Source: Pacificibacter marinus (GTDB taxonomy: Bacteria > Pseudomonadota > Alphaproteobacteria > Rhodobacterales > Rhodobacteraceae). Taken from it: a DNA stretch of 64,000 nt. Each line of letters starts with the position of its first letter. Within the stretch, counting starts at the first letter, position 1. The DNA is taken from assembly GCF_900109555.1 (NCBI RefSeq), contig NZ_FNZV01000006.1:62001-126000 (forward strand), written 5' to 3'. Below the pieces are notes generated by a model that did no database searches, had not been told where the DNA came from, and saw nothing but the letters and a program-made list of their open reading frames with translations. The translations under genes and the position numbers were made by a program. Below, one piece after another: positions 1-64,000 of the stretch.

Positions 1-45
1 CGCGTTTCCAAGTTCAAAAACAAATACGCAGGTCTTGGCTTCTAA
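1..45 (+). CDS. rpmE: 50S ribosomal protein L31, C-terminal end (partial)
   Basis: An open frame enters the window at base 1 and stops with TAA at 43-45, giving only 14 residues, RVSKFKNKYAGLGF. The pattern resembles the C-terminus of ribosomal protein L31 (the RVxxFxxKY region after the conserved Gly-Gly), a structural protein of the large ribosomal subunit. A strong intrinsic terminator follows 25 bases later, which supports this being a true gene end. With only 14 residues visible, the family call is recognition of a short motif and could be wrong; the existence of a reading frame ending here is more secure than its name. Confidence 0.6.
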   Translation, partial: RVSKFKNKYAGLGF

Positions 46-70
46 GCCAAACACCTTTGATTGTATTATT

Positions 71-102
71 AAAAACGCCGCTCTTAGGAGTGGCGTTTTT
101 TT
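71..102 (+). terminator. Intrinsic terminator after rpmE
   Basis: A 13-bp stem (AAAAACGCCGCTC against GAGTGGCGTTTTT, one G-U pair) closes a TTAG loop and runs into a T tract. It ends the transcript of the ribosomal protein gene whose stop lies at 45 and isolates it from mipZ. Confidence 0.9.
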
Positions 103-267
103 ATGCCTCTTCACCTCTCGCACACTAGACTTCCAAGTCACAAAGCCCTTCGTTTTCATCTCAAATCAGCAATTACTCTTGCGCCAATATAGGCAAGGGC
201 GGCATATAGGGACAAAGCAAAACAGGCGCGCACAAGTACACCGCGCCGCAAGTAAGGTGGACAACAC

Positions 268-1080
268 GTGGCGCACATTATCATCGTAGGCAACGAAAAG
301 GGCGGCGCAGGCAAGTCGACCGTGTCCATGCATGTTGCGACAGCCCTGTCACGCATGGGCCTCCGCGTTGGTGCGCTTGATTTGGACTTGCGTCAAAAAA
401 CCATGGCCCGCTATTTGGAAAACCGTCTGGCGTTTTGTCTGCGCGAAGGTTTTGACCTGCCGACCCCTGAATATCGCGAACTGCCATCAGTGAGCGACGA
501 AGACTTGGGTGAAGGCGAAAACATGTATGACCGCCGCTTGTCCTTGGCTGTGTCAGGCCTTGAAGAAACCTGTGATTTTATTTTGATTGATTGTCCGGGG
601 TCGCACACACGCCTTAGCCAAGTGGCACATTCGCTGGCCGACACGCTGATCACGCCGATGAATGATAGCTTTATTGACTTCGATTTGCTGGCACGCGTTG
701 ATCCGGAAACCAATAAAATCCAAGGCCCGTCTGTGTATTCAGAAATGGTGTGGAATGCGCGCCAATTACGGGCGTCTGCCGGATTAAAACCCATCGATTG
801 GGTTGTTTTGCGCAACCGACTTGGGGCGCAAAATATGCACAATAAGAAAAAAATCGGCGATGCGATGCAAGAACTGTCCAAGCGGATTGGCTTTCGCGTT
901 TCGCCGGGGTTTTCTGAGCGCGTTATCTTTCGCGAGTTGTTCCCACGTGGCTTGACCTTGCTTGACCTGAAAGAGATCGGCGTCAAAAATGCGCTCAACA
1001 TTTCCAATGTGGCAGCGCGTCAGGAAGTACGAGATTTGATGAAAACGCTTGATCTTCCCGGCGTTGATATCAATTTTTAG
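268..1080 (+). CDS. mipZ: Division plane positioning ATPase MipZ
   Basis: This 270-residue ParA/MinD-type P-loop ATPase carries the deviant Walker A KGGAGKST at residues 11-18 and a Walker B segment FILIDCPG. In alphaproteobacteria MipZ forms a gradient from the poles by interacting with ParB and blocks FtsZ assembly away from midcell, replacing MinCD. The match to MipZ rather than ParA rests on the N-terminal GNEKGGAGKST pattern, the DLDLRQKT segment and the lack of a parB neighbour. The start is GTG at 268, preceded by AAGGTGG at 253-259 at good spacing; no better start lies downstream near the P-loop. It appears to be monocistronic. Confidence 0.9.
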   Translation: MAHIIIVGNEKGGAGKSTVSMHVATALSRMGLRVGALDLDLRQKTMARYLENRLAFCLREGFDLPTPEYRELPSVSDEDLGEGENMYDRRLSLAVSGLEETCDFILIDCPGSHTRLSQVAHSLADTLITPMNDSFIDFDLLARVDPETNKIQGPSVYSEMVWNARQLRASAGLKPIDWVVLRNRLGAQNMHNKKKIGDAMQELSKRIGFRVSPGFSERVIFRELFPRGLTLLDLKEIGVKNALNISNVAARQEVRDLMKTLDLPGVDINF

Positions 1081-1178
1081 CCCACGACTCTATTACCCAC
1101 AGGTCACTCAAATCAGCTCCACGGAACAATCACGGTCTGAATGATTTTTTTAACTGAGGGCGCTTTAAAAGGCTCGCC

Positions 1179-1487
1179 TCAGGCAAGGCGATCTAGGCGT
1201 GACAAAAACTTGTCCTGTTTGTTTTTCTTAGAAGCCCGCCCGGTTGTATCGTCGTGGATTTGATCATGACTGTGGCGCACACCCAACACAGGCGCGTTTG
1301 ACGGCTCGGGCATATGTGTATCAAGCTTTTTCGGTCCACGGCGCTCAAAATAGCGTTGCGTCAACAGCGCAACAAGCGCGAAAACCATCAAGCCAACGCC
1401 GATAGCCCCCAACACAATGCTATCGCCTGTGCTTAGACCATTCATCCATGCTTCAAAAGAAAGCTGTGCGTTTTCCCAAAGTGCCAT
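1179..1487 (-). CDS. Small single-pass membrane protein, unknown function
   Basis: This 102-residue protein has one clear hydrophobic segment at about residues 22-42 (SIVLGAIGVGLMVFALVALL), followed by Arg-rich and Lys-rich cytoplasmic sequence (RYFERRGPKK, then ASKKNKQDKFLSRL at the C-terminus). I do not recognise the family. I chose the ATG at 1487; a TTG at 1505 would add six residues. It lies tail-to-tail with mipZ and alone between mipZ and the nitrate cluster. Two-domain architecture (membrane anchor plus basic tail) suggests a small envelope or adaptor protein, but no function is assigned. Confidence 0.65.
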   Translation of the reverse strand: MALWENAQLSFEAWMNGLSTGDSIVLGAIGVGLMVFALVALLTQRYFERRGPKKLDTHMPEPSNAPVLGVRHSHDQIHDDTTGRASKKNKQDKFLSRLDRLA

Positions 1488-1625
1488 GCCTGTTCCCACT
1501 CTCAATGACGTTTACCACCTTTCACCCTGTAAAAAGGCAAAAATTAGACTTTGTTGCGGAAACAACTGTGAGAATTAAGGGCGAAAAGTGGAACCGAACG
1601 GGCTACACAGCGCATAGGTGACCCA

Positions 1626-2579
1626 TTATTTATCGCGCGTCGTCCACAATGTGCGCGCTGCTGCACTGGGATTATGGTGACCAAGCGTATCCAGCGCCAA
1701 TGCCGCGGTGCTTTGGATCACGCCCTCAGCAAAGGGATCAATCAGCGCACCGGACCAGAGCGCAGCCAAACGCGCTGGGTCGCTTTCCCCATCATTCAGT
1801 TTACGTGTCTCGTCTAGGTCGGGCTCGAAATGATATTCCCACGGTGCGCCGTCGCGCAGACCAAATGCCACGATATCTTTGGATGGGTTACGTTCAAATT
1901 CACCCCCGCCGCCCTTGATCACAGTAAGCGACTTGAGGGATAAAATCTGCGACGCATCAGATTGAAGTTCACGGTATGAGGGATGAAAAACGCCCTGTAC
2001 GCTCACATCAGCCCCGCCGGGATTGAGCATCCGGCTGACGGTATTTAAACAGGAACGCAGGTTGAAATCACGCCGCAGCAAAAGCAATTTCAGTAATTTA
2101 GGCGCAAAATTTTCAAGCGGCAGATAAGCAATGCCCTGCGCTTTGAGGCTGTGTGCGGCGGCATCTGCATCGGCACACACAGCAATTCCAGCATAGGGCA
2201 ACGCATCACGAATGGCCTGCGCCGCCTCGCCTTCGCCGTTAAACCCATGCATCAAAACGCTGTACCCAGCTTGAGCGACCAATTTGGCAGAAAGCAGAAA
2301 ATACGGCAGCCCACGCGTGCGACCTGCAGCGTAGCTTGGCCAATCCAAATCAGGTTGCGGGACAGCTTTCAAATCATCCCGCAAGGCTTGTGTGAAGCCT
2401 GCGATTTCATCGGCGACCTCGCCTTTCATGCGTAGCAACATCAACAGTGCGCCGACAGATTCAGGCGCAGCTTGCCCCGCAAGAATGATCTGCATCGCCT
2501 CATAGGCCTCGGTGTAAGTGAGTGCCCGCGAGCGCCCGGGGCCGCGGCCTAGAATTCGAACATAGGGAGCGAGTGTCAT
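1626..2579 (-). CDS. Glycosyltransferase family 3 / TrpD2-like protein in the nitrate operon
   Basis: This 317-residue protein resembles anthranilate phosphoribosyltransferase-like (TrpD2/YbiB) proteins: a helical N-terminal segment (YTEAYEAMQIILAGQAAPESVGALLMLLRMKGE, here named by its ends) followed by an alpha/beta domain containing VLMHGFNGEG and KGGGGEFERNP. YbiB-type members bind nucleic acid and are not needed for tryptophan synthesis. Its ATG overlaps the nasA stop as ATGA, so it is translationally coupled to nitrate reductase. That context suggests a role in nitrate use or its control, but the function is unknown. The N-terminal start was moved to 2579 because upstream codons only read through nasA. 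Confidence 0.75.
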   Translation of the reverse strand: MTLAPYVRILGRGPGRSRALTYTEAYEAMQIILAGQAAPESVGALLMLLRMKGEVADEIAGFTQALRDDLKAVPQPDLDWPSYAAGRTRGLPYFLLSAKLVAQAGYSVLMHGFNGEGEAAQAIRDALPYAGIAVCADADAAAHSLKAQGIAYLPLENFAPKLLKLLLLRRDFNLRSCLNTVSRMLNPGGADVSVQGVFHPSYRELQSDASQILSLKSLTVIKGGGGEFERNPSKDIVAFGLRDGAPWEYHFEPDLDETRKLNDGESDPARLAALWSGALIDPFAEGVIQSTAALALDTLGHHNPSAAARTLWTTRDK

Positions 2580-5236
2580 TCTGCGGCTTCTTTCAAATTG
2601 GTCTGCGCCCCCCGCACCTTGGCAAGAAGCTCTGCTAACTCTGGTCTGCAAGAGCCACAATTCGTGCCCGCTTGCAAGGCTTTGCCAATCATGTCCACAC
2701 TCATCAAACTTTGGGCTTCGATGGCGGCCACGATCGTATTCACCCCGACATTAAAGCATGAACACACCACAGGACCAGCGTCAGGTTGATCCGCAGGCGA
2801 TACACCCGCGATGGCATTCGGCGCATCGGTGTTGGGTAAGGTCGCAAGATAATCACGCATCACAGCCACGGGTGATTTTGACACAAACAGCGCCGCTTTG
2901 AGAACACCGTCTTGATAAAAAGCCAACCGTGCAGTGCCCGAGTTTGCGTCTATCATAATTTGCGCTGGCGTGTCTGGCAAAGCAAACATCCGGCGCGCTT
3001 CGACTTCCCAATCTTTAGGAGCGCTACTTCCTGCCAATTCAAACCTGTATCCTGTCGTGGTTTTTGCCCGCGCCCAATAGGCACAGTTTGGCGAGACCTC
3101 ACCGGTAGAGATCGCAAAGCCATACCACTCGGCCTGAAACGGCGTCACTTGGACAACGGCAGCTTTGCTTTCAGGCTGACCAGACACAGGGTCGACCACA
3201 GGGGGCACCAGCGCGTCAACCCGCGCACAAGGGGCCGTTTCACCGGTCCAATGCATCGGTGCAAAAACATCACCACGCGTGACGCGATCTGTGATCAATG
3301 CGCGAAAAATACCACTGCCAACAGGGCTTTTCACCTGCGCCAACATAGAGTGTTCAAGGCCCATGGCCTGTGCATCTTCGGGGTGGATTTCCAAGAACGG
3401 CTCGGCCAAGTGTGCCGACAGACGCGATGACAAAGCAGTACGGGTCATCGTGTGCCATTGATCACGAATACGCCCTGTATTGAGACGGAAAGGATAGCGT
3501 TTTCCCGTCTTTGCAGCGGGGGCCCGATATGCCAGTGGCAGCATACGCGCTTTGCCATCCGGTGTGAAAAACTTGCCATCTGCAAAAAACCTACCGCCTT
3601 GGCGCGTGTCAGTGATAGGCCAGCGTTGCGGCTCAAGCGTGTCATAGGCGTCATTGTCGATATCCCCCAAGGCCGAGATATCAAAGTCCTTGCCAAAGGT
3701 GGTGCCAAGGCGGGACATTTGCGCATATTCGCGGAAAATGTCAGCTGGAGTGCCAAAGTCAAATGCAGACCCCCAGCCCATTTTGTCCCCCATGCGCCGA
3801 CCAACATCTGCCAAGATATCCCAATCTGGGCGGGCTTGTTCTGGGGCAACCATAGCTGCGCGTTGACGTGATATCGTGCGGTCTGAATTCGTGACAGTCC
3901 CGTCTTTTTCGCCCCATGCAGACGCGGGCAACAGCACATCTGCCAAGCGTGCTGTGTCTGTGGCCGCCGTGATGTCGCTGACGACCACAAAATCACAGCT
4001 CTTCATCGCTGCGACGACCTTATCTGCGTCAGGCATCGACACAGCGGGGTTGGTGTGAATGATCCACAAAGCTTTGATGCGACCATCACCGACAGCTTGG
4101 AACATGTCGACAGCCTTGAGACCTAATTTGGGCGACAGGCGATCTGTTTGCCAAAAACTAGACACAGCAGCATGGTGATCAGGGTTTTCAATATCCAAAT
4201 GACAGGCAAGCATATTGGCCAAGCCGCCAACCTCGCGCCCGCCCATTGCATTGGGTTGGCCTGTGACCGAAAATGGGCCGCAGCCCTTTGTGCCAATACG
4301 CCCCGTGACCAAATGGCAATTAAGGATAGCGTTGACTTTATCAGCGCCTGATGATGATTGATTGACCCCTTGAGAAAACACGGTGACGGTTTTGGGCGTG
4401 CCGATCCACATATCATAGAACTGAGTGAGCGCACTGGCCTCAAGCCCTGTGACACTGACATCATCGGCTTGAGCCGCCTCAATCGCAGCTTGAGCCCCGT
4501 TCACATGGTTGAGATACTGGTGATCAATCGCGCCACGCGCAGATATCTCGCCCAAAAGCCCATTGAACAGCGCCACATCCGTACCCACACGCAGCGGCAA
4601 ATGCAGATCGGCCAGATCACAACTTGCAGTGCGACGCGGGTCGATGACAATAATTTTCAAGTTGGGGTTCTTGTCACGCGCGGCCACGATGCGTTGATAC
4701 AACACAGGATGACACCACGCCAGATTGGACCCGACCAACACAATTTGATCCGCCGTTTCCAAATCCTCGTAGGTGCCTGGCACAGTGTCTGTCCCAAAAG
4801 CCCGCTTGTGACCCGCAACGGTAGACGCCATGCACAACCGCGAATTGGTATCGATATTGGCCGAACCGATAAAGCCCTTCATCAGCTTGTTGGCCACATA
4901 GTAATCTTCGGACAACAGCTGTCCTGATACATAGAACGCAGCGCTGTCTGGTCCGTGCTTGGCAATCGTGTCGGTAAACTTTTGGGCCACCAGATCAAGC
5001 GCAGTGTCCCAATCGGTGTCAGTACCGTTCAATTGTGGGGCCAAAAGCCGATCGCCAAGTCCAACGGTTTCGCCCAAAGCTGATCCTTTGGAGCACAAGC
5101 GACCAAAGTTTGCAGGATGATTGGGATCACCGCGCACAACCAAACCACCCTGCCCGTCAGGTTTCAGCAAGACACCGCATCCGACCCCGCAATAAGGACA
5201 GGTGGATCGGGTTTCATCTGATTGACAAGGCTTCAT
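2576..5236 (-). CDS. nasA: Assimilatory nitrate reductase catalytic subunit
   Basis: NasA reduces nitrate to nitrite in the cytoplasm with Mo-bis-MGD and iron-sulfur centres. The 886-residue protein has an N-terminal [4Fe-4S] site with Cys13, Cys16, Cys20 and Cys48 (CPYCGVGC, then LCSKG), the molybdopterin oxidoreductase core with the conserved segment GQPNAMGGREVGG, a molydopterin dinucleotide-binding domain (LNTGRIRDQWHTMTR), and a C-terminal BFD-like [2Fe-2S] domain with Cys825, Cys827, Cys860 and Cys863. The extra BFD domain is typical of the NasA form that takes electrons from a partner flavoprotein. The ATG at 5236 shares a base with the stop of the upstream flavoprotein (TGATG), which fits co-translation with its probable electron donor. 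Confidence 0.95.
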   Translation of the reverse strand: MKPCQSDETRSTCPYCGVGCGVLLKPDGQGGLVVRGDPNHPANFGRLCSKGSALGETVGLGDRLLAPQLNGTDTDWDTALDLVAQKFTDTIAKHGPDSAAFYVSGQLLSEDYYVANKLMKGFIGSANIDTNSRLCMASTVAGHKRAFGTDTVPGTYEDLETADQIVLVGSNLAWCHPVLYQRIVAARDKNPNLKIIVIDPRRTASCDLADLHLPLRVGTDVALFNGLLGEISARGAIDHQYLNHVNGAQAAIEAAQADDVSVTGLEASALTQFYDMWIGTPKTVTVFSQGVNQSSSGADKVNAILNCHLVTGRIGTKGCGPFSVTGQPNAMGGREVGGLANMLACHLDIENPDHHAAVSSFWQTDRLSPKLGLKAVDMFQAVGDGRIKALWIIHTNPAVSMPDADKVVAAMKSCDFVVVSDITAATDTARLADVLLPASAWGEKDGTVTNSDRTISRQRAAMVAPEQARPDWDILADVGRRMGDKMGWGSAFDFGTPADIFREYAQMSRLGTTFGKDFDISALGDIDNDAYDTLEPQRWPITDTRQGGRFFADGKFFTPDGKARMLPLAYRAPAAKTGKRYPFRLNTGRIRDQWHTMTRTALSSRLSAHLAEPFLEIHPEDAQAMGLEHSMLAQVKSPVGSGIFRALITDRVTRGDVFAPMHWTGETAPCARVDALVPPVVDPVSGQPESKAAVVQVTPFQAEWYGFAISTGEVSPNCAYWARAKTTTGYRFELAGSSAPKDWEVEARRMFALPDTPAQIMIDANSGTARLAFYQDGVLKAALFVSKSPVAVMRDYLATLPNTDAPNAIAGVSPADQPDAGPVVCSCFNVGVNTIVAAIEAQSLMSVDMIGKALQAGTNCGSCRPELAELLAKVRGAQTNLKEAAE

Positions 5237-6543
5237 CACGCGGCCCCTTTCAGAGCGACGGGGTGTTCTTGGGCGACTGCGGCACGCACGGGCATGCCAC
5301 CAATGGCGCACTGCGGCAAAGCAGCGATATCTGTTTCAAACGCAGGGCCAAAAATCAGTTGATCACGCAAAGCTGAAATATCTGTTTGTGCCAAGATATG
5401 AGACTGAAACCACGCCCCATCGCGCGTGTCCCCATAAAGCACCGCGCCTATAAGCTGCGATCCCTGGATCACCAATCGTTTATACGCGCCCTGTATAGGG
5501 TCATTCAAAACGATAATTTCACGTCCTGTGGCATCGGTAAAGTCACCAGCAGAAAACAAATCGCAGCCGGTCACTTTAAGCTTTGTTGCAACTTGTTTTT
5601 GCACAAAACGCGCGGGACACCCCATAAGCGTTTGCGCCAGAACTTTGGCTTGATCAAACAACGGGGCCACCAGTCCAAACACTGCGCCGTCATGTTCGAT
5701 GCATTCTCCCAATGCGAACACATCATCCACAGAACTGCGCATCATATCATCGACCTTCACGCCCATATTGACAGTCATACCTGCGTCTTTCGCCAGAGCA
5801 ACATTGGGGCGAATGCCCACCGCCATAACCAAAAGATCACAGGGCAATTCCGTACCATCGCTCAACTGCAAAGCCCGCACATTTCCATCAGGGCCAGCCA
5901 AGATAGCCTGCGAGTCAACATCGCATAAAACAGTGATACCGCGTGCCTCGATATCCTTTTTCAACAGTCCACCTGCGACGGCATCCAACTGGCGATTCAT
6001 CAAATGAGACGCCTTATGGATCACAGTGACCTTGATGCCGCGCGCGGCCATGCCAGCCGCAGCTTCAAGCCCCAAAACGCCGCCGCCAATCACCACAGCT
6101 TTGGCATCAGGGATTTGGGAAAATTCAATCATCTTGGCGGTGTCTTCAAGGTCACGATAAGCGATCACGCCAGGCAGATCATGACCCGGCAATGGGATTA
6201 TGAAAGGCACTGACCCTGTGGCGATCACGACCTTGTCGTAGGGCACGGCCCCCTGTTCGCCCCAGACAATCTTGGCCTTGGGATCAATCGACAACACGCG
6301 CTCGCCGAACCGACAGGTCACATGATGATCGTTGTACCAAGCATCATCATGGGTCACGATGTCTTCATAGGTTTTCTCGCCCGACAACACAGGCGACAGC
6401 ATCAATCGGTTATACGTGCCGCGTGGCTCTGCATTGAACAACGTCACTTGAAAATCATCAGGAGCGTCCGCCATCAAGTGATCCAGCAAACGCCCTGTGG
6501 CCATACCCGCGCCGATGATGACCAAACGCGTCATCATTGTCAT
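5236..6543 (-). CDS. NirB-type NAD(P)/FAD oxidoreductase, nitrate reductase electron-transfer subunit
   Basis: This 435-residue protein matches only the N-terminal half of NirB: an FAD-binding Rossmann motif (IIGAGMATGR, about residues 8-17), a second NAD-binding motif (VIGGGVLGLEAA) and the NirB/rubredoxin-reductase fold. It ends where NirB would continue into its BFD and siroheme domains, so it cannot itself reduce nitrite. Its length fits the NADH-oxidoreductase subunit of assimilatory nitrate reductase (NasC of Klebsiella, NasB of Bacillus), and it sits immediately upstream of nasA with a one-base overlap. I infer it passes electrons from NAD(P)H to NasA through the BFD [2Fe-2S] domain. 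Confidence 0.82.
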   Translation of the reverse strand: MTMMTRLVIIGAGMATGRLLDHLMADAPDDFQVTLFNAEPRGTYNRLMLSPVLSGEKTYEDIVTHDDAWYNDHHVTCRFGERVLSIDPKAKIVWGEQGAVPYDKVVIATGSVPFIIPLPGHDLPGVIAYRDLEDTAKMIEFSQIPDAKAVVIGGGVLGLEAAAGMAARGIKVTVIHKASHLMNRQLDAVAGGLLKKDIEARGITVLCDVDSQAILAGPDGNVRALQLSDGTELPCDLLVMAVGIRPNVALAKDAGMTVNMGVKVDDMMRSSVDDVFALGECIEHDGAVFGLVAPLFDQAKVLAQTLMGCPARFVQKQVATKLKVTGCDLFSAGDFTDATGREIIVLNDPIQGAYKRLVIQGSQLIGAVLYGDTRDGAWFQSHILAQTDISALRDQLIFGPAFETDIAALPQCAIGGMPVRAAVAQEHPVALKGAA

Positions 6544-8228
6544 TCCGCAGCCACAGCTTTGGCTGGCGGTGCCACTTTGGGCTTTGGAGTCGCGCCGTGC
6601 TCATACTCTTCCAAGAAATCCAATACCTCTTGGCGGTAGGCGTAATAATCGGGATGCTCCAAAAGCGCTTTACGCGTGCGTGGACGTGGCAGCTTGATAT
6701 CGGTGATTTTGCCAATCGTGGCTTGCGGCCCGTTGGTCATCATTACCACGCGGTCCGACAGTAAAATCGCCTCATCAACATCATGGGTGACACAAATCGC
6801 AGTGACTTTGGTGCGTTCCCACACTTCCATCAACACCTCTTGCAATTCCCACCGTGTCAGACTGTCGAGCATGCCGAAAGGTTCATCAAGCAACAGCAAT
6901 TTTGGGGACAAAGCAAAGGCGCGCGCAATGCCGACACGCTGTTTCATTCCGTTGGACATGGAATGCGCAGGCTTGTCCATTGCGTCCGCCAAACCGACAC
7001 GTTCGAGATAGTATTCGATCACGTCTTGGCGCTCGGCTTGGCTGGCTTTTGGGTAGACTTTGTCCACACCTATAGCGACGTTTTCTTTGGCGGTGAGCCA
7101 AGGAAACAGGTTGGGCGACTGGAACACTACAGCGCGCTCGGGGTCCGCGCCGCGCACCTCATAGCCATCAAGTTTAATCACGCCTTTGGAAATATCATTC
7201 AGTCCCGCAGCCATAGTCAAAACTGTGGATTTACCACAACCTGAGTGACCAATGATGGAAATGAATTCACCACGATTCACTTTCAAATCGAAATCTTCAA
7301 CAACCGTCAGTGGACCTTTGGGGGTTGGGTAAATTTTGTGGATTTTCGAGAAATCAAGGTAACGTTGTTCGATTGAACCTTCTTGTGCATCGGCAACAAC
7401 TTTGGGCACAGAATGGATCGCCGTCACATTTGGCAAACTGCGCATGCCTTCGTGTTTGGCCGTGATCCCGACATCCATAAGATAAGACGTCACGGCTACG
7501 CGCAGCGCTTTAAACGCCGCATCCGTATTCATAGCACCACGATCACGAGGGCGCGGGATATTAACCACAAAGGGCTCTCCCAGAGTACCATCCGGGTTCA
7601 GCGGCACAATACGATCTGCCAAAAGAATTGCTTCATCTACATCGTTGGTGATCAAAATACAGGTCTTTTGATCACGCTCCCAAATGTCCAAAATCTCATC
7701 CGCCAAATTGGCACGGGTGAGCGCATCCAGCGCTGAGAGCGGCTCGTCCAACAACAACATTTCGGGATCCATCGCCAATGCGCGCGCAACGGACACACGC
7801 TGGCGCATTCCGCCAGATAATTCAGCAGGACGGCGCGCGGTCGCATGCCCCAAGCCAACCATGTTGATGTAATGATCCGCTTTGTCGCTTTGCTCGGCTT
7901 TTGACAGCTTTGGAAACACACTTTGCACAGCCAGCAAAACGTTGCCCTTAACCGTCAACCACGGCATCAACGAATAGGATTGAAACACCAAGCCACGCTC
8001 TGGACCGGGCCCTGTGATCGGCTTGCCTTTGTAAGTGACCTTGCCAGTGTCAGGTGTCTCTAACCCTGCCACCATATTCATCAAAGTGGATTTACCGGAG
8101 CCGGAAAACCCGAGGATGGCTAGAAATTCGCCCTCTTTCACATCAAGTGAAATGTCTTTCAAAACCTCTGTGCGCGTCAGCCCGTTTCCGAAGCCTTTGT
8201 ATACTTTATCAAACGTTAGAATGCTCAT
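6540..8228 (-). CDS. nrtC: Nitrate ABC transporter, two fused ATPase domains (NrtC/NrtD)
   Basis: This 562-residue protein holds two complete ABC ATPases in tandem and powers nitrate import. Domain 1 has Walker A GFSGSGKST at 40-48, signature LSGGM at 137-141 and Walker B ending D161-E162. Domain 2 has Walker A GHSGCGKST at 327-335, signature MSNGM at 424-428 and Walker B ending D448-E449. The switch histidine is present in domain 2 (His482) but is Asn195 in domain 1, and the domain 2 signature is degenerate, so the two composite ATP sites should be unequal. Cyanobacterial systems use separate NrtC and NrtD; here there is no NrtA-like regulatory tail. Its stop overlaps the flavoprotein start (ATGA). 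Confidence 0.92.
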   Translation of the reverse strand: MSILTFDKVYKGFGNGLTRTEVLKDISLDVKEGEFLAILGFSGSGKSTLMNMVAGLETPDTGKVTYKGKPITGPGPERGLVFQSYSLMPWLTVKGNVLLAVQSVFPKLSKAEQSDKADHYINMVGLGHATARRPAELSGGMRQRVSVARALAMDPEMLLLDEPLSALDALTRANLADEILDIWERDQKTCILITNDVDEAILLADRIVPLNPDGTLGEPFVVNIPRPRDRGAMNTDAAFKALRVAVTSYLMDVGITAKHEGMRSLPNVTAIHSVPKVVADAQEGSIEQRYLDFSKIHKIYPTPKGPLTVVEDFDLKVNRGEFISIIGHSGCGKSTVLTMAAGLNDISKGVIKLDGYEVRGADPERAVVFQSPNLFPWLTAKENVAIGVDKVYPKASQAERQDVIEYYLERVGLADAMDKPAHSMSNGMKQRVGIARAFALSPKLLLLDEPFGMLDSLTRWELQEVLMEVWERTKVTAICVTHDVDEAILLSDRVVMMTNGPQATIGKITDIKLPRPRTRKALLEHPDYYAYRQEVLDFLEEYEHGATPKPKVAPPAKAVAAE

Positions 8229-8232
8229 GAAA

Positions 8233-9327
8233 TCACCGATTGTTCGAGAATGTTGTCAACGATTGCAACGCAAACATCACGCGGTCCAACAAGAACCCGA
8301 TGATGCCAATAGTCAGGACCGCCACGATGATTTTCGCCAGTGATTGTGATGATCCGTTTTGGAATTCATCCCAAACGAATTTGCCCAATCCGGGGTTTTG
8401 CGCCAGCATTTCTGCGGCGATCAGAACCATCCAACCCACACCCAAAGACAACCGCAGCCCTGTAAAGATAAGCGGCAAAGCAGAGGGCAATACCAGTTTG
8501 GTGATTTTGCTATAGGTGTTCATTTTCAAAACTTTCGACACAGATATCAAATCTTTATCGATCGTTGCCACGCCCATTGCTGTGTTGATTAACGTTGGCC
8601 AAAGCGAACAGAGCGTTACAGTGATCGCCGACACCAAAAACGATTTTGAAAACAACCCATCGTTGGTGGTGTAAACCGCTGAAACAACCATCGTCACAAT
8701 CGGCAACCACGCCAGCGGCGAGACAGGCTTGAACAGCTGCACAAGTGGATTGATCGCAGAGTTCGCATAAGGCGACAGGCCCGCAAAAATACCCAAAGGG
8801 ATGGCGATGATTGACCCGATCAAAAAGCCAAAAAATACCGTTTTGATCGAAGTCCATATCTGGGTGTAATATGATGGCGACCCTGTGTAGGGGATGTCTT
8901 TTACTTTTTCAGGTTGCCCATTCGCAATAAAACGCTCGTTGCGTTTATCAACCCGTGCCTCATGCGTGGCTTTCTTTTCGGTCTTTGCGATAGCATCCGC
9001 ATGTAAATTTTTCGCCTCAACCCACACGGCGGCGGGCCCGGGGATGGCCCCAAGCGACGTCACCACTTTGGGCGCCATAAAGCCCCATAACATCAAAAAG
9101 CCAACGATGGCTAAAACAGGCACACCCAAAAGCCGCCAAATCTCTTTACCTTGCGCCTTTGGATTATCACCTGCGAGAGCTTTCAAAATAGGCGTCATCC
9201 ATGGCAAGCCAAGCACCTGCAACCATTTGTCCGCCTTATTGATACGGGTGAACAGTTTTGCGCGCTTTGCCTCTTTAGATTTCGCACCCTGTGCTGCATC
9301 CAAAGTTTGTGGGTCGATGGCGGTCAT
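8233..9327 (-). CDS. nrtB: Nitrate ABC transporter permease
   Basis: This 364-residue inner-membrane protein belongs to the NrtB/SsuC-type permease family. It has a first membrane segment near residues 70-88 (GVPVLAIVGFLMLWGFM), a long hydrophilic insert, and then the five-helix permease core containing PLAWLPIV and the EAA-like loop typical of the family (VSKVLKMNTYSKITKLVLPSA region). It forms the channel through which nitrate delivered by NrtA passes. The gene lies four bases upstream of the ATPase gene and 60 bases downstream of nrtA, with a hairpin in between. Confidence 0.92.
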   Translation of the reverse strand: MTAIDPQTLDAAQGAKSKEAKRAKLFTRINKADKWLQVLGLPWMTPILKALAGDNPKAQGKEIWRLLGVPVLAIVGFLMLWGFMAPKVVTSLGAIPGPAAVWVEAKNLHADAIAKTEKKATHEARVDKRNERFIANGQPEKVKDIPYTGSPSYYTQIWTSIKTVFFGFLIGSIIAIPLGIFAGLSPYANSAINPLVQLFKPVSPLAWLPIVTMVVSAVYTTNDGLFSKSFLVSAITVTLCSLWPTLINTAMGVATIDKDLISVSKVLKMNTYSKITKLVLPSALPLIFTGLRLSLGVGWMVLIAAEMLAQNPGLGKFVWDEFQNGSSQSLAKIIVAVLTIGIIGFLLDRVMFALQSLTTFSNNR

Positions 9328-9357
9328 TGGGTTGGTCCTTAAAAACAGAGAAAACGA

Positions 9358-9380
9358 GGGAGCATCGACGAGACGCTCCC
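9358..9380 (-). promoter_or_regulatory. Intercistronic hairpin between nrtA and nrtB
   Basis: In the minus-strand transcript GGGAGCGUC pairs with GAUGCUCCC around a five-base loop, giving a 9-bp stem followed by a short U-rich stretch. Such hairpins after binding-protein genes usually protect the upstream message or partially terminate, so that the binding protein is made in excess over the permease. The effect here is inferred. Confidence 0.65.
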
Positions 9381-9387
9381 CTTAATG

Positions 9388-10755
9388 TTAGCCTTTGATG
9401 TCTGATCCAGAGACGATCTGCGCGCCCTTTAGACCAATCGGCAAACTGTCGAGATACGCGTTGGGTGCGGCCCCATCAAAACCGATGCCATCGATAACAT
9501 CCTCAGGTGGTGTCGGTGTTTTGTAACCATTAGAGTCCCAAGGGAAATCAGCCTCATCAGCCAAACCTTCGTCCACCAACAACTTGGCAGCCTCTAGGTA
9601 AATTGCGGGTTTGTAGACAGATTTCGCAATGTCATCGTACCAGCTGTCAGACTTTGCTTCGGCGATCTGACCCCAACGACGCATCTGTGTAAGGTACCAA
9701 ACAGCGTCAGAATAAAACGGGTATGTCGCGTTGTAGCGAAAGAACACGTTGAAATCCGGGACATCGCGTTTATCACCTTTTTCATATTCAAACGTGCCTG
9801 TCATAGAGGCCGCGATCACATCAGCATCGGCACCGACATAGTCTGGACGTGACAGAATTTCGACAGCTTCCATACGGTTGGCATTGTCATTTTCATCCAA
9901 CCACATCGCAGCACGAATCAGCGCTTTGACGACAGCTTTCGTGGTGTTGGGGTACATTTCAGAAAACTCGTTGGTGATGCCAAACACTTTTTCTGGATTG
10001 TTTTTCCACAGTTCATAATCGGTCACCACAGGCACGCCGATGCCTTTAAATACGGCCTGCTGGTTCCATGGTTCGCCAACGCAATACCCATCAATCGTGC
10101 CAGCTTCCAACGTCGCAGGCATCTGTGGTGGAGGCGTAACAGACAAGAACACCTCTGCGCCAATCTGGCCCGTCACGTTCTCAGGCGAATAATACCCCGG
10201 ATTGATGCCACCCGCTGCCAACCAGTAGCGCAGCTCGTAATTGTGAGTGGACACAGGGAACACCATACCCATGTTGAACGGCTTGCCTTTCGCGGCATAG
10301 TCATCCAGCACAGGTTTCAACGCGGCAGCCGAAATAGGGTGAGAAATTTTACCATCGGCATCTATGGGTAAATTCGGTTTGATCGTTTCCCAAACATCAT
10401 TCGACAACGTAATACCGTTGCCGTTCAAATCCATCGAGAATGGCGTGATAATATGTGACTCGGTGCCGTAACCGATTGTGGCCGCCAAAGGTTGCCCTGC
10501 CAGCATGTGCGCACCATCGAGAGTACCGTCGATTACGCCATCCAAAAGCACCTTCCAATTGGCCTGCGCTTCCAATGTGACAAACAGACCTTCGTCATCG
10601 AAGAAACCTTTCTCATAGGCCACAGCAAGCGGCGCCATATCGGTCAATTTGATAAAGCCAAATGTCAGTTCATCTTTTTCAAGATCCAACATTTCGGCAA
10701 AGCCGGATGTTGCAAGTGCTGTGCTGGCGATCAGGCTAAGAAGTATTGTTTTCAT
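9388..10755 (-). CDS. nrtA: Nitrate-binding periplasmic protein
   Basis: NrtA captures nitrate (and possibly nitrite) in the periplasm and delivers it to NrtB. The 455-residue precursor begins with a signal peptide ([20 protein letters not shown], cleavage expected after Ala20) with no lipobox cysteine, so it is probably soluble rather than lipid-anchored. The mature part carries NrtA/CmpA family segments such as [19 protein letters not shown] and [15 protein letters not shown]. NasS, encoded upstream, is a cytoplasmic relative sharing these motifs. The gene has a long structured leader (10756 to about 11010) that should control the whole downstream operon. Confidence 0.95.
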
Positions 10756-10820
10756 TTCAATGTCCCTTTGTCATCGTCCGTCTTGGGTCCGGTTTCTGTA
10801 CGAGCCAGACCCAAAACACG

Positions 10821-10877
10821 AAAAAAGCCGCCGATACGAACCACCCGGGAGGAGGCGGGTGGTTCGTATCGAGCGGC
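10821..10877 (-). terminator. Leader terminator (attenuator) upstream of nrtA
   Basis: In the minus-strand transcript GCCGC plus CGAUACGAACCACCCG pairs with CGGGUGGUUCGUAUCG plus GCGGC, a 21-bp stem with one bulged base and an 8-base loop (10848-10855), directly followed by six U residues (complement of 10821-10826). It lies 66 bases before the nrtA start, so it cannot be the end of nasS alone: it must be read through to express the transporter and reductase. With NasT encoded just upstream, this is a textbook target for antitermination. Confidence 0.9.
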
Positions 10878-10939
10878 TTTGCTCTAAGCTTTCATCAACG
10901 AAAGCAAAATTCTGCGTCGCGGCGCCATTGCCGTGCGAC
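10876..10939 (-). promoter_or_regulatory. Candidate ANTAR (NasT) antiterminator RNA, two hexaloop hairpins
   Basis: Two small hairpins precede the terminator in the transcript. Hairpin P1 (10939-10916) pairs GUCG and CGGC with GCCG and CGAC, with a two-base CA bulge and the hexaloop AAUGGC. Hairpin P2 (10889-10876) pairs GCUU with AAGC around the hexaloop AGAGCA. Both loops have A at position 1 and G at position 4, the pattern known for ANTAR targets, and the 3' arm of P2 overlaps the first bases of the terminator stem, so forming P2 should hinder termination. An alternative hairpin GCUUUC/GAAAGC with loop GUUGAU (10907-10890) competes with P2. P2 is only 4 bp, so its stability is uncertain. 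Confidence 0.65.
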
Positions 10940-11016
10940 TGACTTTATTTGACCCCTCCAGCATCGCCTCAGCAACGCCTCACAGCATCTTTTTGCAGAT
11001 GCAGCAAATTGAGCCA

Positions 11017-11043
11017 ATTATATGCTTATTATTTAGGCATCAA
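11017..11043 (-). promoter_or_regulatory. Possible promoter for the nrtA leader
   Basis: On the minus strand a consensus-like -10 TATAAT (11022-11017) follows a -35-like TTGATG (11043-11038) with 15-base spacing. This would start a leader of about 250 bases near 11010 that includes the hairpins and the attenuator. The short spacing weakens the call, and nitrogen-controlled promoters may not match this consensus. Confidence 0.35.
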
Positions 11044-12215
11044 ATCTCTGTCGGCTCAAAAACGCGCCCATCAAAAAACGTATCCCGTTCAAGAACAATC
11101 TGCCCCGACTCCGATTCTACACCCGACGGAGTTGCTCTGACCCCTTCAAGTTTCGCCGTCGCTATGGGCAAATCAGCCGATGTGCGCGCAAGGGCAGCGC
11201 GATATAGATCTGAGCGAAATACAGATCCGGCAGCGGCCAATGCCGCAGGTCGATCCAGCCCCAAACGGGCTGCAAACTGCCCGCCAATCCATTCCGCTTG
11301 CGAGCGCCATGGAAACCCTGCGGCACCGTTGCTGAATTCCATAAACTGCGGAACAGATCGCTCAAGACCCGACTTGGATATTACCAGTCGCCCCTCAAAG
11401 GCACGATCTAAAATTTCAGCCGACATATTCAAATACGCGGGACGCGCCAAAAGTTCGGATCGCAAAATACGAGACGACGGATCGGCAAGCCACCGTCCAG
11501 CACGCCACACAGATCGGATCAAGCGCCCCATAAGCGCGGACTCTTGTTCCGCCCAATCACTGCGCACGGCCAGTACCTTTTCTGGTGCGAATGCCCAGAT
11601 GGCCGCCCCCGGTATCAACAGTTCTCCAACGCCATTTTCAACAGCGATAGACCCCCAAGGTTCGCCAACACAAAAGGCATCAATCTCGCCCGCTTTGATC
11701 GCATCAGCCATCAACGATGGCGGGACGGTTTTGATGTCTACGCCCTGCGGCGCGGGCAGGCCCAGCGCGGACAACCAGTAGTATAAAAGCTCGGCATGCA
11801 TCGAAAATGGAAAGGGCACACCAATGCGTAAACGCACACCTGACGCTGCGATCAATGCCTTGCCAGCAGCGTAGGCATCATTGAAATCAAAGTTATGTCC
11901 CGCATCACGCATACGCTGAGCCAAAGCGTTAGACACACCAATAACTGTACCATTTATGGACAAAACTGAAACAGCAGACAATTTTGCACCGGCCCCACCA
12001 AGCCCTAAAGCCGTCGCAACAGGTACAGGCGACAGCATATGGGCGGCTTGAACTTGACCAAAACTCAGCATATCGCGCAAAGACGACCAAGACGGTGCGC
12101 GGCGCAAATCAAGCACGAGACCTTCTTCGGCGGCAAAGCCCATTTCTTGCGCAATGATCAGCGGTGCGGCATCGACAAGCGGGATAAACCCAACCGATAA
12201 AACAGTACCTTTCAT
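11040..12215 (-). CDS. nasS: Nitrate sensor NasS
   Basis: This 391-residue NrtA-family protein lacks any signal peptide (it starts MKGTVLSVGFIPLVDAAP), so it stays in the cytoplasm. It keeps the family segments IDAFCVGEPWGSIA and PFPFSMHAELLYYWLSALG. NasS is known to hold NasT in an inactive complex and to release it when nitrate or nitrite binds, allowing antitermination of the nas leader. The ATG overlaps the nasT stop (ATGA), so the two are made together in the order nasT-nasS. The nrtA leader begins at its 3' end. Confidence 0.92.
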   Translation of the reverse strand: MKGTVLSVGFIPLVDAAPLIIAQEMGFAAEEGLVLDLRRAPSWSSLRDMLSFGQVQAAHMLSPVPVATALGLGGAGAKLSAVSVLSINGTVIGVSNALAQRMRDAGHNFDFNDAYAAGKALIAASGVRLRIGVPFPFSMHAELLYYWLSALGLPAPQGVDIKTVPPSLMADAIKAGEIDAFCVGEPWGSIAVENGVGELLIPGAAIWAFAPEKVLAVRSDWAEQESALMGRLIRSVWRAGRWLADPSSRILRSELLARPAYLNMSAEILDRAFEGRLVISKSGLERSVPQFMEFSNGAAGFPWRSQAEWIGGQFAARLGLDRPAALAAAGSVFRSDLYRAALARTSADLPIATAKLEGVRATPSGVESESGQIVLERDTFFDGRVFEPTEI

Positions 12216-12796
12216 GCCAACAGCCCCGCGGCCGTCACCAAAGCATTCGCCACATCAGCGACGCGTTTACCTTGGTCCATCGCGGTTTTACGCAACAGCG
12301 CATAGGCTTCGTCTTCGCTTACTCCACGCGCACGCATCAACATGCCTTTGGCGCGATCAATGACCTTGCGCTCTTCTAAAGCGCGCTTGGTTTCGGCCAG
12401 TTCAGTGCGCATCCGCTGAAACATACGAAAGCGCGCAATCGCCGCGTCGATCACAGGTTTCACACGTTGGCTTTGCAGCCCGTCCACGACATAGGCTGAC
12501 ACACCAGCTTCGATCGCCGCCGCAGAAAGGCCTTCGTCAGAACGATCCACAAACATCGCAACAGGACGATCCAGCGGACCAGAGGCCAACGCCAATTCTT
12601 CAAGCATATCGCGGGATGGGTTTTCCACATCAATCAAAACGATGTCTGGATTGTGCTCTTTAATATGTCGCGCCAAGCTTGTTGGTTCCGCAATAACATG
12701 CAAATCAAAATCGCCTGCATCACACAGACTATCAACAATAAGCGCTGCGCGAGCGGGGTCTGTTTCGACGATGATTACGCAAAGTGTATGAGCCAT
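12212..12796 (-). CDS. nasT: ANTAR-domain antitermination regulator NasT
   Basis: NasT binds paired hexaloop hairpins in nascent nas leader RNA and prevents termination. The 194-residue protein has an N-terminal receiver-like domain (residues about 4-120, Asp56 at the usual phosphoacceptor position) and a C-terminal ANTAR helical domain from about residue 130 (ALEERKVIDRAKGMLMRARG, then SEDEAYALLRKTA). I chose the ATG at 12796, which starts directly with the receiver fold; an open frame extends 27 codons further upstream without family resemblance. It is divergent from mobA across 222 bases. Its probable target lies at 10821-10939 before nrtA. Confidence 0.93.
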   Translation of the reverse strand: MAHTLCVIIVETDPARAALIVDSLCDAGDFDLHVIAEPTSLARHIKEHNPDIVLIDVENPSRDMLEELALASGPLDRPVAMFVDRSDEGLSAAAIEAGVSAYVVDGLQSQRVKPVIDAAIARFRMFQRMRTELAETKRALEERKVIDRAKGMLMRARGVSEDEAYALLRKTAMDQGKRVADVANALVTAAGLLA

Positions 12797-13018
12797 ATTA
12801 GGACATGGCGCACAGCGGTTTTGCGATGTAAAGTCACCAAACCTCATACACGTCCAAGAATACAGCGCCTTGCCCAATTTTTAATCAATTCACATGCGGG
12901 TGCTCAATGTCATGAGCGAAATGAATCTGCGAGACAGTTGTTTTTTGCTCTGTGCGTCTTCAGATTGACCAACAAAGTACCGGAGCATCAAAATGCGTTT
13001 TCATATACGGGTTCGACA

Positions 13019-13648
13019 ATGACGCTCCCAGCAGCAGTAATTTTGGCAGGCGGATGCGGCACGCGTCTTGGTGGCTTAGACAAGGCGCTGTGTACATTGA
13101 ATGGTCGCTCATTTTTGGCGCATTGCCAGTCGCGTCTTGCACCGCAATGTGGGCTGATAGCGCTCAATGCCAACGGGGACACGCGTAGATTTCACGATAC
13201 AAAACTACCGATCATTTCAGACAGTGTGCAAGATAGTCTTGGGCCGCTTTCTGGCATTTTGACCGCGATGGAATGGGCCGCAAGCAATGGATATACGCAG
13301 GTTCTAACAATCGCGGTCGACACACCGTTTTTCCCGATGAATTTGGCCCAAAGGCTTCTACAAAAGCCCCATGATCAGATCGCACTGGCCGCAACGCGCG
13401 ACACGAACGGGCATTTGTGGCTGCATCCAACATTTGCAATATGGCCGACGTCTTTGCATGAAAAACTGCGGATGGATTTGGAGCACGGCGCACGCAAGGT
13501 GACAGCTTGGGCCAAAGCACAGGGCGCAGTAAATATCATATTTGAAACTCAGGCAAATGATCCGTTTTTCAACATCAACACCCCCGAAGATTTAGTGCGC
13601 GCCGAACAGATTGTAAAGTCACAGACCCGCGCCGATCAACCGCGCTGA
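13019..13648 (+). CDS. mobA: Molybdenum cofactor guanylyltransferase
   Basis: MobA attaches GMP to molybdopterin to form the MGD cofactor needed by NasA. The 209-residue protein opens with the nucleotidyltransferase motif LAGGCGTRLGGLDKAL (residues 9-24), contains DTPFFP at the metal-binding position, and ends with the family segment FFNINTPEDL. The usual LAGG-S-RR motif is changed to CGTR here, which is tolerated in the family. It is divergent from nasT, and its 3' end overlaps the TusA-like gene on the other strand by 13 bases. The start ATG at 13019 puts the motif at the expected distance from the N-terminus; I see no strong ribosome-binding site. Confidence 0.9.
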   Translation: MTLPAAVILAGGCGTRLGGLDKALCTLNGRSFLAHCQSRLAPQCGLIALNANGDTRRFHDTKLPIISDSVQDSLGPLSGILTAMEWAASNGYTQVLTIAVDTPFFPMNLAQRLLQKPHDQIALAATRDTNGHLWLHPTFAIWPTSLHEKLRMDLEHGARKVTAWAKAQGAVNIIFETQANDPFFNINTPEDLVRAEQIVKSQTRADQPR

Positions 13649-13893
13649 ATAAAGTAAAGCTGGGCCGCGCCATTAGGGCTTTGAGCCGCAAATCCATCCT
13701 CTGCTTGCTGTTGTGCCAAAAGGATATGGCCAGATTCCGCACAAAAATGCGGGACATCAATGACTGCGGCAGGATCAGAGGCAACAAGACGCAACACCTG
13801 CCCAGATTGCATCGCCAACAGGGCCTTGCGCGCTTTCAGCACGGGCAAAGGGCACAACAGGCCGATGGCGTCGATATATTGATCCCACTTCAT
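13636..13893 (-). CDS. TusA/SirA-family sulfur carrier protein
   Basis: The 85-residue protein has the TusA hallmark CPLP (IGLLCPLPVLKARKAL), whose cysteine carries persulfide sulfur. TusA-family proteins relay sulfur for tRNA thiolation and, in enterobacteria, influence the partition of sulfur toward molybdenum cofactor. Its placement tail-to-tail with mobA and near nasA suggests, but does not prove, a link with cofactor supply. Two ATG codons are possible (13905 and 13893); the second gives a length closer to the family norm, and neither has a clear ribosome-binding site. Confidence 0.8.
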   Translation of the reverse strand: MKWDQYIDAIGLLCPLPVLKARKALLAMQSGQVLRLVASDPAAVIDVPHFCAESGHILLAQQQAEDGFAAQSPNGAAQLYFIQRG

Positions 13894-14135
13894 GCGCGTC
13901 TGCATAGGGGACTGTGCCTGTGTTGTCTATTGTCGCACGCAACTGCCCTGATTATTCAGATCAGAATACCCGCGACAGCTGGCAAAACAGAGCTAGACCG
14001 CATGGTGCATTTTGCACTTTAAACAATATCAAAAAGCATCATCTGGTGCTACTTTTATCAATGGCGACCCAATCCAAGGCTCCCTAGGGTTCGTCGACAA
14101 GAATAATATATCGGCACGTTATGTCTGGAGGGACT

Positions 14136-15572
14136 ATGGAACAATTAGAAACATTTTTCGGGGTCATCAATGATCTCACATGGGGATGGGCGCTGATCCC
14201 TATCCTTGTTGTCTTTGGTATTTTTATGACGCTTATGTCTGGGTTCATCCAGATTCAGTTTTTCAAACGCATGTTCCGCGTCTTGTCCAACGACAACCAA
14301 AACCAAGACCCCAACGCTCTGTCCGCACGCGCCGCTTTGCTGGTGTCGGTTGGTGGTCGCGTGGGCGGCGGCAATATCGCAGGGGTTGCAGTTGCGATCA
14401 CGCTTGGCGGCCCTGGCGCTGTGTTTTGGATGTGGGCCATTGCTCTTGCTGGCATGGCGACATCTTTGATCGAATGCACATTGGCACAAACCTACAAACA
14501 ATCTGACGGCGAAAGTGCCTTTCGTGGTGGTCCAGCCGATTACATTCGGCGCGGCCTTGGCGCGCGCTACAACTGGATCGCAGTGATTTATGCGATCTGT
14601 TTGCTGGCATCCTTTGGACTGGGCTTTAACGCATTTCAAGGCAATACAGTTGCAGGGGCCGTGCAGGAATCCTTTGGTATCAATCGCATGTATACAGGCA
14701 TCGCGCTTGTTGCGGTCACAGCCTTTGTTGTCTTCGGCGGTATCAAACGCATCGCCAAAGCGGCGGACGTTGTGGTTCCTGTCATGGCAGTTGGCTACAT
14801 CGGTTTAGCGATATTAGCGATCATCTTGAACATTGGTGAAATTCCACGCGTATTCTCTGACATCATCAACAGTGCCTTTGGCCTAAACGAAGCCTTTGCC
14901 GGCGGTATGGGCGCGGCCATCGCCAATGGCCTGCGTCGTGGGTTGTTTTCAAACGAAGCGGGTCTCGGCTCTGCGCCAAACGTGGCAGCCACCGCGCTGG
15001 TGCGTCATCCCGTGAGCCAAGGTATCACGCAGTCATTCTCGGTGTTCATCGACACAATGATCATCTGTACATGTACTGCCTTCGTCATCTTATTGGGCGA
15101 TGTCTACGTACCCGGTGCAGAGGGTGTCGACGGCGTTGTTTTAACGCAGCAATCTTTGGCCAGCCACTTTGGCGTTTGGTCCAAATATGCACTGACACTC
15201 GCGATTTTACTCTTTGCGTTCTCGTCGATCATCTACAACACTTACCTTGGCGAAAACGCTATGGCGGCGATCACGAAATCCAAAGAAGCCCTAATCGGCC
15301 TACGCGTTGCAATTTTGGGCATCGTGTTATTGGGTGCGGTCGCCCCTGATGCAACATCTGTGTTCTTCTTTTCGGATCCGATGATGGGCATTTTGGCGGT
15401 GGTCAACCTTGTTGCTTTGATGATGTTGTTCCCAACAGCAATGCGTGTTGTGGATGATTTTCGCAAACAGTTGAAAGCGGGCATTGAGCGCCCCGTGTTT
15501 AATCCTGATGATTTCCAAGACCTGAACTTGGATCGCAAAGCGTGGAACACAGATCGTTGGCAAAACGACTAA
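14136..15572 (+). CDS. Alanine/glycine:cation symporter (AGCS family)
   Basis: This 478-residue polytopic inner-membrane protein takes up alanine or glycine with sodium. Family marks include SVGGRVGGGNIAGVAVAI near residue 70-87, NGLRRGLFSNEAGLGSAPN in the middle and repeated hydrophobic helices throughout. I chose the ATG at 14136 because GGAGGGA (14127-14133) lies directly before it; an in-frame ATG at 14121 would overlap that site. The gene stands alone, with a hairpin terminator right after the stop. Substrate specificity within the family cannot be told from sequence here. Confidence 0.92.
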   Translation: MEQLETFFGVINDLTWGWALIPILVVFGIFMTLMSGFIQIQFFKRMFRVLSNDNQNQDPNALSARAALLVSVGGRVGGGNIAGVAVAITLGGPGAVFWMWAIALAGMATSLIECTLAQTYKQSDGESAFRGGPADYIRRGLGARYNWIAVIYAICLLASFGLGFNAFQGNTVAGAVQESFGINRMYTGIALVAVTAFVVFGGIKRIAKAADVVVPVMAVGYIGLAILAIILNIGEIPRVFSDIINSAFGLNEAFAGGMGAAIANGLRRGLFSNEAGLGSAPNVAATALVRHPVSQGITQSFSVFIDTMIICTCTAFVILLGDVYVPGAEGVDGVVLTQQSLASHFGVWSKYALTLAILLFAFSSIIYNTYLGENAMAAITKSKEALIGLRVAILGIVLLGAVAPDATSVFFFSDPMMGILAVVNLVALMMLFPTAMRVVDDFRKQLKAGIERPVFNPDDFQDLNLDRKAWNTDRWQND

Positions 15573-15580
15573 ATACTCTG

Positions 15581-15607
15581 GGGTCGCCTTCGGGCGGCCC
15601 ATTCTTT
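15581..15607 (+). terminator. Terminator after the AGCS symporter
   Basis: GGGTCGCC pairs with GGCGGCCC around a TTCG tetraloop, starting nine bases after the stop codon, and runs into ATTCTTTT. The stable tetraloop and T-rich tail support termination of the symporter transcript. Confidence 0.75.
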
Positions 15608-15660
15608 TGCACATCAAGCCGGTGGGGGCATGATAGGTCAGCTCACCACTTGCGCGCGGA

Positions 15661-16509
15661 TCAATTCAACCAAAGATGGATCAAAGCCGCTTCCGGTGTT
15701 TCGCGCCCACCATTTTGAACACCGCTCGCCCAAAGAGCCGCTCCCGCCGCATAGCTGCCGGGATCCAATGCGCCCACCTCACATTGGCTGACCGCGCGGA
15801 TTTTAACACCACGCTCGGCCGCTTGTTTTAGCGCAGTACTGACGTCAGGGTGTGACATTATCGTACCCACGCCAAAGACCCGCAGCACAGCAATATCAAC
15901 CTGCGCCAAAGCCGCCGACAAAGCCGCAGCGGGCAACCCTGGCGCCAAGGTCAACACAATAGAATTACGCTCTGCGAACCGATGATATCGCGCCGCAGTC
16001 AGCGGATCTTGTGGAATGGCGCGAAAGGCATCTGCGTGATGACAGTCATGTTTAATCAGCCCGTTTGCTGGCAAAATACGCCCTGAAAATGATAAAAACA
16101 CACCTGCCCCGTGCCCATTCACCAAAGCATCGATGGCAAGATCAAGGTTGCCCTCAGCATCGCCGCCTGCGCCCAATGGTGTCATAGAACCGCACAGCAT
16201 GACCCGTCGCCCTTGCCCTTCCAGCGCTTGCGACAGTGCAGCGCCCGTAAATGACATGGTATCGGTGCCGTGAACAACAATTACAGGGCAATCGGGATGT
16301 GCATCGATCATATCCAACATCTCGTTCCAATGGGCAGGACCAATATCGGCACTGTCGATCAGCGGTGCAAATACATGTTGTTGTAGCGTCACATGTGCGG
16401 GCAAGCGTGCCGCTATCGCAGCCTCGACCAGCCCCTCTTGTGGGGCCAACCCATTGGGGCCGCGCACCATTCCAATCGTACCGCCTGTGTGGATCAATAG
16501 CAGCTTCAT
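15661..16509 (-). CDS. Asparaginase, bacterial type
   Basis: This 282-residue protein of the asparaginase/glutaminase family hydrolyses asparagine to aspartate and ammonia. The first catalytic motif HTGGTIG (Thr11) and the second HGTDTMSFTGAAL are both intact. No signal peptide is seen, so it is probably cytoplasmic, and it is shorter than classic 330-residue enzymes. The ATG overlaps the stop of the upstream racemase gene (ATGA), implying that the pair act together. Stereo-preference for L- or D-asparagine is unknown. Confidence 0.88.
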   Translation of the reverse strand: MKLLLIHTGGTIGMVRGPNGLAPQEGLVEAAIAARLPAHVTLQQHVFAPLIDSADIGPAHWNEMLDMIDAHPDCPVIVVHGTDTMSFTGAALSQALEGQGRRVMLCGSMTPLGAGGDAEGNLDLAIDALVNGHGAGVFLSFSGRILPANGLIKHDCHHADAFRAIPQDPLTAARYHRFAERNSIVLTLAPGLPAAALSAALAQVDIAVLRVFGVGTIMSHPDVSTALKQAAERGVKIRAVSQCEVGALDPGSYAAGAALWASGVQNGGRETPEAALIHLWLN

Positions 16510-17234
16510 ACCGATACCTTTCGCGCACGATACGCGCGAAAGGTAAGCATCTGCGCCACGCAATCCGTTACATCGATAAGTGTTTTTCCAACAACAGGCG
16601 TGGCGATCAGTGGTAACTCTGTACAGGCCAAAATAACAGTTTCAGAAGATAGATTTTGCGCAATGGATCGAAAGCGCGCCGCTAACCCTACGTGTTTTTG
16701 CCCAAACCGTTTGACGTCTTCAATCAGCAAGTGCAAATCTTCGGACTGGTTTGCGGTTTCAAATTCTATATCGGATTGCAGCTCAGCGTAGGCAGACCAA
16801 TTGTCCAAAGCCATCACAGGTCCTGCGGCCAACAATCCAACGTGGCTGTGTCCCGCTTGGGTTAAAACCTGATGCAAAACAGCTTGAAACGACAAAAACT
16901 GTCCGACGTTTGGCAAAGTATCCAGCAATGCTTGGATACGCGGCGCGAACCAATTCAATGTGTTACACGCAATGACAAAGACATCTACCTGTGGCGCGAT
17001 TTGGCGCACGGTACGATCAAGCGCAGCCCATGTTGCAGCCTCATTGGCCCGCAAATCCATCGACAAACCCAGTTCGGGCTCAGACACAATAACCACGCGC
17101 GGCGCATCAAGATCACCGCGAAACGCCGTCCCAAACTGGTTTTGCGTTTGCACAAGCAACTTGGACCACAAATCCATACCCGCTTCGGGGCCAGAGCCCG
17201 CGATGATCCCAATCGTAAAAGGGCGATGTGTCAT
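16506..17234 (-). CDS. Aspartate/glutamate racemase family protein
   Basis: The 242-residue protein has the two cysteine motifs of the cofactor-independent Asp/Glu racemase superfamily: VIACNTLNWF (first cysteine) and ILACTELPLI (second cysteine), so a two-base racemization mechanism is feasible. A near-consensus ribosome-binding site AAGGAG lies seven bases before the ATG at 17234. It is the first gene of a two-gene operon with asparaginase and is divergent from an XRE-type regulator. Together they could convert D-asparagine or D-aspartate to L-aspartate; substrate is inferred from context only. Confidence 0.85.
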   Translation of the reverse strand: MTHRPFTIGIIAGSGPEAGMDLWSKLLVQTQNQFGTAFRGDLDAPRVVIVSEPELGLSMDLRANEAATWAALDRTVRQIAPQVDVFVIACNTLNWFAPRIQALLDTLPNVGQFLSFQAVLHQVLTQAGHSHVGLLAAGPVMALDNWSAYAELQSDIEFETANQSEDLHLLIEDVKRFGQKHVGLAARFRSIAQNLSSETVILACTELPLIATPVVGKTLIDVTDCVAQMLTFRAYRARKVSV

Positions 17235-17281
17235 AGATATCTCCTTGGGTCGATAATGCGCGGTGTACAACATATTGACAA

Positions 17282-17299
17282 TTGCGCCCATGGGCGCAA
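17282..17299. promoter_or_regulatory. 18-bp perfect palindrome, likely operator of the XRE regulator
   Basis: TTGCGCCCATGGGCGCAA is a perfect inverted repeat lying between the divergent racemase operon (start 17234) and the regulator gene (start 17342). A further half-site-like TTGGCGC follows at 17301-17307. Placement and symmetry fit a dimeric repressor binding its own promoter and that of the divergent operon. Confidence 0.6.
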
Positions 17300-17341
17300 C
17301 TTGGCGCTAAGTGATGCTATTTTTGCAAGAAAGAGAATAAA

Positions 17342-18151
17342 TTGTCTGAGATATCCGCAAACCTTCGACTGCTTTGCTCATTCAAGACCTCAATTTCCGA
17401 AGTCGGGCGTGAACTTGCGATCAATCGCAGTCAACTCAACCGTTATTTGGCCGGTACATCAACACCACGCACAGGGCTTTTGCGCAAAATTTGTGACTAT
17501 TTTGGCGTCGAATTGCACGAACTGATGTTGCCACCAGAAGACTTTGCCGAACTGATCCAAGTCCGCGCCCTCGACAGTGACGGCACAGGCCGGCTGCTGT
17601 GGCAATACGTCGATAAAGTGATGGCGCGCAATGAGCCACGCATCCAAAACATGACAGGTTTTTTTTGGGAATACTACGCATCCATGTCGCAACCCGGCAA
17701 AGTGATCCGTAACATGATCACCTTTGAGCCACGCGATAATTATATGTTTTATCGGCGCTTGGAACGTATGGGGCCACATGACAAACCCTGCCGTCATCAC
17801 TTTCGGTACCAAGGGGCCGCATTGATGACAGGCGATCGTATTTTTATGTCTGATTATGAATACGGGGCCGAAGTCGAATTGACCCAAACAGTTCTGTACC
17901 CCGATTACGCCATGCGCTGGACGCGTCTGCATGGCATCAAACTGGGTGTGTCCGCCGACAGCACCCATATGCCATGCGCGGTGCGGGTCGTGTTTGAGCG
18001 CCCGCCGCATTCCATGCATTCCATCTCCGCTTTGCGCCAGTGTGGCCTGTTTGATTTTGACAGCCCGCATATTCCAGAGCACGTGCTTGAAATGATCGAC
18101 AACGTGCCAAGTGGACCGCAAGTGTTCCAAGCTTACGTGCGCAAACCCTAA
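17342..18151 (+). CDS. XRE-family helix-turn-helix regulator
   Basis: This 269-residue protein has an N-terminal lambda-repressor-like helix-turn-helix (SISEVGRELAINRSQLNRYL, residues about 17-36, with PRTGLLRKICDYFGV as the following helices) and a large C-terminal domain of about 190 residues that I do not recognise. The likely start is TTG at 17342, because an in-frame TGA lies 30 bases upstream and AAGAAAGAG precedes the TTG. It is divergent from the racemase/asparaginase pair and probably regulates it through the palindrome at 17282. The C-terminal part may sense an amino acid or related ligand. Confidence 0.78.
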   Translation: MSEISANLRLLCSFKTSISEVGRELAINRSQLNRYLAGTSTPRTGLLRKICDYFGVELHELMLPPEDFAELIQVRALDSDGTGRLLWQYVDKVMARNEPRIQNMTGFFWEYYASMSQPGKVIRNMITFEPRDNYMFYRRLERMGPHDKPCRHHFRYQGAALMTGDRIFMSDYEYGAEVELTQTVLYPDYAMRWTRLHGIKLGVSADSTHMPCAVRVVFERPPHSMHSISALRQCGLFDFDSPHIPEHVLEMIDNVPSGPQVFQAYVRKP

Positions 18152-18165
18152 TTTGACGCGTCCCT

Positions 18166-18181
18166 ATGCAATCGGTTGCAA
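18166..18181. promoter_or_regulatory. LacI-type operator upstream of the lacI gene
   Basis: ATGCAATCGGTTGCAA has the central CG and TTGC half-sites of LacI/GalR operators. It matches the perfect palindrome at 21700 in 14 of 16 positions and lies 85 bases before the regulator gene, which suggests autoregulation. Confidence 0.6.
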
Positions 18182-18266
18182 GTTGTAGACACTGTAATGT
18201 GACACTGTGGAGCCAGCTAAGTTTTTATAAACCGGTATCGAGCTGTGAAACGTAATAGGTAAAAGA

Positions 18267-19271
18267 ATGCCAGCAACACTCAAAGATGTCGCGATCAGGG
18301 CCGGAGTATCTACGTCTGCCGTATCGCGTACTTTTACGGATGGGGCATCTGTCTCGATCAAAATGCGCCAAAAGGTTGAAAAGGCCGCATCTGAACTGGG
18401 GTATAGTCCCAATTTTTTGGCCCGCAGCCTAACGACACGCCGCACAAAGCTCATCGGCCTTGTCAGCAATAACTTTCACAATCCGATTTTTTTGCAGGTC
18501 TTTGATCTGTTCACCCGTGGGCTACAAGATCGAGGATTGCGTCCTCTTCTGGTCAATCTAAGCGATGAAACCGATCCCAAAAACTCGCTAAAATTGCTGC
18601 AACAATATTCTGTCGATGGCGTAATCGTCGCATCGTCTACGCTTCCGCCCGTATTTTCCAAAGCATTCCGCGACCAAAATCTGCCGGTTGTCCACACGTT
18701 TGGCCGTTATTCCAGCACCCCAGAGGTTCATATGGTCGGGATTGATAACGTTGAAACAGGTCGTATGGCAGCGCATGAATTGGTCACACGAGGGTATAAC
18801 AAAGTCGCGTTTTTAGGGGGGCCGCTGTCGGCAACATCAACCCAAGATCGACACAAAGGCTTTACCCAAGAAATCGCGCGCCATCCGCAAGTCACCCAAT
18901 CTCACAGCTACGCCCAAGCTTATTCTTTTCAAGCGGGACGGCAAGAAATGCTGCGTCTGCTGAATGAGGGACATGCAGAAGCCTATTTTTGCGGGGATGA
19001 TGTGTTGTCGATTGGCGCCCTGAGCGCGATCAAAGATGCAGGGCTGTCTGTTCCAGATGACGTTGGCGTCATTGGGCTCAACGATATGGAAATGGCATCG
19101 TGGGAAAACATAAACCTCACAACAATACACCAGCCCATCCGCCAAATTGTGGATTCTTCGGTCGACCTTATGGTCGCAATGCTGGACGAGCCGGATCACT
19201 ATCCTGAGGCGCGCGTATTCCCTTGTCGCGTGGTGGAACGAGGCACATTACGGCCCCGTTCCAAAACTTAG
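18267..19271 (+). CDS. LacI-family transcriptional regulator of the inositol-like cluster
   Basis: The 334-residue protein has a LacI helix-turn-helix at residues 4-23 (TLKDVAIRAGVSTSAVSRTF), the hinge helix region (SPNFLARSLTTRRT) and a periplasmic-binding-protein-like effector domain with VGIDNVETGRMAAHELVTRG. It probably represses the adjacent sugar/inositol genes until an inducer binds. Two matching palindromes, one before its own gene and one between the divergent gene pair at 21.7 kb, are its likely targets. It ends convergently with the next dehydrogenase gene, overlapping by four bases. Confidence 0.88.
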   Translation: MPATLKDVAIRAGVSTSAVSRTFTDGASVSIKMRQKVEKAASELGYSPNFLARSLTTRRTKLIGLVSNNFHNPIFLQVFDLFTRGLQDRGLRPLLVNLSDETDPKNSLKLLQQYSVDGVIVASSTLPPVFSKAFRDQNLPVVHTFGRYSSTPEVHMVGIDNVETGRMAAHELVTRGYNKVAFLGGPLSATSTQDRHKGFTQEIARHPQVTQSHSYAQAYSFQAGRQEMLRLLNEGHAEAYFCGDDVLSIGALSAIKDAGLSVPDDVGVIGLNDMEMASWENINLTTIHQPIRQIVDSSVDLMVAMLDEPDHYPEARVFPCRVVERGTLRPRSKT

Positions 19272-20401
19272 CGGAACATCGGCGGGCGGGCATCTATCCA
19301 AACGCCTGCCTCTTTTGCTGATGCAACCGCCGCATGCACGGCCGCCATAGAGCGCACGCCGTCTGACGCATTGGGCAAGCCATCACGCATCTCGCCGCGG
19401 ATCGCATCCGCCAAATCGCAATAGATATTCGCGACAGCCAAAGGGAAACCTTCGGGGTGTGCAATGGCCACGCGCGACAGACGCTGGGTGTCTTCGCATA
19501 GACCCGGTTCGCCTTTTTCGATGATCTGCGTCCGCCCACCAACAGGTGTATAAATCAACTGGTTTGGCTGCTCTGACGCCCAGCGCAATCCACCAGTTTC
19601 ACCGAACACTTGAATGTCAAATCCATGCTGGCGCCCAATCGCAACGGATGAAGTCCACAACCGCCCAACAGTGCCGCCAGTCATGCGAAAATTGATCATC
19701 GCATCGTCTTCCAACTCACGGCTAGATATTGTGGATGCGAAATCTGCAGACAGCTTTTCAACGTTATCATCACATATGAAGCTCGCCATGTGCAGCGCAT
19801 GAATGCCGCAATCGGCGAACTGACCTGACACCCCTGCCGTGGCAGGATCATAACGCCAACGCACGCGTGGATTGTCTGCATCTGTCGCATCGCCGTGATG
19901 CCCGTGGCTAAAGTTGGTCACAACCAAACGCGGCTTACCAAGATCCCCCGCTCGTACCATTGCACGAGCTTGGCGCACCATAGGATAGGCAGAGTAGCAA
20001 TAGTTCACCGCGCAAATTTTACCCGTTAGCTTTGCAATGCGCACGATAGCTTCGCCTTCGTCCACAGTCATCGTCATCGGCTTTTCGCACAACACGTTAA
20101 AGCCTGATTCTAGATAAGATTTGGTGATCTCAAAATGGGTCGCGTTTGGCGTCGCAACCGTGACCAGATCAACGCGGTCATCACGATTTTTTTCCCCTGC
20201 CAGCATCTCTTGCCAATCACCATAAGCACGGTCTGTGGCCACCCCCAAACGCTTCGCGTAATCACGTCCGACATCCGCACGATGATCCAACGCACCCGCA
20301 GTAAATTCAAAGCGCCCATCTGCCAATGCACCGAGACGGTGCGCGGGCCCGATCTGGCTGCCTTCACCGCCACCAATCATGCCCCATTTCAATTTCGCCA
20401 T
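19268..20401 (-). CDS. Gfo/Idh/MocA family oxidoreductase
   Basis: This 377-residue NAD(P)-dependent dehydrogenase has an N-terminal Rossmann fold (MIGGGEGSQIG), the family EKP motif (VLCEKPMTM, lysine in the active site) and a C-terminal alpha/beta domain with the DCGIHALHM segment whose histidine is usually catalytic. GGGAGGA precedes the ATG by 7 bases. It belongs to a set of two such dehydrogenases beside iolC and iolB, which suggests inositol or a related polyol as substrate, but it cannot be called IolG by motif alone. Confidence 0.85.
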   Translation of the reverse strand: MAKLKWGMIGGGEGSQIGPAHRLGALADGRFEFTAGALDHRADVGRDYAKRLGVATDRAYGDWQEMLAGEKNRDDRVDLVTVATPNATHFEITKSYLESGFNVLCEKPMTMTVDEGEAIVRIAKLTGKICAVNYCYSAYPMVRQARAMVRAGDLGKPRLVVTNFSHGHHGDATDADNPRVRWRYDPATAGVSGQFADCGIHALHMASFICDDNVEKLSADFASTISSRELEDDAMINFRMTGGTVGRLWTSSVAIGRQHGFDIQVFGETGGLRWASEQPNQLIYTPVGGRTQIIEKGEPGLCEDTQRLSRVAIAHPEGFPLAVANIYCDLADAIRGEMRDGLPNASDGVRSMAAVHAAVASAKEAGVWIDARPPMFR

Positions 20402-20449
20402 AGTAAATCCTCCCTAGACATCAATGGATCGCCATTATTCGAGCTTGGC

Positions 20450-20551
20450 CTACACATCTTCAAGCGGCACACCCACCATGGACGGATCACAGTTATGTTC
20501 AACAAAGACCATATCTACAGTGACAGGCGCATGACCGATTTTGGGTGTCAT
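20450..20551 (-). CDS. Possible 33-residue small protein between two dehydrogenase genes
   Basis: A short frame begins with ATG at 20551, 22 bases after the upstream dehydrogenase stop, and ends with TAG at 20450, 49 bases before the next gene. AAAGG lies seven bases before the ATG, a fair ribosome-binding site. The peptide begins MTPKIGHAPVTVDMVF and ends GVPLEDV. I recognise no family. It could be a true small protein, a leader peptide, or the remnant of a lost gene such as an isomerase. Confidence 0.35.
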   Translation of the reverse strand: MTPKIGHAPVTVDMVFVEHNCDPSMVGVPLEDV

Positions 20552-20572
20552 AGTAGAACCTTTTGACCAACA

Positions 20573-21670
20573 CTACGCGGGTTGTACATCTACCCACGCT
20601 TTTGTCCGAGACGAAGCCAATGCTGCGGCGACAACTTGTGTCACGTCAAGCCCATCTTGAAATGTCGGCCAAACAGGGGTTTGTGTTTCGATGGCCTGCA
20701 AAAAATCACGTGCCTCGATGATAATTTGATCTTGATACCCCGTACCGTGACCGGGGCCTTGGCAGAAATTTTCATAATCGGGATGCGCAGGTCCTATTAG
20801 AATTTTACGGAACCCGCGTGTGGCTTCAGGTTCGTCCGCAGTATAGAGCCAAAGTGCATTTTGATCTTCTTGATCAAATTTTATCGCACCTTTGGTTCCA
20901 GTAATTTCATAGGCAAAGCCCATTTTGCGACCATGGCTGATGCGGCTAAAGTACATCTGCCCCATCGCGCCATTGGCAAACCGACACATCACCTGACCAT
21001 GATCATCATTGGTGACGGTCCCCTCTGGGCGGGCCTGATGAACGGTTTCCACGTCAGCCACCAAAGACGTAATTGGGCCAATCAAGGCCAATGCACCATT
21101 GATCATGTGCGGGGCCAAGTCCCCCATCGTGCCATTGGCTTCACCAGACGTACGCCATGTCGCAGGGCTTTTAGGGTCGGCCAGAAAATCTTCGGTGTGT
21201 TCGCCGCGAAACCATGTGATGTCGCCGATCGCGCCTTGCGAAATAAGCTGGCGTGCAAATTGACTGGCTGGTGTGCGGATATAATTGAAACCGACCATGC
21301 TGATGTGCCCAACAGAGGCTTTGGTCATAATTTGGCTGTCGCTTAGCGACGCACCAAGAGGCTTTTCGCAAAACACAGGCTTGTTCAACGCAAAAGCCGC
21401 AAGCGCAATCTCGCGGTGGGTGTCTTGTGGCGATGCGATCACGATGGCCTCGACCTTAGGATCAGCCACCAATACACGCCAATCATCTGTCGCGCGCGCA
21501 AACCCGTAGGCATGACGATACCATTGCGCGCTTGCAGTGCTGCGCGCACAGATCATTTCCAGACGGGGCCGTAGAGCTGTATTGAACACCGCGCCGACGG
21601 ACGACATTGCGACAGCATGGGCTTTGCCCATATAGCCCCCTCCGACAATGCCTATACCAATCTCAGTCAT
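20573..21670 (-). CDS. Gfo/Idh/MocA family oxidoreductase (second copy in cluster)
   Basis: The 365-residue protein has an N-terminal dinucleotide-binding motif (GIVGGGYMGKAHA), the EKP motif (VFCEKPLGASLSD) and the C-terminal domain with GDLAPHMINGALALIG containing the likely catalytic histidine. It is only distantly similar to its neighbour at 19268, so the two probably act on different intermediates. Its promoter region shares the perfect LacI-type palindrome at 21700 with the divergent iolC, so both should respond to the same regulator. Myo-inositol or scyllo-inositol oxidation is a plausible role. Confidence 0.85.
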   Translation of the reverse strand: MTEIGIGIVGGGYMGKAHAVAMSSVGAVFNTALRPRLEMICARSTASAQWYRHAYGFARATDDWRVLVADPKVEAIVIASPQDTHREIALAAFALNKPVFCEKPLGASLSDSQIMTKASVGHISMVGFNYIRTPASQFARQLISQGAIGDITWFRGEHTEDFLADPKSPATWRTSGEANGTMGDLAPHMINGALALIGPITSLVADVETVHQARPEGTVTNDDHGQVMCRFANGAMGQMYFSRISHGRKMGFAYEITGTKGAIKFDQEDQNALWLYTADEPEATRGFRKILIGPAHPDYENFCQGPGHGTGYQDQIIIEARDFLQAIETQTPVWPTFQDGLDVTQVVAAALASSRTKAWVDVQPA

Positions 21671-21699
21671 GCGACGTGGCCTTTCTTATCAGATTATAT

Positions 21700-21715
21700 T
21701 TGCAACCGGTTGCAA
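21700..21715. promoter_or_regulatory. Perfect LacI-type operator between divergent dehydrogenase and iolC
   Basis: TTGCAACCGGTTGCAA is a perfect 16-bp palindrome with the central CG typical of LacI-family operators. It lies 30 bases before the minus-strand dehydrogenase start and about 150 bases before iolC, so one bound dimer could control at least the former and possibly both. Confidence 0.75.
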
Positions 21716-21861
21716 AATTTGTATCTTGGGATTCGAAACCACGCAAGCGACAATGATCAAATAGGCCACCTACACCAACACAACCATCGCGTCTCACTTA
21801 GGGCGGATCGTACACGATAGGAATTTGGCACGTCGCGCATTAAACAACGAAAGAGCATGTG

Positions 21862-22842
21862 ATGGACGTTTTGGCCGGTATCAAGCACAATAATTTCGTG
21901 GTTCTTGGCCGTGTTGGCATGGATTTGTTTACAGCGGCAGGTGAGGCGATAGAGACCACCGATAACTTTACCGCAGACATGGGTGGATCGTCTGCCAACA
22001 TCGCCGCAGGTATCGTGAAACTTGGTGGAAAAGCGTCTTTGGTGACGCGTGTATCCGATGATGCAGTGGGGCGGTTTTGCATGAACAAGCTAGACCACTA
22101 CGCAATAGATAAACGGTATGTCACCCCCGTTGGCGGCGAAGCCCGCAATTCTTTGGCATTGTATGAAAGCCGGATGCAAGACCACCAATCGGTGATCTAC
22201 CGCAATGGTGCCGCTGACTTTGAAATGACCATAAAAGATGTCGAAGCCGTGGACTATGCCGCCTTTGGAGCTTTGGTCGCGGCAGGCACTGTTTTCGCTG
22301 CAGATCCATCGCGCTCGTCCAGCTTTCGCGCTTTTGAACTGGCACGCGCCGCGGGTATCCCGATCATATTTGATGTCGATTATCGCCCCTATAGTTGGCC
22401 ATCTGCACAGGTCGCAGAAGAAGTTCTCTCTAAAGCAGGCGCTATGTCAGACATCATTATCGGCAATGACGAAGAATTCGGCTTTATGGCGGGTGGCATT
22501 AACAAAGGCCTTGAAAAAGCGCGCGCACTGGCCGCCTCAAGCGCAACCATTGTTGTCTATAAAATGGGTGAGCATGGCGCCATCACCTTTGCGAATGGCA
22601 CGCAAATCCGTACAGGCATCTATCCTGTCACGGCACTGAAACCCACAGGAGCGGGCGATAGTTTTATGGCGGGATTTCTGTCTTCACTCGTAAAAGGGCA
22701 CAGTCTTGAAAACGCTGTTCTGCGCGGCTCAGCCTGTGCCGCTATCGTGGTGGCGAAACCCGGATGTGCGCCCGCCATGCCCTTTTCCAACGAATTAGAT
22801 GCCTTTTTGGCCGACCACCCCGGCCCCACACACGTGACCTAA
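21862..22842 (+). CDS. iolC: 5-dehydro-2-deoxygluconokinase (PfkB family)
   Basis: IolC phosphorylates 5-dehydro-2-deoxygluconate in inositol catabolism. The 326-residue protein shows PfkB marks: an N-terminal GRVGMDLF, the ADMGGSSANIAAGIVKLGG substrate-binding region (shown by its ends), and the C-terminal signature PTGAGDSFMAGFL with the catalytic aspartate. Assignment to IolC rather than another PfkB sugar kinase is strengthened by the directly following iolB. I prefer ATG 21862 over the adjoining GTG 21859, because AAAGAG (21850-21855) is then six bases away. Confidence 0.87.
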   Translation: MDVLAGIKHNNFVVLGRVGMDLFTAAGEAIETTDNFTADMGGSSANIAAGIVKLGGKASLVTRVSDDAVGRFCMNKLDHYAIDKRYVTPVGGEARNSLALYESRMQDHQSVIYRNGAADFEMTIKDVEAVDYAAFGALVAAGTVFAADPSRSSSFRAFELARAAGIPIIFDVDYRPYSWPSAQVAEEVLSKAGAMSDIIIGNDEEFGFMAGGINKGLEKARALAASSATIVVYKMGEHGAITFANGTQIRTGIYPVTALKPTGAGDSFMAGFLSSLVKGHSLENAVLRGSACAAIVVAKPGCAPAMPFSNELDAFLADHPGPTHVT

Positions 22843-22851
22843 GGATTTCAA

Positions 22852-23706
22852 ATGCATATTGCCCCACACGACAATAAAAACATCCCTATTGTAGACGTGG
22901 ACGATGCCACGGTCCCACTCAACTACCTTAACATCGTCAAACTGAAAGCTGGCGAGGCCTTTGAATATCAAGTGCCTGGCTATGAGACTTGCATCGTACC
23001 CGCAACAGGCACGATTGATGTCAACGTTGAAGGTGTCGCCTATACTTTGCTGGGCAACCGCACTCTTGATGTTTGGGATGGCGAGCCCGAAGGCGTATAT
23101 GTACCAGTTGGAGCCAAGGTGACCTTTGTTGCGACCCGCGACACCGAAACATTCATCGCAGGCGCGCGGTACGATAAAGTGCTTGAACCGTTTGATGTGC
23201 GTGAGGCCGAACTGGACAAAGTGCAATACGGCTCTGACGACACCAAAACGCACCGCAAGATTAAGCACATTCTAGGCCAAGCGCATCACGGCAAGGTCGG
23301 ACGATTGTTGGTGTCAGAATTGTTCACCGTTGGCCAAGGTGGTTGGTCTGGTTTCCCTGCACATAAGCACGACACAGATCGCAAAGATGCTGACGGCACC
23401 ATCATCGAGACACGTCATGACGAAACTTACAATTTCCGCTTTCGTCCGAACCACGGTGCTGGTGTGCAAATCATTCAACATGAAGAAGGCACACCGGGCG
23501 ATGCCTATCAGCTGATGGACAGGTCCACTATTTTGTTGCGCAGCGGTTACCACCCTTGTGTGGTGATGCCCGGCTACGAAATGTATTACTTCACCATTTT
23601 GGGAGGCCTCACGCAGCGCAGTTTGGTACAGTATTTCCAGCCCACACATGCCAATCAAATTGAAACAATTCCGGGGATCAAAGACATGGTCGCTAAGTTT
23701 AAATGA
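22852..23706 (+). CDS. iolB: 5-deoxy-glucuronate isomerase
   Basis: IolB converts 5-deoxy-glucuronate to 5-dehydro-2-deoxygluconate, the substrate of IolC. The 284-residue bicupin has the KduI/IolB metal-binding segment GWSGFPAHKHD in the middle and a second conserved part, HPCVVMPGYEMYYFTILGG, near the end. It starts nine bases after the iolC stop and its own stop overlaps the next ATG (ATGA), so the three genes are one operon. The family assignment is firm. Confidence 0.93.
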   Translation: MHIAPHDNKNIPIVDVDDATVPLNYLNIVKLKAGEAFEYQVPGYETCIVPATGTIDVNVEGVAYTLLGNRTLDVWDGEPEGVYVPVGAKVTFVATRDTETFIAGARYDKVLEPFDVREAELDKVQYGSDDTKTHRKIKHILGQAHHGKVGRLLVSELFTVGQGGWSGFPAHKHDTDRKDADGTIIETRHDETYNFRFRPNHGAGVQIIQHEEGTPGDAYQLMDRSTILLRSGYHPCVVMPGYEMYYFTILGGLTQRSLVQYFQPTHANQIETIPGIKDMVAKFK

Positions 23707-24533
23707 CGCTTGCAACACTCGCAGAGGTTTTGCAGCCTGCCCTAAAAGGCAGATATGCGGTTGCGGGTTTGGTCACCCTTGGCTGGGAAGATATGCGCGC
23801 CTATGTGGCCGCTGCCGAAGCCGAAAACTGCCCTGTCATCTTACAAGCAGGTCCATCGTGTCGCGCCAATACACCTTTGCCGATATTAGGCAAAATGTTC
23901 CGATATTTGGCCGAGAACGCCAGCGTACCTGTTGTGGCACATTTGGATCATGGGTACACGCTTGAAGAGTGCAGCGAAGCTTTGGATGCTGGGTTTACAT
24001 CCTTAATGTATGACGGCTCGCGCAAGCCTATATCGCAAAACATTGATGAGACGGCCATGATCACAGAAATGGCCCACAAAGCGGGCATATCTTGCGAAGG
24101 TGAGATCGGTTTTGTGGGATACGCCAATGGCGAAAAATCAGCAGGAACGCTCCCCGACGATGCCGCCAGATTTGCACGGGAGACACGTGTCGACGCCATG
24201 GCAATTTCAGTCGGCAACGTACACTTGCAGCAAGACAAAAATGGCGGTTTGGACATAGGTCGCATTCACGCAATTGAAGCCGTCACCACCGTTCCTTTGG
24301 TCATTCACGGCGGCTCTGGCGTGCCTGTTGTTCAACGCACGGCCCTTGCGACAGGATCAAGCATCTGCAAGTTCAACATTGGCACCGAACTGCGAATAGC
24401 TTTTGGTCAGGCTTTGCGCGACGCTGTCACTGCGGACCCGTGCCGTTTTGACCGCATCGCAATTTTGCAAGACACACACGAGCCGCTCGTCGCTGCAACA
24501 CGGCACGTCCTGCGCGCTTTCCAACCACGATGA
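23703..24533 (+). CDS. Class II fructose-bisphosphate aldolase family protein (IolJ-like)
   Basis: The 276-residue protein belongs to the zinc-dependent class II aldolases: VVAHLDHGYTLEE carries a catalytic aspartate and metal-binding histidine, followed by EGEIGFVG, and later VIHGGSGVP with another zinc-ligand histidine. In inositol operons such an enzyme (IolJ) cleaves 6-phospho-5-dehydro-2-deoxygluconate, the product of IolC, into dihydroxyacetone phosphate and malonate semialdehyde. Overlap with iolB by four bases supports that role. A general fructose-bisphosphate or tagatose aldolase function is not excluded. Confidence 0.85.
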   Translation: MTLATLAEVLQPALKGRYAVAGLVTLGWEDMRAYVAAAEAENCPVILQAGPSCRANTPLPILGKMFRYLAENASVPVVAHLDHGYTLEECSEALDAGFTSLMYDGSRKPISQNIDETAMITEMAHKAGISCEGEIGFVGYANGEKSAGTLPDDAARFARETRVDAMAISVGNVHLQQDKNGGLDIGRIHAIEAVTTVPLVIHGGSGVPVVQRTALATGSSICKFNIGTELRIAFGQALRDAVTADPCRFDRIAILQDTHEPLVAATRHVLRAFQPR

Positions 24534-24631
24534 TGCGCACCGTTTTTATAGCGCGCCAAACACAGCACACAGACGTGGCGCAAGACTTTGTTCGGCACCT
24601 GATCGCATTGCAATCTGGTGAGGTTGATCAG

Positions 24632-25378
24632 TCAAACGTTGTCTTTGTCGTGAATGATATCACGCACAACGCCGTAACTTTGCCCCCATGCATCTGTCAT
24701 ATCGCAACGAATATCCCACAATTCGGGGAAAAACCTGTGACGTGCGCCTGCCTCTAATATCTCAACAGGGCGCCCTTTCAGCGACTTTGATCCCAGCCCA
24801 ATCGAGCGGTGGATCAAGTACAAATGGTTGGCGCGGAATTTCTGAAACAGCTCATCGTATTCAATCAAAGCTTCGGCCACGACATAGCTGTCACCGTGGT
24901 CATATTTGCCGTTGTATACATCGGCCACACTCAACTCTTTACCGTCCAGATAAGTCGTTTTGTACGCGTCCCATAGATCGTTTGGCATTCGCAACAGCAA
25001 TTGGAAACCGGGACTTTCTTGGCCAGATCCATTGCCAAGCTGCAAGCGCACCTCTTGGTATTCAAGCGGTGACATGGTTTCGAGCACATCAAGCTGGTCT
25101 GTCATAAGACGCATCAAGCGGTGCACTCTGCTCATCAAGGTCACGATGCGATTGGTGTTGCCCTGTTTCAGATAGTCAATCACATCAACCAGCGTATAGG
25201 CCATCAGTTTCATCCACAGTTCTTCGACCTGATGCACGATTTGAAACTGTAACTCATCGGCATTGCACAACTTGTCGATAGGTTTTTGACAGCCAAGCAA
25301 CTGTTTCACGTCCAAATAAACGCCATAATCCAGCATCTTCGGGGTCTCGATCAGTGCGTGATATTCTTCGCGGTTCAT
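24632..25378 (-). CDS. Tryptophan 2,3-dioxygenase family protein, divergent
   Basis: This 248-residue protein resembles heme-dependent tryptophan 2,3-dioxygenase: DYGVYLDVKQLLGCQKP near the N-terminus, FQIVHQVEELWMKLMAY with the distal histidine, and HLYLIHRSIGLGSKSLKG with a candidate proximal histidine, then FPELWDIRCDM. However the Gly/Thr-rich GTGGTGG loop of authentic enzymes is replaced by KSLKGRPVEIL, and the protein is shorter than the usual 270-280 residues. It may be a true TDO variant or an oxygenase for another indole. AAGGA lies eight bases before the ATG at 25378. It is divergent from an Lrp regulator; no other kynurenine pathway gene is near. Confidence 0.75.
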   Translation of the reverse strand: MNREEYHALIETPKMLDYGVYLDVKQLLGCQKPIDKLCNADELQFQIVHQVEELWMKLMAYTLVDVIDYLKQGNTNRIVTLMSRVHRLMRLMTDQLDVLETMSPLEYQEVRLQLGNGSGQESPGFQLLLRMPNDLWDAYKTTYLDGKELSVADVYNGKYDHGDSYVVAEALIEYDELFQKFRANHLYLIHRSIGLGSKSLKGRPVEILEAGARHRFFPELWDIRCDMTDAWGQSYGVVRDIIHDKDNV

Positions 25379-25430
25379 CTGTGCGTCCTTTGGTCCATGC
25401 CGTTTACCTTTTGTGCCCCACAAAGTGAAA

Positions 25431-25480
25431 ATCATTGTTCTCTTAGTTCCAGCATGCGAAGAATAACGAGAACGATTGAT
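25431..25480. promoter_or_regulatory. Inverted repeat between TDO-family gene and lrp
   Basis: ATCATTGTTCTC (25431-25442) and GAGAACGATTGAT (25468-25480) are near-perfect inverted copies separated by 25 bases, lying between the two divergent starts. The wide spacing suits an Lrp-type octamer that contacts several sites. The link to the adjacent regulator is inferred. Confidence 0.45.
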
Positions 25481-25506
25481 TACAATTGGCGCAAAATGGA
25501 TAACAC

Positions 25507-25965
25507 ATGGATCAGGTCGACCTCGCTCTTTTAAAGAGCTTAGAGCACAATGCACGCTTGTCCTTTGCAGAATTGGCAGACGCCCAAGGCATGTCCAAGA
25601 CGCCTATTTGGAAACGCGTAAAAGCGCTCGAAGAAGCAGGCGTGATCACAGGGTATGAGGCGCGTTTAGCCCCAAAAGCTATGGGATTTGGCCTATCAGC
25701 TTTTGTTGAGGTTGTGCTGGATTTTGAGTCTTCTGACGCTTTTGAAACCGCAGTGGCACGCCATCCATCGATCTGGCGCTGCCACGCCACCACAGGCGAT
25801 GCGGATTATCTGTTGCAACTGTTTGCGCGGGACATGGACGATATGGATAAATTGATCCGCGCGGAAATCGCACGTTTTCCTGGGGTGCGTCGCACCAGCA
25901 CCACGGTGGTCACACGGTCTATCAAAGAAAATCAATCTCTGGCAGCCTTGGCACAAACGCGTTAA
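25507..25965 (+). CDS. Lrp/AsnC-family transcriptional regulator
   Basis: The 152-residue protein has an N-terminal helix-turn-helix (LSFAELADAQGMSKTPIWKRV, about residues 18-38) and a C-terminal RAM/ACT-like effector-binding domain with CHATTGDADYLLQLFARDM. Such proteins sense amino acids. Being divergent from the tryptophan-dioxygenase-like gene, with an inverted repeat between them, it probably senses tryptophan or a related compound and activates that gene. Confidence 0.9.
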   Translation: MDQVDLALLKSLEHNARLSFAELADAQGMSKTPIWKRVKALEEAGVITGYEARLAPKAMGFGLSAFVEVVLDFESSDAFETAVARHPSIWRCHATTGDADYLLQLFARDMDDMDKLIRAEIARFPGVRRTSTTVVTRSIKENQSLAALAQTR

Positions 25966-25970
25966 ATGCA

Positions 25971-26001
25971 GCGCCCCCATAAAACGTCAAATAGGGAGCG
26001 C
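25971..26001. terminator. Weak hairpin between convergent lrp and dehydrogenase genes
   Basis: GCGCCCCC and GGGAGCGC pair (one mismatch) across a 15-base loop, placed 5 bases after the lrp stop and before the dehydrogenase stop at 26019. There is no real T tract, so termination may be weak or factor-aided. Confidence 0.4.
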
Positions 26002-26018
26002 CACGTTTCAAGCAAAAC

Positions 26019-27062
26019 TTAGTCGTTGAACACAAAGTGCACCTTGACGGCGCGCGTCCTGTCGGCCGCCAGTTCGAAGGCTGCATCAGCTTGATCCAGC
26101 GGCATTTGCGCAGAGATCATAGGGCGCACATCAATGCGACGCTCGGAAATGGCTGTCGCTGCCTGTGCAAATTCTTTGTGAAACCGAAAAGTGCCACGAT
26201 GAGTGATTTCCTTGGCCACAAGCACACTGAGCGGCACAGCCGTATCGCCTGCCATCCCGACCTGCACCATCACGCCACGCGGGCGCAAAGCGGCCAAAGC
26301 CGCGGCGATTGCAGGTGCTGCCCCTGTGCATTCGAACACAACATCAAAGTGGCCTTTGCCTTGGGCGAAGGCCGCCAAAGCATCACCATCAGTCAACACA
26401 TTGATCGTCGATGTCGCGCCCATTTCACGGGCAACACTAAGCGGCATATCTTGCAGATCCGTTACCACAATCTGTGCGGCACCTGCTTCTTTGGCTAAGG
26501 CTGCACAAAGCACGCCAATCGGCCCTGCCCCCGCAACCAAAACACGTTTACCACTAAGATCACCTGCCAGACTGCGTGCATGCATGCAGACGGCCAAAGG
26601 TTCGGAACAGGCCGCTTCAGAAACAGACACATCCCCAGACATAGGCACACATTGGCGCGCATTTAGCACGATTTGATCACGATACAAGCCTTGAACATGA
26701 GGTGTGCGCATCGCAGAGCCGCTAAAGATCATATCGGTGCAATGCATCTCAAGCCCCTGCACACAATATTCACACGTGCCGCAATGGATACTAGGGTTGA
26801 GTGCAACCATATCACCCACTTTAAGTCCTGTGACACCTTCGCCCAGTTCTTTAACGAAACCAGCCGCTTCGTGACCCAAAATGATCGGCTGAGTCACACG
26901 AATAGCGCCAAACCCGCCATGCTGATAGTAGTGCAGGTCAGAGCCACAAATCCCCCCTGCACCAACGGCAACACGAACTTCGCCAGCCTTGGGCGGCGCG
27001 ACCTCCCGCGTCTCTACACGCAGGTCTTTCGCGCTATGAAGGCAACATACACGAGTTTTCAT
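26019..27062 (-). CDS. Zinc-dependent alcohol dehydrogenase, L-idonate 5-dehydrogenase type
   Basis: The 347-residue medium-chain dehydrogenase has the catalytic-zinc motif (ICGSDLHYYQHGGFG and GHEAAGFV), a four-cysteine structural zinc lobe (HCGTCEYCVQGLEMHC) and a Rossmann fold VLVAGAGPIGVLCAALA. The SDLHYYQHG pattern fits L-idonate 5-dehydrogenase, which oxidises idonate to 5-ketogluconate, but sorbitol- or threonine-type activity cannot be excluded. The ATG at 27062 was chosen because TTAGGAGAA is just before it, overlapping the dctM stop. It is the last gene of a GntR-TRAP operon, so the transporter probably imports its substrate. Confidence 0.85.
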   Translation of the reverse strand: MKTRVCCLHSAKDLRVETREVAPPKAGEVRVAVGAGGICGSDLHYYQHGGFGAIRVTQPIILGHEAAGFVKELGEGVTGLKVGDMVALNPSIHCGTCEYCVQGLEMHCTDMIFSGSAMRTPHVQGLYRDQIVLNARQCVPMSGDVSVSEAACSEPLAVCMHARSLAGDLSGKRVLVAGAGPIGVLCAALAKEAGAAQIVVTDLQDMPLSVAREMGATSTINVLTDGDALAAFAQGKGHFDVVFECTGAAPAIAAALAALRPRGVMVQVGMAGDTAVPLSVLVAKEITHRGTFRFHKEFAQAATAISERRIDVRPMISAQMPLDQADAAFELAADRTRAVKVHFVFND

Positions 27063-27070
27063 AAATTCTC

Positions 27071-28348
27071 CTAAGGCATCAAGACGGACGGCAGCCATGT
27101 CGCAAGCGCGGGAACATAAGACACTGCCAAAAGGACACAGATATTGGTGAGCAAGAATGGCAAGATTGCAACCACCACGGGGGCAAGCGGCAAGCGCGCG
27201 ATCCCCGCACAGACGAACAAACATACACCGACAGGTGGCGTTGTCAGACCAATCATCAAATTAAGCACCGCAAAGGTCGCAAAGTGCAGCGGATCGATAC
27301 CCACGGCTTCAGCCAGCGATAACAGCGGCACAAACAAGATGATCAGCGCTGCAATGGTTTCCATAAACATGCCAACGAAAAGTAGCAAAAGATTGATGAT
27401 CAAGATGACCAAAATTTTATTGTCCGTGAAAGACAAAACACCATCAGCAATCGCTTGAGGAATTTTTTCTGACACCAAAATCCAGCCAAACACATTGGCG
27501 AACCCCACAAGCACCAAGATGCCCGCAGATGACACGGCACTGTCGATGACAATTTTAGGGACCAATCGCAGCGGCAATTCACGATAGATAAAGCACCCGA
27601 CAATCATCGCATACACAGACGCAATGACTGCGGTTTCCGTGGGCGTCGCCAAACCCGACAGCAGGCCGTAGATGATCAAAAACGTCATCGCCAGCGCCCA
27701 AATGGCCCCTGCAAATGCGCGACCAACTTCGCCAAAACCCTGCCATGGCTGATGGGGGAAATTGTTACGGCGTGAAATGATATAAGTCGTCACCATCATA
27801 GCAAGACCCATCAAAATACCGGGAATCGCACCCGCTAGGAACATCTTGCCTACAGAAATACCGCTAAGCGCACCAACGATAATCATCGGAACAGATGGCG
27901 GGATAATCGGCCCCACGGTCGAAGATGCAGCGGTCACCGCTGCGGAAAACGCTGCAGGATAGCCCGCCTTTTTCATACCAGGGATCATCACCCCCCCGAT
28001 GGACGCCGCATCAGCCACAGCTGTGCCCGTGATGCCGCCAAACAGCATGGATGCCGCGATATTTGTTAGGCCCAACCCGCCTTTGATCCAGCCGACCAGC
28101 GCATTGGCAAAACGAATAATACGGTGCGTGATACCACCTAAGTTCATCAAATTGCCTGCTAAAATGAATCCTGGAATGGACAACAGCACGAACACATCCA
28201 TACCTGCATACATTTTTTGCGGCATGACGACAGCAGGGATACCCGCAAGAGTCAGATACCCAAGCGAGGCAACGCCAAGCGTCACTGCGACCGGCAAACC
28301 AATCACAAGCCCACCAATAAACAGGCTAAAAAGAACGGTGACTTCCAT
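27071..28348 (-). CDS. dctM: TRAP transporter large permease (DctM family)
   Basis: The 425-residue membrane protein is the ion-coupled channel subunit of a tripartite ATP-independent importer. It shows the repeating hydrophobic helices of DctM, the segment ITGTAVADAASIGGVMIPGMKK (given by its ends) and IIPPSVPMIIVG, all family hallmarks. It ends eight bases before the idonate-type dehydrogenase and begins two bases after dctQ. Confidence 0.93.
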   Translation of the reverse strand: MEVTVLFSLFIGGLVIGLPVAVTLGVASLGYLTLAGIPAVVMPQKMYAGMDVFVLLSIPGFILAGNLMNLGGITHRIIRFANALVGWIKGGLGLTNIAASMLFGGITGTAVADAASIGGVMIPGMKKAGYPAAFSAAVTAASSTVGPIIPPSVPMIIVGALSGISVGKMFLAGAIPGILMGLAMMVTTYIISRRNNFPHQPWQGFGEVGRAFAGAIWALAMTFLIIYGLLSGLATPTETAVIASVYAMIVGCFIYRELPLRLVPKIVIDSAVSSAGILVLVGFANVFGWILVSEKIPQAIADGVLSFTDNKILVILIINLLLLFVGMFMETIAALIILFVPLLSLAEAVGIDPLHFATFAVLNLMIGLTTPPVGVCLFVCAGIARLPLAPVVVAILPFLLTNICVLLAVSYVPALATWLPSVLMP

Positions 28349-28350
28349 GA

Positions 28351-28857
28351 TTATGCTTCCTCAGGTTTCTTTTCAGGCATGCCATCGTCACTGCCTGTGA
28401 TCATGCCGACAATGCGGATCAATGCCGCGAGCGCTAAAACAGCCAACAGCAGCCAAACTGTAAAATGAACATAAGTCATGCGCAGGCCAAGCGCGGGCGA
28501 AGTCTGCATCCGGCCAATGGACACGTATTTCCACGCAGGGGCCAAAAGATAAACTGTCAAGCCAAAGGTCATTAGCGCCGAAACCATTCGCAGCATCCAA
28601 GGGCCACGCCCCGGCAGGCTTTCGCAAAAGACATCAACGTTGACCATATCCCCCGTGCGCAAAGCCAGCCCTCCGCCAAATGCAACAAGATATAACAAAG
28701 CATACCGCGTTAACTCTTCGGTCCACACTGGGGAGTTACCCATGGTGCGCCCAACGACTTGGATCAAAACAGCGCAGATCAAAACCAAAAAGGCCAACCC
28801 CGCACCAGCGCGTGCAAGCCAGACAAAGGCTTTTGTTATTTGATTGAGTCTTTTCAT
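28351..28857 (-). CDS. dctQ: TRAP transporter small permease (DctQ family)
   Basis: This 168-residue protein has four hydrophobic segments and the DctQ pattern TEELTRYALLYLVAFGGGLALR in its first half (given by its ends). It pairs with DctM to form the membrane part of the importer. The C-terminus is acidic and hydrophilic. A strong hairpin separates it from the binding-protein gene upstream. Confidence 0.9.
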   Translation of the reverse strand: MKRLNQITKAFVWLARAGAGLAFLVLICAVLIQVVGRTMGNSPVWTEELTRYALLYLVAFGGGLALRTGDMVNVDVFCESLPGRGPWMLRMVSALMTFGLTVYLLAPAWKYVSIGRMQTSPALGLRMTYVHFTVWLLLAVLALAALIRIVGMITGSDDGMPEKKPEEA

Positions 28858-28895
28858 AAATCACTCTGGTAGCTCAAGCGCATATGCGCTGCGAT

Positions 28896-28945
28896 AAAAA
28901 ATCCCCAACTCCGCCACGTCAGGGAGCGCCGCGCGGAATTGGGGA
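28896..28945 (-). terminator. Attenuator between dctP and dctQ
   Basis: In the minus-strand transcript UCCCCAAUUCCGC pairs with GCGGAGUUGGGGA (one G-U pair), giving a 13-bp stem with a structured loop and a tail of six U residues. It sits 17 bases after the dctP stop. Partial termination here would make binding protein in excess over the permease subunits. Confidence 0.85.
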
Positions 28946-28961
28946 AACCGAACTGGTAGGT

Positions 28962-29933
28962 TTAGTGAGAGAACAAAACTTCAACGATAGGTTTGATTTC
29001 GTCGTTCACATTGGCCAGAACAGCGTCTTTTGCTTTGGCTTGGAACGCAGCGCCGTCCACTTCAACAAAGGTCATGCCTTTGCTTTCAAGATAGGCACGA
29101 TCATCAGCCACAGAAGCTTCAAACAGTTCACGCTCATAGGCTTGCGCCGTTGCCGCAGCTTGCATCACGGCGGCTTGGTCGTCCGCAGACAGGCCAGCCC
29201 ATGTGGATTCAGCAATTGTCAGGTAGATCCAAGACCGCACGTGTTCGGTCAAATTGACGTGGCTTTGTACTTCATTAAAGTTCGCAGAGCGGATCAAAGC
29301 CAGTGGGTTTTCTTGTGCGCCGATCGTGCCGTTTTGCAGCGATGTAAACACTTCAGAAAACGCCATTGGAGTCGGTTGCGCGCCAAGCGCTTTCCACACA
29401 TCCACGAAAAGCGGCACGTTTGGCACACGCATTTTCAAGCCGTCCAGATCGTCAGGCGTGGTGATCGCGCGATTGGATGTCAGGTTGCGTGGACCACGCG
29501 CAAAATGTGCAATAGGACGAATTTGAGCGCGCTCGATGATCTGTGCTTTGATCATGTCACCAATCTCGCCTGACGCCACTTCATCCATGTGATCAAGCGA
29601 TTTATACGCATAAGGCACAGCCAAAAGCGCTGCCATTGGCGCCCAGTTTTGCAAAGACTCACCGGTGATGGTCATATCAACAGTGCCAAGCTGCATGCCA
29701 TTGATCAGATCAATTTCTTTGCCCAAAGACTCGTTCGGGAACACGTCTACTGCGATGCGGCCCTCGGTCAACGTCGACAATTCTTCGCCGAATTTCACGG
29801 CTGCTTTGTGCCATGGGTTGTCTTCATTCGCGAGGTGACCAAGTTTCAAGGTCATGTCTTGCGCCATCAAAGGCGCGGACATCAAAGTTGCAACAGTCGC
29901 GATAACCGCTGATAGTTTCCAAGTGATTGTCAT
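28962..29933 (-). CDS. dctP: TRAP transporter solute-binding protein (DctP family)
   Basis: The 323-residue precursor has an N-terminal signal peptide (TWKLSAVIATVATLMSAPLMA, cleavage near residue 24) and the DctP-family motifs GMQLGTVDMTITG and LDGLKMRVPNVPLFVDVWKALG (given by its ends), including the arginine that binds the carboxylate of acid ligands. It captures a sugar acid or other carboxylate in the periplasm. Its ATG overlaps the gntR stop (ATGA), and GGAGGAGA lies before it inside gntR. Confidence 0.93.
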   Translation of the reverse strand: MTITWKLSAVIATVATLMSAPLMAQDMTLKLGHLANEDNPWHKAAVKFGEELSTLTEGRIAVDVFPNESLGKEIDLINGMQLGTVDMTITGESLQNWAPMAALLAVPYAYKSLDHMDEVASGEIGDMIKAQIIERAQIRPIAHFARGPRNLTSNRAITTPDDLDGLKMRVPNVPLFVDVWKALGAQPTPMAFSEVFTSLQNGTIGAQENPLALIRSANFNEVQSHVNLTEHVRSWIYLTIAESTWAGLSADDQAAVMQAAATAQAYERELFEASVADDRAYLESKGMTFVEVDGAAFQAKAKDAVLANVNDEIKPIVEVLFSH

Positions 29934-30673
29934 GTGTACTCTCCTCCTAGAGTGGGTGTATTGACTGACGGGGCAAGGCCACCCTCAGGCAAATCGAAAA
30001 AACTGGGATTGGCCGCGATCACGCCAGGCAAATAATCAAGCATTAAGCGCAGGTGTTGGCGGGCATTTTCTTCGGCGCGATCTAAATCTCTGGCTTCAAC
30101 GGCATCCACAATCTGCGTGTGCTGTTCGATCAACAACGCCATTGGATAATCGAACAAAGACAAAAACCGCACGCGGTCCATTTGGGCTTTCACGCCTTCA
30201 ACAAAGCTCCATGTACCTGCTTTGCCGACGGCATCTGCAAGCATACGGTGGAACTGTTCATCCAGTTGTGTGAAAGTCTCAAGGTCATCTGCGTGGACAC
30301 GTTTTTGCAGCTCAATTTGCGCCCGCAAAGTGCCGATCAGCGCATCATCACGCGTCTTGGCCAGCAAACGCACAATGTCAGCCTCGATGGCTTCACGCAG
30401 AAATCTTGCATCTAAAACATCTTGATAGGCGATCCTAGAAACGACGGTACGCCGCTGTGGGCGGATCAACAGCAAACCTTGGTCCGCCAGCTTTATAAAC
30501 GCCTCGCGCACAGGCTGGCGACTGACATCATATACCTTGGCAATTTCGGTCTCAGAAATGCGGTCACCGGGTTTGAGATGGTTGCGAATGATCCGATCGC
30601 GCAGCCTTTGCGTCAGCTGCGGTGTAATCGGCAAAGCTGGGTCAAGGGGACGCATTGGATCCATTTGCAACAT
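29930..30673 (-). CDS. GntR-family regulator (FCD domain)
   Basis: This 247-residue protein has a winged helix-turn-helix near the N-terminus (ISETEIAKVYDVSRQPVREA, about residues 38-57) and an all-helical FCD domain containing the metal-ligand-like RFLREAIEADIV and QLDEQFHRML. I chose the ATG at 30673 because GGAGGAG precedes it by seven bases. As first gene of the TRAP/dehydrogenase operon, it probably represses the operon until the imported acid binds. A candidate site lies at 30711-30740. Confidence 0.9.
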   Translation of the reverse strand: MLQMDPMRPLDPALPITPQLTQRLRDRIIRNHLKPGDRISETEIAKVYDVSRQPVREAFIKLADQGLLLIRPQRRTVVSRIAYQDVLDARFLREAIEADIVRLLAKTRDDALIGTLRAQIELQKRVHADDLETFTQLDEQFHRMLADAVGKAGTWSFVEGVKAQMDRVRFLSLFDYPMALLIEQHTQIVDAVEARDLDRAEENARQHLRLMLDYLPGVIAANPSFFDLPEGGLAPSVNTPTLGGEYT

Positions 30674-30710
30674 GTAGATTCTCCTCCCACATTCAAACTG
30701 CCATACTTCC

Positions 30711-30740
30711 ATACAAGTTTGCAATAAAAATTGTATACCA
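30711..30740. promoter_or_regulatory. Candidate GntR operator
   Basis: ATACAA (30711-30716) and TTGTAT (30731-30736) form an inverted repeat, and TTGTATACCA itself resembles the TTGTATACAA sites of FCD-type GntR regulators. It lies 38 bases upstream of the gntR start, as expected for autoregulation. Confidence 0.5.
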
Positions 30741-30973
30741 TTTCTAATGGATGTGCTGCAAAAGGAAAAAATATATAATTAACTGAATAATATGATAAAA
30801 ATAAATAAACCGATCACGCCATCAGTGAAAAATCATAGGAAATGAAACAAATAAATTCTGATAAAGGGGCAATCTGATCTCTTAGGGGACAAACTAAAGT
30901 GGACTGAATGCTCTTTGGACAAGGGTAAATCGACGCCCATCGGCCTTAGTCACAACGTGAGCGGGTTCACCAT
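30741..30973. other. AT-rich intergenic spacer
   Basis: Together with the operator region this forms a 300-base gap without a gene. The part from about 30755 to 30870 is strikingly AT-rich compared with its surroundings (ATATATAATT, AATAATATGATAAAAAT and similar). I see no reading frame, hairpin or RNA gene in it; it may hold promoters for the minus-strand gntR operon. Confidence 0.5.
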
Positions 30974-32014
30974 TTAAATGCCTTGCGAGAGAATGACTGT
31001 GCGATCGTCGCGCGATGATGTGATCATGGCATCAATCAACCTATGAACGTTTAATGCTTCGCGTCCAGAGATGGCGGGTGCCCGATGTTCATCAAGCGCT
31101 GCTGCAAAATCTGTCAGAATTTCTTTATGCCAATCGTGGGTGAACGCCATAGGATCAGCACCGCCACCTGTGGCTCCCTGTGCGCCATGCGTATCAACGC
31201 GACCATCGCGCCAGTGCACAACCAACTGACCAGAAGCAAGCGTCACACTGGCCTCAGCGCAGTGCAGCGTGATGGTTTCAGCACCACCAGGGAAACTTGC
31301 CGTGCTGCACGTCACAGATGTGATAACTCCAGATTGAAAATCCACACTGGCCTGAACAAAATCTTCGGACTCCATTTTATGCAGCGCTGTCGTGCGCGCT
31401 GTTGCACGCACTTGATGTACGGGGCCCAACAAAGATAGCGCCAAATCCAACGTATGAATCGCTTGGGAAATTAAAACACCGCCACCGTCGCGCACGTATG
31501 TTCCACGCCCCGGCGCATCGTAATAAGACTGGTCGCGCCACCATGGCACTGTGATCTCGGCTACGGCAATGTCGCCAAAAGCATTTTGTGCCAGCAATGA
31601 CGCGAGTTGTTTCGAAGCTGCGCGCATCCGGTGTTGGAATACGACCCCAAGCGTAACACCTGCCGCTTCACAAATTTCGACAATCTTTTGGGCCGCGACC
31701 GTATCGCGTTCAATCGGTTTTTCCATCAAGATGTGCTTGCCGGCTTTGGCAAAAATCTGAACCATCTCCAAACGGGCATTCGGCGGGGTGCAAATAAGAA
31801 CAAAATCAATATCAGGATCATCCGCAATATCTTGCGCATTGGCATAGACATTCGGCGTGTATCCCAGCGTGGATGTCACAGAATCGGCAAAGATTGTGGC
31901 CCGTTTTTTGTCGCGTGCGCAAACACCTGCAAGGGTGATTTTTGGGTGCGCATCCGCGATGGCGCGTACATGCGTTTGCGCCACCATACCAAGCCCAATC
32001 AAGACCGCTTTCAT
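30974..32014 (-). CDS. Gfo/Idh/MocA family oxidoreductase
   Basis: The 346-residue protein begins with a Rossmann motif (LIGLGMVAQTHV), has the EKP motif (ILMEKPIERDTV) and a C-terminal domain with DGGGVLISQAIHTLDLALSLLG, of which the histidine is usually catalytic (sequence given only by its ends). GGGAG lies six bases before the ATG at 32014. It is the third such dehydrogenase in the window, apparently monocistronic, and sits upstream of a GntR/TRAP sugar-acid operon on the same strand. Substrate unknown. Confidence 0.87.
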   Translation of the reverse strand: MKAVLIGLGMVAQTHVRAIADAHPKITLAGVCARDKKRATIFADSVTSTLGYTPNVYANAQDIADDPDIDFVLICTPPNARLEMVQIFAKAGKHILMEKPIERDTVAAQKIVEICEAAGVTLGVVFQHRMRAASKQLASLLAQNAFGDIAVAEITVPWWRDQSYYDAPGRGTYVRDGGGVLISQAIHTLDLALSLLGPVHQVRATARTTALHKMESEDFVQASVDFQSGVITSVTCSTASFPGGAETITLHCAEASVTLASGQLVVHWRDGRVDTHGAQGATGGGADPMAFTHDWHKEILTDFAAALDEHRAPAISGREALNVHRLIDAMITSSRDDRTVILSQGI

Positions 32015-32293
32015 TGTGCTCTCCCTAGCCAATGCGTGTGAATGGGTCGAACGCTAGAGCAAGGCCATTAATCTGTAAAGTTCTAGTATGTCAGATTGGG
32101 TAGGTCATAAATCATACGCGGATTCGGGCGATACAGCAGGTAGATTTACGCTTATTGAGCTGTCACACCTTTATAGGTTTGCTGTAAATTCATAACGATT
32201 TCTGCGTGGGTGACCTCTTTACGGTCGTAGTGACTATGTAGGTTTCTAAAGAACACAGACGGCATTAAGGGCCGCTACACTGAGCCCTATAAG

Positions 32294-32335
32294 TTAAACC
32301 AACCAGATACGACTGCACGTCTCCGGTTGGTTTAA
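32294..32335 (-). terminator. Long hairpin in a 331-base gap downstream of frcA
   Basis: The only structure seen in the gap 32033-32363 is TTAAACCAACC pairing with GGTTGGTTTAA (11 bp), with further inner pairs AGA/TCT and ACG/CGT around a six-base loop. It lies 28 bases after the frcA stop in the minus direction, so it is probably the end of the frcBCA transcript. No good T tract follows on either strand. The rest of the gap (32033-32293) shows no gene that I can support. Confidence 0.55.
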
Positions 32336-32363
32336 GTCTTGTCGCTTTACATATCGCTCGGCG

Positions 32364-33146
32364 CTATACCTCGGCCATATCACCCGATTGAGGTGCGTCT
32401 TTTGCGCCTGTCATAAAGGCAACTGCATCAGACATCGTGTAATCTTTTGGATCGATAACGCAAAGGCGCTTGCCAAGTCGATGCACGTGAATGCGGTCTG
32501 CAACTTCAAACACATGTGGCATGTTGTGGCTGATCAAAATGATAGGGATGCCACGCGATTTAACATCCTGAATAAGCTCTAGAACCTTGCGGCTTTCTTT
32601 AACCCCAAGCGCTGCCGTGGGCTCATCCAAGATAATGACCTTTGACCCAAAAGCGGCGGCGCGTGCGACAGCAACCCCTTGGCGTTGCCCCCCAGACAGG
32701 GTTTCCACCGCTTGATTGATATTTTGGATCGTCATTAAACCAAGTTCAGTAAGCTTTTCGCGCGCCTTCTCTTCCATCATTTTGCGATCAAGTTGGCGCA
32801 GGAACGTTCCACGCCAGCCCGGCTTTCTAAGCTCACGCCCCATGAACATATTGTCAGCGATCGACAGTGCCGGCGACATCGCAAGGGTCTGATAAACCGT
32901 TTCAATACCGACATTGCGTGCATCAATAGGAGAGGTAAATTTGATCTTTTTCCCTTCAAGATACACATCACCCTCATCAGGGATCACAGCACCAGAAACA
33001 GCTTTAATCAAAGAGCTTTTCCCCGCGCCATTGTCACCGATCACAGCCAGAATTTCACCTGGGTACAGATCAAAATCGCAATGATCCAAGGCAGTGACTT
33101 TGCCATAACGTTTGACCAAATTACGGCCTTTGAGAATGGGTTCCAT
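32364..33146 (-). CDS. frcA: Sugar ABC transporter ATP-binding protein (FrcA-type)
   Basis: The 260-residue single-domain ATPase powers sugar import: Walker A GDNGAGKSS, signature LSGGQRQ and Walker B VIILDEPTAALG are complete, and the switch histidine is in LISHNMPHVFE. Single-domain ATPases of this kind are typical of FrcBCA (fructose, ribose, mannose) systems, unlike the two-domain RbsA type. The ATG at 33146 shares a base with the permease stop (TAATG). Confidence 0.87.
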   Translation of the reverse strand: MEPILKGRNLVKRYGKVTALDHCDFDLYPGEILAVIGDNGAGKSSLIKAVSGAVIPDEGDVYLEGKKIKFTSPIDARNVGIETVYQTLAMSPALSIADNMFMGRELRKPGWRGTFLRQLDRKMMEEKAREKLTELGLMTIQNINQAVETLSGGQRQGVAVARAAAFGSKVIILDEPTAALGVKESRKVLELIQDVKSRGIPIILISHNMPHVFEVADRIHVHRLGKRLCVIDPKDYTMSDAVAFMTGAKDAPQSGDMAEV

Positions 33147-34228
33147 TACACTGATACCTTTCTGATCCATTGATCGACTGCGACGGCTGAAATGATGAGC
33201 AAACCAATCAACAAGAATGTCCACTGCGCATCTGCGCCTAACAAACGTAAGCCAAGTGTAAACACGCCCACGATGAGTGCGCCAAACAACGGCCCCATGA
33301 TAGACCCGCGCCCACCGAACAATGAGATGCCGCCAATCACAACGGCCGTGATGCTTTCGATGTTCAAAAGCTGACCTGATGTCGGGCTCACACTGCCAAT
33401 GCGGCCAATCAATGCCCAGCCTGCGATGCCGCAAATCAAACCTGTAACCGCATACACTGAAATCAAAATTTTACGCACATTAACGCCTGACAATTGTGCC
33501 GCCTCGGGGTCATCCCCTACGGCGTAAATGTGGCGGCCCCATGCGGTTTGTCGCAATGCGTAGGCCAAAAAGGCAAAGATCAAAACCATGGCAATCACGC
33601 CAAAAGTAAAGGTCGCGCCACCACGTCCATCCGCGTCAGCACCGACTTTAAAGGTCGTGCCAAGCAGTTGCAGCAAAGGTGCCTCTGCTTCAATTGTCTG
33701 ACTGCGAATGGTTTCATTGGCGGAGTATAAAAAATTGGCAGCGAGAACGATTTGCCACATGCCAAGCGTCACAATAAAGGGCGGCAATTTCATCACCGCA
33801 ATCAGCCAACCGTTGATCGCCCCCACAGCCGTGCCAAATGCCAAACCGCACAGCACCGCGATTTCCACGGGAATGCCATAGCGAAAGGTAAACTGTCCCA
33901 TGATCACACTAGACAAAACCGCGATGGCACCAACGCTAAGATCGATACCAGCGGTTAAGATCACAAGGCTTTGCGCAGCAGCAACGATCCCAACGATTTG
34001 TACCTGTTGCAAGATCAACGTCATCGCAAAAGGTGAAAAGAATTTAGCCCCCAAAAGCAGGCCAAAAATGGCAATGGACAGGACCAATACAATCAACGGC
34101 ACCAAAGCCGGATTGACATGAAGCCAATGTTGCAGGGTCGGCACAAACCCCTTTTTGTGCGTTTGAAATTGTGCGACCTGATCCGGCGCTGCACTGGCAG
34201 CCCCTTCAAAATTCTCGGCGTCAGACAT
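33146..34228 (-). CDS. frcC: Sugar ABC transporter permease (FrcC-type)
   Basis: This 360-residue inner-membrane protein belongs to the RbsC/FrcC permease family: ILTAGIDLSVGAIAVLSSVI and the downstream GGISLFGGRGSIMGPLFGALIVG (given by its ends) are family signatures, with about nine hydrophobic helices. GGGGAG lies before the ATG at 34228. It works with FrcB and FrcA to import a monosaccharide. Confidence 0.9.
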   Translation of the reverse strand: MSDAENFEGAASAAPDQVAQFQTHKKGFVPTLQHWLHVNPALVPLIVLVLSIAIFGLLLGAKFFSPFAMTLILQQVQIVGIVAAAQSLVILTAGIDLSVGAIAVLSSVIMGQFTFRYGIPVEIAVLCGLAFGTAVGAINGWLIAVMKLPPFIVTLGMWQIVLAANFLYSANETIRSQTIEAEAPLLQLLGTTFKVGADADGRGGATFTFGVIAMVLIFAFLAYALRQTAWGRHIYAVGDDPEAAQLSGVNVRKILISVYAVTGLICGIAGWALIGRIGSVSPTSGQLLNIESITAVVIGGISLFGGRGSIMGPLFGALIVGVFTLGLRLLGADAQWTFLLIGLLIISAVAVDQWIRKVSV

Positions 34229-34269
34229 GATCACTCCCCAGATTGTCTTCAAGCAGTTTATATGAAAGA

Positions 34270-34286
34270 GGGGCGCATAACGCCCC
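34270..34286 (-). promoter_or_regulatory. Intercistronic hairpin between frcB and frcC
   Basis: GGGGCG pairs with CGCCCC around a five-base loop, directly after the frcB gene and 42 bases before frcC. It has no strong U tract and more likely protects the frcB message or gives partial termination, allowing more binding protein than permease. Confidence 0.6.
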
Positions 34287-34313
34287 CCTTATCGTTTTTG
34301 TTATAACAAGGGC

Positions 34314-35333
34314 TTACCCCCAGCAGAGGTTACGGCCGTCTTCAACTGAGATGGAGTCAACACCATCCACAGCCTTGTCCGTCACAAGCGCAACACCTGT
34401 ATCAAAGAAGTTTTTGCCAGGAGTAACTTCAGGCTTCGCACCATCATTTGCCCATGCGGCAATCGCTTCGATACCTTTTGATGCCATAAGCAATGGGTAC
34501 TGCTGCGATGTTGCGCCGATCACGCCGTCCGCAACGTTTTCAACACCAGGACACCCACCATCGACAGACACGATCAACACGTCTTTCTCACGTCCGATAG
34601 ATCTAAGCGCTTCATAAGCGCCCGCAGCGGCTGGTTCATTGATGGTGTAAACAACGTTGATCATAGGCTCTTTCGCCAGAAGGTTTTCCATGGCTTTACG
34701 GCCACCTTCTTCGTTGCCTTGCGTTACGTCATTGCCAACGATACGTGGGTCAGTTTCGTCGCCCCATTTGTTTGGATCGCCAAGATCAATACCGAAGCCT
34801 TGCAAAAAACCTTGGTCGCGCAAAACGCCAACAGACGGCTGGCTAACAGCCAAATCAAGCATCGCAATTTTAGCGTCTGCGGCCGCATCGCCAAGCGTCG
34901 CGGCGGCCCACTGACCGATCAATTCACCCGCAAGAAAGTTGTCTGTCGCAAATGTTGCATCGGCTGCATCGATTGGCTCAAGCGGCGTGTCGAGTGCGAT
35001 CACAACAAGACCAGCATCCCGTGCTTGAGTGACGGCAGAGACGATGGACGACGTGTCGGACGCAGTCAAAAGAATACCCTTTGCGCCATCCGCAATACAT
35101 GTCTCAATCGCAGCAACCTGTGTTTCGTGGTCGCCATCAACTTTACCCGCGAAAGATTTCAGCTCCATGCCCAACTCAGCCGCTTTGGCTTCAGCGCCTT
35201 CTTTCATCTTCACAAAGAATGGGTTGGTATCTGTTTTGGTGATCAAGCATGCAGTTGTCTTGTGATCGTCAGCCATAGCAGCGCCAGCAGATGTGACCAA
35301 TGCAAGTGCAGTACCGATAAGAAGTTTATTCAT
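34314..35333 (-). CDS. frcB: Sugar ABC transporter substrate-binding protein (FrcB-type)
   Basis: The 339-residue precursor has a signal peptide ([21 protein letters not shown], about 21 residues, given by its ends) followed by a type I periplasmic-binding fold: [40 protein letters not shown] and [11 protein letters not shown]. The pattern fits the fructose/ribose-binding group (FrcB). It is first in an operon with frcC and frcA, and a ROK-family repressor is encoded divergently. The exact sugar is not determined from sequence. Confidence 0.9.
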
Positions 35334-35439
35334 GGTTTCCTCCCAGAAATTCCAAATTTGGCAGCCGGTTCGCCGCTCCCTTTTCGCCGAATCGTTTTAG
35401 CGAATGACGTAAAGGTGACAGAGTTTCGACCAAGCTGTC

Positions 35440-35470
35440 AATTAATTAGTTAACTTTCCTTATTAATGTA
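35440..35470. promoter_or_regulatory. AT-rich palindromic region between frcB and the ROK regulator
   Basis: AATTAATT, AGTTAACT and TTATTAATG follow one another in this stretch between the divergent starts. ROK repressors bind AT-rich inverted repeats, so it is a candidate operator, but no single clear palindrome can be chosen. Confidence 0.3.
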
Positions 35471-35514
35471 AATGAGGTATTCAGCTACACCGAAGAACGG
35501 TATATGGATGCACA

Positions 35515-36714
35515 ATGGAAGAGACCGTCGTCAGAAAAATCTCTGCGGGCCTTAGTCAAAAAGGTGTTCGCAACCACAACGAACGCCTGCTGCTTTCGTT
35601 GCTCCAAAGGCATGGAGACTTGCCTGGAAGTGATCTGTCTCGACTGGCTGGACTGTCACCACCGACTGTTTCGGCCATTCTAAGACGTCTTGAAAACGAC
35701 GGTATCTTAGAGCGCGGAGAACCTGTGCGCGGCAAAGTTGGCAAGCCATCTTCCCCCATGCGCATATCCCCCAACGGGGCTTTTTCATATGGGCTCAAAA
35801 TTGGCAGACGTTCTGCAAGCCTTTTGTTGATGGATATCACCGGCGTCATTCGACACCAGCGCGACATGACCTATGCCTTTCCCGTCCCTGCAGATGTCTT
35901 TTCTTTTTTGCGCAATGGCATAGAAGACATTAAATCATTGCTGAGCGTGAAAGACCTGTCGCGGATTTGCGGTATAGGTGTTGCTGCCCCGTTTGAGATG
36001 TGGAACTGGCGAGATCAATCTGGCAAAGCCGATGAAGCATTCAAATCGTGGGAAGGCGTCAATTTTCGGCTCGAAATCGAGACGATCAGCACCCTGCCCG
36101 TCACAACCCTGAATGATGCAACTGCGGCCTGCCAAGCGGAACACATCTATGGGCGCGGCAAAGAGTTTCGTGACTACGCCTATTTTTTCGTGGGCACGTT
36201 TATGGGCGGTGGCGTGGTGTTAAATCACTCTGTGTTCGAAGGGCGCCAAGGCAACGCTGGCGCACTTGGCTCCATGCGCAGCATCGGCCCAAACGGCGAA
36301 AGCATGCAACTTGTCGACACCGCTTCGATGCACCTGCTAGAGGCACGATTGCGTGAGGTAGATCTTGACCCTGCTCTCCTTTGGGTTTCTCCGCAAGATT
36401 GGACAGATATTTCCAGATATGTTGAACCTTGGCTTGGCCAAACAGCGCAAGAACTGGCCAAGGCCAGTCTTTCAACCTGCTCTGTAATCGATTTCGAAGC
36501 CATTTTGATTGATGGGGCTTTTCCTGCAGAAATCCGCCATGAATTGGTCGAACGGGTCCGCCGCTACATTGCCAATCAAGACACCAGAGGGCTTATCCCG
36601 CCCCAGATTGAAAGCGGTAATATAGGCGGAAATGCCCGCGCCATCGGCGCTGCCAGCGGTCCTATTTTTGCTCAGTATTTCCTAAACACAAACGCAGGGC
36701 TTGTGGCCGTTTAA
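35515..36714 (+). CDS. ROK-family transcriptional repressor (FrcR-type)
   Basis: This 399-residue protein joins an N-terminal winged helix-turn-helix (GSDLSRLAGLSPPTVSAILR, about residues 39-58) to a ROK sugar-kinase-like domain with VGTFMGGGVVLNHSVFEG and NAGALGSM. The usual ROK zinc-binding cysteine cluster is not seen. In related loci this regulator (FrcR) controls frcBCA and is divergent from it, as here. It probably senses the imported sugar. No fructokinase gene follows it. Confidence 0.87.
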   Translation: MEETVVRKISAGLSQKGVRNHNERLLLSLLQRHGDLPGSDLSRLAGLSPPTVSAILRRLENDGILERGEPVRGKVGKPSSPMRISPNGAFSYGLKIGRRSASLLLMDITGVIRHQRDMTYAFPVPADVFSFLRNGIEDIKSLLSVKDLSRICGIGVAAPFEMWNWRDQSGKADEAFKSWEGVNFRLEIETISTLPVTTLNDATAACQAEHIYGRGKEFRDYAYFFVGTFMGGGVVLNHSVFEGRQGNAGALGSMRSIGPNGESMQLVDTASMHLLEARLREVDLDPALLWVSPQDWTDISRYVEPWLGQTAQELAKASLSTCSVIDFEAILIDGAFPAEIRHELVERVRRYIANQDTRGLIPPQIESGNIGGNARAIGAASGPIFAQYFLNTNAGLVAV

Positions 36715-36769
36715 CAAACCCCATGCGCCGACATACTGCTTTCGAGAAACGTCTTGCTGCGATGCGCAG

Positions 36770-37663
36770 CTAAACCCACTTTGCCAAAGGCGGCAGTGAC
36801 ATCAGAACGGCATTGGCATCGTGACCCGTCTCAAGACCGAATTTAGTTCCACGATCATACACCAGATTGTATTCTGCGTAGAGCCCACGATGCACCAACT
36901 GCGCGTCTTTGTCGGCATCCGTCCACTGCGTGTTGCGGCGTTTTTCCGTTGCCCCCAAAAAGGCTGGTAAAAAGGCACGTCCAACATCTTGGGTAAAGGC
37001 AAAGTCAGCCTCCCAATCTTCTGTGCAGTGATCATCAAAAAATATCCCACCAACACCGCGAGCACGGTTGCGATGCGGGATATAAAAATACTCGTCCGCC
37101 CACTCTTTGAAGCGTGGGTAATAGCCTGCATCATGGCGGTCGCAGTGCTCTTTTTGCACAGCGTGAAACGCCGCTGTATCATCTTTATATTCGATGCAAG
37201 GGTTCAGGTCTGATCCACCCCCAAACCACCACGCATGTGGCGTCCAAAACATCCGCGTGTTCATGTGCACAGCGGGCGCGTGCGGGTTTTGCATATGCGC
37301 CACAAGCGAAATACCCGCAGCCCAAAAGCGCGGATCATCTTTCATTCCAGGCAAGCCTTTGCGCGCGGCCATAGCATTTTGCGCGCGTTCACCAAGCGTG
37401 CCGTAAACAGTCGAAATATTCACACCAACTTTTTCAAACACACGTCCACCGCGCATCACAGACATCAAACCACCGCCTGCATCACTGCCATCTTCTGAGT
37501 TGCGTTTGGTTTCGGTAACTTCAAAACGCCCCACGGGTTGATCCGCAAACGGGCCCGTGACCTGCGTGTCCTCTAGAGTTTCAAACGCCGCAACGATGTC
37601 ATCGCGCAGTGAGCGAAACCATGCAGAAGCGCGTGTTTTTTCAGTATGAAAATCATCGGTCAT
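36770..37663 (-). CDS. hemF: Oxygen-dependent coproporphyrinogen III oxidase
   Basis: HemF converts coproporphyrinogen III to protoporphyrinogen IX using oxygen, in heme and bacteriochlorophyll synthesis. The 297-residue protein holds family segments HMNTRMFWTPHAWWFGGGSD (residue order given to 20) and EYNLVYDRGTKFGLETG, plus RGVGGIFFDDH. AAGGA lies seven bases before the ATG at 37663. The gene is divergent from a lipoprotein gene. Confidence 0.95.
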   Translation of the reverse strand: MTDDFHTEKTRASAWFRSLRDDIVAAFETLEDTQVTGPFADQPVGRFEVTETKRNSEDGSDAGGGLMSVMRGGRVFEKVGVNISTVYGTLGERAQNAMAARKGLPGMKDDPRFWAAGISLVAHMQNPHAPAVHMNTRMFWTPHAWWFGGGSDLNPCIEYKDDTAAFHAVQKEHCDRHDAGYYPRFKEWADEYFYIPHRNRARGVGGIFFDDHCTEDWEADFAFTQDVGRAFLPAFLGATEKRRNTQWTDADKDAQLVHRGLYAEYNLVYDRGTKFGLETGHDANAVLMSLPPLAKWV

Positions 37664-37783
37664 CAGACGTCCTTTGCAGCAGAATTCGAATTCTGTGTTA
37701 GCAGAAATACGCCGATAGTGCCAAGGGCGGTTATCGCGCGGCAAATCCGCGCTATGTTAGCGTATAATCAAAGGAGTTTTCCC

Positions 37784-38158
37784 ATGCGCCTGCTATTAGC
37801 CCTGCCCGCGTTGCTTGTCTTATCAGCCTGTTCTGAACAACAAATGTGCATATCACGCGCAACGCAAGATTTGCGCACGGTGCGCGGCTTTGCGACAGAA
37901 GCAGAAGGCAATCTGGCGCGAGGATATGCACTGGTTGAAACGCAGGTTGTTGACTATGAACGCGTGCAGTGTGGAACCACCTCTGAAGGGGCTACCAAAT
38001 ACTGTCGCGTTCCCGTGCGCGACACAGTGCTCAAACGCAAATCAATTGATTTGGATGCCGAGGCCGCAAAGCTATCTGTGCTGCGCCAAAAAGAAAGCGC
38101 ACTGGCCCTAAAAGCGGATGCAAGTATACTTGCCTGCCAAAAAGCATACCCTAGCTAA
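37784..38158 (+). CDS. Small lipoprotein, unknown function
   Basis: The 124-residue protein begins with a lipoprotein signal (MRLLLALPALLVLSAC, lipid-modified Cys16) and AAGGAG precedes the ATG at 37784. Four further cysteines (in QQMCIS, VQCGTT, KYCRVP and LACQKA) could form two disulfides in the mature protein. Without charged Asp at position +2 it is probably sent to the outer membrane. I do not recognise the family. It is divergent from hemF and convergent with the SDR gene. Confidence 0.82.
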   Translation: MRLLLALPALLVLSACSEQQMCISRATQDLRTVRGFATEAEGNLARGYALVETQVVDYERVQCGTTSEGATKYCRVPVRDTVLKRKSIDLDAEAAKLSVLRQKESALALKADASILACQKAYPS

Positions 38159-38165
38159 ACGCAGT

Positions 38166-38978
38166 TCAATGCATGGGTTTGCGCACAGGGTCAACCAAAG
38201 TGCGCCCGCCATCCACAGTTAAAATTTGTCCCGTCATAAACCCTGAGCCTTCTGACGCAAGATATTGAACTGTCTCGGCCACTTCGGTTGCCGAGGCAAT
38301 CCGCCCAAGCGGCGTTTTTTCGATGATTTCGTCACGATACTCTTCGTGGTCGGTCAAAATATCTTGCAGGCTCGCGCTCATAACCGACCCGAAAGCCACT
38401 CCGTTGATACGAATACCATGAGGTGCAAGCGCAACGGCCATAGACCGTGTCATCTGATCCACCGCAGCACAGGAAATAGAGAATGCCATCAAAGACGGAT
38501 GCGTGCGCCGCGACGCAATGGATGACAGGTTGACGATAGAGCCCACAGGCGCATGTGGGTTTTCATCTCGTTTTGAATTGGCCCGCATCCATTTTGACAC
38601 CTGCTGCGTCATCCGCAAGCTTGTCATCAGGTTTTGTTCAAGCAGGTATTCAACCTTATCCTCTTTCGCCACTGTAGGATCACACGGCGCCACTTGGCGC
38701 GAGGCATTGATCAAAATATCCACACCATCAAAGGCGTCAATCGTGGCAGACAGCAGATTGGCGATGGTCAGTTTTTGACGCAAGTCACCGGCAAAATACC
38801 GAATATTGGATGCCTCATCTTGCGCGGCATCGCCAATCTCGGCAATCAATCTATCTTCATCGATATCGGCACACATGACATTTGCACCTTGGGCCAGAAA
38901 GTGGCGCGCAATCGCGAGCCCGATCCCATTGGCAGCCCCAGTCACGATGGCGGTCTTTCCTGCAATCGAAAAGCTCAT
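38166..38978 (-). CDS. SDR-family protein lacking the catalytic Tyr and Lys
   Basis: The 270-residue protein is a short-chain dehydrogenase by fold: TGAANGIG at 13-20 binds NAD(P), Ser152/Ser153 precede the active site, Asn116 is present, and the C-terminus has VDGGRT. At the YxxxK position the sequence is MAFSISCAAVDQ, so Tyr is Phe166 and Lys is Cys170. The codons are TTC and TGT, unambiguous in the given sequence. Such a protein should be unable to perform normal SDR catalysis and may bind nucleotide for regulatory or structural use, unless it uses a different mechanism. It is between the lipoprotein and an RsmC-type gene. Confidence 0.85.
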   Translation of the reverse strand: MSFSIAGKTAIVTGAANGIGLAIARHFLAQGANVMCADIDEDRLIAEIGDAAQDEASNIRYFAGDLRQKLTIANLLSATIDAFDGVDILINASRQVAPCDPTVAKEDKVEYLLEQNLMTSLRMTQQVSKWMRANSKRDENPHAPVGSIVNLSSIASRRTHPSLMAFSISCAAVDQMTRSMAVALAPHGIRINGVAFGSVMSASLQDILTDHEEYRDEIIEKTPLGRIASATEVAETVQYLASEGSGFMTGQILTVDGGRTLVDPVRKPMH

Positions 38979-39008
38979 GGCAAAATCTCCGAATCTGTTC
39001 GTCTCACG

Positions 39009-39989
39009 TTACGACGTTCTCTTGCTGGCACGAAGGGGCTTTGACGCTTGAAGGATTTTGAACCCAGAGGTTCCGCCAATTTCCGCCACAACGCCAAAAT
39101 GTTGGCCAAGTGTCGCCTCATAAGGCAAATGACGGTTCGCCACCATCCACAATTTTCCGTGCGGCGCCAAACAGCGCGCGGCAGAGGCGATAAACGCCTG
39201 CCCCAACGCGGGGTCCGCGGTGCGAGCGGTGTGAAACGGCGGGTTCATAATGATGCCATCAAAACCAGGTTTGGTTTCAAAGGTAGTGACATCCGCCCAG
39301 TGAAACACCGCGCGCGCATCATCAATGTTGTCTTTGGCGCAGGCGAGCGCTGCAGCTTCAGCTTCGACGATATGAAGCTGCTTGACGCCTTCATGCGTCA
39401 AAATATGACGTGATAAATATCCCCAGCCCGCACCGAAATCGGCAACCTTGGCGGGCAGTTTTTCAGGCAAAGCCTCGACCAAAGCCGCTGAGGCTTTATC
39501 AATACCGTCCGCCGAAAACACACCAAGACGGGTCACAAACCCTTCAACAACATTCAAGGCACCGGGATCAACCCAATCGGTGAAATCGCCGCCCTCGAAC
39601 AGAAAGGCTTTGCCATGCGCCTTGGAAACCAAAGCAAGAATAGGCGTACGCTTGCGAACTTCTTTAAGCAAGCTGTCGATGCCATCCGTTTTTTGCCCAT
39701 CCACAACCACGCGCGTACCACGCGCAGCTGCATCGGCGATCAAAGCACGCGCTTCGGCTTTGGCACGCGGCACAGCGACGATGGCAAGATCAAAGTCGCC
39801 CTCTGCAACGGTGCGCACGTTACATCCAAGCGCCTCAAAGGCGGCGGCATCAGGTTTAAACCCTTGCACGATTTGCACATCCGCAGCGCCAAGCGCACTG
39901 AGATCTGCACCGGCACGGGGGCGATAGACCACGGCCCGATTGGGCTGGTCTTGTCCATCAAGGACGAGGGGAAGTCTGGGGGATACCAT
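39009..39989 (-). CDS. RsmC/RlmG-type rRNA guanine-N2 methyltransferase
   Basis: This 326-residue class I SAM methyltransferase has a degenerate N-terminal copy and a C-terminal catalytic domain with VADFGAGWGYLSRHIL (SAM binding) and IIMNPPFHTARTADP (the NPPF motif for base amino-group methylation). RsmC modifies G1207 of 16S rRNA and RlmG G1835 of 23S rRNA; the sequence does not tell which one is modified here. The GWGYLS version of the glycine loop is typical of alphaproteobacterial members. Confidence 0.85.
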   Translation of the reverse strand: MVSPRLPLVLDGQDQPNRAVVYRPRAGADLSALGAADVQIVQGFKPDAAAFEALGCNVRTVAEGDFDLAIVAVPRAKAEARALIADAAARGTRVVVDGQKTDGIDSLLKEVRKRTPILALVSKAHGKAFLFEGGDFTDWVDPGALNVVEGFVTRLGVFSADGIDKASAALVEALPEKLPAKVADFGAGWGYLSRHILTHEGVKQLHIVEAEAAALACAKDNIDDARAVFHWADVTTFETKPGFDGIIMNPPFHTARTADPALGQAFIASAARCLAPHGKLWMVANRHLPYEATLGQHFGVVAEIGGTSGFKILQASKPLRASKRTS

Positions 39990-40011
39990 TGGCAGGTCTG
40001 GCGCAGAGCGC

Positions 40012-40335
40012 CTATTCCTTTTCCATTGTGCATTGCAGCGGGTGTTGATGACGACGCGCGAAATCCATCACTTGAGACACTTTGGTTTCAGCAATTTCAA
40101 AGGCGAAAACGCCCACAACCGCCAAACCTTTGGTGTGAACCGTCAACATGATTTCAGTCGCTTGAGAACTTGTGATACCGAAGAAACGCTCCAGCACCAA
40201 GATAACAAACTCCATAGGAGTGTAATCATCGTTCAACAGCATCACTTTGTACATCGGCGGACGTTGGGTTTTCGGCCTTGTTTTCAAAGCGAGACCAAGG
40301 TCACCGTCGTCAAAGCGATCATCTTTATCGGACAT
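40012..40335 (-). CDS. clpS: ATP-dependent Clp protease adaptor ClpS
   Basis: ClpS delivers N-end-rule substrates to ClpAP. The 107-residue protein has the family core [20 protein letters not shown] (Asn-Asp-Asp for binding the substrate N-terminus) and [19 protein letters not shown]. The N-terminal extension is acidic and probably flexible. I chose the ATG at 40335; a GTG at 40356 would add seven residues. ClpA is not in the window. Confidence 0.95.
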
Positions 40336-40470
40336 TTTTAAAGGCAAACGGATCACGCGGGGCGCTCCAATTCGGGTATGCAGAAAATTCAGTGTTCGGG
40401 CGCAGTATATAGCCCCTTTTTCCCGCGAATAAAGGGGGGTATGCCCTTAGAGGTTAAGGAGATGACCCAA

Positions 40471-41181
40471 ATGTCCGTTAAATTCTCGACAATTGCCTTT
40501 GATGCTGACGATACGCTGTGGGAAAATGAACAGTTTTTCCAAGTGACCCAAGGTCGATTTGCCGATCTTTTGGCCGATTTCACCGAACCTGATCACTTGG
40601 CCGAACGCCTGCTCGCAGCTGAGCGCCGCAACCTTGGTCGCTATGGATTTGGCATCAAAGGGTTCATGTTGTCGATGATTGAAACGGCAATCGAAGTCAC
40701 GGATGAGCGTGTGTCAGCCAGCGTGATCAAAGAACTGATTTCAGCCGGACAAGAGATGCTGCAACACCCAGTTCATCTATTGGATGGCGCGGCAGAAACC
40801 GTTGCGCAGTTGGCACAGGACTATATCATTTTACTGATCACCAAAGGCGACCTTTTGGATCAAGAACGCAAGCTCGCCCAGTCAGGCTTGGGTGAATTTT
40901 TTGACGGGGTCGAAATCGTGTCGAACAAAACGCCGCAAGTTTATACAGAAATTTTCACACGACACAGCGCCCGACCCGATCAAATTATGATGGTGGGCAA
41001 CTCCATGAAATCTGACGTTATTGCACCAATACATGCAGGTGCTTGGGGCGTTTTTGTACCGCACAATCGTACGTGGGACATTGAGCATGCAGAGCCGCCA
41101 TTGGGGCACCCTAAGTTCCAAGAATTGGAAAATCTACATGCACTCCCCGCGTTGATTGCACAAATTTCCAACTCTCGCTGA
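40471..41181 (+). CDS. HAD-family hydrolase
   Basis: This 236-residue haloacid-dehalogenase-type phosphatase has motif I FDADDTLWENE (nucleophile and acid/base aspartates), motif II LLITKGD and motif IV MVGNSMKSDV. It probably dephosphorylates a small metabolite in the cytoplasm; the substrate is unknown. I chose the ATG at 40471, nine bases after AAGGAG (40456-40461); an ATG at 40462 is too close to that site. Confidence 0.87.
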   Translation: MSVKFSTIAFDADDTLWENEQFFQVTQGRFADLLADFTEPDHLAERLLAAERRNLGRYGFGIKGFMLSMIETAIEVTDERVSASVIKELISAGQEMLQHPVHLLDGAAETVAQLAQDYIILLITKGDLLDQERKLAQSGLGEFFDGVEIVSNKTPQVYTEIFTRHSARPDQIMMVGNSMKSDVIAPIHAGAWGVFVPHNRTWDIEHAEPPLGHPKFQELENLHALPALIAQISNSR

Positions 41182-41399
41182 ACAATCTGGATTTTTTTAC
41201 GCTGCTGAAGTCTACAAAATATGACGTACAAACATAGTATGTAGACAATCTGAACATCACGACCACAACATATGGCGTTGCAGGGATGCATCCCTCAAAA
41301 CCCCTTGAAAATTGACAGTTTTCTCAATTCAAACCCTGTGCTAGGTTGATTTCAAATAAGTTGGGCGAAAACGATCCGACAATATGAGGCAGATTTATT

Positions 41400-42974
41400 A
41401 TGGCAAGCAACGTGCAAGCACGCGTGAAAACGTGCGGCGTTTCTAAGAGCATTTTTTCCCTTTGGCTCATCGCATTGTTTGCGGCATTCGCCCCGATCAA
41501 TGCCGCGATGTCCGCCGAATATGCAGCGCTGGTTATGGATGCGCGCAACGGAAAAGTTTTACATGCCAGCAACGCCGATACACGATTGCATCCAGCCTCA
41601 CTGACCAAAATGATGACGCTCTACATCGCGTTTGAAGCGATCGAAAACGGTGAGATTTCACTGGATTCAACAGTTACCATTTCCCGCAAAGCCGCCAGCG
41701 AACCGCCTTCACGACTGGGATTAAAAGCCGGACAGAAAATCAAACTTCGGTATTTGATTCGTGCTGCAGCCGTCAAATCAGCAAATGATTCTGCAACAGC
41801 AATTGGTGAAGCTATCGAAGGCTCGGAAGCTGCCTTTGCCCGCCGGATGAATCGCACAGCCCAAGCACTTGGCATGTCACGGACCACTTTCAAGAATGCA
41901 CATGGCTTGACCGAAAGCGGCCACCTGTCCACGGCTCGGGATATGAGCGTTTTGGGCCGCCATGTATTTTACGACTACCCAGAATATTATAACCTTTTCT
42001 CACGCAAAACCGCCGACGCGGGCGTGCGCACAGTGACACACACCAATTCGCGGTTTTTGAACAGCTACAAAGGCGCCGATGGGATCAAAACAGGTTATAC
42101 ATCTGCTGCGGGCTTTAATCTTGTGGCTTCTGCGCAGCATGGCACTGAGCGCATCATCACCACGGTGTTTGGCGGGCGTTCAACCATCACGCGCAACGCG
42201 CGTGTGGCAGAATTGATGGATCTTGGCTTCAAACGTGCCGGCACACGCGTTGCCGTCAACAAACCCCAAAAACCACCCTATATGGGCAAAGCTTCAACAG
42301 GTGCTGTGATGGTGGCGGATTCTGGGCGCACGCCGCGCAAAGCCTCTAAAATCGTGCGGGCGCGGATTATGATGACCTCTAGCCCTCTGCCAAAAATGCG
42401 CCCTCTGCGCGCACTGGAGCCTGAAGAAGAAAACATCCTGTTGGCAATGTCAGATGATATTTTCAACGTTGTGGCAGAAGCAAACAAAGAAGCCGCAGTT
42501 TTGGCCGCAGCCAATGCAGCGGCAGCGCAAGCCGCTACATTGCTGCAAACTGCAGCGTTGGAGCAAACCAGCGAGGCACCTGCAGCCCCCCAAACAGATG
42601 TGCTTATTAGCTTCAAACCAACACCGCGCCCTGAGCGTTTAGACCTCACAGCGGTCGAATCCATCGTCGCACGAGCCACACCAGCCGCAATCGAAGACGC
42701 AGCTCCGGTCATTGTGACCCGCATGTCCACATCGGGAAACCGCCACTGGGGTATCAATATCGGAACCTATGGGTCTGAATATGAAGCACGCAAAGTTTTG
42801 CTAAAAGCAGCGCTTGCTGAGTTGGAAAACCTTGATGGTGCATTGCGTAAAGTTGTGCGCAGCAAACGTGGATATGATGCGAATTTCTTAGGCCTGACGC
42901 AAGATGTTGCGGCTCTCACATGCCGCAAACTTGAAGCGCGCGGCAGTGATTGCAAGGTCTTCGGTTCATCTTAA
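41400..42974 (+). CDS. D-alanyl-D-alanine carboxypeptidase with SPOR domain
   Basis: The 524-residue protein trims pentapeptides in peptidoglycan. It has an N-terminal membrane/signal segment (residues about 15-39), the penicillin-binding motifs SLTK (Ser67, Lys70), SAN (127-129) and KTG (230-232), a long Ala-rich linker and a C-terminal SPOR-like domain (about residues 445-522, beginning HWGINIGTYGSEYEARKVLL) that binds denuded glycan at division sites. Such DacC-like enzymes with SPOR are common in alphaproteobacteria. No strong ribosome-binding site is seen; GAGG lies 11 bases before the ATG. Confidence 0.92.
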   Translation: MASNVQARVKTCGVSKSIFSLWLIALFAAFAPINAAMSAEYAALVMDARNGKVLHASNADTRLHPASLTKMMTLYIAFEAIENGEISLDSTVTISRKAASEPPSRLGLKAGQKIKLRYLIRAAAVKSANDSATAIGEAIEGSEAAFARRMNRTAQALGMSRTTFKNAHGLTESGHLSTARDMSVLGRHVFYDYPEYYNLFSRKTADAGVRTVTHTNSRFLNSYKGADGIKTGYTSAAGFNLVASAQHGTERIITTVFGGRSTITRNARVAELMDLGFKRAGTRVAVNKPQKPPYMGKASTGAVMVADSGRTPRKASKIVRARIMMTSSPLPKMRPLRALEPEEENILLAMSDDIFNVVAEANKEAAVLAAANAAAAQAATLLQTAALEQTSEAPAAPQTDVLISFKPTPRPERLDLTAVESIVARATPAAIEDAAPVIVTRMSTSGNRHWGINIGTYGSEYEARKVLLKAALAELENLDGALRKVVRSKRGYDANFLGLTQDVAALTCRKLEARGSDCKVFGSS

Positions 42975-43012
42975 ATCTATTGCATTGGTGACATGAACAC
43001 CAAGGGCGCGGG

Positions 43013-44620
43013 CTAAACCCCTGCGCCCTCTTTCACATCCAAATCAAACGCTGCGGCGATCAAAGCCTGCGTATAGGGTTCGCGCGGGGCGTCAAAAATC
43101 TGTGCGGCATCTCCGGCCTCGACCACATCACCGCGTTTCATCACCAGCACTTTATGGCTCAGCGCACGTACCACACGTAGGTCGTGCGAGATGAACAAAT
43201 ACGCCAGCTTATGCTTGACCTGCAGATCGCGTAAAAGTTTGACGATTTGCACCTGTACTGTTTTATCAAGCGCAGATGTCGGCTCATCCAGCACCAATAG
43301 TTTTGGCCGCAACACCATCGCACGTGCGATGGCAATTCGTTGGCGTTGCCCGCCAGAAAACTCATGCGGATACCGATTGCGCGTGGCAGGATCAAGCCCA
43401 ACTTCGGTCATAATTTCGTTCACGGCCGCCTCTGCCGACGCATACGCGCCAAGGCCATGCACGCCAAGCCCTTCGGCAATAATTTCACCCACATTCATAC
43501 GCGGAGATAAGGATCCAAAGGGGTCTTGAAACACGATTTGCATATCGGCACGCAGGGGTCTGATTTGCTTATTCGACCACCCTTGGATATCTTGCCCAAG
43601 CACCACAACCGGTCCTTCAGAGGCAATCAAACGCATCATCGCAAGCGCCAGTGTGGTTTTGCCAGATCCACTTTCGCCCACGACGCCAACAGTTTCCCCT
43701 GCCCGCACTGTAAATTGAGCCGCATTCACCGCTTTGACATGCCCAACAGTGCGCCGCATAAAGCCGCGCTGAATGGGGAACCAAACACGCAAATTATCCG
43801 TCTGAGCAATCACTTCAGCATCTTGAGGCACCTCAATTGGATGCCCCGTGGTTTCAGCATCAAGCAGCATTTTGGTATAGGGGTGAGATGGCGCATCAAA
43901 GATATCTTTGGTCATGCCAGCTTCAACAATCACGCCATCTTTCATCACACAGACACGGTCCGCCAATTTGCGAACGATCCCAAGGTCATGGGTGATAAAC
44001 AACATCGACATCCCCATAGAGGCCTGAAGGTCACGCAAAAGCGTTAATATCTGCGCTTGAATGGTGACGTCCAGCGCTGTGGTCGGCTCATCTGCAATCA
44101 ACAAATCCGGTCCATTGGCCAGCGCCATAGCGATCATCACGCGCTGGCGTTGACCACCCGATAATTGATGAGGGTAATCTTTGAGACGGTTTTCAGGGTC
44201 GTGAATGCCCACTTGCATCAACAGTTCAATCACGCGCGCGCGAGCCTTTGTGCCACGCTGCCCTTGATGAACAAGCAAAATTTCAGACAGTTGCTTTTCA
44301 ATTGTGTGCAGCGGGTTAAGCGATGTCATCGGCTCTTGAAAGATAAAGCTAATGGCATTGCCACGCAATTTACGCAGCTCTTTTTCAGAGGCACCACACA
44401 ATTCTTGACCGTTGTATTTGATCGATCCTTCAATCACTGCACTGTCGGGCAAAAGACTGACAGACGACAAGGCCGTCACGGATTTCCCAGACCCAGATTC
44501 CCCCACCAATGCAACTGTTTCGCCTTTGCACACATCAAAGGTCACGCCTTTTACAGCAGGGCTTAACGCGCCATTTTGGTGAAACGAGACCTTGAGATTT
44601 TCAAACGACAACAGGCTCAT
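43013..44620 (-). CDS. yejF: Peptide ABC transporter ATPase with two domains (YejF)
   Basis: This 535-residue protein has two ABC ATPase domains in tandem: GESGSGKSV and LSGGQRQRV in the first, GESGSGKTT and FSGGQRQRI in the second, each with a DEPT Walker B and an SHDL or THDL switch. It drives import of microcin-type and other peptides by YejABEF. Its ATG overlaps the yejE stop (ATGA). Unlike NrtC in this window, both composite ATP sites look canonical. Confidence 0.93.
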
Positions 44621-45723
44621 TGGAAGGTCTTTCTGGGGTCAAATGCGTCGCGGATGCCTTCAAAAATGAAGACCAGCAACGACAACATGATCGCGTAAGT
44701 GAAAAAGGCGGTGAACCCCAACCACGGCGCTTGCAGGTTTTGTTTCGCTTGCGATGTTAACTCGCCCAGCGATGGCGATGATGTTGGCAAGCCAAAGCCC
44801 AAGAAATCAAGCGAGGCCAAAGTGCCAATTGCGCCCGTCATGATAAAGGGCAGCATTGTCACCGTGGCGACCATTGCGTTGGGCAACATATGGCGGAACA
44901 TGATGGTCCAGTTCGACACGCCCAGCGCGCGCGCTGCACGAATGTATTCGAAATTGCGCGCCCGCAAAAACTCTGCGCGTACCACGCCTGTCAAGGCTGG
45001 CCAGCCGAATAAGATCGTCACAAACACCAGCAACCAAAATGATCGCCCAAGAATGGCGAACAAAATGATGATGACATAGAGCGAAGGCATCGAACTCCAG
45101 ATTTCTAGCACACGTTGGAATATCAAATCAGTGCGCCCGCCAAAAAATCCCTGAATTGCGCCCGCGATAATACCAATGACCGATGATACAGTCGTCACAA
45201 TCAAAGCGAACAAGATCGACAGGCGAAAACCATAGATCACACGCGCGGTCACATCGCGCTTTGTGTCGTCAGTGCCCAACCAGTTTTGTTTGGTGGGCGG
45301 TGAAGGGGCTGCGCCGGGGCCTTCGACTTGGGTGTTGAACGAATAGCGAATAGGGGGCCAAACCATCCAGCCTTTTTCAATCGGCTCGCCATTCACCACC
45401 GAATCTTTGGTGTCGGCGATGATGCCTTCTGGATCGTCAAAACAGTCTTCTAACCCGCCGGACTTGATCAAGCATTCCACTTCGGCATAGCGATAGACAG
45501 CCTCGGTTCTAAAGTCGCCGCCAAATTCGGTTTCGGGATAAAAGTTAAAGATTGGCGTGTAATAGCTGCCGCGGTATTGCACCAAGATTGGTTTGTCGTT
45601 GGCCAGAAATTCGGCGAACAGGGACAACACGAACAACACAGAAAACAAGACCAATGACCAATATGCACGGCGATTGGATTTGAAGTTGCTCAAGCGACGC
45701 TGATTGAGGGGGGAAAGTTTCAT
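44617..45723 (-). CDS. yejE: Peptide ABC transporter permease (YejE)
   Basis: The 368-residue DppC-type permease has an N-terminal hydrophobic helix ([20 protein letters not shown]), then an unusually long periplasmic insert of about 120 residues with a possible Cys pair ([13 protein letters not shown]), then the permease core containing [21 protein letters not shown] and the EAA loop [20 protein letters not shown]. The insert is typical for YejE. Both ends overlap neighbours by four bases. Confidence 0.93.
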
Positions 45724-46811
45724 GAATCCCTCTTTTCGAAATCGATCCGTGGATCAACAAAAATATACATGAGATCAGACAAAATCCCGATAATCAGCCC
45801 GATCAGGCCAAAGAAAAACAACGTGCCAAAGATCACAGGATAGTCACGCTGTAGGGCAGCCTGAAACCCCAACCGACCGAGACCATCAAGTGAAAACAAC
45901 GTTTCGATGATGACAGAACCTGAGAAAAATACGCCTAAAAATAAGGCCGGAAATCCAGCAATCACGATCAACATCGCATTGCGAAACACGTGGCCATACA
46001 AAACACGATGCTCAGACAGACCCTTGGCCCGTGCCGTGACCACATATTGTTTGCGAATTTCATCAAGGAACGAATTTTTGGTCAGCAAGGTGAGCGTCGC
46101 AAAGGATGAGATCAAAGAGGCCAAGACCGGCAAGGCAATGTGCCATGCATAATCACCGATTTTGGCGTACCAACTCAACTCTTCAAAATTCGGTGACGTC
46201 AGGCCGCGTAGTGGGAAAATCTGCCAATATGAGCCACCCGCAAAGACCACCAACAACATGATCGCAAACAAAAATCCAGGGATCGCATAAGCGACGATAA
46301 TGATGGCAGAGGTCCACGTGTCAAAGCGCGACCCATCGCGCACAGCCTTGCGGATGCCCAAAGGAATAGAGATCAGATAGGAAATAAGCGTCGCCCAAAG
46401 CCCCAGAGAAATAGACACTGGCAGACGGTCCCAAACCAGTTCAAGTACACCTTCGGATTTGAAATAGCTTTCGCCAAAATCAAAACGCACGTAGTTCCAC
46501 ATCATGTGCAAGAACTGTTGCAATGGCGGTTTATCAAGCCCGAACTGGCGTTCCAGCTCTTCGATGAACTCAGGCGGAAGCCCGCGCGCACCTATGTATT
46601 CGGACGAAGATGTCCCTTCGCCAATCTCAACAGCCACATCGCCTGCGCCACCCGTGATGGACGAAAACACATCACCTTCGCCATTGAGGTCGGCCAAGAC
46701 CTGTTCGATCGGCCCCCCCGGAACAAACTGTGTCAGCGCAAAGTTGATGACCATAATCCCAAACAAAGTCGGGATGATCAGCAACAGTCGCCGCAATATA
46801 TAGGCTCCCAT
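45720..46811 (-). CDS. yejB: Peptide ABC transporter permease (YejB)
   Basis: This 363-residue DppB-type permease starts with [20 protein letters not shown], contains the family [11 protein letters not shown], and has an EAA loop [20 protein letters not shown]. Compared with DppB it has an acidic insert (about residues 45-75, rich in Gly, Ser and Glu) in the periplasmic loop, as usual for YejB. It forms the channel with YejE. Confidence 0.93.
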
Positions 46812-46836
46812 TTTGGGATGTCCTCCACCTGATATC

Positions 46837-46851
46837 GGGGCCTTGCGCCCC
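46837..46851 (-). promoter_or_regulatory. Intercistronic hairpin between yejA and yejB
   Basis: GGGGC pairs with GCCCC around a five-base loop, located between the binding-protein gene and the first permease gene. It is short but very GC-rich and fits an mRNA-stabilising or partially terminating element. Confidence 0.5.
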
Positions 46852-46878
46852 TGTTCTTATCTCTTGTCGATCTTTGCG

Positions 46879-48753
46879 TTATTTTATTGCGCCTGCAGCT
46901 TTTAGATCGGCTGCTTTGTCGGCGTTGTACCACCAGAAATCCAAATAGCCGAGCGCCAGTGGTGGGAACTGATCTGTGGGCGGATGTTCGTACATATCAT
47001 AGTGAGCGACCCAGTATTCAGCGCCAAACCACGCGGGCACCACAAAGTAATCGTAGCGCATGATACGGTCAGCCGCCCGCACAACTGCGGCCATATCATC
47101 GTATGTATGTGTTTTAAGAATCTCTTCGCCCAGCACATCAATCGCAGGCGATGAGTAACCAGCGGGGTTGAAAATATCATCTACCCCGCGCGAGCCAAAC
47201 TTTTGATCAAAGCTCGAATCCTCTTCAAAGGAATTCACATAGCCATCGTAGATCACATCGTAATCAAAGCTTTGAGTGCGTGCCTGATATTGGTTTGCAT
47301 CCACACGATTATAGACAGCGTTCACACCCAGCGCTTGCAAGTTTTCCACATAGGGTACGATGATCCGGTCGAAATTGGGCGAATATTGTAAAAATTCGAT
47401 ATCAAGGGTTTCGCCCGCAGCATTGCGCAGCTTGCCATCATCACCCGGAATATACCCAGCCTCTTCCATCAAACCCAAAGCTTTACGCAGGTTTTTACGG
47501 TCCAGTGACCGATTGCCAGAGGTATGCGCCAAGGTCACAGGCTCGGTCAAAATCTCAGCGGGAATCAAGTCTTTGACGCTCTCTAGATATGCAAGCTCTT
47601 TGCCTGTTGCCACGCCTGTTGCTGCCAATTCCCCTGCATTCCAAAAGCTTTCGCGCTGTGAAAACAGCCCATATTGCAACGTGTCATTGGTCCACGTGAA
47701 ATTGAACATCAGCCCCAAAGCACGGCGCACATTGCGGTCTTGTAGTTTCTCGCGGCGTAGGTTGAATAAAATCCCATAGGCGGGTGGCATTGTGCCGTTA
47801 GGCAAAGACGCTTTGGTCACCCAGCCCTGCTCCAGCGCGGGAAAATCATACCCCGTCGCCCATTGCAGGGATGAATTTTCTTGGCGAAACGTAATGTCGC
47901 CCGTTTTAAACGCTTCAAAGGCTGCGATCGTATCCCCAAAATATTCCACCCGAATGGTGTCGTAATTTTCGCGACCAACCTTAAACGGATGAGACGCGCC
48001 CCAATACTCTGGATTGCGCGTGTATTCGACCCATTCGCCTGCTTTAAACCCTGCCAACGTATAAGCGCCCGTGCCCGGTGATGTCTCATTGCGCTTTTCA
48101 TCCAAACGCGCGCCAGTTTCTTCAAACCATTTCTTTTGGAATACAAGAGTGGCCCCAGCTTGTTCGATCAAACCCTTGCGCGGGATACCTGGCTGAAAGG
48201 TGTATTTCACGGTGTAGGGATCAAGAGCTTCGGCATTTTTGATCATCGCACTGACACCAACGCGCCATGACGGGGTGCCCTCTGCGATAAATTTGTTATG
48301 CGAGAACACCACGTCTTCTGCAGTCATTGGGCTGCCATCCGAAAACGTTACATCTTTGCGCAGATTGAAAATCACCCAATCTTGGCTTTCAGGGTATTCA
48401 ATGGTTTCGCACAGCAAACAATATGAGGGCTGTGTGTACTCATCAGCAGTCGAGATCATCAAGCGCTCATACATTGTCGAAGACAAAGCGGCAGGGGTGC
48501 CAGACGTGGTCGCAAACGGGTTCATACTGTCAAAAGTGCCCACAGTCCCCATAGAAATCTCACCGCCTTTGGGGGCATCGGGGTTCACATAGTCCAAATG
48601 TTCGATTGTGCCTGCATATTTTGCATCCCCCCAGTCCGAAAACCAAGTCGCGACAATCGTATCTGTATCTTCTGCCAATGCGCTTGTGGCGCTGACAATC
48701 ATCGAACAAGACAAAGCCGCGGCAAGAAAACGACGCTGAGACAATTGAAACAT
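46879..48753 (-). CDS. yejA: Peptide-binding periplasmic protein (YejA, SBP family 5)
   Basis: YejA captures oligopeptides for the YejBEF importer. The 624-residue precursor has a signal peptide that starts with SQRRFLAAALSCSMIVSATS and ends near ALA; the QRRFLAAAL pattern might be a Tat signal but lacks a clear twin-arginine consensus. Family 5 binding-protein marks include SMNPFATTSGTPAALSSTMY and VTFSDGSPMTAEDVVFS. I chose ATG 48753 because GGAGG precedes it by nine bases. Confidence 0.93.
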   Translation of the reverse strand: MFQLSQRRFLAAALSCSMIVSATSALAEDTDTIVATWFSDWGDAKYAGTIEHLDYVNPDAPKGGEISMGTVGTFDSMNPFATTSGTPAALSSTMYERLMISTADEYTQPSYCLLCETIEYPESQDWVIFNLRKDVTFSDGSPMTAEDVVFSHNKFIAEGTPSWRVGVSAMIKNAEALDPYTVKYTFQPGIPRKGLIEQAGATLVFQKKWFEETGARLDEKRNETSPGTGAYTLAGFKAGEWVEYTRNPEYWGASHPFKVGRENYDTIRVEYFGDTIAAFEAFKTGDITFRQENSSLQWATGYDFPALEQGWVTKASLPNGTMPPAYGILFNLRREKLQDRNVRRALGLMFNFTWTNDTLQYGLFSQRESFWNAGELAATGVATGKELAYLESVKDLIPAEILTEPVTLAHTSGNRSLDRKNLRKALGLMEEAGYIPGDDGKLRNAAGETLDIEFLQYSPNFDRIIVPYVENLQALGVNAVYNRVDANQYQARTQSFDYDVIYDGYVNSFEEDSSFDQKFGSRGVDDIFNPAGYSSPAIDVLGEEILKTHTYDDMAAVVRAADRIMRYDYFVVPAWFGAEYWVAHYDMYEHPPTDQFPPLALGYLDFWWYNADKAADLKAAGAIK

Positions 48754-48900
48754 GCAAAACCTCCGTTGGGGTGTGAGCTGATTACCCTTTATCCACAATG
48801 TGATCTGGTTTTGCACGTCTTCCAACACCCAAATTGCACAGTTGTGAAGAAAGCGTGACGAAACGTGAAGCCAGAGGCAAATGAGCCGATAGATTTTGCC

Positions 48901-48935
48901 AAAAAGAAACCCTCACCGGCAGCACCGATGAGGGT
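48901..48935 (-). terminator. Terminator after cycM
   Basis: In the minus-strand transcript ACCCUCAUCGG pairs with CCGGUGAGGGU around a five-base loop (11 bp with one G-U pair), followed by UUUCUUUUU. It lies 27 bases after the cycM stop. Confidence 0.88.
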
Positions 48936-48962
48936 CAAACTTTAAAGGCAGGCGTATGTGTT

Positions 48963-49478
48963 TTAGCCGCCAATGGATTGCAGATAGGCAATCACATCTG
49001 CGCGGTCTCCAACTTTCTTGAACCCAGCAAATGTCATTTTCGTACCAGGCGCAAAGCCTTTTGGTTTTTCCAAGAAGTGGTTCAGCGCTTCGGCTGTCCA
49101 TGTGCCTTCAAGTTCAGTCAAGATACCGGAGTACCCAAAGCCAGCAACAGAGCCGATGTCGCGATCAAATGATCCATTCAGATGCGGACCAGTTTTATCG
49201 TTGCCATCAACAGCGTGGCAAGCCGCACATTTTTTGCCAAAGATGTTTTCACCAGATGCAGGATCAGCCGCAGCAAGAATCGGGCCGAAGTCAACGACTG
49301 CAACCTCTTCTTCTGCACCAGCACCCGCGTCATCGACTTCGATAACGTAGGCCTGCTCACCACCATGGCCACCGCCAGTATGGTAGATTGACTCCGCAGC
49401 CCAAGAGCCAAAGAGGAAAAACAAAAAGGTGCCGCAAATAGCTGCAACGCCTTTGGTCAGGGTCATAGTGTCGAACAT
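48963..49478 (-). CDS. cycM: Membrane-anchored cytochrome c (CycM type)
   Basis: This 171-residue protein has an N-terminal transmembrane anchor (residues about 10-28), a long acidic and Gly-rich linker, and a class I cytochrome c domain with CAACH (Cys84, Cys87, His88) and a methionine ligand in GTKMTFAG. It is probably the membrane-bound c552 that carries electrons from the bc1 complex to an aa3-type oxidase in alphaproteobacteria. It is monocistronic with its own terminator and divergent from pheA. Confidence 0.9.
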   Translation of the reverse strand: MFDTMTLTKGVAAICGTFLFFLFGSWAAESIYHTGGGHGGEQAYVIEVDDAGAGAEEEVAVVDFGPILAAADPASGENIFGKKCAACHAVDGNDKTGPHLNGSFDRDIGSVAGFGYSGILTELEGTWTAEALNHFLEKPKGFAPGTKMTFAGFKKVGDRADVIAYLQSIGG

Positions 49479-49599
49479 GTCGCGTTCCGTGTATGTACAT
49501 CAGTTGAGGGTATCTACCCGTTTCCCTCACTACTTTTCAAGGTATAAGACCCGCGACCAAACGACATACTGCAAAAACTTAGTTAAAATGGGGACTCAC

Positions 49600-50430
49600 A
49601 TGGCCGCACGTATCGCTTTTCAAGGAGAACTTGGTGCCTATTCGCATCAAGCCTGCGTGGAGACTCGCCCAGATTTTGATCCCCTGCCCTGCCCAACCTT
49701 TGAAGATGCACTCGAAGCTGTCCATTCTGGCGAGGCTGAACTGGGCATGATCGCCGTTGAGAATTCGACCTATGGCCGCGTGCAAGACGTCTATCATTTG
49801 CTGCCCAAAGCCGGCTTGCACATCATCCAAGAGACCTTTGTACGGGTGCATGTAAACCTTTTGGGCCTTCCCGGCGCCAAACTTGACGATATCACCCACG
49901 CCCATGGTCATCCGGTTATCCTGCCCCAATGTGGCAAATTCTTACGCGATCACAACATCAAAGGCGTGACCAGTTCCGACAATGCCCGCGCTGCGCGTGA
50001 TGTCGCCTCTGGAGGCGATAAAACCCAAGGTGCGCTGGCATCAGAATTGGCCGCAAAACTATACGGGCTTGAGGTTATCGCCCCAAAGATCGAAGATCAC
50101 AAACTGAACACAACACGTTTTCTGGTCATGTCACGAGATGCAGATCACACACGTCGCTCTGATAAAATGGTCACGGCATTCATGTTCCGCGTGCGCAACA
50201 TCCCAGCCGCGCTCTACAAAGCTATGGGCGGATTTGCCACAAATGGCGTAAACATGACGAAACTTGAAAGCTACATGGTTGATGGTGTGTTCACTGCGAC
50301 TCAGTTTTATGCTGACATCGAGGGACATCCTGACGATGAAAACGTCAAACTGGCGATGGATGAGCTTGGGTATTTCACAGAAATGGTGGAAATTTTAGGC
50401 GTCTATCCAGCCGATCCAAGACGCTCGTAG
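49600..50430 (+). CDS. pheA: Prephenate dehydratase
   Basis: PheA converts prephenate to phenylpyruvate in phenylalanine synthesis. The 276-residue monofunctional enzyme has the catalytic motif NTTRFLVM and a C-terminal ACT domain (FATNGVNMTKLESYMVDG). In the ACT motif the regulatory ESRP is ESYM, so feedback control by phenylalanine may be altered, as in other alphaproteobacterial forms. I chose ATG 49600 with GGGGA five bases before it; an ATG at 49588 would add four residues. No chorismate mutase domain is fused. Confidence 0.93.
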   Translation: MAARIAFQGELGAYSHQACVETRPDFDPLPCPTFEDALEAVHSGEAELGMIAVENSTYGRVQDVYHLLPKAGLHIIQETFVRVHVNLLGLPGAKLDDITHAHGHPVILPQCGKFLRDHNIKGVTSSDNARAARDVASGGDKTQGALASELAAKLYGLEVIAPKIEDHKLNTTRFLVMSRDADHTRRSDKMVTAFMFRVRNIPAALYKAMGGFATNGVNMTKLESYMVDGVFTATQFYADIEGHPDDENVKLAMDELGYFTEMVEILGVYPADPRRS

Positions 50431-50508
50431 CTTGCGTCAAATCAAATCACAGGCGTGCTTTTGAAAAGCGCCCGTGTTTCAAAGGTAGCGGCCCTAATGT
50501 CGGTGCCT

Positions 50509-50982
50509 TTAGGCTATTTTTCTCGCCTCATAGCGCGCGCCAATGACCTCGCTAAATTTACCCACACGCTTATCAAACCGACGCTGCAACGATGCTTTCG
50601 CAAATTTCACCGATTGAACCAAAATACGAGCAGACAGCGTTTGCGGGCGTACATCATATCCAAGCATGATACGGGTCCGCACTGACGACAAAGGCACCAA
50701 ATCGATACTCAGCGTCATATCCAGACCACCAGACTTAGCGCATGCCACCAATACATTAGGCGAATCAAATTCAGCAATACGCGCATCAATATCGCGCCAT
50801 TTACCACGAAACGGCGCGCGCAAGACCCAAGCGGCCCCAATACCACGAGGCTGCATTGGATTTTTGCGGCGCACTTCGATACCACGGCGCATCGCCTGCC
50901 GTTCGAGCCCATCAAAATCAGACATCTGCGCGAATACAAAATCCGCAGGTGCTTCAATATCTTGGCGGGTCGAAAACTTCAT
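50509..50982 (-). CDS. SRPBCC-family (START-like) protein
   Basis: The 157-residue protein starts with MKFSTRQDIEAPADFVFAQM, a pattern of the SRPBCC (polyketide cyclase/START-like) ligand-binding fold, and ends with a basic amphipathic helix (FAKASLQRRFDKRVGKFSEV). It probably binds a hydrophobic ligand; neither ligand nor partner is known. It is convergent with pheA and downstream of nudC on the same strand. Confidence 0.8.
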   Translation of the reverse strand: MKFSTRQDIEAPADFVFAQMSDFDGLERQAMRRGIEVRRKNPMQPRGIGAAWVLRAPFRGKWRDIDARIAEFDSPNVLVACAKSGGLDMTLSIDLVPLSSVRTRIMLGYDVRPQTLSARILVQSVKFAKASLQRRFDKRVGKFSEVIGARYEARKIA

Positions 50983-51007
50983 GGCAAATCACCTAATACA
51001 TATTACT

Positions 51008-51967
51008 TCAGATGTTATCGGCGCAAACTGACTTATCCGCAAGCCACAGAGCCAAGAGAAAATGCGCAATTGTCCCATCGCGGGCAGGCAAAATTGTTGG
51101 ATGAGTGCCCGCCATAATCTGTGCACAGCCCTCTTTTGTCAGCCAAAGCGCATCGGCCAACTCGGTTTTGTCGATGGTAATATCATGTGATAATGCTTCG
51201 CCGCGACACCCAATCATCAAGGATGAGGGGAAAGGCCAAGGTTGACTGGCCATATATGACACCGCTCCCACACGAATATTCGCCTCCTCCAGTACTTCAC
51301 GACGCACAGCAGCTTCAATCGGCTCGCCCGGCTCAACAAACCCCGCAAGCAGTGAATACATACCTTCGGGGAAATGAGGGCTACGCCCCAGCAGCACGGA
51401 ATTGCCATGGGTGATCAACATAATCACCACAGGATCAGTGCGCGGGTAATGAGGCGTGGCACAGGTGGGACAATCACGCTGCCAGCCACCAGCGGCAGCT
51501 TCACTTTGCACGCCGCACGCAGAGCAAAACTTATGAGTTTTATGCCAACCAAGAATCGCACGCCCTGTGGCGGCCATTTCTGCCTCTAACGGGCTGAGTT
51601 TGGTCATCACCACTTTAAGATCACAGAACGCCATGCTTGGCGTACTGACATGACGTTGCACAGTGACGTCAAATAAGTCGCCTGATGCAGGAAACTCATC
51701 GCTGATGGAGGCACTTGAAACATCGGCGGCAAACAAGGGCACACCAGCATCATCCAGCCCCAAGAAAATGACAGTATCCATTTGAGCCAGCAAAGGATGA
51801 TTCCGCTGCAACAGCGCAAGTCCGCCATCATCATCAATCAACGGCTTCAGAGACCAAAATGGGATAAACCGAGCAGCTTTCGTGCTTTGTAAGCTCTCTG
51901 AATTTTTTCTGAGATCTTCTCTACGGCTCAAGGTTCCTGCTGCAAAAGCCATCGATTCTAGTTTCAT
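51008..51967 (-). CDS. nudC: NAD+ diphosphatase NudC
   Basis: NudC hydrolyses NAD(H) and removes NAD caps from RNA. The 319-residue protein has a four-cysteine zinc ribbon (FCSACG and DCPTCATPHYPRTDP), the Nudix box GFVEPGEPIEAAVRREVLEE and the NudC-specific SQPWPFPSSLMIG after it. AAAGG precedes the ATG by seven bases. The gene is divergent from cpdB. Confidence 0.95.
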   Translation of the reverse strand: MKLESMAFAAGTLSRREDLRKNSESLQSTKAARFIPFWSLKPLIDDDGGLALLQRNHPLLAQMDTVIFLGLDDAGVPLFAADVSSASISDEFPASGDLFDVTVQRHVSTPSMAFCDLKVVMTKLSPLEAEMAATGRAILGWHKTHKFCSACGVQSEAAAGGWQRDCPTCATPHYPRTDPVVIMLITHGNSVLLGRSPHFPEGMYSLLAGFVEPGEPIEAAVRREVLEEANIRVGAVSYMASQPWPFPSSLMIGCRGEALSHDITIDKTELADALWLTKEGCAQIMAGTHPTILPARDGTIAHFLLALWLADKSVCADNI

Positions 51968-52202
51968 TTTTATACCTTTCGCCGCCCAAGACTTACTCGG
52001 CGCATTTCAAATCAAATTTCGCAGCGCCACCCGTTGCGAATGTGTAACATTTTCGAGCCAACTCAACCAAAAGTTGCAAATAGACCTCAGAAGCAACCTA
52101 GAGGGTTTAAAATACGTCAGGCATGGTTAAAGTTCCTGTGTCATCTATCTGTCGCGCGCTTCGGTCACACTCTCAACAAACAGACCAAAGATCGAGGGCG
52201 CA

Positions 52203-54176
52203 ATGGCACAGCATGTTAATATAACCCGCAGGACATTTTTGTCCCAAACCATCACAGGGACTGCCTTGATTGCATTACATCCCTTTTCCGCACGCGCAGG
52301 AACAAATCAAGCCCATTTGCGCATAATGGAAACGACGGACCTTCACGTCCACGTGTTTCCATACGATTATTATGCTGACCGCCCCTCAGATGCTGTAGGT
52401 CTGGCGCGCACGGCCGCTCATATAAATAACGTGCGTGCCCAAGCGCACAACTCGATTTTGGTCGACAATGGCGATCTTTTGCAGGGCAATCCAATGGGGG
52501 ATTATATTGCTTACGAGCGGGGCATGAAAGACGGCGATCTGCACCCGATCATCGCAGCGATGAACACGATTGGATTTGACGTATCGACACTGGGTAACCA
52601 CGAATTCAACTACGGCCTTGATTTCTTACTTAAATCGCTAAACGGTGCAAACTTTCCGATTGTATCGGCTAACGTCGTCAAAGAAATGGGGCGCACGCCG
52701 CTTGCAGACACAACACTGATTAAACCGTATGTGATTCTTGACCGCGAGATCACCGATGGAACGGGGCAAAAGCACCCGATCAAAATCGGCCTGATCGGAT
52801 TTGTCCCACCCCAAATAATGACTTGGGATCGTCGCCATCTAGAAGGCAACGTGCAAGTGCGCGACATCGTTGACACCGCCCGCGCCTATATTCCCGAGAT
52901 GAAAGAAAAGGGCGCAGACCTAATTATCGCGCTCAATCATTCTGGCATTAGCGCGGCAAAACACACCGAAGGCATGGAAAATGCCAGTGTCCCGCTTGCC
53001 GAACTTGATGGCATTGACGCGCTGGTCACAGGGCATTCCCATCTCGTTTTCCCCTCACCCGCGTTCGATGGCATGGCAGGTGTCGATGCTAAAAACGGGC
53101 TAATCCACGGGAAACCGACGACAATGGGCGGATTTTGGGGGTCTCATCTTGGTTTGATTGACCTGATGATTGAGCGCGACGGTACCGAGTGGCGAGTTGT
53201 CACATCGACGGTTGAAACACGGCCCATTTCAGAGCGCAACGATGAAGGCGCGCTCGTTCCTTTGGTGGAAAGTGACACTGCCGTTGTGGCCTCTGTCGCC
53301 AAAGCCCATGATGAAACCTTGGCCTATGTGCGACGTGCTGTTGGCAAAACGGCCACCCCTTTGCATTCATATTTCGCATTGGTTGCGGATGATCCCAGTG
53401 TGCAAATCGTATCGAATGCACAGCTTTGGTATCTCAACGATATGCTCAAAGGCACCATTCACGACGGACTGCCCTTGCTGTCCGCAGCCGCACCATTCAA
53501 AGCGGGTGGGCGAGCAGGGCCAGACTATTTCACGGATGTAGCCCCTGGAAAAGTGGCGATCAAAAATGTGGCCGATCTGTACCTTTATCCCAATACCATT
53601 CGTGCTGTGCGCATCAACGGTGCCCAACTCAAGGGCTGGCTTGAACGCTCTGCCGGCATATTCTTGCAAGTCAAAGTGGGTGGGCAAGATCGCCCCCTCA
53701 TCAATCCCGATTTTCCATCTTACAACTTTGATATCATCGACGGTGTCACCTATAAAATTGATGTCAGTCAGCCCCCTCGGTTTGCCCCCAAGGGCGAACT
53801 GATGAATGCTACAGCCACGCGCATCATAGACCTCGCCTATCAGGGCACACCTGTGACAGATAACATGGAATTCATCGTGGCCACCAACAACTACCGCGCT
53901 GGCGGCGGTGGCAGTTTTCCGGGTGCAGATGGATCAACGATCATCTTTGAGGGCCCTGACACCAACCGCGACATCATTGTACGTTACATCGTTGAACAAG
54001 GCACGGTTGACCCAAAAGCCGACAACAACTGGACGTTCGCCCCCTTGGAAAACACAACGGTTCTGTTTGATACGGGCCCCAATGCCATCAAACACTTGAA
54101 TGAATTGACCAGCATTCAAGTTGAACCCGCAGGTGAAGGCCCAAACGGCTTTGCACGGTTTCGTATTTCACTTTAG
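52203..54176 (+). CDS. cpdB: 2',3'-cyclic-nucleotide 2'-phosphodiesterase / 3'-nucleotidase
   Basis: CpdB hydrolyses 2',3'-cyclic nucleotides and 3'-nucleotides in the periplasm, recovering phosphate and nucleosides. The 657-residue precursor has a Tat-like signal (NITRRTFLSQTITGTALIAL), a calcineurin-like metallophosphatase domain (TTDLHVHVFPYDYY, VDNGDLLQGNP, LGNHEFNYG, NHSG and TGHSHLVFP), and a 5'-nucleotidase C-terminal domain with NNYRAGGGG. It lacks close partners. GAGG precedes the ATG by five bases. Confidence 0.93.
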   Translation: MAQHVNITRRTFLSQTITGTALIALHPFSARAGTNQAHLRIMETTDLHVHVFPYDYYADRPSDAVGLARTAAHINNVRAQAHNSILVDNGDLLQGNPMGDYIAYERGMKDGDLHPIIAAMNTIGFDVSTLGNHEFNYGLDFLLKSLNGANFPIVSANVVKEMGRTPLADTTLIKPYVILDREITDGTGQKHPIKIGLIGFVPPQIMTWDRRHLEGNVQVRDIVDTARAYIPEMKEKGADLIIALNHSGISAAKHTEGMENASVPLAELDGIDALVTGHSHLVFPSPAFDGMAGVDAKNGLIHGKPTTMGGFWGSHLGLIDLMIERDGTEWRVVTSTVETRPISERNDEGALVPLVESDTAVVASVAKAHDETLAYVRRAVGKTATPLHSYFALVADDPSVQIVSNAQLWYLNDMLKGTIHDGLPLLSAAAPFKAGGRAGPDYFTDVAPGKVAIKNVADLYLYPNTIRAVRINGAQLKGWLERSAGIFLQVKVGGQDRPLINPDFPSYNFDIIDGVTYKIDVSQPPRFAPKGELMNATATRIIDLAYQGTPVTDNMEFIVATNNYRAGGGGSFPGADGSTIIFEGPDTNRDIIVRYIVEQGTVDPKADNNWTFAPLENTTVLFDTGPNAIKHLNELTSIQVEPAGEGPNGFARFRISL

Positions 54177-54273
54177 TCCCATATTTCGCAACGATTTCGG
54201 CCTAAAGCTCCGCAAATACGCTAAAACAGATTTCGCGCCACCCTCTTGCGAATCCGCTAAATGTCACTTATGT

Positions 54274-54378
54274 GGTGCCTTGAGAGGTTGGCGCGGGCGA
54301 GCGCCTCGCCAACCCGGTCAGATCCGGAAGGAAGCAGCCGCAACGAGTCCCGTTTGGGTCGCTGTCCAGCCTCTCACC
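54274..54378 (+). ncRNA. ffs: Signal recognition particle RNA (small bacterial type)
   Basis: The stretch folds as a single long hairpin: GGTG at 54274 pairs with CACC at 54375, GAGAGG with CCTCTC, and the apical domain contains the SRP signature GGTCAGATCCGGAAGGAAG followed by CAGCC (54315-54338), which binds Ffh. The ends are set by the outer pairs and may be off by a few bases. It lies between cpdB and rsgA; in related genomes the RNA is often near dnaX, which is the case here. Confidence 0.95.
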
Positions 54379-54511
54379 TATCCCCAATAAAAGCGCTAAC
54401 AACCATCGTACAAATGCCACGACCAGAATCCGTTTTGCCCTTGCGTGCGCTTGCCCCTTGCCGTGCGCGCCTTGCTGCGCATTATGGCCTCATGATCAAA
54501 AGAAAATCAGT

Positions 54512-55558
54512 ATGACTCCGTTCTTTGAAGCTCTCGGCTGGTCCGAGCAATTTTTGGCGCAAATGAGCGACAGTGACATCGAAACTCTGACGCCAGTGCG
54601 TCTCACCGAAGTGCGCCGCAATCGTGTGATTGGGCTTGATGCGCAAAACGAGCGTGTTGATTTGGCACTGTCCGGCGACAATGTAGCCACCGATATGGCA
54701 GTTGGGGATTTTGTACTCAGCGATGGCCAACGCCTTGTGCGGGTGCTGAGCCGCAAGTCTGTCATCTCTCGTAAAGCGGCGGGGCATACCTCGCAAGCAC
54801 AGCTTATTGCCGCCAATATCGACACCTTGTTTATTGTCACGTCGTGCAACGCAGACTTCAACGAAGCCCGCCTTGAGCGCTATGTTGCCTTGGCGATCGA
54901 GGCCGAAACCAACCCTGTGATTGTCATGACCAAAGCGGATATGTCTTTGGGTGATCCACAAAGTTACATTGACCGCGCCCATGCCATTTCAGACCGCGTC
55001 ACGGCGCTGGCCCTGAATTCAAAAGACCCGAATGATGTCGCAAAACTGAACGAATGGTGCGGACCGGGGCAAACCGTTGCACTGGTTGGTTCATCTGGGG
55101 TTGGCAAATCCACCATCGGGCGCACCCTAACGGGCGAAGACCTATTGACTGCTGACATCCGAGAAGACGACGCAAAGGGACGCCATACAACAACAGCGCG
55201 CTCAATGCACTTGATGCACGCAGGCGGCTGGATGATCGACACCCCGGGGATGCGCGAGCTTGCTTTGCATGATGCCGCCGCTGGGATTGCGACCTTGTTT
55301 GAAGACATCACGGATTTGATCACAGAATGTAAGTTCTCTGATTGCCAACATAAAACCGAACCGGGCTGTGCCATTCTTGCGGCAATCGACGCTGGCACTT
55401 TATCGCACGATCGCCTGAACCGTTGGCAAAAATTGCGCGATGAAGATGCGACAAACACTGGGACCATTGCGACAGCCAAAGAGCGTGGGCGCAAGTTCAG
55501 CAAGGTAAAACGCACAGCTTTCAAAGCAAAACGTGTGCGGCGCGGCGAGATCGAGTAA
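54512..55558 (+). CDS. rsgA: Ribosome small subunit-dependent GTPase A
   Basis: RsgA checks and matures the 30S subunit. The 348-residue protein has an OB-fold, then a circularly permuted GTPase with the order G4 (TKAD, 140-143), G1 (GSSGVGKST, 193-201), G2 (GRHTTT, 223-228) and G3 (DTPG, 243-246), and a C-terminal zinc site formed by Cys273, Cys278, His280 and Cys286. The basic tail is Lys/Arg-rich (FSKVKRTAFKAKRVRR). Start at 54512 has only a weak AAAAGAAAA upstream. Confidence 0.93.
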   Translation: MTPFFEALGWSEQFLAQMSDSDIETLTPVRLTEVRRNRVIGLDAQNERVDLALSGDNVATDMAVGDFVLSDGQRLVRVLSRKSVISRKAAGHTSQAQLIAANIDTLFIVTSCNADFNEARLERYVALAIEAETNPVIVMTKADMSLGDPQSYIDRAHAISDRVTALALNSKDPNDVAKLNEWCGPGQTVALVGSSGVGKSTIGRTLTGEDLLTADIREDDAKGRHTTTARSMHLMHAGGWMIDTPGMRELALHDAAAGIATLFEDITDLITECKFSDCQHKTEPGCAILAAIDAGTLSHDRLNRWQKLRDEDATNTGTIATAKERGRKFSKVKRTAFKAKRVRRGEIE

Positions 55559-55621
55559 ACCAAGGTTGCGACTTGGCCCCTGCCCGCATACCTTAACCCC
55601 AAGAGATTGAGGGATCACAAC

Positions 55622-57388
55622 ATGACCGAGACGAACACAGGCTATAAGGTTCTGGCGCGAAAATATCGCCCTGAAACCTTTGCGGATCTTGTTGGCCAAG
55701 ACGCCATGGTGCGCACGCTGAAAAACGCGTTTGAAGCTGATCGAATCGCACAAGCATTTATCATGACCGGCATTCGTGGCACGGGCAAAACCACCACCGC
55801 GCGGATCATCGCAAAGGGACTGAATTGCATTGGCCCTGATGGAAAAGGCGAACCGACAACACAACCTTGTGGACAGTGTAAGCCCTGCATCGGCATCTCC
55901 GAGGGGCGGTTCTTTGATGTGCTTGAAATTGATGCCGCGTCCTCAACCGGCGTCGACAACATCCGTGAATTGAATTCCATGGCCCGCACCCGCCCTGCCG
56001 AGGGGCGCTATAAGATTTTCATCATCGATGAGGTGCACATGTTGTCGACAGCGGCGTTCAACGCGCTGCTGAAAACGCTTGAAGAACCCATGGCTCACAC
56101 GAAATTCATCATGGCCACGACCGAAATTCGCAAAGTGCCTGTGACTGTTCTCTCCCGCTGCCAACGCTTTGATTTGCGCCGGATTGAACCCGAAGTAATG
56201 ATTGCCATGCTGCGCAGAATTGCAACGGCAGAGAATGGCGAAATCAGCGACGAAGCCCTTGCGTTGATCACACGCGCTTCAGAAGGTTCGGCCCGCGATG
56301 CGCAATCCTTGCTCGACCAAGCCATTTCCCACGGCGCGGGAGAAACCACGGTGGAACAAGTGCGCGCCATGTTGGGCCTTGCCGATCGAGGCCGGGTGTT
56401 GGACCTGTTCGATATGATTATGGCTGGCGATGCGGCAGGCGCTTTGGAAGAAATTGGTGGGCAATATGCCGATGGTGCTGATCCTTTGGCGGTGATGCGC
56501 GATTTGGCTGATATCACCCATTGGGTATCCGTGATTAAAATCACGCCAAATGCCGCGGATGACCCCACCATTGGCCCAGACGAGCGCACGCGTGGGCTGA
56601 CCATGGCGGAAAAAATTCCAATGCGGGTATTGTCACGCATGTGGCAAATGCTGCTCAAGGCATTGGAAGAAATTGCAGCGTCCCCCAACGCGATGATGGC
56701 CGCTGAAATGGCTGTGATCCGCCTGACCCATGTGGCCGACCTGCCGATGCCTGATGATTTGGTACGCAAGCTTAATGAACAAAATCCGCCTCCACGCCCC
56801 CCTTCCGGTGGTGGTAGCGGTGGCTCACATGCTGGCGGCGGATCTGTCACTGCGTCGGGCCAATCTATGTCTGGCGGGCAAATCACCCACGGTGCGACCA
56901 TGGTAAGTGGTGCTGCCACAGCTTTAGCTGTTGCACCTGATGAATCACTCGCCCGCTATGGTCGGTTTGAAGATGTCGTCGAATTGGTCCGCCATCACCG
57001 CGATGCCAAGCTGCTGATTGAGATCGAAAACCATGTGAGGCTGGCCAAATTTTCCCCCGGTCGGATCGAATTCGAACCCGCCCATGACGCGCCCCAAGAT
57101 TTGGCTGCGCGCCTTGCCAGCCGATTGCACGCCTTTACGGGTGTGCGCTGGGGCGTCACAATTGCGAAAGCCCCCGAGGGCACCAAAACAATTTTTGAGG
57201 TCAATAACGCAGCCAAGATCGCGCTAGAGGCACAGGCCCGTGCGCATCCGATTGTGGCTAAGGTGTTTGAGCTGTTCCCAGATGCTAAAATTGCCAAAAT
57301 TCGCACGCCTGAAGCGATTGCGCTTGAGGCTGCCGCAGACGCGCTACCCGAGGTCGAGGACGAATGGGATCCTTTTGAAGACGACTAA
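55622..57388 (+). CDS. dnaX: DNA polymerase III subunit gamma/tau
   Basis: DnaX is the clamp-loader motor and replisome organiser. The 588-residue protein has Walker A GIRGTGKTT (50-58), a zinc module with four cysteines (LNCIG, then PCGQCKPC), Walker B FIIDEVHM and the SRC sensor LSRCQRFDLRR, then a Gly/Pro-rich linker (PPPRPPSGGGSGG) and a C-terminal tau-type domain. I see no convincing slippery sequence at the gamma boundary, so probably only the full-length form is made. GAGGGA lies before the ATG at 55622. It heads the dnaX-ybaB-recR group. Confidence 0.95.
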   Translation: MTETNTGYKVLARKYRPETFADLVGQDAMVRTLKNAFEADRIAQAFIMTGIRGTGKTTTARIIAKGLNCIGPDGKGEPTTQPCGQCKPCIGISEGRFFDVLEIDAASSTGVDNIRELNSMARTRPAEGRYKIFIIDEVHMLSTAAFNALLKTLEEPMAHTKFIMATTEIRKVPVTVLSRCQRFDLRRIEPEVMIAMLRRIATAENGEISDEALALITRASEGSARDAQSLLDQAISHGAGETTVEQVRAMLGLADRGRVLDLFDMIMAGDAAGALEEIGGQYADGADPLAVMRDLADITHWVSVIKITPNAADDPTIGPDERTRGLTMAEKIPMRVLSRMWQMLLKALEEIAASPNAMMAAEMAVIRLTHVADLPMPDDLVRKLNEQNPPPRPPSGGGSGGSHAGGGSVTASGQSMSGGQITHGATMVSGAATALAVAPDESLARYGRFEDVVELVRHHRDAKLLIEIENHVRLAKFSPGRIEFEPAHDAPQDLAARLASRLHAFTGVRWGVTIAKAPEGTKTIFEVNNAAKIALEAQARAHPIVAKVFELFPDAKIAKIRTPEAIALEAAADALPEVEDEWDPFEDD

Positions 57389-57462
57389 CAGCGCAAAACA
57401 TACGGTTGAAACCCTGTTTTTGAGATCATATCTCACAGAGGATTTAGAATAAGGAGAGCGAT

Positions 57463-57807
57463 ATGCTCAAAGGACTTAGTGGGCTTGGCGATATGGCCGG
57501 CATGATGAAAAAAGCACAACAAATGCAGCAAGATATGGCTGACATGCAAGAGCAGTTGGAAAACGTGACTGTTGTTGGTGAAAGCGGTGCAGGACTTGTT
57601 AAAGCGACAGCAAACGCCAAAGGCAATCTGACTGCGCTTGATATTGATCCATCGATTTTTCACCCAGACGAGAAAGAAGTGGTCGAGGATTTGATTTTGG
57701 CCGCTATCAAAGACGCCCAAGCCAAAGCATCCGCCAAAGCGCAATCTGAAATGACAAAAATCACCGAAGGTCTTGGGCTTCCGGCTGATTTCAAAATGCC
57801 GTTTTAA
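57463..57807 (+). CDS. YbaB/EbfC nucleoid-associated protein
   Basis: The 114-residue DNA-binding protein has the YbaB core: a long Met/Gln-rich helix (MMKKAQQMQQDMADMQEQL) followed by a beta sheet and a final helix (VVEDLILAAIKDAQAKA). AAGGAG precedes the ATG by six bases. The order dnaX-ybaB-recR is conserved across bacteria and suggests a role in DNA maintenance. Confidence 0.95.
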   Translation: MLKGLSGLGDMAGMMKKAQQMQQDMADMQEQLENVTVVGESGAGLVKATANAKGNLTALDIDPSIFHPDEKEVVEDLILAAIKDAQAKASAKAQSEMTKITEGLGLPADFKMPF

Positions 57808-57816
57808 GGCGCAGAA

Positions 57817-58413
57817 ATGGACGCGGGCAGAAAAGACATTGATGCGCTGATCGACCTGATGGCCAAGCTGCCAGGCCTTGGGCCGCGCTCTGCCCGCCGT
57901 GCCGTTTTGCACCTAATCAAAAAACGTGAACGATTGATGAGCCCACTGGCAGATGCCATGAAGTCCGTGGCGGAAAACGCCCGCGAATGTGTGAAATGCG
58001 GTAATATCGGCACTGGCACGATTTGCGACATCTGCGCCTCTGAAAAGCGCGCCACAGGTGAGATTTGCATCGTTGAAGACGTGGCCGATCTGTGGGCGAT
58101 GGAACGCGCTGCGGTGTTTCGTGGGCGTTATCATGTTCTTGGCGGCACGCTATCGGCGCTTGATGCCATTGGCCCCGAAGAACTGCGTATTCCGCTGCTG
58201 ATCAGTCGTGTGCGCGACGAGGGCGTGACTGAAATCATTCTCGCACTCAACGCCACGATCGATGGCCAGACCACAGCGCATTACATTGCGGATGAACTGG
58301 CGGGTGCCTGCACCGTGACATCCCTAGCCCAAGGTGTGCCGATTGGTGGCGAACTGGATTATCTGGATGATGGGACAATCACAGCGGCCTTGAACGCCCG
58401 CAAAGGGTTTTAG
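57817..58413 (+). CDS. recR: Recombination protein RecR
   Basis: RecR works with RecO and RecF to load RecA at gaps. The 198-residue protein has a helix-hairpin-helix ([17 protein letters not shown]), a four-cysteine zinc motif ([16 protein letters not shown]) and a Toprim domain with [13 protein letters not shown]. It starts 9 bases after ybaB. Confidence 0.97.
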
Positions 58414-58452
58414 GCGCACGGCCACAAGTTCAAGCGAACCGCCCCAAAATGC

Positions 58453-58480
58453 AAAAAGCCCACCAAATTGGCAGGCTTTT
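58453..58480. terminator. Bidirectional terminator between recR and trcR
   Basis: AAAAAGCC pairs with GGCTTTT, and CCA with TGG inside, around an AAT loop. A and T runs flank the stem on both sides, so it can serve recR on the plus strand and trcR on the minus strand. Confidence 0.75.
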
Positions 58481-58501
58481 CAATATTATATGCTGGCGCA
58501 T

Positions 58502-59239
58502 TTAGTCTTTGTCGTCATCACTGTCAGGCAAGTTAAAGAAGCTGTCTGCGTCGGGCAGTGGCGCTTCTTTTTCGTCATCAGAATTGTTACCCAAAGTGAA
58601 CGCTTCGAGACCTGAGATTGCTGTTGGGATACGTGGCTCTGCATCCATGCCCAAAGATTGCTCTGTAGACAACAATTTGCGGCGCTCATCGTCTGACATC
58701 GCATTGCCTTCGGCAGCGCGTTTGGCGGCAGCTTTTTGCACAGCAGCATCCAATTCGGATTGTTTACACAACCCCAAAGCAACCGGATCAATCGGCTGCA
58801 TGTTGTTGATGTTCCAGTGCGTGCGCTCTCGGATCGCTTGGATCGTTGGCTTGGTTGTACCAACAAGTTTGGTGATTTGAGCGTCAGCCAATTCAGGATG
58901 GAATTTCACCAACCACAAAATTGAATTCGGGCGATCTTGGCGTTTCGACAAAGGCGTATAGCGTGGACCACGACGTTTTTCTTCACCAGACGCCGCTGGG
59001 TTGAATTTCAACGCCAAACGCGACATCGGATCTGCTTCGGCTTTGGTGATCTCGTCTTGCGTCAGTTGGTTGTTGGCAATCGGGTCAAAGCCCTTAACGC
59101 CAACTGCCACATCGCCATCTGCAATGCCTTGGACCTCAAGCTCGTGCAGGCCACAAAAGGCTGCGATCTGAACAAAGCTGAGTGTCGTGTTGTCGACGAG
59201 CCATACAGCTGTGGCTTTCGCCATAATAGGTTTTGCCAT
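58502..59239 (-). CDS. trcR: Cell cycle transcriptional regulator TrcR (DUF1013)
   Basis: The 245-residue protein is recognised as DUF1013: MAKPIMAKATAVWLVDNTTL at the start and RPNSILWLVKFHPELADAQI in the middle, followed by a KLVGTTKPTIQAIRERTHW helix-turn-helix-like stretch and an acidic tail (PDSDDDKD). In Caulobacter TrcR is a conserved alphaproteobacterial regulator linked to the CtrA cell cycle. AAGGAG precedes the ATG at 59239. It is single and divergent from the RNase T2 gene. Confidence 0.9.
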   Translation of the reverse strand: MAKPIMAKATAVWLVDNTTLSFVQIAAFCGLHELEVQGIADGDVAVGVKGFDPIANNQLTQDEITKAEADPMSRLALKFNPAASGEEKRRGPRYTPLSKRQDRPNSILWLVKFHPELADAQITKLVGTTKPTIQAIRERTHWNINNMQPIDPVALGLCKQSELDAAVQKAAAKRAAEGNAMSDDERRKLLSTEQSLGMDAEPRIPTAISGLEAFTLGNNSDDEKEAPLPDADSFFNLPDSDDDKD

Positions 59240-59376
59240 GGATACTCTCCTTGAATACATAGGCCCAGATACAACTTCTCCGTCGCCTGAAAAGGCTTTC
59301 CCAGAGCGGGACGGTTCACATTGTGGGGGGAACTTGAAGATTGTATACTGCGGATCAATGTCAGAGGAAAGAGAAA

Positions 59377-60018
59377 ATGCGTAAAACAACTGTTACTGGG
59401 CTCACGCTTGCCGGTATGATGGCCGCCACATCTGTTTTCGCTGATGGCGAACCCGCCGGAGATTTCGACTATTACGTGTTGGCAATGTCGTGGTCGCCCA
59501 CGTGGTGCGCACTTGAAGGCGATGACCGCAATTCTCCACAATGCGACAGAAATCTTGGCTGGGTGTTACACGGACTTTGGCCGCAATATGAAAACGGCTG
59601 GCCGTCTTATTGCCATACGTCCGAGCGCGATCCAAGCAAGCAGCAAACAGCCGCAATGGAAGACATCATGGGCACGGATGGCGCTGCTTGGTATCAGTGG
59701 AAAAAACATGGCCGCTGTGCGGGGTTGCCTGCGCAAGAGTATTTGGACACAGCACGCAAAGCCTATGACAACGTGACGCGCCCAGCTGCGTTTCGCAATT
59801 TAGGCAAAGACGTGTTGGTCCCTGCATCCGTTGTGGAACAAGCGTTTATGGGCACCAACGTTGGGCTTGACCGCGATGAGATCACTGTGACGTGCAAAGA
59901 CAATCGTATTCAAGAAGTGCGCATTTGCCTGTCTAAAGATCTTGAACCGCGCACCTGCGGGCAAGACACGATCCGCGATTGCACGCTTGATAAAGCGCGT
60001 TTGGACAAAATCGACTAA
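59377..60018 (+). CDS. Ribonuclease T2 family protein
   Basis: The 213-residue precursor has a signal peptide (cleavage near VFA, residue 22) and the two RNase T2 active-site segments: HGLWPQ (His65) and QWKKHGRC (His111). The canonical second segment has Glu before Trp (EWxKHG); here it is Gln107, so catalysis may be changed. Many cysteines suit disulfides in the periplasm, where the enzyme degrades RNA for nutrients. GAGGAAAGAG precedes the ATG at 59377. Confidence 0.88.
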   Translation: MRKTTVTGLTLAGMMAATSVFADGEPAGDFDYYVLAMSWSPTWCALEGDDRNSPQCDRNLGWVLHGLWPQYENGWPSYCHTSERDPSKQQTAAMEDIMGTDGAAWYQWKKHGRCAGLPAQEYLDTARKAYDNVTRPAAFRNLGKDVLVPASVVEQAFMGTNVGLDRDEITVTCKDNRIQEVRICLSKDLEPRTCGQDTIRDCTLDKARLDKID

Positions 60019-60057
60019 AGTCGATGAAGGGCGGCGAGCATATCTAAGGTTTGCCGC

Positions 60058-61047
60058 CTAACCGACTTTCAACACAATTTTGCCGATATGCGCATTGGTT
60101 TCCATCAGTGCATGCGCCTGCGCGGCATCGGCAAGTGCAAACTCGCTGTGCATCACGGGGCCGACTTGCCCAGCCTCAATCAACGGCCAAACCTGTGCCA
60201 ACAGCGCTTCGGCGATTTTTGCTTTGGCTACGACAGATTGCGGACGCAAAGTCGATCCCGTGACTGTCAAACGCTTGGCCATCACCAGCGCGAAATTGAT
60301 CTCAACTTTTGAACCTGTCAGAAATGCGATATTCACCAAGCGCCCATCAGGACTAAGCGTTTTGATATTGCGCGCAATGTAATCGCCACCCACCATATCC
60401 AAAATCATATTTGCGCCGCCTTCTGTCTTCAGCACATCGACGAAATCTTCATTGCGGTAATTGATCGCCAGATCTGCCCCAAGTCCAATGCAGGCTTCAC
60501 ATTTTTCATCTGATCCAGCGGTCGCAAACACACGCGCACCAAAGGCGCGCGCCAGTTGGATCGCCGTCGTGCCAATGCCAGATGATCCACCATGAACCAA
60601 AAACCGCTCGCCCGCTTTCAAGCCACCGCGCATGAAAACGTTACTCCAAACCGTGAAAAACGTCTCAGGTAAACAAGCTGCCTCTTTGAGCGACAGTCCT
60701 TTGGGAACAGGCAAAGCATGCATGGCAGGCGTGGCAACATATTCGGCATATCCACCACCGGGTAGCAATGCGCAGACTTCGTCACCAACACACCAATCCG
60801 ATACAGCACCGCCACAGGCCACAACTGTACCAGAGCACTCAAGCCCAAGTAAATCTGATGCCCCTGCAGGCGGATCATACAGGCCAGCGCGTTGCAATGC
60901 ATCGGGGCGGTTCACGCCAGCGTAGGCAACTTTGATCACAATTTCATCGGCTTGCGGCACTGGCACTGGGCGCACGCAAAGTCGCAGCACATCTGGCCCG
61001 CCAGCTTGTGTGATTTCGACGGCGGTCATTGAAAGGGGCAAAGACAT
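60058..61047 (-). CDS. NAD(P)H-quinone oxidoreductase (zinc-free MDR family)
   Basis: The 329-residue protein is a zinc-independent medium-chain oxidoreductase: YAGVNRPDALQRAGLYDPPA, GLECSGTV, and FLVHGGSSGIGTTAIQLARA (NADPH binding). The RPDALQR pattern is typical of the PIG3/TP53I3-like quinone reductases. Its ATG shares a base with the coq9 stop (TGATG), so it is expressed with coq9, which suggests a link to quinone metabolism. Confidence 0.9.
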   Translation of the reverse strand: MSLPLSMTAVEITQAGGPDVLRLCVRPVPVPQADEIVIKVAYAGVNRPDALQRAGLYDPPAGASDLLGLECSGTVVACGGAVSDWCVGDEVCALLPGGGYAEYVATPAMHALPVPKGLSLKEAACLPETFFTVWSNVFMRGGLKAGERFLVHGGSSGIGTTAIQLARAFGARVFATAGSDEKCEACIGLGADLAINYRNEDFVDVLKTEGGANMILDMVGGDYIARNIKTLSPDGRLVNIAFLTGSKVEINFALVMAKRLTVTGSTLRPQSVVAKAKIAEALLAQVWPLIEAGQVGPVMHSEFALADAAQAHALMETNAHIGKIVLKVG

Positions 61048-61781
61048 CAGTGGCTTTCTGTTTGATGAGACGTTTTTGAGTTGGATGCAGTGCCAGATTT
61101 TGTGCCCGGCACATCATCACGACGCACGCCTGCTGGCGCTTTAATCGTTCCTAAAATCGCATTGGGCAATGCAAAAAGCGCTGACAAAGCTTTGTTATCA
61201 CGCACACCAGCTTTGGCTTTCTCAAACGACATCACATCATCGATACGCCGATCAAGGAAAGCTTTTGTATCGCTGAACCCTTCGCTGTCATCCCCCAGCC
61301 AAAACAAGACTGTCGATGTGAATACCGCAGACAATGTCGCGCGTTTTGTGTACCAATTCACATCGTCCGATGTGTCACCTAAAGCATTCCAAATTGCATC
61401 AGCCGTTTCCCAAACCAAACGTACGCCCTCGGGCGCGCAGTAGGGCAATGAGAACAGTGTCATGCCACGACGCACAACTTCGCGGTCTACCGCAGCAATG
61501 CGCAACCAAACGGCATGAGCGATCTTATCACGAAACCGCATCGTGCTCATGTCAGCGTCGTCAAGCGCCGCGATCATCGCGCGGTCCCCGCCTTTATGAT
61601 ATGCTGCAGCCAAATCAATCGATCCGCGCGGCGCCGCGACACGCGCCATTTGCTCAGGCACCCCCGAATCAGCCACGGCGGCCTTGAACGTTTGCGGCCC
61701 CCAGCCATCGAAAACGACATGGGGAATCGCAGCTTCGACCAGTTTTTCACGGGTTGAATCGGGGTAAGCGGTGCTTTGCAT
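61047..61781 (-). CDS. COQ9 family protein (ubiquinone biosynthesis)
   Basis: This 244-residue protein matches COQ9: REKLVEAAIPHVVFDGWG at the start resembles a TetR-like helix bundle, and the C-terminal RRIDDVMSFEKAKAGVRDN is the lipid-binding region. COQ9 helps COQ7-type hydroxylation of ubiquinone precursors. AGGAG precedes the ATG at 61781. It is the first gene in an operon with a quinone oxidoreductase. Confidence 0.9.
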   Translation of the reverse strand: MQSTAYPDSTREKLVEAAIPHVVFDGWGPQTFKAAVADSGVPEQMARVAAPRGSIDLAAAYHKGGDRAMIAALDDADMSTMRFRDKIAHAVWLRIAAVDREVVRRGMTLFSLPYCAPEGVRLVWETADAIWNALGDTSDDVNWYTKRATLSAVFTSTVLFWLGDDSEGFSDTKAFLDRRIDDVMSFEKAKAGVRDNKALSALFALPNAILGTIKAPAGVRRDDVPGTKSGTASNSKTSHQTESH

Positions 61782-61891
61782 CGGATCTCTCCTTTTGGGC
61801 CTATGCACATGGTAGACAAGCTAGCGCGGCTTTGCTATAGGGCGATCTCCTGCAATTCATGCAAATCTAACTAGGAAGGTGGTGACACCAC

Positions 61892-62098
61892 ATGCAGGTT
61901 AGCGTTCGCGACAACAATGTCGATCAAGCTCTCCGTGCCCTGAAGAAAAAACTTCAGCGCGAAGGCGTTTTCCGTGAAATGAAGCTTAAGCAACATTTCG
62001 AGAAACCCTCCGTCAAAAAAGCACGCGAGAAAGCCGAAGCAGTCCGCCGTGCTCGCAAGTTGGCTCGTAAAAAAGCTCAACGCGAAGGCATGCTCTAG
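61892..62098 (+). CDS. rpsU: 30S ribosomal protein S21
   Basis: The 68-residue protein is unmistakable: [20 protein letters not shown] followed by a Lys/Arg-rich helical tail ([15 protein letters not shown]). S21 helps initiate translation on the small subunit. AGGAAGGTGGTG lies just upstream. It is followed by a strong terminator and divergent from coq9. Confidence 0.98.
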
Positions 62099-62150
62099 GA
62101 TCGCTTTGATCTGACGTGCGAATGGTCTTTTCTTAAAGACATATAAAAAT

Positions 62151-62186
62151 AAAAACCCCCGATGTTCAGGCATCGGGGGTTTTTTA
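62151..62186. terminator. Strong terminator after rpsU, probably bidirectional
   Basis: AAAACCCCCGATG pairs perfectly with CATCGGGGGTTTT (13 bp) around a TTCAGG loop. A run of A before and T after means it can end rpsU on the plus strand and the dapA-like operon on the minus strand. Confidence 0.92.
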
Positions 62187-62210
62187 TAGCGTATTCAAGA
62201 TGCGTTTCGT

Positions 62211-63113
62211 TCATGGCCTGCAAAGCGAATTTGCCCACATAAATCCATCAAGGCGCGCTTGCTGTGCATCCGTCAACGGCCAAGCGGATGGCGGGCGCGT
62301 GGGACCACAATCGATCCCTTGGGCCAAAAGCGCCGCTTTGACGCCTGTCACATTTGTCCCGTTAAATTCTTCGGCGCGGATATCTTCAAACGCTTGCATA
62401 TCTGCGATCAAAGCGTTGGCTGTAACATAATCACCCGCATCTAAACTTGCGTGAATAGCCACAGAGCGCTCAGGCCAAACATTGATCAAACCCGACGTAA
62501 AACCACGCGCCCCAACCGCATAAAGCGCGGGAGCCCAAATCTCGGCCAAGCCCCCGACCCAAACAATATCAGGGTCGCAAGCCTTTATCGCTGCCGCCAA
62601 TTTCAGCGGATTTGGCGTGGCCCATTTGACGCCTTTGACACCGGGAATGGCACATAGATCGGCAATCGCATCGGTCCCAATTGCGTCATTGCGCAAGTAC
62701 AGCATCATCGGCAAACCTGCCGCATCAGACACCGCTTTGATATAATCCACAGTGCCACGCGGGCTGACAAAAGGGTCTGGGGGCTGATGTATCATCAAGG
62801 CTGCAGCGCCAGCATCGGCACTGGCTTTCGCCAAACGACAAGCATCGCGCACGCCTCGTCCAACACCCGCCAAAAGCGGTGCGCGCCCATCGACCAACTC
62901 AGCCACTTCAGACACCATTGTGCAGGCTTCATCAGTCGTCAGCGCGTAAAATTCACCTGTGTTGCCATTCACAACAGGCATATGCAGTCCAGCGCCCAGC
63001 GCACGATCAATAATTGGCGCAAGCTTTTGTGGCGCAACGTCCCCCGCAACGTCATACGGGGTGACAAGAATACCAGAGATGCCACGCAGGGCGGTATCGA
63101 GATCAAGAGACAT
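62211..63113 (-). CDS. DapA-family aldolase/dehydratase
   Basis: The 300-residue TIM-barrel protein belongs to the dihydrodipicolinate synthase superfamily: VNGNTGEFYALTTDEACTM is the nucleotide-like substrate loop, MMLYLRND has the catalytic tyrosine, and VKGVKWATPNP has the Schiff-base lysine. Next to an IlvD/Edd dehydratase, it more likely handles a 2-keto-3-deoxy sugar acid than lysine synthesis. It lies 43 bases downstream of the dehydratase gene. The exact reaction is uncertain. Confidence 0.85.
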   Translation of the reverse strand: MSLDLDTALRGISGILVTPYDVAGDVAPQKLAPIIDRALGAGLHMPVVNGNTGEFYALTTDEACTMVSEVAELVDGRAPLLAGVGRGVRDACRLAKASADAGAAALMIHQPPDPFVSPRGTVDYIKAVSDAAGLPMMLYLRNDAIGTDAIADLCAIPGVKGVKWATPNPLKLAAAIKACDPDIVWVGGLAEIWAPALYAVGARGFTSGLINVWPERSVAIHASLDAGDYVTANALIADMQAFEDIRAEEFNGTNVTGVKAALLAQGIDCGPTRPPSAWPLTDAQQARLDGFMWANSLCRP

Positions 63114-63156
63114 ACTGTCTTTCCTTTGCCTTCAAACTACAACAGGGCTTTGGGTT

Positions 63157-64000
63157 TTAAAAAATATCAGGTTCCGAAGCAGCCGCCCCAAAATCGCGTT
63201 GCAGATAATCGAAATCGCAGCCCGTATCTGCTTGACCTACATGCTTGGAATACATCCAACCCCAGCCACGCTCAAATTTTGGTTCAGGGGCGACCCAGGC
63301 CGCTCGACGACGGGTAATTTCAGAGTCATCCACCAACATATCCAAGCGACGATTTTCTAAATCCAATCGTACAATGTCGCCTGTTTTCAGCAATGCCAAC
63401 GGCCCTCCAACATAGCTTTCAGGTGCGACATGCAGCACGCAAGCCCCATAAGATGTCCCCGACATGCGCGCGTCAGAAATACGCAACATATCGCGGTACC
63501 CTTGTTTGATCAGCGCCTTGGGTATCGGCAGCATTCCCCATTCAGGCATCCCTGGCCCACCCTGAGGCCCGGCATTGCGCAAGACCAGAACGGTGTCTGG
63601 CGTCACCTCAAGATCTTCATCTTCGATGGCGGCTTTCATGTCTGGATAGCTATCAAAGACCAGTGCAGGGCCTTGGTGCTGGTAATATATCGGATCACAG
63701 GCCGCAGGCTTGATCACAGCCCCATTAGGGCAAAGATTGCCGCGCAACACGGCAAGTGAACCTTCTTTATAGACGGGATTGGACAAAGGCCGGATCACGT
63801 CATCATTATACACAACCGCGTCTTTTAAGTTTTCACCCACAGTTTTGCCCGTGACCGTCATACAAGATGTGTCCAGTAAGCTCGCCATTTGCGCCATCAA
63901 AGCGCGCAGCCCGCCAGCGTAAAAGAAATCTTCCATCAAATAGTCTTTACCAGAAGGGCGGACATTCGCGATCAACGGCGTCGTACGCCCCAACGCATCG
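63157..64000 (-). CDS. IlvD/Edd-family dehydratase, C-terminal part (cut by window edge)
   Basis: The frame runs off the window at 64000; about 280 C-terminal residues are present. Family marks are ANVRPSGKDYLMEDFFYAGG, GNLCPNGAVIKPAA and MLRISDARMSGTSYGACVLH with the conserved serine at the active site, and a C-terminal HVAPES segment. It is most like sugar-acid dehydratases (arabonate, xylonate or gluconate), but dihydroxy-acid dehydratase cannot be ruled out from this part. Context with a DapA-family enzyme supports a sugar-acid pathway. The true start lies outside the window. Confidence 0.85.
   Translation of the reverse strand, partial: DALGRTTPLIANVRPSGKDYLMEDFFYAGGLRALMAQMASLLDTSCMTVTGKTVGENLKDAVVYNDDVIRPLSNPVYKEGSLAVLRGNLCPNGAVIKPAACDPIYYQHQGPALVFDSYPDMKAAIEDEDLEVTPDTVLVLRNAGPQGGPGMPEWGMLPIPKALIKQGYRDMLRISDARMSGTSYGACVLHVAPESYVGGPLALLKTGDIVRLDLENRRLDMLVDDSEITRRRAAWVAPEPKFERGWGWMYSKHVGQADTGCDFDYLQRDFGAAASEPDIF

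Follow-up and report, generated by a model that had tools for sequence, protein, structure and literature searches.

ANTAR-dependent antitermination is known from the protein and leader pairs EutV/eutP, NasR/nasF and AmiR/amiE, in which, according to the available parts of the reports, the leader RNA carries two hairpins whose hexaloops begin with A and have G as the fourth base (places 1 and 4, hence the A1/G4 rule), the last hairpin overlaps the 5' arm of the terminator, and an ANTAR protein is present (PMC3369931, PMC8934654, PMC3369936). The eutP loops start at A29 and A53, that is, 24 nt apart, and a 14-nt linker drastically lowered induction (PMC3369931), while 20 additional nt between the loops abolished EutV antitermination in vitro (PMC8934654). 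Linkers between the hairpins measure 5-12 nt in the eut genes and 2-25 nt in curated actinobacterial targets (PMC8164766). The residues R142, E160 and Y164 of EutV hold G4, and M172 is among the other residues with an assigned role (PMC8934654); a change of A1 weakened EutV binding (PMC3369931), and A1 makes no contact in the EutV crystal (PMC8934654). The authors of the 2022 structure proposed that the dimer binds the two loops in succession (PMC8934654). Having one extra G4 hexaloop besides the dual motif, EutX of E. faecalis is in part a precedent for RNAs with three or more hexaloops, but it acts in trans as a sequestering RNA (PMC8934654).

The nearest described NasT target, the nasA leader of P. 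denitrificans, lies, as does the leader reported here, directly downstream of the genes of a NasS-NasT pair (PMC3795266, PMC5424462). NasT binds this leader (PMC3795266); mutation of its hairpin HI results in no growth on nitrate, and mutation of HII in two-fold higher expression in ammonium-grown cells, HII being attenuator-like (PMC5424462). The available parts of these papers, with which we compare by description, present two hairpins and mention neither a hexaloop rule nor a middle hairpin, and the controlled gene is nasA, whereas here it is nrtA. In Bradyrhizobium diazoefficiens the NasT targets (nos, nirA, coxS) also have NasT-interaction hairpins in their mRNA leaders and form a regulon, not a single operon, and the likeness is stated without loop anatomy in the available description (PMC6759348).

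The leader analyzed here was found in a 64-kb stretch of DNA (the window). It shares with the dual-hexaloop systems two hairpins with A1/G4 loops (P1 and P2), the overlap of the last hairpin with the terminator 5' arm, and the ANTAR protein gene, but it differs in having a row of three hairpins, P1, Pm and P2, the extra one being placed between P1 and P2 before the terminator. The P1 and P2 loops are 49 nt apart, versus 24 nt in eutP, and the P1-P2 linker is 31 nt long, outside the ranges given above for the eut genes and the actinobacterial targets. No three-hairpin ANTAR leader was found in the open-licence literature searched, although one might be described in work on the nasF, nirBD and nosR leaders. 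A NasT antitermination leader as such is nearly commonplace in bacteria of this kind, and the new element is the third, hexaloop-like hairpin.

Gene context

The genes flanking the leader are located as follows.

12212-12796, minus strand: nasT, receiver-like domain plus ANTAR domain, presumed RNA-binding antiterminator
11040-12215, minus strand: nasS, NrtA-like nitrate-sensor homologue overlapping the nasT stop (PF13379, E 3e-61)
9388-10755, minus strand: nrtA, binding protein of a nitrate ABC transporter, heading a presumed operon (PF13379, E 3e-94)
2576-9327, minus strand: remainder of the presumed operon after nrtA, consisting of the next four features
8233-9327, minus strand: nrtB, match under the family cut-off
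6540-8228, minus strand: nrtC, above the NCBIfam ntrCD cut-off
5236-6543, minus strand: NirB-like reductase, nirB match under the family cut-off
2576-5311, minus strand: large ORF, last in the presumed operon

The large ORF is presumably a nasA-like reductase. The NrtA-like NasS and the receiver-ANTAR protein NasT are thus encoded together, adjoining nitrate assimilation genes, and the domain matches bear out the first-pass annotation in placing both genes directly upstream of the leader. The start of nasT was set at the ATG of MAHTLCVIIVETD inside its ORF; domain scan and phmmer comparison were run on 12212-12790 and gave the ANTAR domain (PF03861) at E 4e-22 and the receiver domain (PF00072) at E 7e-6, the latter under the curated cut-off. 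The product matches EutV (6wsh/6ww6) and NasR (4akk) in phmmer. Counted along the alignment with EutV, R142, E160, Y164 and M172 are kept and R177 is also R, K147 is replaced by R and R175 by G, and N173 by D, the same as in NasR. The NasS protein has 41-75% identity with counterparts beside nasT in Rhodobacteraceae, its nearest named relative among the matches listed being from Pacificibacter marinus (87%; leader L165).

Relatives of the leader were collected through NasS, which was matched at E<=0.001 in 89 of 198 family genomes, in 79 at E<=1e-50 and in one (G057) at 1.6e-50; the 80 loci taken include that of the window (L001). Ahead of nasS, nasT was matched in 77 of them, the other three being cut by contig ends. 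Omission of L079 and L080, whose nasS is cut by contig ends, left 78 leaders, 76 of which precede an NrtA-like gene; L023 and L045, with no nrtA directly downstream (theirs are in L109 and L108), were also left out. Seven more (L042, L052, L053, L054, L059, L074 and L077) were set aside for another layout or an unanchored P1, so that P1 and P2 were anchored in 69 leaders, by hand in L058, L061 and L071. Alignment A1 comprises 48 of these (the window and 47 relatives), mostly chosen for their P1-P2 spacing, and alignment A4 comprises 89 model-found rows, nine of which are identical to A1 rows while others possibly represent species among the 69.

Hairpins P1 and P2 and the terminator

The leader occupies 284 bases of the minus strand (10756-11039) between the nasS stop (11040) and the nrtA start (10755). 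Its minimum free energy (MFE), -120.2 kcal/mol, is lower than in 200 of 200 dinucleotide shuffles (z -6.05). Searched against Rfam, it gave no match at gathering score and no ANTAR-named match up to E 10. The outer hairpins and the terminator are the following.

10916-10939, minus strand: P1, GUCGC-AC-GGC[AAUGGC]GCC-GCGAC, loop 10929-10924 (A1, G4)
10871-10884, minus strand: P2 as corrected here, antiterminator hairpin GAGC[AAAGCC]GCUC, loop 10880-10875 (A1, G4)
10821-10880, minus strand: intrinsic terminator whose stem pairs 10880-10856 with 10847-10824 around the loop 10855-10848, with six U at 10826-10821; excludes P2

The hairpin with loop AAUGGC, which had been proposed as the first one, folds at 10939-10916 and is kept in relatives: in A4 both A1 and G4 are present in its loop in 89/89 rows, and seven of nine stem pairs in A1 and eight of nine in A4 show double changes. 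The second hairpin had been drawn as GCUU[AGAGCA]AAGC (10889-10876), which can be folded on paper but is unconserved; the true P2 begins 5 nt further on (10884-10871), and relatives have, nearly invariantly, GAGC[AAAGCC]GCUC or variants of it with an A1/G4 loop. The P2 cells are paired at 92.5% in A1 and 96.4% in A4, and in the A4 loop G stands at place 4 in 89/89 rows and A at place 1 in 87/89. As the model behind A4 was trained on A1 and the anchors of the 69 leaders were picked partly by the A1/G4 rule, the pair counts of P1 and P2 are fairer evidence than their loop counts. For P1, Pm and P2 together 83.8% of the cells are paired in A1, with covariation of 0.400 against 0.164 in shuffled alignments (equalled in 0/500 shuffles), and 84.2% in the 89 sequences of A4, with covariation of 0.365 against 0.160.

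We consider it highly improbable that the target is the pair of P1 and the AGAGCA hairpin, with GCUUUC/GAAAGC as a competing third state. Both loops of this pair fit the A1/G4 rule in the window sequence alone; however, the AGAGCA hairpin pairs in 33.6% of 140 cells of A1 against 32.5% in shuffled columns, a value reached in 157 of 500 shuffles, with two of its four pairs heavily gapped in that alignment. By eye it is missing in L165 of Pacificibacter marinus, and forcing it in the nascent RNA gives -18.3 versus -24.2 kcal/mol, i.e., costs about 6 kcal/mol. Accordingly, the expectation that both hexaloops are kept in close relatives holds for the P1 loop and fails for AGAGCA, and the P1-P2 linker, formerly given as 26 bases, becomes 31 nt with the corrected P2.

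The terminator folds with 8+16 pairs, a single U being bulged out and the loop measuring 8 nt, while a separate terminator listing gives 17 pairs; a stem of 21 bp with six U, as first described, is recovered once three A-U pairs with the U-tract are left out. In RNA extending through P2 the MFE structure is P1-Pm-P2 (-24.2 kcal/mol), and in the full leader with the terminator it is P1-Pm-terminator (-63.9 kcal/mol). The terminator of the window shares the whole P2 loop and three of the four bases of its 3' arm, and not two bases of the second hairpin as was first thought. This mutual exclusion recurs in relatives: in 68/69 leaders, the window included, the terminator fold pairs at least two of the four bases in the 3' arm of P2 (three in the window), and in 68/69 it pairs at least three of four scored loop bases (four in the window). 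When P2 is forced in the full leader, what remains of the terminator is a shorter upper stem set apart from the U-tract, which is the way ANTAR antitermination is described in the available part of PMC3369936.

The terminated RNA predicted by these folds has intact P1 and Pm and might act as a decoy titrating NasT in trans, besides or instead of the action in cis, EutX of E. faecalis being a precedent in the part of the report seen (PMC8934654). The consumption of P2 by the terminator in cis in 68/69 leaders points rather to cis control, and a search of the genome of the window found a single credible copy (next best E 4.7), so we regard the decoy as quite unlikely.

Another strong hairpin follows the U-tract and precedes the start of nrtA (10779-10818, -24.7 kcal/mol including its surroundings); as a family trait it was rejected, with mean z of -0.35 over 66 leaders.

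The middle hairpin

Within the linker lies the third hairpin.

10888-10905, minus strand: Pm, GCUUUC[GUUGAU]GAAAGC, loop 10899-10894 (G1, G4)

This GCUUUC/GAAAGC stem of 6 bp had been noticed earlier and interpreted as a possible competing state; the hairpin is real, folds, and is compatible with both P1 and the corrected P2, and competition is unsupported by the present results. Most relatives carry a hairpin at the Pm position. Three C[RNNGNN]G hairpins of at least 4 bp, as in the leader, occurred in 6/5000 shuffles of the 284-nt sequence, the pattern having been chosen post hoc.

The loop of Pm was evaluated in a blind test, in which the best hairpin of each linker was picked by stem strength alone and its loop read afterwards. 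Among the 69 linkers G was found at place 4 in 48 (mean 13.0, maximum 23 in 200 shuffled sets) and the pattern C[RNNGNN] in 38 (mean 1.6, maximum 6). In 71 further linkers, which are rows from L165 on with none identical to an A1 row, the respective counts were 53 (mean 13.9, maximum 23 in 300 shuffled sets) and 38 (mean 1.8, maximum 5). The alignments, in which the A4 loop leans toward the model, agree with these blind counts. G4 is present in 44/47 relatives of A1, and their loop begins with A or G in 42/47; with the window row, which is misregistered, the column has G4 in 45/48. In A4 G4 is present in 81/89 rows (84 have a letter there), while G occurs at places 2, 3, 5 and 6 in 0 to 7 of 83-88 rows. 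Hence the Pm loop, judged from its letters, tends to keep the ANTAR signature, mainly a purine as the first base and G as the fourth. Exceptions exist: place 4 is A in L027, L072 and L073, and eight of the 89 A4 rows are without G there. A further point against Pm as an ANTAR target is the frequent G at place 1, given the weaker EutV binding after a change of A1 (PMC3369931), although the crystal has no contact at A1 (PMC8934654).

The stem of Pm also speaks against it. Largely built of CCC/GGG, it shows little covariation (of the 89 rows of A4, 83 have C-G at pair 46-65 and 84 at pair 47-64); two of four pairs have double changes in A4, and the four of four in A1 are poor evidence, as three rest on single sequences and two rows, those of the window and L063, are misregistered at Pm. 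Applied to A1, RNAalifold predicted P1 and P2, and did not call Pm. By eye, a stem is kept with varying letters, from UUUC/GAAA in the window and UUCC/GGAA in Pacificibacter marinus to GUCC/GGAC in L056, GUGCC/GGCAC in L062 and GGAUGCC/GGCAUCC in L065 among divergent leaders. By a strict definition Pm is present in 43/69 leaders (26 fail), compared with 5.3, at most 11, in shuffles.

Spacing of the loops

From loop to loop, P1 and Pm are separated by a median of 28 nt (range 22-32 in A1 and 21-32 in A4), Pm and P2 by 21 nt (18-24 and 18-25), and P1 and P2 by 49 nt (44-51 and 42-52); over all 69 leaders the last distance ranges from 38 to 63 with the mode at 49. The window has 30, 19 and 49 nt, respectively, and its linkers of 10 nt (P1-Pm) and 3 nt (Pm-P2) are near the short-linker range of ANTAR targets. 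By analogy with eutP, a reading with P1 and P2 as the sole pair would break the known spacing, whereas the three-hairpin reading would keep each step near it.

Outside Alphaproteobacteria, seven terminator arrays whose last two loops lie 21-23 nt apart were identified at six of 16 nasT loci of other proteobacteria (L274, L277, L278 twice, L279, L280 and L281), three of these loci coming from one genus, g458. L274 and L280 have additional upstream hairpin candidates, L271 and L276 weaker candidates, and the other eight loci gave no array by the same filter. The equal spacing of Pm and P2 (21 nt) suggests that these two correspond to the plain pair and that P1 has been added.

These data bear on the main rival explanation, in which Pm is a structural spacer that folds the linker so that one NasT dimer reaches P1 and P2, the Pm loop remaining untouched. 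Such a role would suit a hairpin sitting in a 31-nt linker otherwise beyond the known limits of EutV, as well as the 7-nt loop of 24 of the 43 strictly defined Pm hairpins and the frequent G at place 1. A spacer needs no loop rule, however, yet G4 is kept in 81 of the 84 lettered A4 rows, in agreement with the blind tests, and the Pm-P2 distance equals that of the two-hairpin arrays outside the class (21-23 nt). The loop rule thus counts against the spacer, which we regard as possible but rather doubtful.

Proposed mechanism

In our opinion the leader is very probably a NasS-NasT antitermination circuit, with the corrected P1-Pm-P2 anatomy before a strong terminator. This reading follows P. 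denitrificans by analogy, because there NasT binds the nasA leader and hairpin HI is needed. The complete nitrate-sensing circuit seen by the first-pass annotation is supported in its genes, its conservation, its co-occurrence with nasS and the terminator before nrtA, and was partly wrong in its anatomy, that is, in P2 and the middle hairpin.

Without nitrate, NasS would hold NasT, and the nascent RNA would pass through P1-Pm-P2 until the terminator overtakes P2 and ends transcription ahead of nrtA. In the presence of nitrate, released NasT would bind P1 as it emerges, be handed on through Pm, and then stabilize P2; the latter would consume the base of the terminator stem and leave a shortened hairpin apart from the U-tract, allowing the polymerase to read into nrtABC and beyond. 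The relay via Pm would extend the successive-binding model, as far as it is presented in the part of PMC8934654 available. For the contact of NasT with Pm and the hand-on through it we see about even chances. A natural leader with three loops, twice the distance and the middle loop at approximately the permitted step would make the successive-binding proposal directly testable.

Distribution of the element

At E<=1e-4 the covariance model R1 matched 64 of the 198 family genomes, all having a NasS match of 1.6e-50 or better. At E<=0.01 it matched 74, of which 71 have such a NasS match and three (G027, G034 and G056) do not. Conversely, 16 of the 80 nasS-bearing family genomes are without an R1 match at 1e-4 and nine at 0.01. 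Among NasS-aligned loci from named genomes (best 80 of 581) a match at E<=0.01 is present in 80/80. The class-wide search listed 17 matches in 16 of 289 genomes; convincing are L081, which is that of the window, L086, from the same family, and L087, which comes from family f107 and adjoins its nasT, and the remaining ones, inspected by their letters only, seem to be chance.

Some genomes have a second match. In four of them it lies directly before a gene of siroheme synthesis, cysG or cobA (uroporphyrinogen methyltransferase), at these positions.

L102, 991-1059: second copy before cysG or cobA
L103, 1024-1091: second copy before cysG or cobA
L104, 2877-2944: second copy before cysG or cobA
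L105, 3015-3078: second copy before cysG or cobA

In one further genome it precedes a nirB-like gene that scores under the family cut-off. By eye, a G4 middle loop is present in L102, L103 and L104, perhaps in L106, with C at place 1, and absent in L105. The weaker second matches L107 and L110-L114 resemble chance hits or parts of coding regions. Siroheme synthesis is the cofactor route for nitrite reductase, and the element before its genes in some Rhodobacteraceae would widen the NasT regulon there. A strong terminator between two genes of the same strand could also be constitutive, ending nasS without regulation, with the hairpins being incidental. That the loops and stems are conserved, that the element occurs together with nasS, and that it recurs before cysG/cobA make this explanation extremely unlikely.

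For other alphaproteobacterial families 20 loci were taken, of which L154, L162 and L164 have no leader, and 17 were counted. A stricter first filter gave two candidates in the 20 loci, and the intergenic stretches were then read and recounted. In the 17 leaders 42 of 72 C-G-closed hexaloops begin with a purine and have G as their fourth base, against a mean of 5.2 and a maximum of 12 in 200 shuffled sets. Such hairpins number at least three in six leaders (up to five), two in ten and one in one, some counts including hairpins far from the terminator that are possibly chance (e.g., L145, L157, L161). In L147 (reverse strand, ~3970-4120 from the start) five C[RNNGNN]G hairpins precede the terminator of an NrtA-like gene, a result reached in 0/5000 shuffles. 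It is an evenly balanced question whether alphaproteobacterial NasT targets are in general multivalent, i.e., rows of three to five hexaloops along which NasT would be passed, or cooperatively loaded, toward the antiterminator. If they are, the steepness of the read-through response to nitrate would depend on how many loops there are and how good they are, and the two-hairpin motif known from the literature would represent the minimal form of a relay of longer reach. The layout also suggests that two-hairpin searches with linkers of up to 25 nt could miss the three-hairpin class.

Several observations were made in passing. L053, L054, L059, L074 and L077 share a sister layout, with a downstream binding protein distantly NrtA-like (30-42% identity); by eye, L054 has three hairpins, all with A1/G4 loops (AACGGC, AAAGAT, AATGAC), and the leader of Paracoccus sp. 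JM45 (L233) also has the three-hairpin layout. Upstream of P1, dyads of the TGCNGCNNTGC type are present in 38/69 leaders (mean 1.8, maximum 5 in 100 shuffled sets); placed between the nasS stop and P1, they are perhaps a candidate DNA-binding site for a regulator. Elsewhere in the window, a bacterial small SRP RNA at 54282-54378 is the sole Rfam match at gathering score.
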